From: Prochlorococcus sp. AG-402-N08
GTDB taxonomy: Bacteria; Cyanobacteriota; Cyanobacteriia; PCC-6307; Cyanobiaceae
NCBI GenBank assembly: GCA_003216535.1
Contig: QCIS01000012.1
Coordinates: 1 to 50,081, forward strand
Direction: 5' to 3'
DNA length: 50,081 bases
Part shown: piece by piece, positions 1 to 50,081 of the stretch
How positions within the stretch are numbered: the stretch's first letter is position 1
Layout: the number at the start of each line of letters is the position of its first letter
Program-made: the position numbers and the translations under genes
The notes under the pieces: model-generated
Seen by the model: the letters and a program-made list of their open reading frames with translations, nothing else
The model's database searches: none
What the model was told of the DNA's origin: nothing

Positions 1-1
1 G

Positions 2-460
2 AGTTTTTTAAAAAAAGAAAAAAATTTAAAAGTTAAATTAGGTATAGCTTACAATCCATACTTGAAAAAATATTATAAAATTTCTTCAGAAAGAGAAAGG
101 TTTGAAAGAAAAATTTCAACAGGATTAATAAATTCTATTTGGCTTCAATATGGCACAGATATTAATGTTCTTCAGAATGAAGTGAATTATCTCAAGAAAG
201 TAGCAAAAGATGAAAAATTAAATCTATTTGGAAGCTTATTTATTCCTTCTAAACAATTTATAGCGAGATTTAAATTTCGTCCTTGGAAGGAGGTCCAAAT
301 ATCAGAAAAGTATTTATATTCGTTAGAGAAATTTCTTGATTACACAAAGTATTTAGTTAGTTTTTATAAAAAAAATAATATCACTCCTTTAATTGAATCT
401 GATTTTTCATCATCAGATAAACTTGCTTCTATTTATAGTTTTTTAGAAAATGAAATATAA
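2..460 (+). CDS. Methylenetetrahydrofolate reductase-like protein, C-terminal part (5' truncated by window edge)
   Basis: The frame is open from base 2 with no stop upstream, so the gene begins outside the window; TTG at 62 is only an internal codon. The visible 152 residues contain stretches I associate with the C-terminal part of MTHFR-like (COG0685) proteins of picocyanobacteria: GIAYNPY, then STGLINSIWLQYGTD, GSLFIPSKQ, RFKFRPWKEV, and finally PLIESDF. The family uses an FAD TIM barrel to reduce 5,10-methylene-THF for methionine synthesis. The N-terminal flavin-binding half is not visible, so the catalytic assignment cannot be checked here. It is followed 20 bases later by a flavin oxidoreductase on the same strand. 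The family call is from memory of motifs and is moderate; the reality of the gene is clear. Confidence 0.6.
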   Translation, partial: SFLKKEKNLKVKLGIAYNPYLKKYYKISSERERFERKISTGLINSIWLQYGTDINVLQNEVNYLKKVAKDEKLNLFGSLFIPSKQFIARFKFRPWKEVQISEKYLYSLEKFLDYTKYLVSFYKKNNITPLIESDFSSSDKLASIYSFLENEI

Positions 461-480
461 TTTCTTTATATATTATTCTT

Positions 481-1647
481 ATGAAAAGAGATTTTACATA
501 TGACTTATTAATAATAGGAGGAGGAATATCTGCGTCTGTTTTCGTTTCGAAGTATCTGAAAAATAATATCACAAAAAAAGTTGCATTAATTGAAATTGGT
601 CGTGGACTTGGAGGGAGATCAAGTACAAGAATAAGTAAAAGATTTAAAGGATGGAAACTAAACCATGGCACTCCAAATTTTAATATAACTAACAGTAAAA
701 ATAATCTTCTATTAAAAAGTTATATTGATGAATTATTGGAAAATAAATTTATTAAAATTGACGACTCAGAAATATTATTTCTAAATGAAGATTCTAATTT
801 GGAAACCATAAAAAAATCTGAATTATCCTGCGGAATTAATTATCTATCATTAGATTCTATGGGTCAATTATCGCAAAATATAATTGAGTCTAATAACTTA
901 AAGGGGAAAATTGATTTTTACTTTGAAACTTTAATAGTTGATTTGAAGTTTAATGATAAGGAATGGGTACTAACATCAAAAAATGGCGATAAATTTAAAT
1001 CTAAATATCTTATTTGTTCTACTAATTTGTTGTTACACAAAAGGTCATTAAAAATATTAAACATTAATCAAATTCCATTAAGAAAAGCTATTCCTAAAAA
1101 TAATGATAAAAAAATAGATCTACTTTTAAAATACTTAGATAAACAATCATTTATTCCTAGATTAACTTTTTTAATTTATACAAATGAAAATTATAGTTAT
1201 AAAGATTTTTATTCTAAAAAACAAAGGTACTTTTATTTAAAAAATAATTTAGAAAATAAATATAAATTCGAAAGAATTGTTTTTCAGCTGCAAGATAACA
1301 ATAAATTAGGAATTGTAGTACATTCAAAAGATATAGAGTTTATTAATTCATATATAAATTCAATAGATGAAGAAGTTTTTAAACAAAAAATAATTTCAAA
1401 TTTCAATAAACTTTTTGAATGGAATTCTGTAGTAAATAAATTAACTTTTGATGAAAAAATTTCTATTATGAAATGGAATGCTTCGCAGCCTTCTGGCATT
1501 GCCGTCCCATTATCTTTACAATTTAGTAGAAAATATAGAATTGGATTTTGCGGAGACTGGTTTGAAGGAGAGGGATTTGGTAGGATTGAAGGCTCAATTT
1601 TAAGTGCGTTAATTTTAGAGAAAAGAATTAAAGATTTAATTAAATAA
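481..1647 (+). CDS. FAD-dependent oxidoreductase, renalase/amine-oxidase-like
   Basis: A 388 aa soluble protein. Residues 9-20 form a Rossmann dinucleotide-binding start (LLIIGGGISASV), followed by the ribose-binding acidic residue and the GRGLGGRSSTR segment (about 41-51) typical of renalase-like or amine-oxidase-like flavoproteins (COG3380 group). The C-terminus has RIGFCGDWFEGEGFGRIEGS, the usual second FAD-contact motif ending in a helix. The central substrate domain is divergent and Lys/Asn-rich, as expected from the AT-rich genome. Substrate unknown. The 3' end overlaps the convergent P-loop kinase gene by 8 bases, so no independent terminator fits between them. Cofactor assignment is strong; the reaction is not known. 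Confidence 0.8.
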   Translation: MKRDFTYDLLIIGGGISASVFVSKYLKNNITKKVALIEIGRGLGGRSSTRISKRFKGWKLNHGTPNFNITNSKNNLLLKSYIDELLENKFIKIDDSEILFLNEDSNLETIKKSELSCGINYLSLDSMGQLSQNIIESNNLKGKIDFYFETLIVDLKFNDKEWVLTSKNGDKFKSKYLICSTNLLLHKRSLKILNINQIPLRKAIPKNNDKKIDLLLKYLDKQSFIPRLTFLIYTNENYSYKDFYSKKQRYFYLKNNLENKYKFERIVFQLQDNNKLGIVVHSKDIEFINSYINSIDEEVFKQKIISNFNKLFEWNSVVNKLTFDEKISIMKWNASQPSGIAVPLSLQFSRKYRIGFCGDWFEGEGFGRIEGSILSALILEKRIKDLIK

Positions 1648-2233
1648 TTTTTTTCAGAATGTTATCTATATCAGTGTTTTCTCTGATAATGAATTTATTT
1701 GTATTATTTTTTATGCTATTAGGTTTAAATTTTTCGTAATAAATGTCCCAAGATTTTAAGAAATCAATTTCAGCTTGTTTTTTATCCTTCCCTCTTTCTT
1801 TAAAATCTCTTTGGATAACTCTTTTCAAACAATCTTTTTTTTTAGTTTTGATTTCTAAAAAATAATAATTTTGATTATTTAAAGAGTTTGAGAATTCCTT
1901 TGCAAAAATACCTTCAACAATTAAAAAACTAATATTATTTGTTTCGCTTATGAAATTTTGAATCTTTTTCTTTTCAAAATTATAATAACGTTTATATTTT
2001 GAAATTCGATTTTTAAAAATAAAATCAAAATCTTTTTTGAATAGTTTGTAATTAAAACTTATTCTTCTATCAAAATAACCCTCTACAAATTTTGATAGTA
2101 ATTTACTTAGTAGCCCTGTTTTATAGTAATTGTCAGTACTTAAAACAAAACCATTATTATTTTTTTTTATTATTTGATTTGATAAAGTTGTTTTGCCGCT
2201 TCCAGAAGGACCACTAATAAATATAAGCTTCAT
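1640..2233 (-). CDS. Uridine kinase-like P-loop kinase
   Basis: A 197 aa protein with a Walker A motif at the N-terminus (residues 8-17, GPSGSGKTTL), then STDNYYKTG (about 32-40), which resembles the DDFY-type acceptor-binding segment of uridine kinase/phosphoribulokinase-like enzymes. LIVEGIFA (about 106-113) matches the Walker B-like strand of that family, and RVIQRDFKERGKD (about 138-150) looks like the lid with arginines. Size fits the uridine kinase family (about 200 aa). It probably phosphorylates a nucleoside or similar small molecule, but the substrate cannot be read from the sequence. The gene is convergent with the FAD oxidoreductase and overlaps its 3' end. Confidence 0.7.
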   Translation of the reverse strand: MKLIFISGPSGSGKTTLSNQIIKKNNNGFVLSTDNYYKTGLLSKLLSKFVEGYFDRRISFNYKLFKKDFDFIFKNRISKYKRYYNFEKKKIQNFISETNNISFLIVEGIFAKEFSNSLNNQNYYFLEIKTKKKDCLKRVIQRDFKERGKDKKQAEIDFLKSWDIYYEKFKPNSIKNNTNKFIIRENTDIDNILKKII

Positions 2234-2439
2234 TTTTATGATCTGCTTTTTATTAAGACTTTAATTTTACTTTTAATAGGATCGTTTAATTTGTGAAAAT
2301 ACATTTTTTTCTTTTCTTATAATTTCTAGACTAATATTAAATACCCTGCAATTACTTGTAAGCTTGCATAAATATTAAATATGTGTATTTATATAATTGT
2401 AAATCAATTATTTCTATTCAATTTTCCATTGGTTTGTTA

Positions 2440-2468
2440 TTGACTCACCTTGGAATTAATAATATATT
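2440..2468 (+). promoter_or_regulatory. Sigma70-type promoter of the helix-hairpin-helix gene
   Basis: A -35 box TTGACT (2440-2445) and a -10 box TATATT (2463-2468) are separated by exactly 17 bases. Transcription would begin near 2475, about 30 bases before the ATG at 2505. This is the best-matching two-box promoter I found in the window. Confidence 0.6.
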
Positions 2469-2504
2469 AAACTTAAGATTTAATTTTATTACTTATATAT
2501 TGCA

Positions 2505-2828
2505 ATGATTTCTAATTTTCTAAGTAAGCTAAAATCAATTTTATTTAAAAGTGAAGCATCCACTGAAACTTCTCTAAAGGAAGAAAAAAAAGCAACTAAG
2601 TCTTCAAAAACAAAAACAAAAACAAAAACAAAAACAAAAAAATCTAATTCTAAGAAAAATATTGAAACTTTAACCACACTTCCAGGTGTTGGAGCAAAAA
2701 GCGCAAAAGCTTTGTACGAGGCTGGATTTAAAACAACAAAAGCAGTTATTGCTGCTAGTGAAAAAGATCTTCTTGCTGTATCAGGAGTTGGAATAAATCT
2801 TGTTAAGAAGCTTAAAAAGCTCAAATAA
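2505..2828 (+). CDS. Lysine-rich helix-hairpin-helix (HhH) protein
   Basis: A 107 aa protein in two parts. Residues 1-52 are a basic, low-complexity N-terminus containing a TK dipeptide run (about 36-45) encoded by a hexanucleotide repeat. Residues 53-107 carry two HhH motifs, LPGVGAKSAKAL (59-70) and VSGVGINLVKKL (92-103), the arrangement that binds the DNA backbone without sequence preference. The domain resembles the short HhH tail modules of RNA polymerase alpha, RuvA and related proteins. A basic tail plus double HhH suggests a small nucleoid or DNA-repair accessory protein, but this is inference. It has its own promoter at 2440-2468 and is convergent with rpsU. An antisense frame across the same bases is a shadow. 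Confidence 0.75.
   Translation: MISNFLSKLKSILFKSEASTETSLKEEKKATKSSKTKTKTKTKTKKSNSKKNIETLTTLPGVGAKSAKALYEAGFKTTKAVIAASEKDLLAVSGVGINLVKKLKKLK
2605..2640 (+). repeat. Hexanucleotide tandem repeat (CAAAAA, six units)
   Basis: Six consecutive CAAAAA units lie inside the HhH gene. The six-base period keeps the frame, so copy-number change would lengthen or shorten the Lys-Thr linker without breaking the protein. Confidence 0.85.
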
Positions 2829-2863
2829 TTTAAATTTTTTTTCTAAAAATTAATAACAATATA

Positions 2864-2896
2864 AATTTGCTATATCTTTATAAGATTTAGCAAATT
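2864..2896. terminator. Inverted repeat between HhH gene and rpsU, probable bidirectional terminator
   Basis: Two 15-base arms (2864-2878 and 2882-2896) match with a single mismatch around a 3-base loop (TAT). The structure lies between the convergent HhH gene and rpsU and includes the first two bases of the reverse-complemented rpsU stop. The stem is AT-rich and the following T-tract is poor on both strands, so termination is inferred from position and symmetry. Confidence 0.5.
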
Positions 2897-3071
2897 ATCT
2901 TCTTCTTGCTTTTCTTCTTTGTTGCAACTTTCTTTTATATTTTTCAATAGGTGTTTCGTGATGCCTAAGTCTTTTTAAATCGGCAAAGATTCCCGATTTA
3001 GAAACTTGTCTTTTAAATCTTCTAAGGGCAGACTCAATTCCCTCATTCTCTCCAACTGTAACTTGTGTCAA
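2895..3071 (-). CDS. rpsU: 30S ribosomal protein S21
   Basis: This 58 aa protein begins [20 protein letters not shown], continues with [15 protein letters not shown] and ends in an Arg-rich tail (RRKARRR). This is the standard bacterial S21 pattern, a small basic protein near the mRNA platform of the 30S subunit that assists initiation. The start codon must be TTG at 3069-3071: no ATG or GTG is in frame nearby, and this start gives the usual length and N-terminus. The gene is monocistronic and convergent with the HhH gene, and the inverted repeat at 2864-2896 reaches into its stop codon. Confidence 0.95.
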
Positions 3072-3159
3072 AATTTTTCTAAATAATATCTATTCTAGCA
3101 CTTTGACAGATATATTTTAAACTTAAAACTTCAATTCAAGGATTGATGGTTTATTTAGT

Positions 3160-3627
3160 TTAATTGGTTAAATTTTTTGCCCATTCAACAAATCTTTTTT
3201 TATTACTTTTTATATCATGTATTGATTCAAAATAATATTTTTCCCAATTATCTTTAGGCAGCCCAACAAATAACATTAGATTTAATGGATATTCATTACT
3301 ATCAGAACAATTTCTAAAATCATCCCTAAATAAAAAGATTTCCTTTTTTAGAGCAATTGCGATACCCAATTCAATCATTACACCTTCATCTGGTGGGTTT
3401 CCATTAACAATCGCAAAAATACAATCACATTCTTTTAAATCATGGAAATTACTTCTTGCAACGTCATATGCCCATTCACTTCCTTGTTGTGTTAATGGTT
3501 TTGATCTCTCAAAAGGTTCAAATACTTCTACATTTAAATCATTGAAGATTTCAATAAATTCATGTAAGAGAGTTTTAGTTTGTTTTGAAAACCCATATGG
3601 ATTTGCCAAATATAATTTCTTTCTCAA
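3160..3627 (-). CDS. Nucleoside 2-deoxyribosyltransferase-like protein
   Basis: This 155 aa protein matches the NDT fold: N-terminal KKLYLANPYGFS (residues 3-14), then VEVFEPFERS, the mid-protein DCIFAIVNGNPPDEGVMIELG (about 69-89) and IFLFRDDFR. The glutamate in DEGVMIELG is where the family places its nucleophile. Family members transfer deoxyribose between bases or hydrolyse (deoxy)nucleoside monophosphates to free base plus sugar phosphate. The ATG overlaps the stop of the upstream phosphoribosyltransferase by 4 bases, so the two are probably translationally coupled. The pair could cut a nucleotide and reload the base on PRPP, which is an inference from adjacency. Confidence 0.75.
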   Translation of the reverse strand: MRKKLYLANPYGFSKQTKTLLHEFIEIFNDLNVEVFEPFERSKPLTQQGSEWAYDVARSNFHDLKECDCIFAIVNGNPPDEGVMIELGIAIALKKEIFLFRDDFRNCSDSNEYPLNLMLFVGLPKDNWEKYYFESIHDIKSNKKRFVEWAKNLTN

Positions 3628-4019
3628 CTTAAACCTCTTTTTTTGATGTACTCTTCGCGTTCACTTTTTGAATTTAATGAATTTTCCCAGGGGAAAACAA
3701 TCCATTTGCTTTTTTGAGATATAAATACTGTATTCCACCATGTAGGTTTTATTTTACTAAATAATACATAAAACATTGCACCTTCAATATCCTTGAAGGT
3801 CGTTAAAGTAAGACCAGTTTCATAAACATCATCTACTATTAGTGAATTTTTTATTGGTTTTGAAATTAATTCAATTTTTAATTTATGGCTTAGTGCTACA
3901 GCAAGACATAATCCACCTCGAGGAACTCCATATATTCCAGAAAACTCCTTAAACCTACATTTATTAGCTATTTGTTCTACGCTCTTATCAAATTCGCTCC
4001 AAGTAAAATAACTTATCAT
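3624..4019 (-). CDS. Phosphoribosyltransferase family protein
   Basis: A type I PRTase fold of about 131 aa. YGVPRGGLCLAVALS (about 29-43) is the first nucleotide-binding loop and SLIVDDVYETGLTL (about 59-72) the PRPP-binding signature with its two acidic residues and TG. WWNTVF and FPWEN near the C-terminus resemble hypoxanthine/xanthine (Gpt-like) PRTases. I chose the ATG at 4017-4019 (MISYFTW); a longer frame starting at 4064 would run 41 bases into the upstream gene and adds only low-complexity sequence. Middle gene of a three-gene minus-strand operon, with a 1-base gap from the gene before it and a 4-base overlap with the gene after it. The base it handles is unknown. Confidence 0.75.
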   Translation of the reverse strand: MISYFTWSEFDKSVEQIANKCRFKEFSGIYGVPRGGLCLAVALSHKLKIELISKPIKNSLIVDDVYETGLTLTTFKDIEGAMFYVLFSKIKPTWWNTVFISQKSKWIVFPWENSLNSKSEREEYIKKRGLS

Positions 4020-4020
4020 C

Positions 4021-4206
4021 TTATTTTTTGTTTTTTTCTGTTGTAGTTGCGTAATTTGAAGCAATTACACTTAAAAGTGCTACTACTTGCTCATTTGGAC
4101 AATGAGTATTTTTTTTTAAATTTTCACATTCATTTATTATCTTGACGTATGTATCCTCGACAATCCCGTTCATTTGATCGACACTAAAAGAATATGGTTT
4201 ATTCAT
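4021..4206 (-). CDS. Hypothetical 61 aa protein, first gene of the PRTase/NDT operon
   Basis: A small soluble protein, mildly acidic, with a predicted helical middle (VEDTYVKIINECENLKK) and two cysteines. No signal peptide or membrane segment and no recognised family. The next gene starts one base after this stop, so the two are almost certainly co-transcribed. It might be a partner or regulator of the PRTase, but only position supports this. Confidence 0.55.
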   Translation of the reverse strand: MNKPYSFSVDQMNGIVEDTYVKIINECENLKKNTHCPNEQVVALLSVIASNYATTTEKNKK

Positions 4207-4280
4207 TTTTTAATTATTTGTTATTTTATTTTTACTTAAATATCCAACGAAGTAAATATTTTGAGTATTTAAAGATAAAA

Positions 4281-4784
4281 TTATTCCCACATCGGATCAT
4301 TTGATTTTTCAATTCTAAGTGAAGAAGGAACATAAGTATGTAATGTTTCAATTTTTATAGCCCAATTTTTAGAGTTACCCTTTAAACTTTCGCTTTCAAT
4401 TAGGTTTGTTAGAGGAATCCTTTTTCTAACTTTAAGAAGACCCAGACAAGCTTCCCAGGCTTCATGATTTTTATAAATATCTAACCAAAAATCAAAAATA
4501 TTTTCCAAGATTTCTAAAGGGATATCAAACGAAATTCCCATTGAAGGTTTTTCAATTAAATAATTTTTGTTTCTTAGTTCATTTAATAAATTATTTATAT
4601 TTAAATTAATAGCTAAAAGAATATCTTTTGCTGATTCATTACCTATTAATTCTTTTCTATGGCAATCTAAAAGATTTTCATCATCAAGGATATTTTCATC
4701 GCAATTTTTTATTCCCATAATCCAAAACCCTTCTCCATTATTTACTCCACTAGCAAGAAATAGATATTGAGGTGATTTCTCCAA
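4281..4784 (-). CDS. Conserved hypothetical protein, 167 aa
   Basis: A soluble alpha/beta-looking protein with no signal peptide or TM helix. Features are SGVNNGEGFWIMGI (about 12-25), an acidic stretch (CDENILDDENLLDCHRKEL), a hydrophobic helix FDIPLEILENIFDFWLDIYK (about 86-105) and C-terminal IPLTNLIESE. I do not recognise the family. It sits 74 bases upstream of the PRTase operon on the same strand and may or may not share its transcript. Codon use looks like its neighbours. Confidence 0.65.
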   Translation of the reverse strand: MEKSPQYLFLASGVNNGEGFWIMGIKNCDENILDDENLLDCHRKELIGNESAKDILLAINLNINNLLNELRNKNYLIEKPSMGISFDIPLEILENIFDFWLDIYKNHEAWEACLGLLKVRKRIPLTNLIESESLKGNSKNWAIKIETLHTYVPSSLRIEKSNDPMWE

Positions 4785-5006
4785 GATTTCAAATCATTTT
4801 TTCCATTTTTAACATTTTTTGCTTGATATGAAAATATTTTTGCTGTGCAATTAACAATATAAACTCTTAGTTAAAAAAATTATTTGTTAAAATTAAATTT
4901 TGTAAAATGTTTGATTTAAGAGAGCTAAAACTTATGTTTTTGGATCCTACTGATTTGATTATTAATAATATTAATAAATTCCTTCATAGTAATAAAATAA
5001 TTAAAT

Positions 5007-5234
5007 TTATTTTTTCTTAGGAAATAATTTTCCTATTTTCTCCTTCTGCAAGTATTCCTTTTTAGTTCTTATTTTTTTATCTTCTAGTGATTCTTTATTA
5101 GTGCTTACTGCATAAATAATATAGAAAATCATACCAGTAAATATTAATCCTAAAAAAATAATCAATATACCTAAGGGTTCACTGGGGCTGAAAATTTTTA
5201 GATCTATAGCTGTATTTAGCGAAATTATCATCAA
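5007..5234 (-). CDS. Small single-pass membrane protein, unknown
   Basis: A 75 aa protein with one hydrophobic helix (about residues 21-43, PLGILIIFLGLIFTGMIFYI) followed by a highly basic, Lys-rich tail, consistent with an N-out, C-in membrane protein. No family recognised. It lies 33 bases downstream of another small membrane protein on the same strand, and the two could be one transcript. Small single-helix proteins of this kind in cyanobacteria are often photosystem or NDH accessory subunits, but no specific motif supports that here. Confidence 0.5.
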   Translation of the reverse strand: MMIISLNTAIDLKIFSPSEPLGILIIFLGLIFTGMIFYIIYAVSTNKESLEDKKIRTKKEYLQKEKIGKLFPKKK

Positions 5235-5267
5235 TAAACTAATACCTTAAAGAAATTTTATGGAAAT

Positions 5268-5489
5268 CTAATTGATTTCTTCGTATCCAAAAAATGTAGC
5301 ATTGTCAGTATTTTTATACCCATTAGCTGCTTCCTGTGGGTTTTGACTGTCAATTTTTCTTGCTTTAGCATGAATCATGTTGAATGGAAAAATCACAGCT
5401 CCTACAAAAAAATGAAGAATTAAGAAATCTGAAGGTAGCCCATTTGTCCAATCAGGAAAAAATAGCAATGTCATCAATGGTTCGTACAT
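5268..5489 (-). CDS. Small membrane-associated protein, unknown
   Basis: A 73 aa protein with a hydrophobic first half (LMTLLFFPDW, then LILHFFVGAVIFPFNMI) and a polar second half (KARKIDSQNPQEAANGYKNT) ending FFGYEEIN. This suggests one membrane helix with a soluble C-terminal tail. I do not recognise the family. It is the first of two small minus-strand genes (with 5007-5234) downstream of an AT-rich 164-base spacer shared with the divergent gene at 5654. Confidence 0.5.
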   Translation of the reverse strand: MYEPLMTLLFFPDWTNGLPSDFLILHFFVGAVIFPFNMIHAKARKIDSQNPQEAANGYKNTDNATFFGYEEIN

Positions 5490-5653
5490 AAAGTAGTAAA
5501 ATAAACCTCAGACTATTATTACTGAACTTATCGCAATACTTTTAATTTTTAATAAATTGAAATTTAATTTGCTTTTAATAATTATCAGACTTAATTGAAA
5601 AAACAATTTTAAAATACTATTATATTATTTATAAAGTATTGATTTAATAGCTG

Positions 5654-6055
5654 TTGTTAAAACTCTTTATTGGCTTACTTTTATTTATAATTTTACAATT
5701 AAAACCTGGAAAAGGTTTAGCTTTTGATACGTCGGACCCTAGTGTTAGTTTGCTACAAAATAGGATCTCTAATAATTTCTCTAAGAAATATTGCAAAGCT
5801 ATTCAAAATGGTTTTTCTAAAGATGAAGCAATGAAATCAGCTATTGTAAAAACTGAAAACATTATATCTTTCTCTTACAATCCACAGAAAAAATGGATTG
5901 AGAAAAGTGACTTGGCAAATCAAATTTCATTGCAAGTAATAAATGATTGTGGATTGTCATTTGGATTAATTGGAAAGGAGGGAATTGATTATTTTAAAAC
6001 ATATTTTCTAGAAATTTACGAAAAAACTACTCCTGACAAAAATTTTTCAAGATAG
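5654..6055 (+). CDS. Secreted or lumenal hypothetical protein with signal peptide
   Basis: A 133 aa protein with a hydrophobic N-terminal segment (LFIGLLLFIILQL, residues 4-16) followed by KPGKGLAFDTSD, which looks like a Sec signal peptide with cleavage near the GLA/FD boundary. The mature part has KKYCKAIQNGFSKDEAM, two cysteines (in KYCKAI and NDCGLS) and a helical C-terminus (GIDYFKTYFLEIYEK). The start is TTG at 5654; no ATG or GTG is available before the signal sequence. A second small membrane protein starts 9 bases after the stop. Family not recognised, probably a thylakoid-lumen or periplasmic protein. Confidence 0.6.
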   Translation: MLKLFIGLLLFIILQLKPGKGLAFDTSDPSVSLLQNRISNNFSKKYCKAIQNGFSKDEAMKSAIVKTENIISFSYNPQKKWIEKSDLANQISLQVINDCGLSFGLIGKEGIDYFKTYFLEIYEKTTPDKNFSR

Positions 6056-6064
6056 ATAAGGTTT

Positions 6065-6256
6065 ATGAATAATATTTCAGACAAATTAGTATTGATTATA
6101 ATTTTAATTACTATTCTTTTTGTATTTGGATTAATTTTTTCAGTAAAGTCTCCAGAGAGAAAGGTTATAGATTCCCCAATAATGTGGAAGGATGATTTTT
6201 CTAATACCTCGATTTTCAGTAATAAAATAAATTCAGAAGGAATAAGAATAATCTAA
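6065..6256 (+). CDS. Small single-pass membrane protein, unknown
   Basis: A 63 aa protein with one strong TM helix at residues 8-26 (LVLIIILITILFVFGLIF) and a short soluble tail containing MWKDDFSN. It starts 9 bases after the secreted protein gene, so the two likely form an operon and may function at the same membrane. No recognised family. Confidence 0.5.
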   Translation: MNNISDKLVLIIILITILFVFGLIFSVKSPERKVIDSPIMWKDDFSNTSIFSNKINSEGIRII

Positions 6257-6348
6257 ACAAAAAATCATTACTTACTTAAATAGAGGGATTCTATTCAACC
6301 ATATACAAAATTATTTTTAGAAGCTCAATCAATTTATCATTTCATTGT

Positions 6349-6690
6349 TTAATTTAAGTAGTTCAAAAGAACTGACGCTAGTTTTAAATCATCATTAAAC
6401 CATGCTCGTATTGCCATAGCCCTGCGAGGATCATAAAAATTTTGTTTTCTGTACCAACTAAGAACTTCTGAATCTGATTTCTTGCCGTTACACGATAAAC
6501 AACATGGTACGCAATTGCTTGTACTGCTCGTACCACCTTTAGACATCGGATGAAGGTGATCAAGTGATTCTGATGGTTTACCGCAATAAATACATTTAAA
6601 CTTAGTAAGTTTATTAAGTGACTCTCTCCAATTTTTATTACTTATCTTTGGACAAAACTGATCAAGGTAAATTGCATCTTGTTTATGCAT
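6349..6690 (-). CDS. HNH endonuclease family protein
   Basis: A 113 aa protein with a complete zinc-ribbon HNH core: CIYCG (33-37), LDHLHPMSKGG (43-53, the catalytic H region), SNCVPCCLSCNGKKS (58-72, the N position and second zinc knuckle). The tail DPRRAMAIRAWF is typical of the stand-alone HNH proteins common in cyanobacteria. No neighbouring methylase, intron, intein or phage gene is visible, so this is not an obvious restriction, homing or phage nuclease. The domain call is secure; the biological role is unknown. Confidence 0.85.
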   Translation of the reverse strand: MHKQDAIYLDQFCPKISNKNWRESLNKLTKFKCIYCGKPSESLDHLHPMSKGGTSSTSNCVPCCLSCNGKKSDSEVLSWYRKQNFYDPRRAMAIRAWFNDDLKLASVLLNYLN

Positions 6691-6818
6691 AATATTCTTG
6701 ACATTTTTTAGATAATAACAGTTTTTTTAAAATATGATTGAAAAAGATAAGATAATACTTTCTAAGTCTTATGAATATAATAATCTTTACTTATTAAAAC
6801 ACAGGCAATTTATAGTTA

Positions 6819-7631
6819 ATGCTTTATTTTTTAACAACATTATTAGGTAGTTCTGATCATTCTTTATTTAAAGGTATTTATATCTTTTTGATATCCTTTT
6901 TCTCTAATACTTTCTCAGCAATTTCTGGTGGAGGAGCAGGATTACTACAATTACCAGCATTAATTTTATCTGGTGTTCCTTATTATCAATCTCTGGCTAG
7001 TCATAAATTAGCAACTGTAGCATTAGGAATAGGTGGTTCACTTAGAAATTACAAATCTTTAGGTAATGATATTAGTATTGCTTGGCAAATTTTAATTTTT
7101 GGATTGCCAGGAGTGATTTTAGGGTCTTCTATAGTTGAATATATTTCAGAGAAATATTTGTACTTAATTTTAGGAATAATTTCAATATTATTAGCTTTTT
7201 ACTCATTCCTTAAACCAGATTTGGGATTGTCATCTGGGAATAATAAGCTTAATTTAGTTCATAAAATTAGATTTTTAATTTTTATTTTCCTTATAGGGAT
7301 TTTGAATGGTTCTATTTCTTCAGGTACTGGATTGCTTGTAACAATACTTTTAATAAAAACTTTTGAAATAGATTTTCTTCGAGCTATAAGTTTGACATTC
7401 TTTACTGTTGGGATTTTTTGGAATTTTATTGGAGCAGTTTTTTTGACTAAAATAGGATCAGTGCCTTCAAATATATTAATACTATTAATAATTGGTTCTT
7501 TTACAGGAGGATATTTCGGGGCTCACTTATCAAAATTAAATGGAAATATACTAATTAAGAAAACTTTTACAACAGTTTGTATTTTGGTTGGTATAAGCTT
7601 ATTGATTAAATCTATAAAAAGTTTTTTATAA
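6819..7631 (+). CDS. TauE/SafE-family membrane permease
   Basis: A 270 aa integral membrane protein with about 7-8 hydrophobic helices. The segment GGGAGLLQLPALILSGVPYYQSLASHKLATVALG (about 37-70) is the hallmark first repeat of TauE/SafE (UPF0721/DUF81) permeases. The second repeat follows in the C-terminal half (GSISSGTGLLVTILLIKTFE and FTGGYFGAHLSK). The family exports or imports organic sulfur compounds and organic acids such as sulfoacetate; the substrate here is not known. It is divergent from the HNH gene across 128 bases and faces the convergent small-RNA candidate downstream. Confidence 0.85.
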   Translation: MLYFLTTLLGSSDHSLFKGIYIFLISFFSNTFSAISGGGAGLLQLPALILSGVPYYQSLASHKLATVALGIGGSLRNYKSLGNDISIAWQILIFGLPGVILGSSIVEYISEKYLYLILGIISILLAFYSFLKPDLGLSSGNNKLNLVHKIRFLIFIFLIGILNGSISSGTGLLVTILLIKTFEIDFLRAISLTFFTVGIFWNFIGAVFLTKIGSVPSNILILLIIGSFTGGYFGAHLSKLNGNILIKKTFTTVCILVGISLLIKSIKSFL

Positions 7632-7785
7632 ATTATTGAGAATACCAATACACTTTGGTGAAGAAGTCTAAAACAGGTTTATTAGCCAAAAATATAAATT
7701 CATTCTTTTATATTCAATATCAAAAGGTTTAATGAATAACTCATTTTATAATTAATACCTTTAGAAAAACCTTATTTTAAAAATC

Positions 7786-7884
7786 TAAAAAAAAAGCCTC
7801 ACAATACGTGGGGCTGGGTGATGGGGAACCTTATTTTTAATCGAATTTCTTAAAAAATGCAACCCCCTATCTATAGCGGAAACT
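7786..7884 (-). ncRNA. Candidate small RNA with intrinsic terminator in a 454-base gene-free stretch
   Basis: The gap 7632-8085 has no convincing ORF. On the minus strand it shows a compact unit: a TATATATAAA -10-like element (about 7889-7898), a possible start near 7880-7884, a stem made by bases 7864-7871 and 7820-7826 (GAT-A-GGGG with CCCCATC, one bulge), and finally a terminator. The terminator is an 8-bp stem (7808-7815 with 7795-7802, one G-U pair) with a 5-base loop, followed by nine uridines. It is far more GC-rich than its surroundings. No -35 box is evident. I cannot tie it to a named cyanobacterial RNA (Yfr series). The 3' end is more certain than the 5' end. Confidence 0.5.
7787..7815 (-). 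terminator. Rho-independent terminator, minus strand
   Basis: Read on the minus strand: AGCCCCAC, loop GTATT, GTGAGGCT, then a run of T. It is the clearest intrinsic terminator in the window. The nearest minus-strand gene start upstream is several kb away (the next genes to the right are plus-strand), so a separate RNA must end here. Confidence 0.75.
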
Positions 7885-8085
7885 TTACTTTATATATACA
7901 CTACAGATAGTGCTTTAATGATTTTCTTTATATATGGATTAATAAATTCCGAAATAATTTTTGTAATTTTAAAGTTTACTAATAAAAATCTTATTTTATG
8001 ATTTTAAGTGTTTTTGGTAAATTTACTTGTTAAAAATTTTATGCATTGTATTATTCATAAGAACTTTGCTAGTTAAAAAGTTTTA

Positions 8086-8313
8086 ATGATTGAATTAACT
8101 TTACTTACTCTTTTGAATTATGTTGGAGATAATTTCTGTGAATATAGAAATCTAGGCCATGATAATTATAAATCTTTACTTCTTTCATACAGTGATGCAA
8201 GTAATAAATTTGGAGCATTAGAGGTTAAAAAGGTTATTGAAAAGTCAGATAATTTTAAAGTTGCGGCTGTTGCTATTGCTGCAATTAAGTGCCCTCAGCA
8301 TATAGTTAACTAA
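8086..8313 (+). CDS. Hypothetical 75 aa protein
   Basis: A small soluble protein, residues 1-12 hydrophobic (MIELTLLTLLNY), followed by GDNFCEYRNLGHDNYKSLLLSYSDASNKFG and a C-terminal VAAVAIAAIKCPQHIV helix. The stop overlaps the next ATG by one base (TAATG), so the two genes are translationally coupled. No family recognised. Confidence 0.5.
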   Translation: MIELTLLTLLNYVGDNFCEYRNLGHDNYKSLLLSYSDASNKFGALEVKKVIEKSDNFKVAAVAIAAIKCPQHIVN

Positions 8314-8579
8314 TGAAGTTTGAATTAAAAACTGAAAATGAAAATTATTCAAAATCAATTTCACAATTTTTTGTTTTAATTTTTTTAATTTCTTTAATAA
8401 TTGTCATTTGTGATGTTGCACTAAAACTAAGAATCATATCTAGAAATCATGAAATCGACTACAATTGTAGGCTTTTATCTGTTGAAAAATCTAAACCTCA
8501 ATTTAAGAAATTATCTAGGCTTTCTAATCTGAAAAGTAAACAACAAATTTGGGAATTTTGTAGGGAAGTTATTAATTAA
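8313..8579 (+). CDS. Hypothetical single-pass membrane protein, 88 aa
   Basis: One TM helix at about residues 18-38 (SQFFVLIFLISLIIVICDVAL), followed by a basic, polar C-terminal domain with two cysteines and the tail QQIWEFCREVIN. It is coupled to the preceding gene by a 1-base overlap and converges on the ABC permease gene three bases downstream. No family recognised. Confidence 0.5.
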   Translation: MKFELKTENENYSKSISQFFVLIFLISLIIVICDVALKLRIISRNHEIDYNCRLLSVEKSKPQFKKLSRLSNLKSKQQIWEFCREVIN

Positions 8580-8582
8580 TAT

Positions 8583-9377
8583 TTAACTAGACGCTGATGA
8601 ATAAAATTTTAATGCAAATAACCAGAACTTTCTTGAAGTCGTAAGAAATACTGCAGCAACAATAATTTCAAGCAATATCTTCCACAATTGAGAAAGACCT
8701 AGAAAAACTTCCGAAGGAATTGTAGTTATAAATGCAATTGGAATGAAAACACTAAAAAAAATTCTTAAAGAAAATGAAAATGAATTTAAAGGAAATCTTC
8801 CAATATAAAGGAAAGATCTTAATACCTCTATAGCATTCCAAGTCTTTACAAACCATATAGTTGTTGTAGAGATAAAAAACCATAGGCTATATAAAATACA
8901 AATCGAGCAGATTATAGTAATGAAGAATAAGGTCATAAAACTTAAATTTAAATTAATTTGATTTATTCTTATGCAGAAGAACAATAAGCAAAATCCAAGC
9001 ATTATTTCTAAAAAGCCAGATGGATTTATTTTTTTTAATGAAATAAAAAATTGACTATCAATAGGTTTTAAAAGTACGAAATCTAATGTTCCTTCTCTTA
9101 TATGTTTAACTATTTCTGTAAGGTTAGGATTGAACCATGTATTTGTAATTCCATTCAAAATTGTATAGATACCTTGAATTATTAGTGCCTCTTCAAATTT
9201 CCAGCCCCCAATACTCCCATTGCTTTGAAAGAAAATAGATAATAAAAAAATACTACCTATTAAACTTAAAATTGCAGTAATTAAATCAATTAATATATTT
9301 GTTTTATATTCCAATTCAGAAGCTAGAGAAGTATGCAAAAATTTTGTATAAACTTTTAAATATTTTCTTGGATTCAT
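8583..9377 (-). CDS. ABC-2 type transporter permease (COG3694-like)
   Basis: About 264 aa, with six hydrophobic segments and the early YKTNILIDLITAILSLIGSIFLLSIFF region of ABC-2 permeases. EGTLDFVLLKPIDSQFFISL is the conserved cytoplasmic loop (DxxLxKPxxxxF) seen in the COG3694/COG4587 pair. I start at ATG 9375-9377 (MNPRKYLKVY), which overlaps the upstream permease stop by 4 bases; a frame reaching 9416 would add 13 residues inside the upstream gene. Third gene of an ATPase-permease-permease operon; exports an unknown compound. Confidence 0.85.
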   Translation of the reverse strand: MNPRKYLKVYTKFLHTSLASELEYKTNILIDLITAILSLIGSIFLLSIFFQSNGSIGGWKFEEALIIQGIYTILNGITNTWFNPNLTEIVKHIREGTLDFVLLKPIDSQFFISLKKINPSGFLEIMLGFCLLFFCIRINQINLNLSFMTLFFITIICSICILYSLWFFISTTTIWFVKTWNAIEVLRSFLYIGRFPLNSFSFSLRIFFSVFIPIAFITTIPSEVFLGLSQLWKILLEIIVAAVFLTTSRKFWLFALKFYSSASS

Positions 9378-10168
9378 GATCCCATAGCAGTATATTTTTT
9401 CGTTCCTGCAGACCATATTTTTCTAAATACTGGGAAAAGTAAAAATATCCATAGAATTTGCATGCTAAAGCCTCCAAAAACACTTGTTGTATTGCCTGAA
9501 AGTAAGTTTGCAGGGAAATCTATTAGATACGGAAAAGGAGTAAAATAAATCCAAGATTTTACATATTCGGGAAAGGAGGCTACTGGAGCTAAAAGACCTG
9601 AAAGAAATAAAGTTGGGATGAATAATAATCTTTCGATTGATGATGCTTTTTCTGTCCAGAAGCATAGACATGCAACAATTGATTGAATTAAAAATTGAAT
9701 TAAGAAAGATAAGAAAGTTGATATTATCGATAAAAATAAAATACCCAAATTTGGAATCCATATACTTTCTGGATTGAAAATAAAAAAGAAAAAAGCAATT
9801 ATTATCGCAAAAGGAAATCTTGTTATTTGTTCAGCAATATGTTGAGCAAAATATCTGAAAAACGGATTTAAGGGTTGAATTAGATACGGGGATACTTTCC
9901 CCATAAGAGAATCTTCTTCAAAGCTAAATACAACCCAAACTACTGAAAATTGTCTTACAAAAAAAGCACACAAGAAATACCTTGAAAGCATAATATTACT
10001 TATGTTTATGGATTCATTTAGGTTATTGTTTGTCCAAATATTTAACATGAAAAAAGGAATAATCCCTGAAATTGCCCATAATGCAATCTCTACCCTATAT
10101 TCCAACATGTTTGAATATTGGACCTTTAACAAAGTGATTATTTTACGATTAATAGAATTAGATATCAT
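9374..10168 (-). CDS. ABC-2 type transporter permease (COG4587-like)
   Basis: 264 aa and six TM segments. The N-terminal LKVQYSNMLEYRVEIALWAISGIIPFFMLNIW is the usual first cytoplasmic segment plus helix of the partner permease, and GKVSPYLIQPLNPFFRYFAQH (about 91-111) matches the conserved loop (LLxPLxPxxRxxxxH). C-terminal helices carry PFPYLIDFPANLLSGN. The start overlaps the ATPase stop by 11 bases and the end overlaps the next permease by 4, so the three are one translational unit. Confidence 0.85.
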   Translation of the reverse strand: MISNSINRKIITLLKVQYSNMLEYRVEIALWAISGIIPFFMLNIWTNNNLNESINISNIMLSRYFLCAFFVRQFSVVWVVFSFEEDSLMGKVSPYLIQPLNPFFRYFAQHIAEQITRFPFAIIIAFFFFIFNPESIWIPNLGILFLSIISTFLSFLIQFLIQSIVACLCFWTEKASSIERLLFIPTLFLSGLLAPVASFPEYVKSWIYFTPFPYLIDFPANLLSGNTTSVFGGFSMQILWIFLLFPVFRKIWSAGTKKYTAMGS

Positions 10169-11153
10169 AATCTTTATTAATTAATACCCTCCCAATAATT
10201 TCATCTATTGGTGGTTCATTTATATAAAGGTCTTCAATATCAAAATTATTTAGGATAGTTTTTAGTGAAGAGGTAATAGAGTTATTTTCAATTTTTATAG
10301 TGATTTCATTCTTTATTTTATTTTTAATAGTAAAACCGGAATTTTCTAATTTAATTGCATCTTCTTCTGATCGACAAACTATTAATATTTCCTTAACAGG
10401 AGATAGTTTTTTTAATAAGAGGTCGAGTTTGCCATCATATGATATAGATCCTTCGTGAACACATATAACTCTCTTGCATAGCGATGTAATATCCTTCATG
10501 TAATGACTAGTTAGGCATATTGTTGCATTAGTTTCCTTATTATATTTTTGAAGGAATTTTCTTAAATTTCTCTGTGCATTAATATCTAATCCAAGTGTCG
10601 GCTCGTCTAAAAATAGAATATTTGGTTTATGTATCAATGCCGCTAGTAATTCTGACTTCATACGCTGACCTAGTGAAAGTTTTCTAACAGGTATGAATAG
10701 CTCTTCATCAATTTCAAGCATTTCTGATAGATTTTTTATTCTCCTTTTAGCTTCTAACTTATCTAAGTCATATATTGATGCATTCAAATAGAATGATTCA
10801 ATTGGCGGAAGATCCCAAATAAGCTGTTGCTTTTGTCCCATTATTAAGGTGATATTCTTTAGGAAATTTTCTTTTCTCCTAAAAGGTAAGTAGCCTGAAA
10901 CCAAAATCGAACCTTCACTTGGATAAATTAAGCCACAAAGCATTTTTAAAATTGTTGTTTTCCCAGCTCCATTAGCACCTAGAAAACCTACTATTTCCCC
11001 TTCTTTAATTTTAAAACTTATATCTTTTATAACTTTTAAACTTTTTGTTTGTCTTTTAAAAAAATGTTTAATTGTTCCTTTTAATCCTGGTTCTTTGGAA
11101 GAGATATCAAATGACTTAGATAAATTTCTTACATCAATAATGTTTTGTACCAT
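10158..11153 (-). CDS. ABC transporter ATP-binding protein (COG4586-like)
   Basis: 331 aa with a complete ATPase: Walker A GANGAGKT (59-66), Q-loop GQKQQLIWDLPP (106-117), signature LSLGQRMK (159-166), Walker B ILFLDEPTLGLD (179-190) and H-loop TSHYMKD (about 215-221). The phrase MGQKQQLIWDLPPIESF is characteristic of the COG4586 subgroup that pairs with COG4587/COG3694 permeases. First gene of the operon. Family exporters are mostly uncharacterised; the ligand is not inferable. The intergenic 65 bases upstream are AT-rich with no clear promoter. Confidence 0.9.
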   Translation of the reverse strand: MVQNIIDVRNLSKSFDISSKEPGLKGTIKHFFKRQTKSLKVIKDISFKIKEGEIVGFLGANGAGKTTILKMLCGLIYPSEGSILVSGYLPFRRKENFLKNITLIMGQKQQLIWDLPPIESFYLNASIYDLDKLEAKRRIKNLSEMLEIDEELFIPVRKLSLGQRMKSELLAALIHKPNILFLDEPTLGLDINAQRNLRKFLQKYNKETNATICLTSHYMKDITSLCKRVICVHEGSISYDGKLDLLLKKLSPVKEILIVCRSEEDAIKLENSGFTIKNKIKNEITIKIENNSITSSLKTILNNFDIEDLYINEPPIDEIIGRVLINKDYDI

Positions 11154-11218
11154 TTCAATTTTAAATTTTTATTTTAATTATTTATAAATCTTCTCTATAT
11201 TAGAAAATTTTTTAATTT

Positions 11219-11608
11219 TTAAAAAATATCTTTAAACGATACAACCAACCAGATAAAAAAGTTAATTGGATTAAATAACTCGCTTAACTTATTTTTATTT
11301 TCATAATTTAATCCTTTTATAAAATCAAATATAAGAAAACTATTCTCATTTTTATCATTATTTTTCTTAATTACATTACCATTTTCGTCAAGGAGGTCAA
11401 TTTCATCTTCAAAAAACCATTGCTCTTTTCCATTAGATAATTGCAATATAACTCCAATACCTTTCCCGTCCGTTATTCTGAAATCACTTATTTTAGCAAC
11501 TGAAGATACATCTAAGGCATCAACAATTTCTTTAGGGAGCCTATCCTTAGATAATTTTAAGTTTATTTGAACGGAATTACCTATCTTTGCCTTGTCTAAA
11601 ATTGACAT
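11219..11608 (-). CDS. DUF2862 family protein
   Basis: 129 aa. Residues 1-75 fit DUF2862, a small beta-rich family largely of cyanobacteria: KIGNSVQINLKLSKDRLPKEIVDAL, KISDFRITDGKGIGVILQLSNG, QWFFEDEID. The remainder is a poorly conserved acidic/Asn-rich linker and a hydrophobic C-terminal end (NPINFFIWLVVSFKDIF, about 113-129) that may anchor the protein to a membrane. Function unknown. The C-terminal hydrophobic tail is beyond the core domain and may be lineage-specific. Confidence 0.75.
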   Translation of the reverse strand: MSILDKAKIGNSVQINLKLSKDRLPKEIVDALDVSSVAKISDFRITDGKGIGVILQLSNGKEQWFFEDEIDLLDENGNVIKKNNDKNENSFLIFDFIKGLNYENKNKLSELFNPINFFIWLVVSFKDIF

Positions 11609-11678
11609 TTTTAGGTTATTATACTCAGTAATATATTATTAATGCGGTTAATTTGTAATTATTTATTTATTTCAATAA

Positions 11679-11825
11679 TTATGATTTTTTGAAAATAACT
11701 TCAAGGATTCTTTTTATTGAAATTGATAATATTCTCAAGAATATAAAAAACAGTCCTAACCAACCTAAAATTACAGCTATTGATAACAAACTTGAACCTA
11801 AATCACGCTGGAGCAAATTCTGCAT
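11679..11825 (-). CDS. Small single-pass membrane protein, 48 aa
   Basis: ATG at 11823-11825 opens a 48-codon frame: MQNLLQRDLGSSLLSIAVIL, then GWLGLFFIFLRILSISI and a basic end (KRILEVIFKKS). It has one long TM helix (about 13-36) and a positive C-terminus, with coding-like codon use (no rare codon cluster). It lies 70 bases upstream of the DUF2862 gene on the same strand. No family recognised, but composition and the clean ATG favour a real gene. Confidence 0.5.
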   Translation of the reverse strand: MQNLLQRDLGSSLLSIAVILGWLGLFFIFLRILSISIKRILEVIFKKS

Positions 11826-12195
11826 ATAATTTTCAAAATTAGATAAAGTAACTCTACTTTATTAAATTACTTATTCAAGATGAAAATGACCAACATTTAG
11901 TTTATTTAAATTCTTTGTTATTAGCGTATTTAATAGAAATGTTTTTTGAGCTAAGATTTAGTTAGAAAATTAATTTAATATTTTGGATCTATCACTGAAC
12001 TCTTACATTGGAATATTATTCATCATTATTGGTCTAATAGTTAGAGTTGACATGAAATTCTCTATTCAAAAGGATCTAAAATAATATTTAGTAAGCTCTT
12101 TTAGTGCAAAGTAAAAACCTTCAGTTCTATTAAATTTTTATAATTGTTGCAACTATTGCAAAGACTAAAAAAATAGCTGTGAAGATGATTCTTAA
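11826..12195. other. 370-base stretch with little coding content
   Basis: AT-rich spacer between the 48 aa membrane ORF and the initiator tRNA. The only ORF worth noting is a plus-strand 33-codon frame from TTG 11983 to 12084 encoding a possible one-helix peptide (SYIGILFIIIGLIV). No clear ribosome-binding site or promoter. I see no terminator or repeat. Confidence 0.5.
11983..12084 (+). CDS. Possible tiny membrane peptide, 33 aa (uncertain)
   Basis: Frame opens with TTG at 11983: MDLSLNSYIGILFIIIGLIV, then RVDMKFSIQKDLK. One hydrophobic helix with a positive C-terminal side, the architecture of many small photosystem or cytochrome b6f subunits. It does not match PetG, PetL, PetM, PetN, PsbM, PsbT or PsaM as I know them. 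No strong ribosome-binding site. Could be chance. Confidence 0.25.
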   Translation: MDLSLNSYIGILFIIIGLIVRVDMKFSIQKDLK

Positions 12196-12272
<77 letters not shown>

Positions 12273-12317
12273 TCATGTATATAGCATACATCTGAAAGGG
12301 TTATTTTTCCTGTTTTT

Positions 12318-13283
12318 TTAGGATTCTTGGAATTTTAATTTACCTTTAACTTCAAGTCGCACTCCTTCAGAAAAATTAAACACCTTTTCTTCGATATCTT
12401 GAATTCTTAAGTCAGATATCCACTCTAATTGTTTTAGTAAGTGAAGACTAACAGCATGCTTTGCTCTTTTTGAACCGTCTTCTACTTTTAAAGCTAATCC
12501 TATCCCTTCATTTACCTTACATAGACACTGTATCCCCTCGGCACCACCTTTACCTATTACTTTCCCATGAGAAGCTTTAATTATTTCTGTATCAAATTTA
12601 TTGTTGTCACTTATCATTGTTGGGTTAATTGTAATAGCTCTACTGATTTGTTCTAATTCCGCATTATCGGAACTGCTTAGAAGTGAATACAACCTCGACA
12701 TTTCTAATAGTTTTAAATAAAGAGTCGGGGCACCACAATCATCACGTTCTGCGTTTATTTCAGATGATGGGATTTCAAGTAACTCAGAAATAATTCTAAA
12801 TATTTCGATTTGAAGTGGATGATCCCCCTTTAGGTAACTACTTAATGGCCAATTCATTTTTTTGCAAGTAGCTAAAAAAGCAGCATGTTTGCCAGAACAG
12901 TTATGTTCTAATGGACTTGTCTTAGATTTTGGACATTTCAAATTTTTAATGTCAATATCATATTCCCATAAAATTTTGAAGGCCTCCCTTGAATGTAGTT
13001 TTGAACCACTATGTGACCCGCATGCTAACGCAATTGATTTTGATTCATTGTTGATTTTTGATGCAGCTCCACTACTAACGAAAGGTATTGCTTGAAAAGG
13101 TTTTAGTGCTGACCTTATGAAACTTTTATATTCTGGATTTCCTGCGCACATTAAAACCCTTCCTTTTTTGTCAGTAATAACAGCATGAATTTTATGGATT
13201 GACTCAATATTTGAACCTCTTATTAAGGTTGCTTGTAAAGGAGGATTGTTGGAAGTGTAGAGGTTTTTAAAATTAGAACTCAT
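12318..13283 (-). CDS. L-asparaginase II-like protein (COG4448 family)
   Basis: 321 aa. Characteristic segments: RGSNIESIHKIHAVITDKKG (22-41), SALKPFQAIPFVSSGAA (58-74), ALACGSHSG (about 85-93), HNCSGKHAAFLATC (127-140), DDCGAPTLYLKL (about 181-192), and GKGGAEGIQCL (about 242-252). This is the Rhizobium-etli-type asparaginase family (AnsA-like), unrelated to the classical bacterial fold. It hydrolyses asparagine or a related amide to aspartate plus ammonia. The usual SGKH region with its cysteine and lysine is intact. Last of a four-gene minus-strand operon; the start abuts the stop of ycf36. Confidence 0.8.
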   Translation of the reverse strand: MSSNFKNLYTSNNPPLQATLIRGSNIESIHKIHAVITDKKGRVLMCAGNPEYKSFIRSALKPFQAIPFVSSGAASKINNESKSIALACGSHSGSKLHSREAFKILWEYDIDIKNLKCPKSKTSPLEHNCSGKHAAFLATCKKMNWPLSSYLKGDHPLQIEIFRIISELLEIPSSEINAERDDCGAPTLYLKLLEMSRLYSLLSSSDNAELEQISRAITINPTMISDNNKFDTEIIKASHGKVIGKGGAEGIQCLCKVNEGIGLALKVEDGSKRAKHAVSLHLLKQLEWISDLRIQDIEEKVFNFSEGVRLEVKGKLKFQES

Positions 13284-13778
13284 TTAGAAATTGTTGTATT
13301 GAAAAATCAAGATGCCAGACAAAGATAACACTGAAATAATAGAAAAGATCTGAATTAAATTTTTTAAAATAGGCTTTACCTCAATTGAGGCAATCAGTGA
13401 TTCTTTTTCTTTCAAAACTATTGGCTTTTCCCATACTTGACCGTCATACCAACCAGATTCCTCGTATTCAACTTTTTCGGATATTAATCTATTAAATATA
13501 TGTTTCCAACCTAAATATAATCTTATTGAAATTAAAAATGGTATTGATAAGCTACTAAAAAAACTTAATATAATATATTTTAAAAGAGATGTTTTGAAAT
13601 ATACACTTCCTGAAGAAATGACAAGAAATAGTACAAAAGCTCCTACCCAGAATTTTATCAAAATAAGAATTAGTGACTTTTTTGTTTTTGGCCAAGAAAA
13701 AACTTTAGATTTTGATAATTCTATGAATTCATTTGTGGGTTGTTGCTCTCTAGGGACAGGACATTTAGATTCATTCAT
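13284..13778 (-). CDS. ycf36: Ycf36/CGLD27-like protein (DUF1230)
   Basis: 164 aa. Begins CPVPREQQPTNEF (residues 6-18), has two TM helices (about 42-62 and 66-85), and the hallmark YEESGWYDGQVWEKP (about 103-117) followed by EVKPIL. This matches the DUF1230 family of cyanobacteria, red-algal plastids (Ycf36) and plant nuclei (CGLD27, implicated in iron or photo-oxidative acclimation). A third hydrophobic helix closes the protein. Biochemical function unknown. In operon with rsfS upstream and the asparaginase-like gene directly downstream. Confidence 0.8.
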   Translation of the reverse strand: MNESKCPVPREQQPTNEFIELSKSKVFSWPKTKKSLILILIKFWVGAFVLFLVISSGSVYFKTSLLKYIILSFFSSLSIPFLISIRLYLGWKHIFNRLISEKVEYEESGWYDGQVWEKPIVLKEKESLIASIEVKPILKNLIQIFSIISVLSLSGILIFQYNNF

Positions 13779-13787
13779 AAAATAAAA

Positions 13788-14132
13788 TTATGGAAATATA
13801 AGATTATCTCCATTACTCCAAAATGATTCAAGGTCATAATATTTTCTTATTTCTGGCTGGAAAATATTTACAATCAAATCACCATAATCCAATAAAGCCC
13901 ATTTAGCTTCGTTAACCCCTTCTTTTCTTATAGGTTCAATTTTAGCCTTCTCTCTAAGCTCTCCCTCCACAGAGTTAGTTATAGATCTAACTTGTACATC
14001 AGATAATCCTTCTGCAATTAAAATCCATTCACTTATAAATGATACTTTGTCAATTTTTATAAGTTTTATATCTTTTGCCTTTTTTTCATCACATGCTTTA
14101 GCTGCCATTAAAACCAAACTTTTATTGTCCAT
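13788..14132 (-). CDS. rsfS: Ribosome silencing factor RsfS (Iojap family)
   Basis: 114 aa with DIKLIKIDKVSFISEWILIAEGLSDVQVRSITNSVE (about 17-52) and GVNEAKWALLDYGDLIVNIFQPEIRKYYDLESFW, both diagnostic of RsfS/Iojap. The protein binds L14 on the 50S subunit and blocks subunit joining during nutrient limitation. I start at ATG 14130-14132 (MDNKSL); ATG 14136-14138 is an equally possible start two residues earlier. A frame extending to 14204 lies inside the upstream DUF3318 gene. Overlaps that gene by 11 bases, so they are co-transcribed. Confidence 0.9.
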   Translation of the reverse strand: MDNKSLVLMAAKACDEKKAKDIKLIKIDKVSFISEWILIAEGLSDVQVRSITNSVEGELREKAKIEPIRKEGVNEAKWALLDYGDLIVNIFQPEIRKYYDLESFWSNGDNLIFP

Positions 14133-14760
14133 AAACATTTTCGCTTGAAACTGATTTTTCTGTACCTTCTTGCTGCGATAATTCTGATCTAGCTTTTTCT
14201 GCACTTTTTCTTAAGGCATCTAATCTATCCTCAAAGAAACTTCTTTTTTTCTTTTTTCGTGTCTTATCTATTAACTCTTTTAATGCTCCTCCAAGACTTT
14301 TATAAGCATTTGGAATGCTGTATCCAAATCTACAAGCAAGATCAATAGCTCTTTCATCTGCAAAAATAGCATCTTGAAGTTTTTTTTCAGAATTATTTTT
14401 TAAATATAATCTGTACCCTGCAAAACTTGATAAACCAAGAGCAAGTAATAAAAGTAACCCATCTTGTACCCACAACTCTCCAATCGCACCTCCAAGTCCT
14501 ATTGCAAGAGCTGCCATTTCCCAACCATCTCTGGGAATTGTATCATTTTGAATCTTACCAACCTCGTGCCAAAATAATAGATTTCTATGGTCAATAGCAA
14601 AGTTATCCCATTCATCTAAATCTATTTGAATTTCTACTTCGTCACGACCGATTTCCTCAAGTGTTATCAAAGGTGGATCTATAGCTGCAGCAGCTTCAAC
14701 AAATACCCAACTTTCATTCTCTGGAGGCAACAAACTTTTAAGTCGCTGAAGTTCGCTCAT
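14122..14760 (-). CDS. DUF3318 family membrane protein
   Basis: 212 aa. N-terminal ELQRLKSLLPPENESWVFVEAAAAIDPPLI (3-32) and DEWDNFAIDHRNLLFWHEVGKIQNDTIPRDGWEMAA (about 49-84) are the conserved core of DUF3318, found in cyanobacteria and algae. Two hydrophobic segments follow (ALAIGLGGAIGEL and GLLLLLALGLSSFAGYRLY), then ERAIDLACRFGYSIPNAYKSLGGALKEL and a basic coiled-coil-like tail. HEVGK plus the downstream ERAIDLA arrangement is reminiscent of M48-like metallopeptidase descendants, but HExxH is not complete. Function unknown. First gene of the operon, divergent from carB. Confidence 0.75.
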   Translation of the reverse strand: MSELQRLKSLLPPENESWVFVEAAAAIDPPLITLEEIGRDEVEIQIDLDEWDNFAIDHRNLLFWHEVGKIQNDTIPRDGWEMAALAIGLGGAIGELWVQDGLLLLLALGLSSFAGYRLYLKNNSEKKLQDAIFADERAIDLACRFGYSIPNAYKSLGGALKELIDKTRKKKKRSFFEDRLDALRKSAEKARSELSQQEGTEKSVSSENVYGQ

Positions 14761-14867
14761 AAAAAATTAATTTATTTCAATACTATAGAAACAAATGTTG
14801 CTTTTCAAGTAACTTGATTAACATCTGATGATTTATAAGTAGCATGAGATAAATGAAAGTTTAAATT

Positions 14868-17800
14868 ATGCCTCAAAGAGGTGATCTCAAAAAAATACTT
14901 ATTCTAGGTTCGGGTCCGATTGTTATAGGACAAGCATGTGAATTTGATTACTCTGGAACTCAAGCTTGCAAAGCTTTAAGAAATGCTGGTTATGAAATTG
15001 TCTTGATAAATTCAAATCCAGCCTCAATAATGACTGATCCTGAGATCGCGAGCAAAACATATATTGAACCATTGACTCCTGAGATTGTTTCTCAGATAAT
15101 TTTAAGAGAAAAACCTGATGCGATTCTTCCCACTATGGGAGGTCAAACAGCTTTGAATCTTGCGGTTAAATTATCAGAGTCAGATTTTTTAAAACAAAAT
15201 AATATTGAATTAATTGGCGCTGATTTAGAGGCTATTAATAAAGCTGAAGATAGAAAATTGTTTAAAGAATCGATGGAAAAAATAAATGTAAATGTTTGTC
15301 CTTCTGGGATTGCATCTAACTTGGATGAAGCTAAAGAGGTATCAAAAGAAATTAGTTCTTATCCACTTATCATAAGGCCTGCATTTACATTAGGTGGTGT
15401 AGGAGGTGGAATTGCTTTTAATCTTGAAGAATTTGTCGAGTTATGTAAATCAGGTTTAGAGGAAAGTCCAAGTAATCAAATATTGATTGAAAAATCACTT
15501 ATTGGATGGAAGGAATTTGAACTAGAGGTAATGAGAGATACTGCTGACAATGTAGTAATAATTTGCAGTATTGAAAATTTAGACCCAATGGGTGTCCACA
15601 CTGGAGATTCGATTACTGTTGCTCCTGCACAGACTTTGACTGACAAGGAGTATCAGAGATTGAGGGATTTGTCATTGAAAATCATTAGAGAGGTAGGAGT
15701 TGAAACAGGAGGGAGTAATATTCAATTTGCAATAAATCCATCTAATGGAGAAGTAATTGTCATAGAAATGAATCCCCGTGTTAGTAGATCCTCTGCTTTG
15801 GCAAGTAAAGCAACTGGATTTCCCATAGCTAAGATTGCAGCTTTATTATCTGTTGGCTACACGCTTGATGAGATTATTAATGATATTACAAAAAAAACAC
15901 CAGCATGTTTTGAGCCATCAATTGATTACGTAGTTACTAAAATTCCAAGATTTGCCTTTGAAAAGTTTAAAGGTTCTTCAAATACTTTAAGTACTGCCAT
16001 GAAATCCGTTGGTGAGTCAATGGCAATAGGTCGTTCTTTTGAAGAATCATTTCAGAAAGCATTAAGGTCATTAGAAGTGGGTGTTTTTGGATGGGAATGT
16101 GATTCACTAGATGAATTTAAAAACGAGAGTCAAATTAAAAATAGTTTAAGAAATCCTACATCTGAAAGAATTCTCTTAGTTAAAAAAGCTATGCAGCTTG
16201 GGAAAACTAATTCTTATATTCAAGAAGTTACAAATATAGATTTATGGTTTATCGAGAAATTACGTAATATTTTTAATTTTGAAAATGATTTTTTGAAAGA
16301 TAAGAAACTCTATTCTTTAAATAGGGATTTGATGTTACATGCTAAACAATTAGGCTTTTCAGATCAACAGATAGCAAAGTTAACTAATTCTGAGTTTTTT
16401 GAAGTGAGAAGATATAGAAAAATACTTAATATAATACCAATTTATAAAACTGTTGATACTTGTTCAGCAGAATTCTCATCCTCAACTCCCTATCATTATT
16501 CAACCTACGAAGAATCCTTCATTAATTTTAATTCCCAAATTTTTGATAGCGAGATTTCAGAAATTAGTAAATCAAAAAAAATTATGATTCTTGGAGGAGG
16601 TCCAAACAGAATTGGTCAGGGAATTGAATTTGATTACTGTTGTTGTCATGCTTCATATCAAGCCTCTACAAATGGTTATAAAACAATAATGGTTAATAGT
16701 AACCCAGAAACTGTATCAACAGATTATGATACTAGCGATATTTTATATTTTGAGCCCGTCACACTTGAGGATGTGCTCAACATAATAGAAGCTGAAAATC
16801 CTTTTGGTTTGATTGTTCAATTTGGAGGTCAAACTCCACTGAAATTATCATTGCCTTTATTTGAATGGCTTAAATCTAATGATGGTGTCAGGACTGGATC
16901 GAAAATTCTTGGAACTTCTCCAATATCTATCGATTTAGCAGAGGATAGAGAGGAATTTACAAAAATACTTGAAGAATTAAGTATTAGACAACCTCTAAAT
17001 GGTATTGCACGTAATCAAAATGAAGCAGAAAAAGTTGCAAAAAATATTGGGTTTCCCTTGGTTGTAAGACCTTCTTATGTTTTAGGAGGAAGGGCAATGG
17101 AAATTGTTAAAGATGAAAATGAATTATCGAGATACATCTCTGAAGCAGTTAAGGTATCGCCTGATCATCCAATCCTTCTTGATCAATATTTGCATAATGC
17201 TATTGAGATAGATGTTGATGCTTTATGCGATTCAGAGGGTTCGGTTGTAATTGCTGGTCTAATGGAACATGTGGAACCTGCAGGAATTCATTCAGGAGAT
17301 TCAGCTTGTTGTTTACCATCGATTTCTCTCTCAACATCCACAATAGAAAATGTCAGGAACTGGACTAAATTAATTGCACAAAGATTAAATGTTGTTGGTT
17401 TAATTAACTTGCAATTTGCAGTGACAAATACAAATAACAAAGAAAATAAATTATTTATTCTTGAAGCAAATCCAAGAGCATCTAGGACAGTCCCATTTGT
17501 TTCAAAAGCCATAGGTAAACCAGTTGCAAAATTAGCTACGCAGTTAATGCAAGGTTTTACATTAGAAGATGTTAATTTCACAAAAGAATTTTCTCCAAAA
17601 TATCAGGCAGTAAAAGAGGCTGTTTTACCTTTCAAAAGATTTCCTGGATCTGATGCATTACTTGGCCCTGAAATGAGATCTACTGGAGAAGTAATGGGTT
17701 TAGCTAAAGATTTTGGAATCGCTTATGCAAAGTCGGAATTGGCCGCAGGAAATGGTGTTCCATCAGAAGGAGTAGCTTTTTTATCAACAAATGATTTAGA

Positions 17801-18164
17801 TAAAATAAATCTTGAGGAAATTGCTAGAGAACTGTTGATTTTAGGATTTAAATTAATCGCAACTAGAGGTACAGCTGCATATTTGGTGAATTTAGGCATT
17901 CAAGTTGATGAAGTCCTAAAAGTTCATGAAGGCAGACCAAATATTGAAGACCTAATTCGTTCTGGACTTGTTCAATTAATAATCAATACTCCAATCGGCT
18001 CACAGGCTCTTCATGATGACACTTATTTAAGACGTGCTGCTCTAGAATATAATATTCCAACTTTTACAACTATTCCTGGAGCAAAAGCAGCCATTAAAGC
18101 AATCAAAGCTTTGCAATGTAATAAAATTGATGCTTACTCTCTACAAGAAATCCATAATTATTAA
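14868..18164 (+). CDS. carB: Carbamoyl-phosphate synthase large subunit
   Basis: 1098 aa, the usual bacterial size. Two homologous ATP-grasp halves are visible, beginning [20 protein letters not shown] (9-28) and [20 protein letters not shown] (about 571-590), each followed by GGQT and an EMNPR/EANPR metal-binding motif. The C-terminal methylglyoxal-synthase-like domain (about 950-1080, [13 protein letters not shown]) is the allosteric region that binds UMP/ornithine in other bacteria. CarB with CarA (not in this window) makes carbamoyl phosphate for pyrimidines and arginine. Divergent from the DUF3318 operon over 107 bases. The oligomerisation region (about 420-560) looks divergent, as is usual. 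Confidence 0.98.
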
Positions 18165-18181
18165 AACTTACTCTAAGTTTT
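18163..18181. terminator. Hairpin at the carB / DUF6447-like convergent boundary
   Basis: AAAACTTA, loop CTC, TAAGTTTT is a perfect 8-bp stem followed by TT, giving a run of six T on the plus strand. It overlaps the stop codons of both convergent genes. AT-rich, so a weak but plausible terminator for carB. Confidence 0.45.
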
Positions 18182-18386
18182 TTAGTTCTTCTCTTAATTG
18201 ATAAGCTAAAGATTTTCGGCTAATTGAAAGTAATTTGACAGTATCTTGATGCATTTTAAGTTGTGTTTCGGCCATTTGTAATAGTTTTATAGATTCTTTT
18301 ATTTCGTTAGAAAGGTCATTTATTAAATATTTTTTTCCTTCAAAGGTTAAAACTGGATTTACAGAATCATTTGTTTTATCTTGCAT
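18168..18386 (-). CDS. Small DUF6447-like helical protein
   Basis: 72 aa. VLTFEGKKYLINDLSNEIKESI (13-34) followed by a long amphipathic helix (LLQMAETQLKMHQDTVKLLSISRKSLAYQLREELK). The FxGKxYxxxxLsxexK opening plus a heptad-like helix is the pattern of a family I know as DUF6447; that name is from memory and only moderately certain. Probably forms a coiled coil. Lies 30 bases downstream of nothing on its strand; the MsbA-like gene starts further to the right and reads toward it, so it may be the upstream member of a two-gene unit with 18417-20123 only if read-through occurs from 20123. Confidence 0.55.
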   Translation of the reverse strand: MQDKTNDSVNPVLTFEGKKYLINDLSNEIKESIKLLQMAETQLKMHQDTVKLLSISRKSLAYQLREELKNLE

Positions 18387-18416
18387 GGACTTACTCTTTT
18401 AATAAATAAAATAGGG

Positions 18417-20123
18417 TTATATTTTTTTAATCAATTGTTTTGCACATAATTCTTTATAAATTCCTGGCTTATTTATTAAGTCAATATGTTTCCCAACTTC
18501 AATGATTTCGCCTTTATCGAAAACAACTATTCTATTTGCCTCTTGCGTAGTGGCTAATCTATGAGCAATTACAATAACTGTTCTATCTTTCATAGCGCTT
18601 TTTAGCCCTTCTTGGACTTCAGATTCTGATTCTGCATCTAAAGCACTTGTGGCTTCATCTAAAAGAAGAATTGATGGATTCCCAAGTATTGCTCTTGCAA
18701 TTGCTATCCTTTGTATCTGCCCCCCTGAGAAATTTGATCCTCTTTCAGTTATCTTAGTTTCATATTTCTCAGGAAGCTTTTGAATGAAGTTATGAGCGTT
18801 CGCTTTTCTTGCTGATTCTATAACTTCATCATTAGTAAAACTTCTGCCCATTCTTATTACATCAATAATTTTTCCTGAAAACAAAAAAGGCTGTTGTTGT
18901 ACTAATGCAATGTTTTTTCTAATATCTTTTGTATTTAATAATTTGAGATTTTTATCATCAATAAAAATGTCTCCATTATTTGGAGTTATAAATTTTAATA
19001 TCAATGCCAACATTGTACTTTTACCAGCTCCAGAAGCTCCGACGAAAGCTGTGACTTCCCCTTTTTTGATTTCTAAATTGATGTTTTTAAGAACCTGATT
19101 ATCTTTTTTGTAAGCGAAATTAACATTCTTGAAACTTATTTTGCCTTGAATATTGGATATCATTGTTAAATTTTCTTTATCATCTTCGGTAGGTTCTAGA
19201 TTTATGTTTTTCAACCTTTTTATTGATGCTTCTGCCTGTTTATAGTCATTAAAATTTGTACTTATATGGCTTATTGGATCAATAAGCATTAATATTGCTG
19301 CAAAAAAACTACTAAATTCTTCGCTTGTTAGAAGGCCTAGATTGATTCTTGCGGCTCCTAAACCTAATATTGCTAATATTCCAAATGCTTCAACAAATCC
19401 AACAACTGGATGTTGAAATGCAAGTAGTTTTAATGTTTTATATTTTGCTTTTTTATTTGTACTTAATCTTTTATAAAATCTTTTCTCAATCCAATTTTCT
19501 GCAGCAAAAGATCTTATTGTGGACATTCCGTTTATAGATTCACCTATTAAACCTGCTAAATTACTTGTTGATTCTTGACTTTTTTCGGATGCTTTTAAAA
19601 CTCTTCTTCCAAAACTGTTAACTGAAAGAATAATCAATGGTGCTAAAACGAAAGTTGATACTGTTAGTGACCAGTCTAAATAAAACATATATATTATTAC
19701 CGCTAACAACTGTAAAGTGCATGGAATAGTATCTTGAGCTGTTTTATAAATAACTTCGCTTACCCTGTCTGCATCTTCTGTAAGTCTATATGTGATATCT
19801 CCGGCTGAAATCTTTTCAACAGAATTCATCTTTATTTTTTGAATTCTGCTAAATAAATTTCCTCTCATCACTTCACTAATTTCTAAAGATGGTTTTGCTA
19901 TGAATACATCCTGTCCAAATTGAGCAGTTTTCTGAACTAAAAATACAAATAAAGACTTAATTATTATGCTAGAAACTTTTGAGAGATCACCTGAACCAAT
20001 TGCTGGAATTAAGTTTCCAGCTAAATAAGCTAATAAAGGCCAACAAGCTACGTAAATAAGCATGCATATAAAACCCTTGATAAACCTATTTGAATACGGT
20101 CTGACTGGTGGTATTAATCTCAA
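18417..20123 (-). CDS. ABC exporter, MsbA-like (fused membrane and ATPase domains)
   Basis: 568 aa half-transporter. Six TM helices lie in residues 15-290, with the ENWIEKRFYKR intracellular loop. The nucleotide-binding domain follows: Walker A GASGAGKST (362-370), Q-loop LVQQQPFLFSG, signature FSGGQIQR (465-472), Walker B ILLLDEATSALD (485-496) and H-loop AHRLAT. The family exports lipids, lipid A or hydrophobic drugs as a homodimer. Closest in style to MsbA/HlyB-like lipid flippases of cyanobacteria; the ligand is not readable. The DUF6447-like gene lies 30 bases downstream on the same strand. Divergent from the S4 gene. Confidence 0.9.
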   Translation of the reverse strand: MRLIPPVRPYSNRFIKGFICMLIYVACWPLLAYLAGNLIPAIGSGDLSKVSSIIIKSLFVFLVQKTAQFGQDVFIAKPSLEISEVMRGNLFSRIQKIKMNSVEKISAGDITYRLTEDADRVSEVIYKTAQDTIPCTLQLLAVIIYMFYLDWSLTVSTFVLAPLIILSVNSFGRRVLKASEKSQESTSNLAGLIGESINGMSTIRSFAAENWIEKRFYKRLSTNKKAKYKTLKLLAFQHPVVGFVEAFGILAILGLGAARINLGLLTSEEFSSFFAAILMLIDPISHISTNFNDYKQAEASIKRLKNINLEPTEDDKENLTMISNIQGKISFKNVNFAYKKDNQVLKNINLEIKKGEVTAFVGASGAGKSTMLALILKFITPNNGDIFIDDKNLKLLNTKDIRKNIALVQQQPFLFSGKIIDVIRMGRSFTNDEVIESARKANAHNFIQKLPEKYETKITERGSNFSGGQIQRIAIARAILGNPSILLLDEATSALDAESESEVQEGLKSAMKDRTVIVIAHRLATTQEANRIVVFDKGEIIEVGKHIDLINKPGIYKELCAKQLIKKI

Positions 20124-20181
20124 GATATTATATATTTAGTTGTTTATCCTACTTTATCAATATCTTTGGGTATAAAAAACA

Positions 20182-20358
20182 ATGAAATTGGATCAATTCT
20201 TAAAATGGAAAAATTTGGTATCTTCTGGTGGCGAAGCAAAAATTTTTATTAAATCCGGTTCTGTCAAAGTTAATGGTGTAATTGAGACTAGGAGAGGAAG
20301 GAAGTTAAACAAGGGTGATAAAGTAATATTTCTAAAAAATGAATTAATTTTTGAATAG
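20182..20358 (+). CDS. Small S4-domain RNA-binding protein (YbcJ/YaaA-like)
   Basis: A 58 aa stand-alone S4 domain: MKLDQFLKWKNLVSSGGEAK, then FIKSGSVKVNGVIETRRGRKLNKGD and VIFLKNELIFE. The order (K-L-x-Q-F-L-K, GGxAK, V-N-G-x-x-E-T-R-R-G-R-K-L) is that of the YbcJ/YaaA family of small RNA-binding proteins thought to act on rRNA or ribosomes. ATG at 20182. Divergent from the ABC exporter gene and 52 bases upstream of tpiA on the same strand. Confidence 0.85.
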   Translation: MKLDQFLKWKNLVSSGGEAKIFIKSGSVKVNGVIETRRGRKLNKGDKVIFLKNELIFE

Positions 20359-20398
20359 TTAGCTTATTCAACTCACTTTGTATTAGTATATTTTTCTT

Positions 20399-20403
20399 GG
20401 AGA
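20399..20403 (+). promoter_or_regulatory. Ribosome binding site GGAGA for tpiA
   Basis: GGAGA sits 7 bases before TTG 20411. It is one of few strong Shine-Dalgarno sequences here and fixes the non-ATG start of tpiA. Confidence 0.6.
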
Positions 20404-20410
20404 TAGTATT

Positions 20411-21136
20411 TTGAGAAAATCTGTAATTGCTGGTAATTGGAAGATGCACATGACTTGTGCTGAAGCTAAATCATATTTAGAAGAGTTTATTCCTTTAATA
20501 AAAAACATAAAAGACGATCGTAAAGTTGTTATTGCTCCACCTTTTACAGCTATTTCAACGTTTTCTGATCATTCTGATTTTGATTATTTAGATATTTCTA
20601 GTCAAAATATTCATTGGGAAGATCAAGGTGCATTTACTGCAGAAATATCTCCAAAAATGCTTCTTGAACATGGCGTCTCATATGCAATCGTTGGACATAG
20701 TGAACCAAGAAAATATTTTAGTGAAAGTGACGAACAAATTAATAAAAGAGCAGTTTTTGCTCAATCTAGTGGACTTATTCCAATAGTTTGTGTAGGAGAA
20801 ACATTAGAACAAAGAGAGAGAGGAGAAGCTGTTAGAGTTATTACTAGGCAGGTTGAACAAGGATTAGAAAATACAGATCCATCTAATTTAATTGTTGCCT
20901 ACGAACCAATATGGGCTATTGGTACTGGTAAAACGTGCGAGGCAGAAGACGCTAATAAGATATGTTCTTTGATTAGGAAATTAATAGGTTTTGATGATTT
21001 AATTATTCAATATGGAGGATCAGTTAAACCTAATAATATTGACGAAATCATGTCAATGAGTGATATAGATGGGGTGTTAGTCGGAGGGGCTTCATTAGAT
21101 CCGAATAGTTTTGCGAGAATTGCAAATTATAAATAA
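20411..21136 (+). CDS. tpiA: Triosephosphate isomerase
   Basis: 241 aa, full length. Substrate loop GNWKMH (8-13) with the catalytic lysine, [12 protein letters not shown] (about 93-104) with the catalytic histidine, [13 protein letters not shown] (about 163-175) with the catalytic glutamate and flexible loop 6, and GGSVKPNN near the C-terminus for phosphate binding. It interconverts dihydroxyacetone phosphate and glyceraldehyde 3-phosphate in glycolysis and the Calvin cycle. TTG start at 20411 supported by GGAGA 7 bases upstream. The 3' end overlaps folP by 26 bases, so the two form an operon. Confidence 0.97.
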
Positions 21137-21965
21137 GAAAAATCCATGGCCAAAAGGCTGGGGCCAAAAAACTTCAATTATGGGAGTTATTAATTTAACT
21201 CCTGATTCATTTAGTGATGGTGGGGAATTAAACTCTTCAAAAAAAGTTTTAGATCAAGTAAATCATTTCTTGAGTAATGGTGTTGATGTTATTGATCTTG
21301 GTGCTCAAAGTACGAGACCTGGGGCTGAAGAAGTTGGATCTAGTATAGAAATAAAGAGATTGATCCCATATCTAAAATTAATAAAATCTGAATATCCAGA
21401 TGTTTTAATTTCTATTGATACTTTTAATTCTGAAGTAGCTTATGAAGCTCTGTTAAATGGTGCAAATTGGATAAATGATGTTACTGGAGGAAGAAGAGAT
21501 ATAAAAATTTTAGATGTTGCATCAAAATTCAACTGTCCATTCGTCATAACTCATAGTCGTGGTAATAGTCAAAATATGAATCAACTATCTAATTACCAGA
21601 ATGTATTGAGTGATGTTAATTGCTCGCTTGATAATTTAATAAAGAATGCTTTAGAAAAAAAAATATCTGAAAGAAATATAATAGTGGATCCAGGAATTGG
21701 TTTTTCAAAGGATATTATGCATAATTTGGAAATCTTGAGAAACTTAGATGTATTTAAAAAATGGAATTTGCCAATTTTGATAGGTGCATCTAGGAAGAGA
21801 TTTATAGGAGAAATTTTGAATGAGAAAAATCCAAAAGAAAGGGATATAGGAACACTTGCTATAAGTTGTCTTTGTTCTCAATTTAATATTGATATGGTGA
21901 GAGTTCACAACGTTAAACTAAATTATCAAATCTTGAAAGTAGCAGATAGGATTTACAGAAAATAA
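21111..21965 (+). CDS. folP: Dihydropteroate synthase
   Basis: 284 aa TIM-barrel enzyme: [15 protein letters not shown] (about 24-38), [14 protein letters not shown] (about 63-76), INDVTGG (about 122-128), DPGIGFSKD (about 195-203) and [11 protein letters not shown] (about 224-234). It condenses pABA with dihydropterin pyrophosphate in folate synthesis. The canonical HMRG loop reads THSRGN, a tolerated variant. No ATG exists ahead of the core; I use TTG 21111, and TTG 21120 is an alternative. Either start lies within the 3' end of tpiA, so translation is coupled. Ends 8 bases from the convergent chlH stop. Confidence 0.95.
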
Positions 21966-21973
21966 TAAATTTA

Positions 21974-24900
21974 TTATTCTTTAACGCCTTCGATTTTATC
22001 TTCTACCTCTTGGTATAGTTCTTTCAACTGTTCTATATTCTCATCTGAAGTTTCCCAATATCCCCTACCATTGACTTCTAGTAATGTTCCAACAATTCTT
22101 CTGAAACTATTAGGATTAAGATCCATTAATCTTTTCCTCATCTCTTCGTCATTTATAAATGTTTCATTAGTTTCTTCATATACAAAATTATCTACTTGAC
22201 CACTTGTCGCACTCCAACCCAGGGTGTAATTAAGTCTGTTAGAAAGTTCTCTAACTCCTTCGTAACCAGATTTAAGCATACCTTCATACCACTTTGGATT
22301 TAAAAGTTTTGTTCTTGAGTCTAATCTGATAGTTTCTCCAAGTGTTCTAACTTGCGCATTAGAAGTGGTAGTGTCAGCTATGTAGCTACTTGGTTCTTTT
22401 CCGTCATCTCTTAATGTCTTGATCAATTTTGTTGGATCCGAATCAAAATAATGACTTACATCTGTTAATGAAATCTCTGAAGAGTCAAGGTTTTGAAATG
22501 TAACATCTGCTGTTTTCATTACTGACTCAAATACCTCTCTTTTTTGATTCATCTCACCTGGATTATCGGCATTAAAAGCATAAGTTTTGCGTGATAAATA
22601 CATTTCTTGTAATTCATTTTCTTCCTCCCATGTTGAATTTTCTACGGCTAAATTAACATTTGAACTGTAACTTCCACTTGCATTAGAGAATACTCTCGCT
22701 GAAGCTTCTCTGATAGAAGTGCCTTCTTTTTCTGCTTGTTCAAGTGAATGTTTCCTTACAAAATTAGATTCCAAAGGTTCATCAGCCTCAGCTGCTAATT
22801 TAACTGCCTGATCTATTAATGCCATTTGATTGATAAATAGATCTCTAAATACTCCTGAACAATTAACTACTACATCTATTCTTGGTCTACCTAATTCCTC
22901 TAAAGGGATTAATTCTAGTTTGTTAATTCTTCCAACAGAATCTGGTTTTGGTTTTACTCCAACAAACCATAAGATTTGTGCCAGTGATTCTCCATAGGTT
23001 TTGATGTTATCAGTACCCCATAAAACACAAGCTATTGTTTCAGGCCAGGTCCCTTGCTCTTCCTTTTGTCTTTCAATTAATTTGTCAACGACCGACTTTG
23101 CTGCAGCTACTGCTGCTGTAGTTGGGATTGATTGAGGATCAAGTGCATGGATATTTTTACCACTGGGCAAAACACCTGGATTTCTTATGGGATCTCCACC
23201 TGGTCCAGGTAAAACATAATTTCCATCCAATGCTTTAATGAGGCTATCCATTTCTTTGTCTGCGCAGACCTGTTCAAGACAGAAAAGTAAGTAATCAAAT
23301 AATTTATTTAATTCCTTCTGATTAACTTCATTAAATCCATTTAATCTGCAGACTCTTAGCCAAGGGGTAGGTAGATTTAGACCGAAAACTTTAAGTAAAT
23401 CAAAAAGTTTGGAAAGAAGTGATTTTTCTAAATAAACTCTGCCATCAACAATTTTTAAAGAGTTGACCATCGCAAAAATCGACTCTCTTGCTGTATTTAT
23501 GATTTTTTCATTTAACTCTACAAATTTTAGTTCACCTTTATTATTACCATCATAAATTTGTTCAATAGTTAAACCCATGGATTCTGCGAGTAATCCAGGA
23601 AGAGATCTTAATCCTTCTTGTTCTCTCTCTAAAGATGCAATATTTACAAGTGTTGCAACAGCTTCTTCTGCTGTTGGAGCTTCTCCAATAGTATGAAGAC
23701 CGCAAGGTAATAATCTACTTTCAATTTCCATCAACTGCTTATAGACATTACCAACGAATAAATCTCTTTCATCTATTGAAAGTTCTTCTACGTCTTTTGA
23801 AGGAAGCTCTACATCTTTGTCAAGGTTGCATTGTTTAGAAGTCTCAACTATTGCATTAACAATTTGAATTCCCCTACTATTTTCTCTTAGTTGTTGGTAA
23901 GAACCAACGAGTTCACTTAGTTCTTTAAGTCCTTTGTAGAGTCCTGCATTTTCGGCTGGAGGAGTGAGATAACTAATAGTAGAAGCATATCCTCTTCTCT
24001 TAGCAATTGTTGCTTCAGAGGGATTATTCGCGGCATAGTAATACAAATTAGGCAATGATCCGATTAGAGAATCCGGATAGCAAGTTTCACTCATGCCCAT
24101 TTGTTTCCCAGGCATAAACTCAAGTGAGCCGTGAGTTCCAAAATGAAGAACAGCATCAGCCCCCCAGATTTTTTCTACATACGTGTAATAAGCAGCAAAA
24201 CCATGATGAGGACTTGCACTTCTTGAATATAGTAACCTCATTGGATCACCTTCATAACCGAATGTAGGTTGAACTCCTATAAAAACATTTCCAAAATGTT
24301 TTCCATAGATAAGAAGGTTTTGTCCGTCACTATTTAGGTTCCCAGGAGGTTTACCCCAATTCTCTTCAAGTCTTTGTGAATATGGTGTGAACTCTTCGTA
24401 TTCTTTTACTGACATCTTATGAGCAATATTTAACTCTGGAGAGCCATCCATCGCTTCAGGATTATTAATTACTTTTTCCATTAATTCTTTTGAATTACTT
24501 GGAAGTTCATCTATTTGATATCCTTTCGATTTCATTTCAAGGAGAACTCTATAAATTGAGCCGAAAACATTTAAGTAAGCCGCTGTACCAACATTTCCTT
24601 TGTCTGGTGGAAAACTAAATACTGTAATGGCTAATTTTTTGTCCTTTCTTTTTTTAACTCTTAAAGTTGACCATTTTATGGCTCTTTCAGCGATTACATC
24701 AACTCGATCTTGGAGCGTATGCGCCTTACCTGTAGCATCATCACGACCTGAAAGAATAATAGGTTCAATAGCACCATCAAGCTCTGGAATTGCAATCTGA
24801 AGTGCTACCTGTACTGGGTGTAAACCTAGATCACTATCTTCCCATTCTTGTGTTGTCTGGAAGACTAATGGGAGTGCAACCATATAGGGTCTGTTTAGCC

Positions 24901-25984
24901 TTTTTAGAGCTTCAATAGCTCTAGGATGGTCTTGTCTTGCTGGCCCACCAACCAATGCAAATCCTGTTAGAGATACAACTCCATCTACAATAGGTTGATC
25001 TTTATTTATGGAATCAAAATAGAATTCATTAACTGGCTTAGAAAAATCTAAACCCCCACAGAAGATAGGAAGTACTCTCGCACCTCTGTATTCCAATTCT
25101 TGAATAACGGCAACGTAGTGAGCATCATCTCCGGTAACAATATGACTTCTTTGAAGAACTAAACCTATCGTTGGATCATTGTCATCTTTGGGATTTATAT
25201 CTTTCCTATTATTCTCCCAATTTTGATAATCTTTAAGATTTTCAAACATGCAAGGCGCAAGAGGATGCCAAATTCCTAAATCTGGGAATGTTTCAGGATC
25301 TTGTATTTTGAATTCTTCTATTTGATCTTTTATGCTCTCTGAAACTGCATACTTTTCAGAAATCATTAACAAGAAGTTTTTTAAGTTTTCAGTAGTTCCA
25401 CCTAACCAGTACTGAAAACTCAAAATGAATGTTCTAGCATCTTGAGCTTTTTCTACTGGTAGATATTTAAGTATTGAAGGTAGTGTATTTAGTAACTTCA
25501 ACATTGAATCTTGGAAGCTTGCTCCATCAGATTCTTTTTTCTTTTTTATTAAATCTCCAATAATACTTTTAGATTGACCAAGTTGTGCCATACTAAATGA
25601 ACCCAACTTATTTAATCTCATTACCTCTGGCATAGAGGGAAAAATAATTGAGGCTTTAAGCTTATCTTTATATGGAGATACTGCATCAACTACTTTTTGA
25701 GCAAGATCTTCGATGAAAATTAAGGAAGCAACAAATATATCAGCATTAGCTATATCTTCTTTAAAATCTTCAAAATTACTTTCATTTCTAAGTTCTTCGA
25801 TAAGATAACCACTAAGGTCTATACCTATTGGTCCATTCATCTTATTTATTGACTTTGCTGCTTCCGTTAGGGAATTTTGGTATTGTGGCTCAAGGACAAC
25901 ATAAACTGCTTTTATTACAACTTTGTGTTTGTTATCCTCAACAGGAGATACTCTGCGGTTTGCTGAGCGGACCTGCGTAAACAT
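21974..25984 (-). CDS. chlH: Magnesium chelatase subunit H
   Basis: 1336 aa, the expected length for the large porphyrin-binding subunit. Recognisable regions: N-terminal [23 protein letters not shown], a middle part with [25 protein letters not shown] (about 276-300) and [24 protein letters not shown] (about 619-642), and [23 protein letters not shown] (about 990-1012). With ChlI and ChlD (not in this window) it inserts Mg into protoporphyrin IX, the branch point to chlorophyll. C-terminal [15 protein letters not shown] is also conserved. Divergent from dapB over 101 bases and convergent with folP. Confidence 0.98.
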
Positions 25985-26085
25985 TGATTTTATTTAAGTA
26001 TTTCTACCAGCCTACGAATGAAAAGACGTTATTGTGTGCAATATAAATAGCGTGTAACAACCTTTAAAAAAAAATTTTTACAAAA

Positions 26086-26934
26086 ATGATTGAAAATTCT
26101 CAAAAACCAATACCAGTACTTGTATCTGGAGCTTTGGGCAGAATGGGTAGCGAAGTTGTGAATGCCGTATTAAATTCTACAGATTGTGAACTTGTTGCAG
26201 CAATTGACATAAATGAAAAGAACAATGGCTCAAATATTTCTGAATTATTGAAAGTAAAAAATTGTAATGTTTTTGTTTCTAATGATTTTGAAGGAACTTT
26301 ATGTTCTGTTAGTCAAAACTATAGAAATGAAAATATCAAACCTGTTCTGGTTGATTTTACTCACCCTGATTCTGTATATGAAAATACCAGATCAGCTATC
26401 GCATACGGTATTTCACCTGTGGTCGGAACCACAGGACTTTCTCCTTCGCAAATAAAAGACTTATCTATTTTTGTTCAGAAGGCATCCGTTGGTTGTGCAA
26501 TAATTCCTAATTTTTCAGTAGGAATGGTTCTTCTTCAGCAGGCAGCATCTGTTGCCGCAAGGTTTTATGACAATATTGAATTAATAGAGATGCATCATAA
26601 TCAAAAAGCTGATTCTCCTAGTGGGACTTGTATAAAAACTGCAGAAATGATTGAAGAATATCCAAAAAAATTTAATCAGAATTTAGTAAAAGATTCTGAG
26701 TCATTGAAAGGTGTACGGGGTGGGCTAAGAGATTCAGGAATTAATATACATTCTGTACGATTACCAGGATTGCTCGCTCATCAGTTAGTAATTATGGGAT
26801 CTCCAGGTGAAACTTACACAATTAAGCATGACACTATTGATAGAAAAGCATATATGCCAGGAGTTTTACAGGCTATTAAAAAAATAGGTAATTATGAAAC
26901 TTTAGTTTACGGACTTGAAAAATTGATTTTTTAA
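26086..26934 (+). CDS. dapB: 4-hydroxy-tetrahydrodipicolinate reductase
   Basis: 282 aa. N-terminal [10 protein letters not shown] (15-24) is the NAD(P)H-binding loop, VVGTTGLS (about 112-119) the conserved central strand, and [13 protein letters not shown] (about 169-181) the catalytic histidine-lysine segment with the substrate-binding SGT. It reduces the dihydrodipicolinate precursor in lysine and peptidoglycan synthesis. ATG start; the stop lies one base before the next ATG, so it is co-transcribed with the following membrane protein and perhaps the UbiH-like gene. Confidence 0.97.
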
Positions 26935-26935
26935 A

Positions 26936-27577
26936 ATGTTAATTCCCATTAATTCAAGTCAAATTTCAAAACTTATTCCAGCAGTTGGTACAGGAAGTCA
27001 ATTTAAGTACTCGTTGGGGAATCCGAGAAAAATTCTTCAAAGAGTAATAGTTTCTTCTATTGGTGGATTTATCTCATTAATTATTAGTTCGACTGGAGAT
27101 CAAACTAATAATTTCTGGTTATTCCTATGTGTAGGTTTCTTTTTGTACATCATCTGGGGCCCAGTTCTTGAATCAAGTAGAAAAAATTTGCAATTAAGAA
27201 AATATAAATTTTTTTCTATATTTGATGGCTATATATCAGATATCTATAAAACAGAAAAAATTGAAAACTCAAGAGAACAATCTAATAGGCAAGGTCGATT
27301 AGAAGTTATCGAAAACAAAAGGACCTGGTTAGTGCTCGAATTAGAAGATGAAGATGGTTATTTGGAAAAGTTAAGTTTTCCTATGGAAAATAAGCACAGT
27401 CAAATTAGGGTGGGTTCGAGTATTAGATGTTTAATAACATCTGACAACCGTAATTTTGATAGAGATTTTTATTTGACCGATGCTTGGCTTCCTGAAATTA
27501 ACTTATGGGTTGGTGAGTACCCCTATTTATTAAGACCAGCATTTGAGGAAATTTGCTATATTTATTTGAATAGATAG
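26936..27577 (+). CDS. Conserved cyanobacterial membrane protein, 213 aa
   Basis: Two adjacent TM helices at about residues 37-53 and 61-78 (RVIVSSIGGFISLIISS and FWLFLCVGFFLYIIWGPVLE) precede a soluble C-terminal domain with RTWLVLELEDEDGYLEKLSFP, VGSSIRCLITSDN and a YPYLLRPAFEEICYIYL ending. I recall similar proteins across cyanobacteria and their role is unknown. Starts one base after the dapB stop; the UbiH-like gene begins 19 bases later, so all three may form an operon. Confidence 0.6.
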   Translation: MLIPINSSQISKLIPAVGTGSQFKYSLGNPRKILQRVIVSSIGGFISLIISSTGDQTNNFWLFLCVGFFLYIIWGPVLESSRKNLQLRKYKFFSIFDGYISDIYKTEKIENSREQSNRQGRLEVIENKRTWLVLELEDEDGYLEKLSFPMENKHSQIRVGSSIRCLITSDNRNFDRDFYLTDAWLPEINLWVGEYPYLLRPAFEEICYIYLNR

Positions 27578-27596
27578 TTGAAACTTATATAATCTG

Positions 27597-28751
27597 ATGA
27601 AAAATAAATTCAATTTTAAAATTGTAGGATCCGGTCCCACTGGTCTATTACTTTCAATTGCACTTTCAAAATTTGATTGCAATATTTTTTTAACTGATTT
27701 ATTAACAAAAGATAGATTAATTGATAAAGATAAAACTTATGCAATTACTCACTCAACAAGAAAAATTTTATCTAAATTCAGACTTTGGGAAAAATTAGAA
27801 CCATTTTTATTTGGCTTTGATACCCTCTCAATTTCAGATAGCGTAACTTCTGCTTTGACTAATTTATCAATTTCTGACCTAGATGATGATATAAGTTCTG
27901 CTGAAAATATTGGCTGGGTAGTTAAACATTCGGATCTCATGAACGTATTTTTTAAAGAGATTGATAATTATGAAAATATTTTTTTTATGACACCGCATAG
28001 ATTGTTACGTAAAAAAATATTATTTGATTATCAATTCTTTTCAACAGGAGCAAACTCACTTGATAAAAAATTCTTAGATTTTATAGATATAAAAAAATCT
28101 TATAGTCAGTCTTGTTTAACTTTTAAAGTTTCTCTTAGAGGTCATTGTGAAAAGCGGGCTTATGAAATTTTTAGAAAAGAAGGACCCCTCGCATTATTAC
28201 CTTTAGAAAAAAACTTATATCAAGTGATTTGGACTTCCAGCACATTAAAGGCAACTGAAAGGTTAAATTCTGATAAGAATTTTTTAATGGATAATTTATC
28301 AACTATCTTGCCGGATGAATTTAAGCTTGATCAAATAGTTGGTGAATTCAATATTTTTCCTGTTTCATTATCCTTAAATTTACCAGTTTTAAATTTTAAA
28401 AAATTAGTTTTTGTAGGAGATGCATTTCATACATTTCATCCTGTTGGTGGTCAGGGTCTAAATAGTTGTTGGAGAGATGTTAATACTATTTATGATCTTT
28501 TTAATAAAAATACTGCTATTACTAAAATGCAATTGATTTACTTTAAATTTAAGTACTTTTCATGCAGGATTTTAGATATTATCGTTACTATTTTCATAAC
28601 TGACTCATTGATATCCATTTTTGCTAATAGAAACGTTTTTTTATTCCCAATAAGGAAATTTTCATTTTTACTTTTAAATAATTTTCTTTTTATAAGAAAA
28701 TTAGTCCTAAATCAAATGACTAAATCTCTCATTTACTCAAGTATTAAATAG
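27597..28751 (+). CDS. UbiH-like FAD-dependent hydroxylase
   Basis: 384 aa. FAD-binding start FKIVGSGPTGLLLSIALSKF (6-25) and second FAD motif GDAFHTFHPVGGQGLNSCWRD (about 275-295, the GD motif) place it with UbiH/VisC aromatic-ring monooxygenases that act on quinone precursors. The mid-protein DG motif, usually VGADGxxS, reads FSTGANS, so the conserved Asp is replaced by Thr. The C-terminus is hydrophobic and basic, consistent with membrane association. A role in plastoquinone or another prenylquinone pathway is the usual guess in cyanobacteria, unproven here. DUF2949 follows 5 bases later. Confidence 0.75.
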   Translation: MKNKFNFKIVGSGPTGLLLSIALSKFDCNIFLTDLLTKDRLIDKDKTYAITHSTRKILSKFRLWEKLEPFLFGFDTLSISDSVTSALTNLSISDLDDDISSAENIGWVVKHSDLMNVFFKEIDNYENIFFMTPHRLLRKKILFDYQFFSTGANSLDKKFLDFIDIKKSYSQSCLTFKVSLRGHCEKRAYEIFRKEGPLALLPLEKNLYQVIWTSSTLKATERLNSDKNFLMDNLSTILPDEFKLDQIVGEFNIFPVSLSLNLPVLNFKKLVFVGDAFHTFHPVGGQGLNSCWRDVNTIYDLFNKNTAITKMQLIYFKFKYFSCRILDIIVTIFITDSLISIFANRNVFLFPIRKFSFLLLNNFLFIRKLVLNQMTKSLIYSSIK

Positions 28752-28756
28752 AACTC

Positions 28757-28954
28757 ATGAATAATTATGTATCTAGAGAAATGATATTTTATTTATTTAA
28801 TGTAGTAGGTTTAGATGAATCTTCTATTGAACTTGGTATAAAATTATCTATAAAAAATAACACTTCACTACCAATATTATTATGGAGTTACGGAATGATA
28901 ACTATTGAAGAACTTGATAAGTTATATTCATTTTTATTTCAAAAAATGGATTAA
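28757..28954 (+). CDS. DUF2949 family protein
   Basis: 65 aa: MNNYVSREMIFYLFNVVGLD, SSIELGIKLSIKNNTSLPILLWSYGMITIEELDKLYSFLF. The LPxxLWxYGxITxExLDxxxxxL pattern is that of DUF2949, a small cyanobacterial family of unknown function. Starts 5 bases after the UbiH-like stop, so it is probably in the same operon. Confidence 0.75.
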   Translation: MNNYVSREMIFYLFNVVGLDESSIELGIKLSIKNNTSLPILLWSYGMITIEELDKLYSFLFQKMD

Positions 28955-28992
28955 TAATTCTGTTATAATAAATTATATCTTAATGAAGAACA

Positions 28993-29517
28993 ATTACAGT
29001 TTTAATTAAAGGAAATCAGATATCAAGACAATCTATAGAGAAGCTTGATTTATTATTAATAACTCTAGAAACTATTGACTTTAATGGTATTCAATCTCTT
29101 TACGCTTTATCAAACAAACTTAATTTAAATGATGTTCTGCCAAATAAAGTTAGTATTTGGAAATTAAGGAATAATAATCCATTGAGAAAATCTTATATAA
29201 ATAACAATATTAAACTAAACGAATTCGATGCCTTAATTAAAATCACCGTTGAAATGTCTAGATATTTATATCCTTATATAAGAGAGATACTACAATCTAA
29301 AGAAGATTTTGAGGAGAATTCAGTTATTTGGAATAATTTTAATAAGAGATTTATCGAGTTGATTAAAGAGAGATTTAATATAGATAGTATGAGAGTAAAA
29401 AAGCTTTTAAATCAAGCTGAAAATGATGAAATTATCGTAAAATCTTTGCTTACTTTATCCCTTTGCATTTCAAATCAGGGTTATGAAAAGTTGAAGAATT
29501 TTTTATACGATTTTTAA
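28993..29517 (+). CDS. DUF3038 family protein with no standard start codon
   Basis: The frame is open from 28987 (after TGA) to 29517. Codons before TTG 29182 encode a conserved-looking stretch, SRQSIEKLDLLLITLETIDF, then NGIQSLYALSNKL, which is the typical start of DUF3038. The family continues as LRNNNPLRKSY. There is no ATG, GTG or TTG in frame upstream of 29182. Non-standard candidates are ATT 28993, or ATA 29020 preceded 6 bases by AAAGGA (29008-29013). An ATG at 28983 is in another frame and reads only eight codons, so a one-base deletion is also possible. I placed the feature at ATT 28993; the 5' boundary is uncertain. DUF4335 follows 5 bases later. Confidence 0.65.
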   Translation: MTVLIKGNQISRQSIEKLDLLLITLETIDFNGIQSLYALSNKLNLNDVLPNKVSIWKLRNNNPLRKSYINNNIKLNEFDALIKITVEMSRYLYPYIREILQSKEDFEENSVIWNNFNKRFIELIKERFNIDSMRVKKLLNQAENDEIIVKSLLTLSLCISNQGYEKLKNFLYDF

Positions 29518-29522
29518 ATATT

Positions 29523-30110
29523 ATGCAAAATAAATTATCATTTAATCAATCTTCAGTGAGTCTAGAAATAATCGGATTGCCAGATTATTCAAATAATGAA
29601 AATAAAGATCAAATATCAATAATTTCTCAATGGAAATTAACCATAATCGATAAACCACTTATTGAAGGTAAGATTGAGCACTTAGGGCCTATTATGAATG
29701 CTTTTTATATTTATTCAAATCTTTTAATAAAAAACGAAATACCATTATATGAGTCTAAATTAATTGATATAAAAGCTGAAAATCTTAACATACATAATAT
29801 TGTTCTCAAGAGTTCTAAACCAAATGTAAAGCCATTAATTTTAAAGATTGGTAATTCATTGCTTTCTGACACCATAAATTGTTTTGATCAGTTAAATGAA
29901 TCCCCAAAAGTAAGAATAAAAAAAACTGATTTACCTAATAATATGCCTAAAAAATTAAGATTTGGGTTAAATAATAATGTAAAATTTTTCAATTTCATTA
30001 TGCCTCCATTTATTGCGATTTGCTCCTTAATTTTAGTCTCCTCTTCTTTCATTTATTTTAATAATCCTATTGAAGATAAAGAAAAAAAAGAACTAATAAA
30101 TCCAGAATAA
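29523..30110 (+). CDS. DUF4335 family protein
   Basis: 195 aa. N-terminal SSVSLEIIGLPDYS (about 10-23), QISIISQWKLTIID and IEGKIEHLGPIMNAFYIYSNLLI form the DUF4335 core; the C-terminus has one TM helix (about 158-178, FIMPPFIAICSLILVSSSFI). DUF4335 and DUF3038 are usually adjacent in cyanobacteria, and here they are separated by 5 bases. Function unknown; the membrane anchor with a soluble domain suggests a scaffold. Confidence 0.7.
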   Translation: MQNKLSFNQSSVSLEIIGLPDYSNNENKDQISIISQWKLTIIDKPLIEGKIEHLGPIMNAFYIYSNLLIKNEIPLYESKLIDIKAENLNIHNIVLKSSKPNVKPLILKIGNSLLSDTINCFDQLNESPKVRIKKTDLPNNMPKKLRFGLNNNVKFFNFIMPPFIAICSLILVSSSFIYFNNPIEDKEKKELINPE

Positions 30111-30199
30111 AGACTCATTAGCATCTTAAATACAAACACGATATTATAGGGTAATTTCTTTTCAAAGTAATTATTAATTTATTCTTTGAGCTTTGATGT

Positions 30200-30568
30200 A
30201 TGGCAGATTTAAACATCCCAAATTTGAATAATAAGTCTGATAAATATATTTTTAAAAAAAAATTAAATTTAAGAAGAAAATCTAAAAGAAGACTATTTAC
30301 TGAATCTTTCTTTTTGTTTATTACTAGTTTTTTGTTAGTTTATATAAATTATTTAATTCCTAATAAAATTTTGCTGCTTAAAAATATACCTAATACATTT
30401 AATAAATCTTTTTTATTAATAATTGATCTCTTTTCATATCTCTACGAAATATTTTTGTTGATTTTTATTTTGGTCTCCTCTTTAACTGCTCTTATTTTAA
30501 TGTTAGGTTGTATTTATAGATTATTTAGGATTTTTAAGAGGAAGTCAAAAAAAATTATTTATAAATGA
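30200..30568 (+). CDS. Hypothetical membrane protein, 122 aa
   Basis: A basic N-terminus (NNKSDKYIFKKKLNLRRKSKRR) precedes a TM helix (about 33-50, FFLFITSFLLVYINYLI) and a second pair of hydrophobic segments (about 70-104). The C-terminus is again strongly basic (RIFKRKSKK), so both ends are likely cytoplasmic. No family recognised. 90 bases downstream of DUF4335, possibly in the same transcript. Ends 2 bases from the convergent 53 aa protein. Confidence 0.55.
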   Translation: MADLNIPNLNNKSDKYIFKKKLNLRRKSKRRLFTESFFLFITSFLLVYINYLIPNKILLLKNIPNTFNKSFLLIIDLFSYLYEIFLLIFILVSSLTALILMLGCIYRLFRIFKRKSKKIIYK

Positions 30569-30570
30569 TT

Positions 30571-30732
30571 TCAAATAGGTTGCATTAGTCCACCACTTCC
30601 TGAATCAGAGTCATCATCATCATTTTCTGTTTCTTCTCCAAATAATGCAAATATACCAAGTACAATTGATGAAATAATAATTGAAAAGGGTAAAATCGAA
30701 GTTTGGATTCCGACGTCTATATATTCACCCAT
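30571..30732 (-). CDS. Small acidic-tailed membrane protein, 53 aa
   Basis: ATG 30730-30732 opens MGEYIDVGIQTSILPFSIII, a TM helix to LGIFALFGEE, then TENDDDDSDSGSGGLMQPI. The Asp-rich low-complexity tail and clean TM argue for a real small protein. I know of similar short proteins in picocyanobacteria but have no name. It lies downstream of mfd on the same strand with a 72-base gap and is convergent with the 122 aa membrane protein. Confidence 0.6.
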   Translation of the reverse strand: MGEYIDVGIQTSILPFSIIISSIVLGIFALFGEETENDDDDSDSGSGGLMQPI

Positions 30733-30804
30733 AAAAAAAATAAATTTTTATAAACCTAACCGAAATCAAACTCTTTCGCGGATTTTAAATAATTATTTAA
30801 TAAT

Positions 30805-33800
30805 TTATTCTCTTTTAATAAGAAGTTCTTTATCGAAATTCTTTATTTCTCTCTCAAATGATCCAAACCACAACATTAGTTGGTCTATTTGATTTTGAAT
30901 TTCAGTTACTCCTAAACCTCTTATAGTTATAGTAGATAATTGTTCTCCTTCCTCAAAATTAAATTTATTTTGAACACTACTTGCTAAGGAATTTTTAAGA
31001 ATTTTAAAAGTAGAATTTCTTAATTTGGTCTCTATCACGATGTTTGGCTTTTTGAGTTTAATCTTATTAAAACCACATTTTTTGGCAAGTAATTTTAGTC
31101 TCATTATTATAATTAAAGACTCAACAGGTTTTGGTAAGGTTCCATATCTATTCACCCAGTCTCTAGCTAATTCAGTTAATTCATTATTATTTGAACATTC
31201 AGTAGCAGATTTGTAAGCCTCAAGCTTCTCTTCCCTATTTAATATCCATGTTGCAGGTATAAAAGCATTTATTGGAAGATCAATTTGTGTGTCGCTAACT
31301 TCTGGTATTTCTTGCCCACTGATTTCTGAAATGGCCTCATGGAGCATTTCTATATATAAATCATAGCCAATAGCATTAACCTTTCCACTTTGTTCTTCTC
31401 CTAATAAACTTCCAACGCCTCTTATTTCCATATCTTTGATCGCAAGTTGGTATCCACTTCCAAGTTCTGAGAAATCTTTTATCGCTCTCAATCTTTGTTT
31501 TGCAGCGTCATTAATTTTATTTATATTTGGATAAAATAACCAAGCATGTGCTTGAACCCCACTTCTGCCAACTCTTCCTCTAAGTTGATAGAGTTGTGAA
31601 AGTCCAAATTTGTGAGAATCTTCAATAATAATTGTATTTACTTTAGGGATATCTAATCCACTTTCAATTATTGTTGTGCATATCATCAGATCAACTTCTC
31701 CGTTATTAAAAGTAATCATGGCATTTTCAAGCTCTGTTTCGTTCATTTGTCCATGAGCAACAATAAATTTTAAGCTGGCAAACATATTTTTTAATTTGTT
31801 TACAGCTTGATCAATATCAGAAATCCTTGGAAGTACATAAAATATTTGACCCCCCCTATCAAGTTCTTGATTAATTGCAGTTCTTATAACATCCATATCT
31901 ATTTCTGATAAATATGTTTTTATTGATCTTCTTGATGGAGGAGGAGTATTTAGTAAGCTCATTTGTCTTAGTCCAGATAAACTCATATAAAGAGTTCTTG
32001 GAATAGGAGTTGCCGAAAGAGTTAAAACATCTATGTTATTTTTGATTTTTTTAATTTTCTCCTTTTGCCTTACTCCAAATCTTTGTTCTTCATCTATAAC
32101 AAGTAGTCCTAAGTTTTTTATTTCAATTTCTTTTCCTAAAATTTGGTGCGTTGCTACTACTAAATCAATTTTGTTATTTTTTAATCCTGCATATATTTCT
32201 TTTCTCTCATTAACGGTTTTGAATCTATTAAGTAAAGAAACTTTTATTGGGTAAGGTGAAAATCTATTGTTTATTGTTCTCCAATGTTGCTGAGCTAGGA
32301 TTGTTGTAGGTGCTAATAATATTACCTGCTTGCCCGATGTAATAGCCTTAAAAATAGCCCGAACAGCAACCTCTGTTTTACCAAATCCTACGTCTCCACA
32401 AACTAACCTGTCCATTGGCTTGTCGCTTTCCATATCAATTTTTATTTCTTTTACAGCAGTAATTTGATCTGGAGTTGGTTGATAAGGGAATGAGTCCTCT
32501 AATTCATCTTGCCAGGGACCATCTTCTGGGTATACATGACCCTTTAATTTTTCTCTCTTTGCATAAAGTTTCAAAATATCGACTGCAACTTTTTTGATTT
32601 GTTTCTTATTTTTATCTTTTATTCTTTCCCATTCTGTTCCTCCTAATTTATTGATTTTTGGCTTTAATTTTCCGTTTGATCTATATCTGTTAACACTACC
32701 GAGTTGATCAGCGGCAACACTTATCTTCCCATCTTGATACTGAATGACTAAGTAATCTCTTGAATCTCCAGTTATATTTATTTTTTCTATTTTTAAAAAT
32801 TTTCCTATTCCATGATTTTTATGAACTATAAAATCACCTGGACTAATCTTGTTTACGTTTATATTTGAATTTACACTTCTTTTTTTTCTTCTTATGAATA
32901 CATTATTGAAAAGAGATTGTTGTGAAAATAATTCTTTATCTGTTATCAGGACAACCTTCCATATCGGAAGATAAAAACCCTCTATTTCATAATTGTTTTT
33001 ATTTTTTATAATTAAAGGAGTTGAATTATTTATTGACTTAAATGCTCCATCAATATCATTAGGATTGTTTAAGAAGTTTGTATTACATTCGTGCTCAAAA
33101 AGTAAAGTCCTAGTTCTCAATGGCTGTGCTGATAATATCCATACTTTTTCTTTATTTTTTATATTTTTATTTATATCGCTTGATAATTTTCCTATATTTT
33201 TAGAGTATGAGTTTAATCTTTTATCTTTTAATAAAAACCTATTATCAATATTTTCTTTAGATTCAAATTCATACAATTTTATTAAATTAAAATTTCCCAG
33301 TGAATATAAAATTTCGTCAAACTTTAAATGCAAATTAGGCTTAGCCTTTAAATTAATATCATTATTTTTTAGATTTTCATTTAATTCATACGCACAATTA
33401 TCAAAATTACTTTCTGAATCTAGATACCAATTATTTGCAAATTTTTTACAATCTTCTAATTCATCAATTACGAGAATTGTTTCCTTATTTATGAAATCTA
33501 TTATATTTGAGGGTTCTTCAATTATTCCTAAATAACGATCTAGATTATTTTTATCTATATCTTCTGAATTGAAAATATTGTTCTTAGATAAATTATTTAA
33601 CTTTTCTTTTATTAGTAAATCAAATCCAGCCTGTATTATTTCAATATTATTGATACTTTCTAATGTTTTTTGTGTTTGTGGATCATATTCTCTTATTTTC
33701 TCAATTACATTATCAAAAAATTCTAATCTTATAGGAAACTCATTATTGACAGGATAAATATCTATTATTTCTCCTCTCCTACTCCAGAATCCTTCAGCAG

Positions 33801-34314
33801 AAGTAATATTTTCCTTTGTATAGTTCAGCCACGTTAGTTTATTTGCTAATTCTTGAATCTCAATTTGAATCCCTTTTTGCAAATTTAACTTGTTTTCAAT
33901 TAATAAGTTTTTATTTATCAGATGAGGTTGAAGTGATCTCTCTGTTGATATAACAATATTAAGTTCTTTTTTCTCTTTTTTTATTAATTTGGATAAAACG
34001 GTAAGCTGAGTGAATTCAATCTCTTTGGATTTATTAATCGATGCGTATGGTAGATGTTCAGTTGGTGGATAATATAAAACTGCTTTATCATTTATGCTTT
34101 CAAAATAACCAATCCATTTATAAGCAATTTCAATATTAGGACAAATTAATAATATATTTTTTTCTTCTTTTTTTGCGATGCTTTCTAAGATTATTGATTT
34201 GGCATATCTACTGGAACCAACAATATTTAATTCTTTATTGTTTGAAATTTTTTTTATTAATTCTGAAGTAATTTGTGAGTTTGAAATATAATTAACTAAA
34301 GTATTTAGACTCAT
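30805..34314 (-). CDS. mfd: Transcription-repair coupling factor Mfd
   Basis: 1169 aa. Recognisable in order: a degenerate UvrB-like N-terminus (about 25-360), the RNA-polymerase-interacting domain SPGDFIVHKNHGIGKFLKIE (about 490-510), helicase Walker A CGDVGFGKTEVA (about 637-648), VIDEEQRFGVRQKEK (DEEQ box, about 738-752), LTLSATPIPRTL, and the GRVGRS motif VI. The C-terminal TRCF domain has LPINAFIPATWI. Mfd displaces stalled RNA polymerase and recruits UvrA to transcription-blocking lesions. Divergent from the TerC gene. Confidence 0.97.
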   Translation of the reverse strand: MSLNTLVNYISNSQITSELIKKISNNKELNIVGSSRYAKSIILESIAKKEEKNILLICPNIEIAYKWIGYFESINDKAVLYYPPTEHLPYASINKSKEIEFTQLTVLSKLIKKEKKELNIVISTERSLQPHLINKNLLIENKLNLQKGIQIEIQELANKLTWLNYTKENITSAEGFWSRRGEIIDIYPVNNEFPIRLEFFDNVIEKIREYDPQTQKTLESINNIEIIQAGFDLLIKEKLNNLSKNNIFNSEDIDKNNLDRYLGIIEEPSNIIDFINKETILVIDELEDCKKFANNWYLDSESNFDNCAYELNENLKNNDINLKAKPNLHLKFDEILYSLGNFNLIKLYEFESKENIDNRFLLKDKRLNSYSKNIGKLSSDINKNIKNKEKVWILSAQPLRTRTLLFEHECNTNFLNNPNDIDGAFKSINNSTPLIIKNKNNYEIEGFYLPIWKVVLITDKELFSQQSLFNNVFIRRKKRSVNSNINVNKISPGDFIVHKNHGIGKFLKIEKINITGDSRDYLVIQYQDGKISVAADQLGSVNRYRSNGKLKPKINKLGGTEWERIKDKNKKQIKKVAVDILKLYAKREKLKGHVYPEDGPWQDELEDSFPYQPTPDQITAVKEIKIDMESDKPMDRLVCGDVGFGKTEVAVRAIFKAITSGKQVILLAPTTILAQQHWRTINNRFSPYPIKVSLLNRFKTVNERKEIYAGLKNNKIDLVVATHQILGKEIEIKNLGLLVIDEEQRFGVRQKEKIKKIKNNIDVLTLSATPIPRTLYMSLSGLRQMSLLNTPPPSRRSIKTYLSEIDMDVIRTAINQELDRGGQIFYVLPRISDIDQAVNKLKNMFASLKFIVAHGQMNETELENAMITFNNGEVDLMICTTIIESGLDIPKVNTIIIEDSHKFGLSQLYQLRGRVGRSGVQAHAWLFYPNINKINDAAKQRLRAIKDFSELGSGYQLAIKDMEIRGVGSLLGEEQSGKVNAIGYDLYIEMLHEAISEISGQEIPEVSDTQIDLPINAFIPATWILNREEKLEAYKSATECSNNNELTELARDWVNRYGTLPKPVESLIIIMRLKLLAKKCGFNKIKLKKPNIVIETKLRNSTFKILKNSLASSVQNKFNFEEGEQLSTITIRGLGVTEIQNQIDQLMLWFGSFEREIKNFDKELLIKRE

Positions 34315-34388
34315 TTATAGTTATCAATCTTGATTACCAATATTTGTCATATTATATTAGATTTTATACTGATTGTGCATAATATTTG

Positions 34389-35093
34389 ATGGATTCAGCC
34401 GCAATAAATTCTTTTATACCCACACTCGATCAGGTAGACAGTTGGTACGAAATTTTCACACTTTTACCAATATTAATTGCATTAGAATTATTATTATCGG
34501 CTGATAATGCTGTCGCACTAGCTTCTCTTACTAAATCCCTCGATAGTTCGGAATTAAGGGCAAGAGCCTTAAATATTGGTATAACAATATCTTTATTATT
34601 TAGAATTATTCTCATCATATTATCTAATGTTCTTCTCAAGTTTATTCTTATTAGGGTTTTTGCTGGTTTTTATTTAATATACTTATTCTTCTCCAATGTT
34701 TTTTTAAATTCAGATATAGAAAATGCTGAAAATGGCACAGACAAAAATAAAAATAATTTTAAGTTCTTAAGGGTTGTAGCACTTCTTTCAATTACTGATT
34801 TTGCATTTTCCATAGACAGCATCACTACTGCAGTTGCTATTAGCGATCAATATATATTAATTATATTTGGAGCAGTTATTGGGGTTTTAGCCTTAAGATT
34901 TACATCGGGGATTTTTCTAAAACTTCTGGATATATTTTCTAGATTAGAAACAGCCGGTTACATAGCAATTTTAATTGTTGGGATTAAACTTTTACTAAAT
35001 ACGTTAATTAATGAATCTATTCTTCCAGACTATTATTTTTATATTTTGATTCTTTTTGCTTTCATTTGGGGATTCTCTAAAAAAGCATCTTAA
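34389..35093 (+). CDS. TerC family integral membrane protein
   Basis: 234 aa with seven or so TM helices. Both metal-site motifs are present: ALELLLSADNAVALASLTKSL (about 31-51) and ITDFAFSIDSITTAVAISDQ (about 134-153). The C-terminal AGYIAILIVGIKLLLN is also conserved. TerC proteins move Mn or other divalent metals at the membrane, and the plant homologue is needed for thylakoid biogenesis. I start at ATG 34389; TTG 34386 directly precedes it. Divergent from mfd, convergent with fmt. Confidence 0.85.
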   Translation: MDSAAINSFIPTLDQVDSWYEIFTLLPILIALELLLSADNAVALASLTKSLDSSELRARALNIGITISLLFRIILIILSNVLLKFILIRVFAGFYLIYLFFSNVFLNSDIENAENGTDKNKNNFKFLRVVALLSITDFAFSIDSITTAVAISDQYILIIFGAVIGVLALRFTSGIFLKLLDIFSRLETAGYIAILIVGIKLLLNTLINESILPDYYFYILILFAFIWGFSKKAS

Positions 35094-35095
35094 AC

Positions 35096-36082
35096 CTAAT
35101 CTGAGAGATATTCACCTACTGATGGATTTAATTGTTGTATCAATTGCTTTCTGCTAGATTTGTTTTTCCCTTCAAGTTTTGCTTCTAACAAAATAATCGG
35201 ATCGGTTTTAGTTGAAATTATTATTCCTTCATTTTCGATGACAGCAAGAATAATTCCTGGTTTTGAATAATTGCTCATGAAAAGGTATTTTTCATTTTTA
35301 GTTTCATCACTACTCAAAACTTTAATTTTAATTATTTTTAGGTTCTTACTTCTAAAAGTTGTATTTGCTCGTGGGTATAACGCTTTTATTTTTCGAGAAA
35401 TTTTAATTGCCTCTTTACCCCAATCAACTTTAAAGTCTGATTTTTCAATCATTCTTGCATAAGTAATTTCTCTTCCAAGAGTATTTTGTTTTGTTAATTG
35501 AGAGTTGGTTTTTTTATTAATATTTTCTTCAAGTAATGATGTAGCATTTAAAAATAATTTTGCAGATAAAAAACTAAGTCTTTCCGTTAGTGTATTTAAA
35601 TTATCTTTATTATCGATTTTAATTTTTTCTTCCAACAATAAGTCACCAGTATCTAGTCCTTCATTCATTTTCATAATTCCTACTCCAGTAAATTCATCGC
35701 CTTCCATTAGGGACCATTGGATTGGGGCAGCACCACGCCATCTTGGAAGTAATGAAGCATGAGCGTTCCAACAACCAAATTTTGGAATTTCTAATATCTC
35801 TCTGGGTAAAATTTTCCCATAAGCTATAACTATAAATAAATCACAAGTTAATGATTTAAGTTCATTTATAAAATGTATATTGTCCCTGATTTTTTCTGGA
35901 GTGTAAATTTTTAAAGATTTTTGCTCGGCAAAGCTTTTAACAGGTGAGGATATTAATTTATTTCCCCTAGATCTTTTCTTATCGGGTTGGCTAACTACTG
36001 CAATTACTTCGTGCTTAGATTTAATAAAGATATCAAGGCTCGGAAGTGAATATTCAGGTGTACCCCAGAATATTATTCTCAC
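35096..36082 (-). CDS. fmt: Methionyl-tRNA formyltransferase
   Basis: 328 aa. The formyltransferase core has FWGTPEYSLPSL (5-16), CWNAHASLLPRWRGAAPIQW (104-123, catalytic Asn106 and His108, and the SLLPxxRG signature), and GLDTGDLL (142-149, catalytic Asp144). The C-terminal tRNA-binding domain contains KIKALYPRANTTFRSK. It formylates initiator Met-tRNA, whose gene is at 12196-12272. Its ATG overlaps the pmbA stop by 4 bases; last gene of the acsF-tldD-tldE-fmt run. Confidence 0.97.
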   Translation of the reverse strand: MRIIFWGTPEYSLPSLDIFIKSKHEVIAVVSQPDKKRSRGNKLISSPVKSFAEQKSLKIYTPEKIRDNIHFINELKSLTCDLFIVIAYGKILPREILEIPKFGCWNAHASLLPRWRGAAPIQWSLMEGDEFTGVGIMKMNEGLDTGDLLLEEKIKIDNKDNLNTLTERLSFLSAKLFLNATSLLEENINKKTNSQLTKQNTLGREITYARMIEKSDFKVDWGKEAIKISRKIKALYPRANTTFRSKNLKIIKIKVLSSDETKNEKYLFMSNYSKPGIILAVIENEGIIISTKTDPIILLEAKLEGKNKSSRKQLIQQLNPSVGEYLSD

Positions 36083-37431
36083 GCGTCACCAGTTATTGAT
36101 AATTCATCTACCCATATATGTGGAGAAATCCCACTTGTTGTTACCTCCTGGTTTGATTCTATATTTACTATATTTTTCAAAAGATATTTGATATCCCCTG
36201 CGACAGTTGCAGATTCTATTGAGATTTTTGTACCGTTTTTATAAAGCCATCCATCAAATGGAAGAGAGAATGAACCTTGACTTGCTCTGACACCTGCATG
36301 GATTGCATTTAATTCTTCAATATAAACAAATTCTCCCTCATAAGTAGAGTGATCTAATGATGTTTTGAGGTCATAGTTTTCATCTGATTTCTCAACTACT
36401 ATCCAATCAGGAGATACTGAGACTTTTGATCCTAGTCCAGCGTGGCCAGTGGGAATTGTTTTAAATATTCTTGCAGTTGATTCAGAGTGTATGTAATTTT
36501 CAATTTTCCCTTTATTAATTAAACATAATCTTTTGGTAGGGGTTCCTTCTCCATCAAATGGTGATGAAGAAATATTCTTTTCGTGAAGACCATCATCATA
36601 AATATTAAGTGCTTTTGTTGAAAGTTTCTCTCCAATAGAATTTTTATTAGATAAGCTCACTCCATCTAAAATACTTCTGGCATTAAACATTGAGCTAAAG
36701 GCATTTATGATAGTTAAAAAAGATTCTGGGGAAAAACATATTAAATATTTATCAGTTTTAATAGATGAATATTTTAAATGAGATATTGTTTTATTTGAAG
36801 CTTCTCTGATACAAGACTCTATATCAATATCTTCAACTCCATAGCCAAGTTTTACGGAACCTGAGCTACGAGGTTTATTATTTTTTTCTTCTGCTCTTGC
36901 GTATAAATATAGTGCAGCTTGACTTTTAGAATAACTTCGAAAGGCACCATCACTGTTTGCATAAACTCTCTCAAAGAAACTCTCAGTTAAACCATTATAT
37001 GGAACTGATTTAATGGATTCATGACTTTCTATTAGTTTTACTTCCGCTTCTCTTAAAAGCGTAAGTAACTTTTTTATTCCAACAGGAATTCTTTTTTTAA
37101 CTTCATTAACTTTAATAGGAACCTTCGCTAGTGGTGAAAATTCTGTACTTTCATTCTTATTGCCGAAATCAGAAGCTATATTTGCTTGATTAAGAGCCTT
37201 TTTAATACCAGATTTACTAACATCACTTGTTGTAGTAATTCCAACAAGATTAGATTCGTTCCAAACTCTTATAGTTAAAATTTGCTTTTGTGACGCTTTA
37301 AGTTGTTTAGCCTCTCCTTTATCTACTTGAACAGAGTAATCATTAGAAAAGCTTGCACCATAATCCCATTTTTTAAGATTGAGAGAATCTGCAACTTCAG
37401 AGATTTGAGTTGTTATTTCTTTTGAATTCAT
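36079..37431 (-). CDS. pmbA: TldE/PmbA subunit of the TldD-TldE metalloprotease complex
   Basis: 450 aa. It has the TldD/PmbA fold but lacks HExxxH; recognisable segments are QVDKGEAKQLKASQ (35-48), FSPLAKVP, YSKSQAALYLYARAEE, and LSLNKxSIGEKLS-like regions (SLSNKNSIGEKLS). SPFDGEGTPTKRL (about 291-303) is a hallmark, as is SGISPHIWVDELSITGD at the C-terminus. It pairs with TldD (three bases upstream) to degrade peptides and mature RiPP-type substrates in other bacteria. Its stop overlaps the fmt start by 4 bases. Confidence 0.92.
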   Translation of the reverse strand: MNSKEITTQISEVADSLNLKKWDYGASFSNDYSVQVDKGEAKQLKASQKQILTIRVWNESNLVGITTTSDVSKSGIKKALNQANIASDFGNKNESTEFSPLAKVPIKVNEVKKRIPVGIKKLLTLLREAEVKLIESHESIKSVPYNGLTESFFERVYANSDGAFRSYSKSQAALYLYARAEEKNNKPRSSGSVKLGYGVEDIDIESCIREASNKTISHLKYSSIKTDKYLICFSPESFLTIINAFSSMFNARSILDGVSLSNKNSIGEKLSTKALNIYDDGLHEKNISSSPFDGEGTPTKRLCLINKGKIENYIHSESTARIFKTIPTGHAGLGSKVSVSPDWIVVEKSDENYDLKTSLDHSTYEGEFVYIEELNAIHAGVRASQGSFSLPFDGWLYKNGTKISIESATVAGDIKYLLKNIVNIESNQEVTTSGISPHIWVDELSITGDA

Positions 37432-37434
37432 ATC

Positions 37435-38859
37435 CTATCTTCCTCCAACAGTGATTGAATCAACCTTAATATGAGGTTGGCCAACAGTAACGTTGACACT
37501 TCCACTGATGGATCCACAAAATCCAGGTGCCAATTCTAGGTCATTTCCGCACATTGATATTTTTGGCATAACTTCTTTAGCCTCACCTATCAAAGTTGCT
37601 CCCTTTACTGGGTTAGTTAATTTACCATTTTTAATTAGATATCCTTCTTCTACAGCAAAATTAAATTGTCCTGTAGCACCTACACTACCTCCACCCATTG
37701 ATTTGCAGTAAAGACCATCACTAATACTATTTATTAAATCTTCTTTGGAGTAATCACCTTTAGCTATATAAGTATTTCTCATTCTTGAAGCTGCTGCAAA
37801 TGAATAATTTTGTCTTCTCCCACTCCCTGTTCTTTTATGACCCGTTCTTAATTCACCAGCCCTGTCTGATATAAATTTTTTTAAAATTCCATCTTTTATA
37901 AGAACTGATTTTTCGGGTTCCATCCCTTCATCATCTACTGACAATGAACCAAAGGATCCTTCTGATATACCTTCATCTATTGCTGTTACTGATTCATGTG
38001 CAATTTTTTCATTCAATTTATTCTCAAATGGTGTTGTTCCTCTTTCAATTTGAGTAGTTTCAAGTAAATGCCCACAGGCTTCGTGAAATATAACGCCACC
38101 AAATTTATTAGCTAATACAACAGGCATTTGTCCAGCATCAACATAATCTGCATACAACATATTCATTGAACTTTCAAACACATCATTTGCTGCTTTTTCG
38201 TGATCCCATAATCTGAATTCATTAGGCATTCCTGAAGATCCAAACCTTCTACTTCCACTAGATCTATATTGGGCATCACTAGCAATTACGTTAAGTCCAA
38301 CTGTCTGATGTAACCTAATATCGGAGGCATAGGTTCCATCGCTGGAAGCAATCATTACTTCTTGCAAATTTCTTGAGTAACTTCCTTTTCTTGTAATTAT
38401 TTTATTATTTTTTTTAAGAGACTTTGTGCTGACTAATAGTTTTTCACTTATCTCATGAATCGATGGAACTTCATCTATCCATTTTTTCTTGGATAAACTA
38501 TAGTCCCTATGTTTATTTAAACCGTTAAATACTTCTCTATTTTTTTTGTCTGTTATGTCTAACATCTCAATAGCCTGAGATACCGATCTCATCAAGCCAA
38601 TTTTTGTTAAATCATTTGTACTTACAAATCCATCCTTTTTGTCTTTGAAGATTCTAATCCCAGCACCCCTTCCAAAAGATGGACTTACACTTGTAATGAA
38701 ATCCTCTTCAGCTAGCACGCTTGAATTGTCAGTATTCTCTATAAATATTTCTACAAAATCTGCTCCAAGTCCAATTCCATAAAAAATAATTTCTTCTAAC
38801 AAATCTTTATTGCAACTACCAAAAACGATTTCATTTGATTTGATTTGTGACGAAAGCAT
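37435..38859 (-). CDS. tldD: TldD metalloprotease subunit
   Basis: 474 aa. Zinc-binding motif HEACGH (about 257-262) lies in GGVIFHEACGHLLETTQIERG, followed by the DEGMEPEKSVLIKDG region and GSGRRQNYSFAAASRMRNTY. C-terminal EEGYLIKNGKLTNPVKGATLIGEA is typical. With PmbA/TldE (three bases downstream) it forms a heterodimeric protease that trims unfolded or modified peptides. No precursor peptide gene was found nearby. It begins 31 bases downstream of acsF on the same strand. Confidence 0.95.
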   Translation of the reverse strand: MLSSQIKSNEIVFGSCNKDLLEEIIFYGIGLGADFVEIFIENTDNSSVLAEEDFITSVSPSFGRGAGIRIFKDKKDGFVSTNDLTKIGLMRSVSQAIEMLDITDKKNREVFNGLNKHRDYSLSKKKWIDEVPSIHEISEKLLVSTKSLKKNNKIITRKGSYSRNLQEVMIASSDGTYASDIRLHQTVGLNVIASDAQYRSSGSRRFGSSGMPNEFRLWDHEKAANDVFESSMNMLYADYVDAGQMPVVLANKFGGVIFHEACGHLLETTQIERGTTPFENKLNEKIAHESVTAIDEGISEGSFGSLSVDDEGMEPEKSVLIKDGILKKFISDRAGELRTGHKRTGSGRRQNYSFAAASRMRNTYIAKGDYSKEDLINSISDGLYCKSMGGGSVGATGQFNFAVEEGYLIKNGKLTNPVKGATLIGEAKEVMPKISMCGNDLELAPGFCGSISGSVNVTVGQPHIKVDSITVGGR

Positions 38860-38890
38860 ATGAGTCTATAAATCTTCTCTCTTTAAAAGA

Positions 38891-40063
38891 TTATCTAATC
38901 GAAGGTTGGAAATCTTTACTTTCAAGAGGTTTTAATAAGTATAGTCTTAATAACTGGTAACCGTTTGATAAATATTTAGGTAATTTTTTTAAAGTTTTAG
39001 AAACTTGATTTCCATCACTGCTTGCAATGTCGGAAAGCACCTTATTATTCTCTACTATTGTATCTAATCTTCCATAAAAAGATTTATCATAAACGTTTAG
39101 TACTACAGGGAAAACTCTAGCAGAAGTTTCATTTGTTTTATTGATAACATACTGGTCGTAATCTTTAGCATCTAAACCTAAAGAAGCGTAGAAATCTTTT
39201 TTGATTCCCAGATCCCTAGCATACATAGTTGCAAATACAGCAAGTAAGAAAAATCTGGACCATAGCTTAGATGTTAATGGAAGATTGTTCAAAAAATATC
39301 TAAATCTATGGAAATAGTCAAAAATTGGATGTGTAAAGGTAGAACCGCCAATGGTTATTTTTTGGCTTAATGATTTAACGGTACGTGGTTGTGCTTTCAT
39401 TAATGCGTCAAAGAAATCACCGTGTCTATTTTCATCTTGACACCAATTCTCAAAGTAATTAAATAGTGGAAAAATTTTGCTATCTGGATTCTTTTCAAGA
39501 TGTCTATAAATTGCTATGTATCTCCAATAACCTATTTTTTCAGATAAATAAGTGGCGTAAAAAATACTTCTTGGCGGGAAATAAGTGTAATCTTTATTTG
39601 CTGTTAAAAAACCTAAATCTAGCTGTAGTCCAAAGTCATTCATTGATTTATTCAAGAAACCTGCATGTCTAGCTTCGTCTCTAGCCATATGAGCAAAACA
39701 TTCAGCAAGAAGAGGATTTTTGTCTTTAATTCTCTTGCTAAGTTCCTTATAAAGTAAAAAACCTGAGAATTCTGAAGTACAACTTCCCTCAAGAAAATCA
39801 ACAAAAAGCTCTCTTGTCTCAGGATCTAATTTTTCTGCAGCGCCTTCAAATTCAGTATTTCTTACAAAATGATGTCTATTGTAATCTTTTCTAAATTCCT
39901 CACATATAGCTTCCAATTCCTCTTCGTTTATTGATAAATCCATATTTTCCATTGCCTCAAAGTCTGTTGTATAGAATCTTGGAGACAAAATTGTTTCTTT
40001 TGCCGGTATCTTCCCATTGTTAACATCTTTTTTATTTTTTGATTCAACAGTCGATTGGGTCAT
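38891..40063 (-). CDS. acsF: Mg-protoporphyrin IX monomethyl ester oxidative cyclase (aerobic)
   Basis: 390 aa. Diiron ligands are in four-helix-bundle order: E-rich [20 protein letters not shown] (about 83-102), DEARH (129-133), and DENRHGDFF (210-218). LARDL-type ([21 protein letters not shown]) and NDDDDVIN-like tail segments follow. The enzyme makes the isocyclic fifth ring of chlorophyll using O2, downstream of ChlH in the same pathway. First gene of a run with tldD, tldE and fmt. Confidence 0.97.
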
Positions 40064-40143
40064 CTTTTATTTGATTTATTAATACTATTATTTACTATGA
40101 TTTGTATTTTTGAGAGAAAAGTTAACTTGGTGTTATTGTTTCT

Positions 40144-40722
40144 CTAATTAACTCCTATTAACTTTTGTCCATTCAATCTCTGAAGTAATCTTGAAATAAT
40201 TAATTTAAGGGTAATTCTTTTTTCGTCAATAAGAAAAGATTCAATAATGCTGGGTTTTTGATTAGGTTTGGATAAAGAAATACTTTTTAATGAACTAATG
40301 TCATCCTTCTCAAAAGAAAGCCAAAAATTACATGTATCTTTAATTTCACAATTTATTACCCAACATATATCTCCAGCAATAGGTCTATTGGTGTTTGTGA
40401 GATTAATGTTGTTTATTTCTAATCCTCTTTGATTAATTTCCTCTGTTAAGGCAGGAATTAAATGTATGTTGATAAATTCTTGGAAAGGCTTTTTCTCTAT
40501 TGGGAGTTCTTTTTGGGGTTTAGTGATAGTTTTGACGGGAGTATTAATTTCATCTTTTATACCAAGTTTAGGAGCAGAATTACTTTGAGAATCGCCATTA
40601 TTTCTATTCTTTTTGATATCTTTTTCTGATCTAGTTTCGTTTATTTCCTCAGAGTTTGATTTGGTAATGTTGTCAGATATTTCTTTATTGGTTTTATTAT
40701 TTATGTCTAAATTTTCTTCCAT
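40144..40722 (-). CDS. DUF2996 family protein
   Basis: 192 aa. The first 75 residues are low-complexity, Asn/Lys/Glu-rich and probably disordered. The conserved DUF2996 domain follows (about 80-192): FQEFINIHLIPALTEEINQRG, AGDICWVINCEIKDTCNFWLSFE, PSIIESFLIDEKRITLKLII and RLLQRLNGQKLIGVN. This family occurs in cyanobacteria and plastid-bearing algae/plants (LPA3-like relatives are involved in PSII assembly); the link here is by family only. Separated from acsF by 80 bases on the same strand. Confidence 0.8.
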   Translation of the reverse strand: MEENLDINNKTNKEISDNITKSNSEEINETRSEKDIKKNRNNGDSQSNSAPKLGIKDEINTPVKTITKPQKELPIEKKPFQEFINIHLIPALTEEINQRGLEINNINLTNTNRPIAGDICWVINCEIKDTCNFWLSFEKDDISSLKSISLSKPNQKPSIIESFLIDEKRITLKLIISRLLQRLNGQKLIGVN

Positions 40723-40786
40723 AAAAAAAACTATTTTCCTTATTATAAATTAAAAAAACCATTTTTTATTTAAATAATCTATTTTT

Positions 40787-41230
40787 CTACCAATCATTAT
40801 CTCCATTAACCCAGTCATCATTATTTTCAGTATTATTTGAATAATTTCGATCTTTTTTTAAATTATTATCATCCATATTTTTGACTACTCTATAATTAAC
40901 AGAAATTGTTGGTTGAGTTTCTCTAATATCTCTTTGTGGAGGCATCTCAACGTTTGATTCCATATTTTCCTCATTATTTTGAGATACAAAATCATCTTCC
41001 ACATTTTCGAAAGTATTTTTTCTAAAACTAGTAATTGTGGTATTCAATAAAGTACTTATAAATAAACCAGAAAAAAATGAAATACTGATTAATTTACCTA
41101 TACTTACTTCTTGGACAGTCCATTTAAAATATCTAAATGAAGTCTTCTGAGAATTATTTGTATATAGCAACGTTTGAAAAATTATTATTAAAAAAAAAGT
41201 TAATAATAAAAATTTTTTCTTAAAGATCAT
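40787..41230 (-). CDS. Small two-helix membrane protein with acidic C-terminus
   Basis: 147 aa. Two TM segments, FLLLTFFLIIIFQTLLYT (about 7-24) and IGKLISISFFSGLFISTLLN (about 44-63), then a long polar, Asn/Asp-rich, probably disordered tail with ERDIRETQPTISVNYRV-like conserved residues (PQRDIRETQPTISVNYRVV). The layout resembles LapA-like cytoplasmic-tail membrane proteins, and I recall similar proteins in cyanobacteria beside an RNB gene. It follows the RNB gene by 66 bases on the same strand. Function unknown. Confidence 0.6.
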   Translation of the reverse strand: MIFKKKFLLLTFFLIIIFQTLLYTNNSQKTSFRYFKWTVQEVSIGKLISISFFSGLFISTLLNTTITSFRKNTFENVEDDFVSQNNEENMESNVEMPPQRDIRETQPTISVNYRVVKNMDDNNLKKDRNYSNNTENNDDWVNGDNDW

Positions 41231-41296
41231 TCTTAAAAGTTATCTTCATTTTTTATTTGGGTTAATATTTTCATAATATATTTATTGAATCTTTAT

Positions 41297-43519
41297 TTAT
41301 GTTAACTCTAAATCAATTTGATATTTAAGAATATCGACTTTTATAATTTTTACTTCTATTGCATCTCCAACTTTATATGATTTCTTAGATTTTCTTCCAA
41401 TCAATAAATTTTGTCTTGATCTATATTCATACCAATCATTATTGAGAGTGCTGACATGGACTAAACCTTCTACATTAAGTTCTGATATCTCAACAAAAAA
41501 ACCATAAGTTTGGACTGATATAATAAATCCACTATAAGTATTACCTAATAATTTTTCTGCTTTTCTTACTTTTTTAATATTTATTAAATTAGATTTATAT
41601 TGGTTAACTTTGTACTTATATTCATTGAGTTTATCTATTATAAACTTATTAAATAATGCATCTAAATTCTTTGTAATTGATGAATTGAATATATCCCAAT
41701 TTACTAATTTTATTGACTTACTCTCCGATATATTTATTTCATTAATATTATTTTTTTTTGATTTCTTACCATTTATTATCATGTTAAAAATAGAATACTG
41801 GTTTATAAGATTAGTGAAGTCATATCCAGGAACTGTCCAAGGAGAAATAAATATTTTTTCTGATTCATCATTATCAAGATTATTTGAAATCAATCTTATT
41901 TGATTTTCCTTGAATTCATTAATTAAAAGTTTATGTAAGATTCTTTTTTTATTATCATCTTCGCATAGCTTAATTACTTTACTAAATGACAAATTGCCAT
42001 CTTCATTTAGCTCTATATCATTTTCAATAAATTCTGAATATTTGATGATTTCATTTGCATTAATGTAATCTATTCCCTTTGGGCTGTATCCTGCGCTTTT
42101 TAAGCCATATTGATTTGAATGTTTAAACCATATTAAATTCGCTTCATGTAGTATTGGTGAAAGGTATGTTTGGCAGTCTTCTTTATTTAATGATGCAAAA
42201 TATCCTTTATAAGGTTCAGCAGGATTGTGAATAAAAAATTCATCTAATAATTCTATTTTATTGATTTGGGCAGGGATTTCAACCTTACCGTCTAAGAGAT
42301 GTTTTTGTCTGAATGAACATGAAATTTCCAGTATTTTATCTAAATCGTTGATATATTCCTTTATAGGTTTTAATACCCGAGAGGTTATTCTTGTTTTACT
42401 TTTTCTAGATAGAAGCGCGTCAGTATGATCACTTCCAATAATAATAGAGCATTTTACTAAAGTAAGATGAAATGACCAATCAGTTATTTCATTATCACTA
42501 TTTAAATGTAAACAGAGGCTAACTGCTTCATTCTTTTCACCAGATTTAAATCCGGAATCATTTCTTACAGCTTCACTAAGGTAGTTTTGCCAATCGTTTA
42601 ACAAGGGTAATGATTCGAAGCCATTAAATAAAATTTCTAGGGATTTTTTGCTATTTAGATCTAATCTTTCTGCAAGATTATTTGTATGTATCCATAATTT
42701 AGTACTTTTATTTTCCCCCTCCTCTATTTGAATCATTGGGAGCATTGGACAATTATCAGAATTCCAACTTTTGAATAAATAAGAGTTTTTATCTGCTAAG
42801 TCTATCCTCTCCCTTTTTTCTATTTTTTTAGATTCAATATTATTTAAATTGTATGACTTAACGATATTGCTTTTGGATAAAACAAAGTCTATATCTAATT
42901 CCTCATTATTGTTTAGTTTTAGTTCTTGTATCACATGGCCTAATCCTTCTTCTTGACCTATGGGAAATCTATCAATATTAACTTTAACTATATTTTTGTT
43001 TTCTGGTTTGAACGTGTATTTTTTATTCTCTTTTGGAAGTTTAATTTTTGAAAGGATCCTATCATCTATAGGGATTGCATACACATCATTGTTTATTATT
43101 TCAACTTTAGAAAGAAGTATTTGATTTGATCTTTCAAGAATACAATCAACAATTCCCTCTGGTGATCTTCTTCTGTAACCCTCTTTTATTATTCTTACTA
43201 AAACTTTATCTCCATTCCATGCATAATTAAGTAGATTTTCTTTAATGTATATATCTTCTTTGTCCATCCCTCTTACAGCAAAGCAATAACCTTTGCTACT
43301 ACATCTTATTTTGGCGACAAAGTGATCGCTATCTTTTATGCAGGTATATTCATCATCTTGATTTTTATTAATTATTTCAAGTTTTTCTAGAGCTGTTAAA
43401 GCAATATCTAATTTATCCTTATCAGATTTCTTTGTTATTTTTAATAATCTGCATAATTTTTTATATTCTAACCCCTCTGACTGATTCAGATTATCAATTA
43501 TTGAAGATGTTGTGAACAT
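41297..43519 (-). CDS. RNase II/R (RNB) family protein with degenerate active site
   Basis: 740 aa. Domain order fits RNB exoribonucleases: N-terminal cold-shock-like OB part (about 60-210), RNB domain (about 235-590) and C-terminal S1 domain (about 655-740; GNTYSGFIISVQTYGFFVEI and VEGLVHVSTL). The RNB domain starts ERIDLADKNSY, matching REDLT in E. coli RNase II. But the catalytic IDxxxxxDxDDA segment expected at about 247-262 is absent (LFKSWNSDNCPMLPM), and the SPxRxYxDxxxH segment near 559-573 reads SPWTVPGYDFTNLIN. Both the Asp cluster and the RNA-contact arginines are lost. It may bind RNA without degrading it. Related cyanobacterial proteins are called Zam or VacB-like. Confidence 0.8.
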   Translation of the reverse strand: MFTTSSIIDNLNQSEGLEYKKLCRLLKITKKSDKDKLDIALTALEKLEIINKNQDDEYTCIKDSDHFVAKIRCSSKGYCFAVRGMDKEDIYIKENLLNYAWNGDKVLVRIIKEGYRRRSPEGIVDCILERSNQILLSKVEIINNDVYAIPIDDRILSKIKLPKENKKYTFKPENKNIVKVNIDRFPIGQEEGLGHVIQELKLNNNEELDIDFVLSKSNIVKSYNLNNIESKKIEKRERIDLADKNSYLFKSWNSDNCPMLPMIQIEEGENKSTKLWIHTNNLAERLDLNSKKSLEILFNGFESLPLLNDWQNYLSEAVRNDSGFKSGEKNEAVSLCLHLNSDNEITDWSFHLTLVKCSIIIGSDHTDALLSRKSKTRITSRVLKPIKEYINDLDKILEISCSFRQKHLLDGKVEIPAQINKIELLDEFFIHNPAEPYKGYFASLNKEDCQTYLSPILHEANLIWFKHSNQYGLKSAGYSPKGIDYINANEIIKYSEFIENDIELNEDGNLSFSKVIKLCEDDNKKRILHKLLINEFKENQIRLISNNLDNDESEKIFISPWTVPGYDFTNLINQYSIFNMIINGKKSKKNNINEINISESKSIKLVNWDIFNSSITKNLDALFNKFIIDKLNEYKYKVNQYKSNLINIKKVRKAEKLLGNTYSGFIISVQTYGFFVEISELNVEGLVHVSTLNNDWYEYRSRQNLLIGRKSKKSYKVGDAIEVKIIKVDILKYQIDLELT

Positions 43520-43589
43520 GATCTAAATGAAATTATAAATTGATTAGGTTTATACACTTCATTATTGCACCTTTTATCCAAGCTTAAAA

Positions 43590-43901
43590 CTAATTATTTT
43601 CTTTCTCTTCTTTTTCTGATTTGTTGATAGTGAATGAGTTTATAAAAAGTCTAATACCAATGATCAAAAATGTAATAGAGGCTATTGATTTAAGTACTAT
43701 TTCCGGCAAAAAACTTGATATAGAACCACCAGTCAAAGCTCCTAGAAAACTTGCAAAGACAAGCGCAGAAGAAGAACCCAAGAAAACTGCCAATGGTTTT
43801 TTTGAAGTGCCGCTTATAGTTAATGTAGCTAGTTGGGTTTTGTCACCTAGTTCAGCTATAAAAACGGTTAGAAATGTTGATAGTAATAAACTTAAAACCA
43901 T
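43590..43901 (-). CDS. Half-size GDT1/UPF0016 transporter (second of a pair)
   Basis: 103 aa with three TM helices and one E-x-G-D-K-T motif (AELGDKTQLATL, about 16-27). Members of this family with two repeats (GDT1, TMEM165, Mnx) move Mn or Ca across membranes. Here one repeat is one gene, and the partner repeat is the abutting gene at 43902-44228, so a heterodimer is likely. The acidic C-terminal tail (NKSEKEEKENN) is cytoplasmic by charge. Its start codon directly precedes the partner's stop. Confidence 0.85.
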   Translation of the reverse strand: MVLSLLLSTFLTVFIAELGDKTQLATLTISGTSKKPLAVFLGSSSALVFASFLGALTGGSISSFLPEIVLKSIASITFLIIGIRLFINSFTINKSEKEEKENN

Positions 43902-44228
43902 TTATAAATAATTTTTAAAAGTATCATATGCTAAAAATATACTTATTATTATCATTAATACACTAGTAAATAAAGCAAATTTGCTTGGAGATATTTTTTT
44001 TGATAACCATTTACCTATAAGAACTCCTACTACACTGGAGCTTATTAGAGCTAAAGAACTCCCAAGAAAAACAATTATTGGCTTGCCTGATTCAGCGGAT
44101 AACATTAGTGTTGCTATTTGGGTTTTATCGCCAAGTTCAGCAATAAAAATTGTTGTAAAAGTCGTAATAAATATTGATAAGAAACTTTTTTCTAAATTGC
44201 TTTCTTTTTTTTCTAATTTAGTATTCAT
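43902..44228 (-). CDS. Half-size GDT1/UPF0016 transporter (first of a pair)
   Basis: 108 aa with an E-x-G-D-K-T motif in IAELGDKTQIATLMLSAE (about 33-50) and GSSLALISSSVVGVLIGKWL. Three TM helices, with a 15-20 residue charged N-terminal extension (LEKKESNLEKS). It precedes its partner repeat with no gap, and its start overlaps the YkgJ-type gene's stop by 4 bases. Likely Mn/Ca homeostasis, inferred from the family; Mn supply matters for photosystem II. Confidence 0.85.
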   Translation of the reverse strand: MNTKLEKKESNLEKSFLSIFITTFTTIFIAELGDKTQIATLMLSAESGKPIIVFLGSSLALISSSVVGVLIGKWLSKKISPSKFALFTSVLMIIISIFLAYDTFKNYL

Positions 44229-44572
44229 TTTCTTGAAACTGCAATTTTAAAAGATTTCATCTCTTTACTTTCGTATCCATAATTTGATGAAATATGTTGT
44301 TTACAGCAATCTATTAGAAATTTATCACCAGATTTCAAATATCCTTTAAATTTAATTGAGAATTCATTTACTCGGCAAAAGTGGGGTCTGGTTTCATAAA
44401 TTAAGCATTTTTTATTTTCTCTGTCCAGATTTTTACACCAACCGTATTTATCAGTCATTGAATTTATCAAAGCGATATCTTCTTTGTTAAGTTTGTCAGC
44501 CAAATCACTTCTTTCGTTCAATTCGAACTTACAACAAGCTCCGCAATTTTCTATACATGTCCATGATTTCAT
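44225..44572 (-). CDS. YkgJ-type cysteine-cluster protein
   Basis: 115 aa with CIENCGACCKFEL (5-17), CKNLDRENKKCLIYETRPHFCR (about 46-67) and CCKQH (about 88-92). The CxxxCxxCC...C...C pattern is the Fe/Zn-chelating cluster of the YkgJ/UPF0153 family. Exact chemistry unknown. It is the first gene of a three-gene unit with the paired GDT1 proteins (4-base ATGA overlap), which hints at a metal link. Divergent from the Psb30-like gene. Confidence 0.8.
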   Translation of the reverse strand: MKSWTCIENCGACCKFELNERSDLADKLNKEDIALINSMTDKYGWCKNLDRENKKCLIYETRPHFCRVNEFSIKFKGYLKSGDKFLIDCCKQHISSNYGYESKEMKSFKIAVSRK

Positions 44573-44653
44573 AATTTAATTCAATCTTGTAACGTATCAG
44601 TACAGTTCTGTCATTTATTTGTAAAAATAGTATCACAAAACATATTCACTATC

Positions 44654-44731
44654 ATGGCAACACTTATTCCTTTAGCTGTAGTTGCGCTAGCAGGACCAGC
44701 AATAATTGCTCTTGTATTTTACCGTAAATAA
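44654..44731 (+). CDS. Photosystem II Psb30/Ycf12-like peptide
   Basis: A 25 aa peptide, MATLIPLAVVALAGPAIIAL then VFYRK. One TM helix with the LAGPxxI kink and a short basic tail, the layout of Psb30/Ycf12, a PSII core subunit near the Psb-J/K/Z edge. ATG 44654, ending in TAA 44731. It has a spacer of 81 bases from the divergent YkgJ-type gene. The name is a resemblance call; other tiny thylakoid subunits could look similar. Confidence 0.55.
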   Translation: MATLIPLAVVALAGPAIIALVFYRK

Positions 44732-44741
44732 AAATTTTTCT

Positions 44742-45506
44742 TTGGTGAATTATCTTGAGGGTGTTTATTGGGATTTAGATGGTACCATTGCAAATACTGA
44801 ATTAGAGGCTCATTTACCTGCTTTTAATATTGCCTTCAAAGATCTTGGTATTAATTGGAATTGGGACACTGATAAATATATAAAGCTTTTGCAGATAAAT
44901 GGGGGCAAAAATAGGATTTCTTACTACGCTAAATCAAATAATTTTGATTTCTCAGAAGATTTAATTCTCAAAATTCATAAAAAAAAACAGTTTCATTATT
45001 TTGAAATTATAAAAAAAAATTATGTTAACTTCAAAACTGGTGTTTTTAGATTAATAAATGAATTACATAGAAAAAAAGTAAGACAATTTATTGTTACTTC
45101 AAGTTCAAGAAATCAAGTTGATCTACTTCTCGAATATTTATTTAATGGCTTCAATCCCTTTGAGTTCATTATTTCAAGTGAGGATGTTGAATTTAAAAAA
45201 CCAAATCCATTACCTTATTTAAAGGCAATTAAATTAAGTGGAATAGATAAAAATAACTCAATAGTTTTCGAAGACTCCAATCCAGGGTTGAAATCCTCCT
45301 TAGCAGCTAATTTACCGACAATCTTTGTTCCTTCAAATATTCCAATTGTTCTTGAGAAAAACATTAAATTAGATTGTATTTTAGACAGTCTTGGTGATGA
45401 GAATAATGTGGCAAATGTAATTAAAGGCCCTAAACTAAAAAAATCATATGTTGACTATTGCTTTCTATGTGATTATTTAATGTCTTTTAATAATGCAAAA
45501 AACTAA
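44742..45506 (+). CDS. HAD-superfamily hydrolase (CbbY/Gph-like phosphatase)
   Basis: About 254 aa. Motif I WDLDGTIANTE (catalytic Asp, residues about 10-20), motif II in FIVTSSSRNQ, motif III KKPNPLPYLKA, and motif IV VFEDSNPGL. This is the beta-phosphoglucomutase/CbbY/Gph branch of HAD phosphatases, acting on small phosphosugars. The frame runs back to 44706 inside the Psb30-like gene, so I begin at TTG 44742 (GTG 44745 is equal), which gives the expected N-terminus and clears the upstream gene by 10 bases. Ends by overlapping ycf20 by 14 bases. Confidence 0.85.
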   Translation: MVNYLEGVYWDLDGTIANTELEAHLPAFNIAFKDLGINWNWDTDKYIKLLQINGGKNRISYYAKSNNFDFSEDLILKIHKKKQFHYFEIIKKNYVNFKTGVFRLINELHRKKVRQFIVTSSSRNQVDLLLEYLFNGFNPFEFIISSEDVEFKKPNPLPYLKAIKLSGIDKNNSIVFEDSNPGLKSSLAANLPTIFVPSNIPIVLEKNIKLDCILDSLGDENNVANVIKGPKLKKSYVDYCFLCDYLMSFNNAKN

Positions 45507-45819
45507 TTTTTCAAGAATTACATACCAGTTAAATAATTTATTTTTTGGGTTTCTAAGTGATACCTGGAGGGCAAAATCTATAGGTTTAATTTCTGTTTTG
45601 ACAGGTTATTTTTTGTTTGCGAATTTTCTTACAAAATTTATATCTGAAGGTAAAAATGAGTTAATCATGGTTCCAATAATTATCGTTTTTATTGAAATCA
45701 TTATAAGAATTAAACCTTCCTCAAGTTCAAAATTTTATTATCTATGGTCCGTAGTTGATAAATTAAGAATTGGTGCAATTTATGCCATTATACTTGAGGC
45801 ATTTAAATTAGGATCTTAA
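45493..45819 (+). CDS. ycf20: Ycf20-like protein (DUF565)
   Basis: 108 aa with TRLNNLxxx-like start (RITYQLNNLFFGFLSDTWRA, 8-27), two TM helices (about 29-46 and 57-72), and a C-terminal LWSVVDKLRIGAIYAIILEAFKLGS. That ending is the strong hallmark of Ycf20, a plastid/cyanobacterial membrane protein linked to non-photochemical quenching in algae. ATG at 45493 overlaps the HAD gene by 14 bases. Convergent with rpmF three bases downstream. Confidence 0.8.
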   Translation: MQKTNFSRITYQLNNLFFGFLSDTWRAKSIGLISVLTGYFLFANFLTKFISEGKNELIMVPIIIVFIEIIIRIKPSSSSKFYYLWSVVDKLRIGAIYAIILEAFKLGS

Positions 45820-45822
45820 AAG

Positions 45823-45993
45823 CTATTCATCATCATCTTCTTCAATAGGGTAAACAAATCCTTGAGCTTTCCCAGTTAAAACTGATTTACCTAAAGAAAT
45901 AGCTTTTTGAGCTGCTATTGCAGCTTTCCCTTTCCAGACAGCATGCCTTTGGTTCCTTTTGCTCTTTGATTTTTTCTTCTTTGGTACAGCCAT
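45823..45993 (-). CDS. rpmF: 50S ribosomal protein L32
   Basis: 56 aa: [20 protein letters not shown], then [21 protein letters not shown] and an acidic end (EEDDDE). The MAVPKKKxSxxKRxxRxxxW start is the L32 signature. The zinc-binding cysteines seen in some L32 are absent, as is usual for cyanobacterial copies. Convergent with ycf20, divergent from the FtsH-like gene. Confidence 0.95.
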
Positions 45994-46124
45994 TCTGTTT
46001 CTTTATTTCCTTATATTAATATAACCTTTAACTGGTTATCTCCAAAACTTTTGAGTATATTTTGTTTATATACGTCAATTTTTAAAATAAGCATATATGC
46101 TTTATTAATCACTTATAAAGATTA

Positions 46125-47879
46125 GTGTTTAGATCAAAATTCTCATATTCAAATTCAAAATCAAGTTATTCGGATCTTCTAGTAGATATAGAGACTGGGA
46201 AAATTGAATCAATTTTTTTCTATCCTAGACAGAGAGAAATTGATGTTCTATATAAAAATGGCGATAAATTTAAAATACCTATCCTTTACAACGATCAATT
46301 AATCCTTGAAAAGGCTACTGAAAATAAAGTGAATCTTACTATTAACAATAGTAGAAAAGAAGCCTCAGCTGCTAATTCATTTGCTTCAATAAGTCTTTTC
46401 CTGATTTTTATATTAGCTATAGTCTTAATCTTGAGGAGTACTTCAAAATTGGCTTCTAGAGCCTTTGGGTTTACCAAAAATCAAGCTAAATTTGTAACTA
46501 TTGATGATGTAGAAACGAGATTCGATGATGTAGCAGGTGTTCCTGAAGCCGCTGAGGAATTAAAAGAGGTAATAACTTTTTTAAAAGAACCAAAAAAATT
46601 TGAAAATCTTGGAGCAAAAGTTCCTAAAGGAGTTCTTTTAATTGGCCCTCCAGGAACAGGTAAAACATTATTGGCTAAAGCAATTGCCGGTGAATCAGGA
46701 GTGCCTTTCCTCTCTATATCGGCATCAGAGTTTGTAGAACTTTTTGTTGGTGTTGGTGCAAGCCGAGTGCGCGATCTATTTTCTAAGGCTAAGGAAAAAT
46801 CTCCTTGTATAATTTTTATTGATGAAATTGATTCTATTGGTAGGCAAAGAGGTTCTGGGATCGGAGGTGGAAATGATGAAAGAGAACAAACCCTTAATCA
46901 GCTTCTAACTGAATTAGATGGGTTCGCTGATAATTCCGGAATTATTGTTTTAGCAGCAACAAATAGACCAGATATTTTGGATGCAGCGTTATTAAGACCA
47001 GGAAGATTTGATAGGAAAATAGAAGTAATGCTTCCAGATTTAGATGGAAGAAAAAAAATTCTTTCAGTTCATTCACTTTCAAAACCACTTTCAAGCGAAG
47101 TTGACTTAGGATATTGGGCTTCTAGAACAGTTGGATTTTCAGGGGCCGATCTTGCAAATTTAATGAACGAAAGTGCTATTCACTGTGCAAGATATGAATC
47201 AAAATTAATCAATGATCTTCATATTGAAAATGCACTGGATAAAATTACCATTGGCCTGAGAAGTTCATTGATAACTTCCGCAAATATGAAGAAAATTATT
47301 GCTTATAACGAAGTAGGTCGAGCTATAGTATCTGCTGTGAGAAATGGAATTGAATCAGTTGATAAGATTACTATTTTACCTAGATCTGGATCTCTAGGAG
47401 GATATACAAAAATATGCCCAGACGAAGATGTAATTTCTAGTGGCTTGATTTCAAAAAAATTATTATTTTCAAAAATTGAAATTGCTTTAGCTGGTAGAGC
47501 AGCAGAAACGGTAGTTTTTGGTGAAAGTGAAATTACACAATGCTCCATAAATGATATATCTTATGCGACAAACATCGTAAGAGAAATGGTTACAAAATAC
47601 GGATTTTCAATTATAGGACCAATTTCAATGGAATCTGATAATAATGAAATGTTTTTGGGAGATGGATTATTTAGAAGAAAGCCTCTCTTAGCAGAAAATA
47701 CTAGTTCTAGAATAGATAATGAAATCATAAAGATTTCAAAAATTTCATTAAATAATTCAATTAATATATTGAAAAAGAATAGAGTTTTATTAGATAAATT
47801 AGTTGATATACTTTTAAATCAAGAATCTATAGATAAAAAAGTTTTTAAATTAACAACTTCTAAATTGTTGAAAGTTTGA
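46125..47879 (+). CDS. FtsH-like AAA ATPase with destroyed protease motif
   Basis: 584 aa. A lumenal-type N-domain ([13 protein letters not shown]...[11 protein letters not shown], 15-50), one TM helix (about 87-104), and an intact AAA module: Walker A GPPGTGKT (174-181), Walker B IIFIDEID (229-236), SRH from ATNRPDIL to GRFDR (278-297). In the peptidase part the zinc motif HExGH reads NEVGR (395-399), so both histidine ligands are lost; the third ligand region SINDI (474-478) is retained. GTG 46125 is the earliest start; a stop lies two codons before it, so the normal first TM helix is missing. Likely a regulatory, unfolding-only partner of active FtsH, similar in logic to plant FtsHi. Confidence 0.85.
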
Positions 47880-47916
47880 TTTAATTGTTTTAAATTAAAA
47901 AAAATATAATATTTTC

Positions 47917-48669
47917 TTGATAATTAAAAACAATACAACGAAGTTATTAGTTACACTTTCATTCTTACTTATTCTTCCAATTGTACAAAAACAATGGTTT
48001 AATTTGTATTTATTCAATATTAATAATATTACCTTTTATTCAATTATTTACTATTTGAGCGGTACGATATGCCCATCTTTGGTAAGTTTAAACTCATTAA
48101 AAAACTATACATACTATAGTTTTAATAAGAACTCAATTGATAGTAAAAATTTAATTAAAGGGAAAGGATTATTATTCTTAGTAGCAATAAATTTGATATT
48201 TCTCTCGTACTTTATAGCTGATTATATATATATAAATTTTGATCTTATATTTAATTTATTTCTTGAAGGATTTGATTTAACAAAACCGGATATATTTCAG
48301 TTTAGTTTATTTATATTTTTCATTTCTATTTTATCTATTTTTAAGAAATCTAGGCTTTTATTAAAAAAATTAATATTGGTAAATTTTATTTTGATTTCTT
48401 TTTACCTCTGGCATCTTCAAATTAATAATATTAATGTTGATGATCAGTTTTATATTTATAGATATTTTGGTTTAAATGACTTAAATTTAATTAATATTTT
48501 TATCTTAATCGCTATAGAAATTTCTTATTTTACTTGGTCTTTTTTATCATATAAAACTAATTTAAGCGATTGGATCGTACGCATACCTCAAAAAAGAGAT
48601 GTTTTCCCCCTTTTGAATATGTTTATTTTTTATTTTTTTATAATTATTTACTACTCTATACTTACTTAA
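47917..48669 (+). CDS. Unknown polytopic membrane protein, 250 aa
   Basis: Seven or so hydrophobic segments spread over the whole length: 9-25, 37-52, 76-93, about 104-115, 125-140, about 148-165, 194-212 and 230-247. Charged loops are short (NKNSIDSKNLIKGKG; RIPQKRDVFP). No motif identifies a transporter family. The start is TTG 47917; no ATG fits. It follows the FtsH-like gene by 37 bases on the same strand and could share its transcript. Convergent with the peroxiredoxin gene. Confidence 0.55.
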   Translation: MIIKNNTTKLLVTLSFLLILPIVQKQWFNLYLFNINNITFYSIIYYLSGTICPSLVSLNSLKNYTYYSFNKNSIDSKNLIKGKGLLFLVAINLIFLSYFIADYIYINFDLIFNLFLEGFDLTKPDIFQFSLFIFFISILSIFKKSRLLLKKLILVNFILISFYLWHLQINNINVDDQFYIYRYFGLNDLNLINIFILIAIEISYFTWSFLSYKTNLSDWIVRIPQKRDVFPLLNMFIFYFFIIIYYSILT

Positions 48670-48684
48670 ATATTTCTAATGTTT

Positions 48685-49269
48685 CTATAGCGCAGAAAAA
48701 TATTCCTTACTACCTTTGGGGTCTTCTAACATTGTTTTCTCCCCAGGGGTCCAGTTTGCTGGACAAACTTCGTCTGGATTTGCCGCAACGTATTGATAAC
48801 CTTGAAGAATCCTTAGTGTTTCATCAACATTTCTGCCTACAGGAGCCTTGTTAACAGTCGTATGCATAACAACTCCTTCGGGATTGATAAGAAATAAACC
48901 TCTATCTGCCTCACCGTCATCATTAAGAACATTGTAAGCTTGGCAAATTTCTCTTTTTAAGTCAGAAACTAACGGATAATTGATATCACCTATTCCACCT
49001 TCATTTCTTGGAGTTTGTATCCAAGCTAAATGACAGTGTTTGCTATCAACTGATACTCCAAGTATTTCAGTGTTAAGTGCTGAGAAATCTTGATATCTAT
49101 CACTAAATGCAGTGATTTCAGTTGGACATACAAATGTAAAATCTAGTGGATAAAAGAATAAAACAACCCATTTGCCTCTTAGACCAGAAAGTGTAATCTC
49201 CTTAAACTCTTGATCATATACTGCTGTAGCACTAAAGTCTGGTGCTTCTTGGCCAACTCTTAAGCTCAT
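48685..49269 (-). CDS. 2-Cys peroxiredoxin
   Basis: 194 aa. Peroxidatic cysteine C48 in FTFVCPTEI and resolving cysteine C169 in DEVCPANW, typical of AhpC/Prx1-type peroxiredoxins with the YF motif near the end (EYFSAL). GGIGDIN and the YF tail make it sensitive to overoxidation. It reduces H2O2 and alkyl peroxides with thioredoxin electrons. A 13-base palindrome (49302-49314) sits 33 bases before its ATG and may be an operator. Confidence 0.96.
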
Positions 49270-49301
49270 GAATAAATTTGTCCTTATTTAAATTTTTATA
49301 T

Positions 49302-49314
49302 GGTCATAATGACC
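49302..49314. promoter_or_regulatory. Palindrome upstream of the peroxiredoxin gene
   Basis: GGTCAT-A-ATGACC is a perfect 13-base palindrome, 33 bases from the ATG of the peroxiredoxin gene (minus strand). It is more GC-rich than the spacer around it. Possible operator; I cannot assign a regulator (not a clear NtcA, Fur, PerR or CRP site). Confidence 0.4.
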
Positions 49315-49369
49315 GTAATACATATTATAATTTTATTAATAATAAATTAGCAAGTTTTTTTTTAATTCA

Positions 49370-49495
49370 ATGAAATGGCATTATCCTTTTACTAGGAAGT
49401 TTACAATTTTGAATCATAATAAACTTTTAAAAAATCTCAAAAAGGAGTTAATTAAATATCCCATTAACAGGCTTGATAATAAAAATTCGAATTAA
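49370..49495 (+). CDS. Small basic hypothetical protein, 41 aa
   Basis: ATG 49370: MKWHYPFTRKFTILNHNKLL, then KNLKKELIKYPINRLDNKNSN. Basic (Lys/Arg-rich), no TM segment, clean start and stop. Divergent from the peroxiredoxin gene. No family recognised, but the ORF has coding-like composition rather than random AT sequence. Confidence 0.4.
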   Translation: MKWHYPFTRKFTILNHNKLLKNLKKELIKYPINRLDNKNSN

Positions 49496-49570
49496 AAGAA
49501 TTTTTTTTTATTTAAGATTTCTTTAAATTCAACTCTATATAATTAATACTATCCTTTTAATATTTAATAA

Positions 49571-49729
49571 ATGGCAAAATATATTGAAAGACTAAAGAAT
49601 AAAATTAAAATTAAAAAATTCGATTCTAATCAGCCAATTGGCGCTTGGATTTTCGTTGTTATACTAAATATAGTAGGATTTGCGGGTTATTTTTATTTAA
49701 AGGTAAATAATATACAACTAGGTAATTAA
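49571..49729 (+). CDS. Small single-pass membrane protein, 52 aa
   Basis: ATG 49571: a basic N-terminus (MAKYIERLKNKIKIKKFDSN) followed by one TM helix (about 23-43, PIGAWIFVVILNIVGFAGYF) and a short polar end. Positive-inside charge places the N-terminus in the cytoplasm. No family recognised; typical of small thylakoid or plasma-membrane proteins. Convergent with the 73 aa gene, 4 bases apart. Confidence 0.5.
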   Translation: MAKYIERLKNKIKIKKFDSNQPIGAWIFVVILNIVGFAGYFYLKVNNIQLGN

Positions 49730-49733
49730 AAAC

Positions 49734-49955
49734 TTACCTTATTTCCTTTTTAATTGAGCGACAAAAATTTTTTAGTCTTTCATTTCTAGTTAAGTCAGGT
49801 AAAGTCCATATAGATTCTGTTTCAGGTATTGGATCTTTGCTCCATTCTTTAAATTCTTCCATTATCGAGGCATTATTCAATTTAGATACCAACTTTTTTC
49901 GTTTTACTAAATATTTTCTAATTACTGATAGATTTTCCTCAATATATTCCCTCAT
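49734..49955 (-). CDS. Hypothetical 73 aa protein
   Basis: A soluble, charged protein: MREYIEENLSVIRKYLVKRK, then KLVSKLNNASIMEEFKEWSKDPI and ESIWTLPDLTRNERLKNFCRS. No TM segment or signal peptide. The clean ATG and the balanced charge pattern favour a real small protein. Family not recognised. Confidence 0.5.
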   Translation of the reverse strand: MREYIEENLSVIRKYLVKRKKLVSKLNNASIMEEFKEWSKDPIPETESIWTLPDLTRNERLKNFCRSIKKEIR

Positions 49956-50018
49956 AATAAATACTTAATCTTATATTAATTTACCATCTTGCTAGTTATG
50001 TTTTATAGAAAGAAATAA

Positions 50019-50081
50019 TTAGACGTTTTGTACTGCTTGAAAAAGTCCAAATGAATAACCGCCTATTAGAATCCAGCCAAG
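50019..50081 (-). CDS. C-terminal end of a minus-strand protein, cut by the window edge
   Basis: The frame is open from the window end to TAA (50019-50021) and encodes LGWILIGGYSFGLFQAVQNV. The hydrophobic, glycine-rich stretch suggests the last membrane segment of an integral membrane protein. Too short to name. Confidence 0.4.
   Translation of the reverse strand, partial: LGWILIGGYSFGLFQAVQNV

Follow-up and report, generated by a model that had tools for sequence, protein, structure and literature searches.

What is an FtsH protein retained for when its motor motifs are kept and its cutting site is lost? The question is raised by a gene in the window analysed here, a stretch of 50,081 nucleotides from Prochlorococcus sp. 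AG-402-N08 (contig QCIS01000012.1). The analysis considered whether the loss is local or belongs to a lineage, which of the cyanobacterial FtsH paralogues has been affected, and whether the gene is still under selection.

An FtsH with motor motifs and an eroded zinc site

The gene and its surroundings contain the following features:

46125-47879, + strand: protease-dead FtsH (MED4 'FtsH 4' / Synechocystis FtsH1 type), 584 aa, GTG start
46125-46364, + strand: N-terminal domain of the FtsH extracellular type, residues 1-80, without the first transmembrane (TM) helix (hydropathy, structure model, weak FtsH_ext match below its cut-off)
46365-46454, + strand: single TM helix, residues 81-110 (hydropathy peak; helix 81-110 in the structure model)
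46500-47249, + strand: AAA+ ATPase including lid, residues 126-375 (Pfam, motif reading, alignment)
47274-47846, + strand: M41 protease domain, residues 384-574 (Pfam PF01434, 149 bits; fold predicted intact)
47307-47321, + strand: eroded zinc motif NEVGR (N395, E396, V397, G398, R399), replacing HExGH
47553-47555, + strand: D477 (in SINDI), third zinc ligand position, Asp in the window
48685-49269, - strand: 2-Cys peroxiredoxin, downstream neighbour

The GTG start lies two codons past an in-frame stop. The protein reaches 645 bits with the NCBI FtsH model (TIGR01241 FtsH_fam, cut-off 600), and matches the Pfam families AAA, AAA_lid_3 and Peptidase_M41. Both family hallmarks, the AAA module and the subsequent M41 fold, are there. 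Two features of active FtsH are absent, namely the HExxH zinc motif and the pair of N-terminal TM helices. Three further FtsH proteins are encoded in the same genome, each with HE(V/A)GH.

The first-pass annotation had described NEVGR in place of HExGH, with both histidine ligands gone, and canonical Walker A, Walker B and SRH motifs. The former is exactly as it said, and the latter are indeed canonical: Walker A is GPPGTGKT (G174-T181), Walker B spans F231-D236 and the SRH residues 277-297. An FVG pore motif is found at F207-V-G209. The gene is therefore confirmed as an FtsH with its motor motifs kept and its zinc site lost. Between it and the peroxiredoxin lies a hydrophobic ORF of 250 aa without a Pfam match (47917-48669), and no Rfam family reached its gathering score in the region 43000-50081.

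Zinc-site loss across the genus and its origin

Both zinc histidines are absent in all 49 orthologous loci of the genus, with Asn and Arg in their places (47 distinct DNA sequences; three loci come from a named collection, one of these duplicating a counted genome). No close relative was read with HExGH. A sequencing error or a recent mutation, both considered in the first-pass annotation, is ruled out by this shared loss. The Glu and Gly of NEVGR are invariant in 49/49 loci, and the Val is changed once, to Gly, in the sole NEGGR copy (L179, genome G010). Among the 47 distinct sequences the Arg is encoded by AGA (37), CGT (8) or CGA (2), and the Gly by all four of its codons. Since the motif residues are fixed while the silent sites vary, the eroded motif itself is held by selection.

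Outside the genus, we compared 89 orthologues spanning the family Cyanobiaceae and close named relatives. The ligands and the catalytic Glu (H, E, H, D) are retained in 62 of them and not in the remaining 27. Together with eight representatives of the genus, these 27 give 35 eroded rows, which are not independent; like all orthologue rows, they were taken from search hits and not by random draw. Within the genus the motif is NEVGR or NEGGR. Outside it, the eroded rows read NEVGK, HEAGR, NEAGK, YEIGR, HEIGK, HQIGK, NEIGR, NTIGR, NEIGI, QIIGK, QIIGR or RNASK. Position 399, that of the second histidine, never retains His (0/35) and holds Lys in 21 rows, Arg in 13 and Ile in one. At the first histidine (395) we found Asn in 13 rows, Gln in 13, His in seven, and Tyr and Arg in one each. 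In the genus g32 the catalytic Glu is lost as well (13 rows: QIIGK 12, QIIGR 1). The first-pass reading that the Asp ligand remains is correct for the window (D477), but does not extend to the whole clade: two of the 49 genus loci have it replaced (D 47, N 1, H 1), as do 14 of the 35 eroded rows (D 21, Q 6, E 4, N 2, H 2). The most eroded copy, a 574-aa ORF in genome G061 (L261), has RNASK for HExGH and an altered SRH (RAGRFDK), in an open frame.

The eroded rows form a single clade, which implies one loss. A maximum-likelihood tree was calculated from 61 rows, comprising the 35 eroded ones and 26 of the 62 intact, with the motif columns excluded. It splits eroded from intact rows with a support of 98/98, and parsimony requires one change. 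A quick tree that included the motif columns, and the intact rows fetched by then, likewise recovered the eroded sequences as a single clade (SH-aLRT 97). Repeated independent losses, suggested at first by the diversity of the motifs, are not what the tree gives.

Gene order agrees with the tree, as the peroxiredoxin neighbour is common to the eroded clade. Within the flank read, a 2-Cys peroxiredoxin is found downstream at 31 of 32 eroded loci versus none of 28 intact ones, and the flank of the single exception is only 374 bases long. The gene rpmF lies upstream of 29/32 eroded and 22/28 intact loci. These neighbours were scored by a simple motif test, and some flanks are short.

As placed by these comparisons, the loss is one that occurred in the common ancestor of a single Prochlorococcus clade, consisting of the MED4 genus and its nearest lines, SS120 included. 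Genome G066, which we take to be SS120, carries NEAGK in its FtsH1-type gene and is placed in the eroded clade. Most simply, the second histidine would have changed to Lys or Arg first, and the first histidine would have been lost later in several lines.

Identity of the paralogue

The published primers for MED4 'FtsH 4' match one locus among 318, the orthologue in genome G015, where they span the stated 203 bases. The forward primers for MED4 FtsH 1, 2 and 3 match other paralogue types (C3, C5 and C7). The MIT9313 'FtsH 4' forward primer matches only the orthologue in genome G104, whose zinc site is intact. In published work the name 'FtsH 4' thus covers one protein with a dead zinc site and another whose site is intact. 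We did not find this contrast noted in the available text of the literature searched; that of PMC6300248 uses none of the words zinc, motif, inactive and proteolytic, and that of PMC11262661 uses neither zinc nor proteolytic.

In a table of PMC11262661, Prochlorococcus FtsH4 is listed as the equivalent of Synechocystis FtsH1 (Slr1390) under the label 'Cell viability'; the underlying study terms this relation 'less obvious than the others' (PMC6300248). In a paralogue tree of 41 rows, the window clade and five FtsH from other families (L295-L298, L300) split from the other 28 rows, of the FtsH2, 3 and 4 types, with an SH-aLRT of 100; a long-branch warning applies to this tree, in which Synechocystis is not represented by any named sequence. 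Judged by the published table, the primer matches and the tree, the window gene is the orthologue of Synechocystis FtsH1, not of FtsH2. A special role in photosystem II (PSII) repair, as proposed in the first-pass annotation, is not supported by this assignment, which points to the FtsH1/3 complex of the cytoplasmic membrane. The FtsH3-type gene is intact (HEAGH) in all ten genus genomes examined.

Selection on the eroded gene

Among ten genomes of the genus, the window gene has a dN/dS of 0.092 (Nei-Gojobori counts, pairs with dS under 1.5), with 0.127 for the N-terminal part, 0.051 for the AAA and 0.133 for the M41 domain. This is 3 to 5.4 times the values of the three paralogues in the same genomes, which lie at about 0.017-0.031 (FtsH3-type 0.018, FtsH2-type 0.031, FtsH4-type 0.017). 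The eroded genus g32 gives 0.100 overall, 0.062 for AAA and 0.122 for M41. For intact orthologues of other genera, the seven pairs that could be used range from 0.016 to 0.106 (AAA 0.005-0.064, M41 0.018-0.130). The eroded gene therefore evolves faster than its paralogues, yet near the upper end of intact orthologues, and is not free of selection. Relaxation of the whole gene, which the first-pass annotation had asked about, is not borne out: selection is purifying, at 0.09 overall and most strongly so in the AAA part. A relaxed pseudogene is rejected as the main reading on the values in the genus and in g32. Some relaxation nonetheless occurred, as indicated by a dN/dS above the paralogues together with the long branches leading into the eroded groups in the maximum-likelihood tree (0.95 for the window's genus).

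Substitutions are unevenly spread over the protein. AAA columns that do not vary among the 62 intact orthologues have their residue retained in the eroded rows at an average rate of 0.937, and 107 of 140 columns are kept at 95% or more. For M41 columns chosen in the same way the average is 0.731, and only 16 of 55 columns reach that level. By this count, erosion is centred on the cutting domain.

Membrane topology and predicted structure

Hydropathy indicates one TM helix in all 35 eroded rows and in 51 of the 62 intact rows, and two in 30/30 paralogues of ten genus genomes. The remaining 11 intact rows have an additional hydrophobic stretch upstream in the open frame; the six inspected resemble antisense rpmF. 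An early hydrophobic stretch is also present in four of six FtsH1-type candidates from other families. The FtsH1-type orthologue of the Cyanobiaceae (97 orthologues) is without the first TM helix, and the loss of this helix would predate that of the zinc site.

The predicted monomer (pLDDT 75, pTM 0.54) keeps the M41 fold, with NEVGR on a helix of residues 386-407. Its fold matches are FtsH, m-AAA and chains of plastid FtsHi motor complexes, with structural-alignment identities of 42-55% to bacterial FtsH and 28-38% to the chains of FtsHi complexes. The best PDB matches by sequence are bacterial FtsH proteins.

Genomes in which the gene was not found, and phage matches

A match at E 0 was obtained for 52 of the 61 genomes sampled from the genus; completeness is 51-86% in the nine that lack one. 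At least 266 of 300 genomes in the family survey have a match at E <= 1e-160, a cut that does not equal orthology, as the match in genome G152 resembles the FtsH2-type paralogue. Searching again in 14 genomes without a strong match retrieved the very divergent copy of G061, and two contig-end fragments in G221. The orthologue was not found in the other 12, each of which shows one to three FtsH.

The neighbouring HAD-hydrolase gene, present in both control genomes, was not found in 11 of these 12 either (G136 has a weak match), so that either a deletion or an assembly gap would account for the absence. Two of the 12 genomes are fairly complete, G074 (99%) and G106 (94%); in both, only three FtsH and no HAD-hydrolase neighbour were found. 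A complete loss of the FtsH1-type subunit is possible in these two. Some lineages may manage without the subunit, given that no orthologue was found in 12 genomes and that two of these are fairly complete.

Phage genomes, considered with a possible phage origin in mind, carry related genes as well: a match at E <= 1e-20 was obtained for 35 of 50,697 records. Top-ranked among the matches listed (the best 8 of 35) is an annotated ftsH of Microcystis phage MaAM05 (MW495066.1, 201467-202867), with 49% identity over 81% of the query.

A proposed protease complex with motor and cutting divided between subunits

In the reading that we favour, and consider somewhat more probable than all others taken together, the protein is an FtsH1-like subunit of type B with ATPase function only, built into a hetero-hexameric membrane AAA+ protease where it alternates with an active FtsH3-type subunit. 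After the zinc site was lost in the ancestor of the clade, the subunit would have been retained for its presumed ATPase activity. It would alternate with the still active FtsH3-type (type A) partner; both types would power unfolding and threading by ATP, and cutting would be left to the zinc sites of the partner. FtsH1 and FtsH2 of Synechocystis belong to type B, and their common partner FtsH3 to type A (PMC9020784). The available text of this review further states that loss of the ATPase of type-B FtsH compromises PSII repair, and that loss of its protease does not. With motor motifs kept, blade lost and partner intact, the Prochlorococcus gene resembles a natural, fixed case of this protease-dead type-B state.

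A more tentative suggestion concerns the residue at position 399. Its Lys or Arg may fill the emptied metal site, pairing with the remaining acidic residues in a putative salt bridge, so that a basic side chain would replace the zinc ion and hold the M41 site, kept by selection while the first ligand drifts. We regard this as possible, though rather doubtful. It is consistent with the presence of Lys or Arg in 34 of the 35 eroded rows. Caution is advised, as the conservation by residue class at 399 (0.971) is matched or exceeded by 56 of 204 M41 columns; the first-histidine column, with N, Q and H taken as one class, reaches 0.943.

The protein could instead act alone, as homo-hexamers that spend ATP on the extraction or assembly of membrane proteins and do not degrade them, a role of the kind put forward for plant FtsHi motors. 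The kept AAA motifs would suit such an unfoldase or chaperone, as would the single-TM architecture against two-TM paralogues and the predicted fold, which matches FtsH, m-AAA and plastid FtsHi motor chains. The last match is, however, generic to the FtsH fold, being closer to bacterial FtsH (42-55%) than to the FtsHi-complex chains (28-38%), and Synechocystis FtsH1 occurs together with FtsH3 (PMC9020784); we consider a stand-alone role rather unlikely. A link to PSII repair, the idea of the first-pass annotation, could persist if the protein competed for the FtsH3-type subunit and thereby diluted or tuned the FtsH2/FtsH3-type protease. It would have this partner in common with the repair protease, and the high-light strain MED4 belongs to the eroded clade. 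So does low-light SS120, if G066 is what we take it to be, so that high-light repair alone is an insufficient explanation. Furthermore, the rise of FtsH in MED4 under high light involves mostly isoforms 1 and 2 (PMC6300248), and we judge such a regulator unlikely.

Slow decay toward loss would account for a dN/dS above that of the paralogues, for the varied remnants of the zinc site with the very eroded RNASK copy, and for the missing copy in 12 of 14 re-searched genomes, most of them incomplete. Yet in every aligned row the reading frame stays open all the way between Walker A and the Asp site, the dN/dS of 0.09-0.10 in two eroded genera overlaps that of the seven intact pairs (0.016-0.106), and NEVGR and QIIGK are each kept despite synonymous codon change. 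Decay is thus quite improbable. Least of all do we expect that peptide cleavage persists by another route, with a different metal or residue set. The genus itself would allow it, with Glu396 in 49/49 and Asp477 in 47/49 loci. Across the clade, however, 13 of the 35 eroded rows have Ile in place of Glu396, three have some other residue there, and 14 have lost the Asp. We know of no M41 protease that works without the histidine pair.

If the hetero-hexamer reading is true, a half-armed FtsH, with motor and cutting split between its subunits, is fixed in the MED4 genus and its nearest low-light relatives. Such a clade, with one disarmed half, raises the question whether cutting by the FtsH1 half matters. 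It also offers a bacterial pseudo-protease of single origin, with close intact relatives available for comparison.

Comparison with known systems

The first-pass annotation knew of no characterised cyanobacterial FtsH without HExGH, which was incomplete: one presumably inactive FtsHi had been reported in P. marinus SS120 (Mishra et al. 2019, Mishra and Funk 2021; PMC6460958, PMC8197885). What their available text reports is a count for a single strain; nothing on the clade, its single origin, the identity of the paralogue or the constraint was found there. The reported FtsHi is very likely the same gene as the G066 copy, given its NEAGK motif, its place in the eroded clade and the assumed identity of that genome. 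No other open paper in our search contains 'FtsHi' together with 'Prochlorococcus'. Judged by our literature searches, what is new here comprises the extent of the loss across the clade, its single origin and likely order, the assignment to the FtsH1 type, the basic residue, the constraint on the gene, and the intact zinc site in MIT9313.

The analogy to plant FtsHi drawn in the first-pass annotation, that of a cyanobacterial pseudo-protease with intact ATPase motifs, holds up well, with the loss conserved in 49/49 loci under a dN/dS of 0.09. Like the plant and algal proteins (Arabidopsis FtsHi1, 2, 4 and 5; the Ycf2-FtsHi import motor), the Prochlorococcus protein combines an FtsH fold and AAA module with a mutated zinc motif, and has been retained. 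Unlike them, it is a bacterial protein with one TM helix that arose from a cyanobacterial gene of the FtsH1 type in a single Prochlorococcus clade, and no Ycf2 or import role is known for it.

Its orthologue by published table, primer identity and tree is Synechocystis FtsH1 (Slr1390) of the FtsH1/3 complex. PMC11287208 describes that complex as essential, while the reasons 'remain elusive'. The 62 family orthologues outside the eroded clade, a set to which the Synechocystis sequence does not belong, keep HExGH and the Asp.

In function, the nearest parallel would be the engineered protease-dead type-B FtsH (Zhang et al. 2010, Yu 2013, cited in PMC9020784), in which the protease site is dispensable and the ATPase needed. 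That case is a laboratory mutant in the PSII-repair complex, whereas the one in Prochlorococcus is natural and fixed in a genus. The Prochlorococcus case yields a clear prediction for FtsH hetero-hexamers, that the type-B half needs its motor, not its blade.
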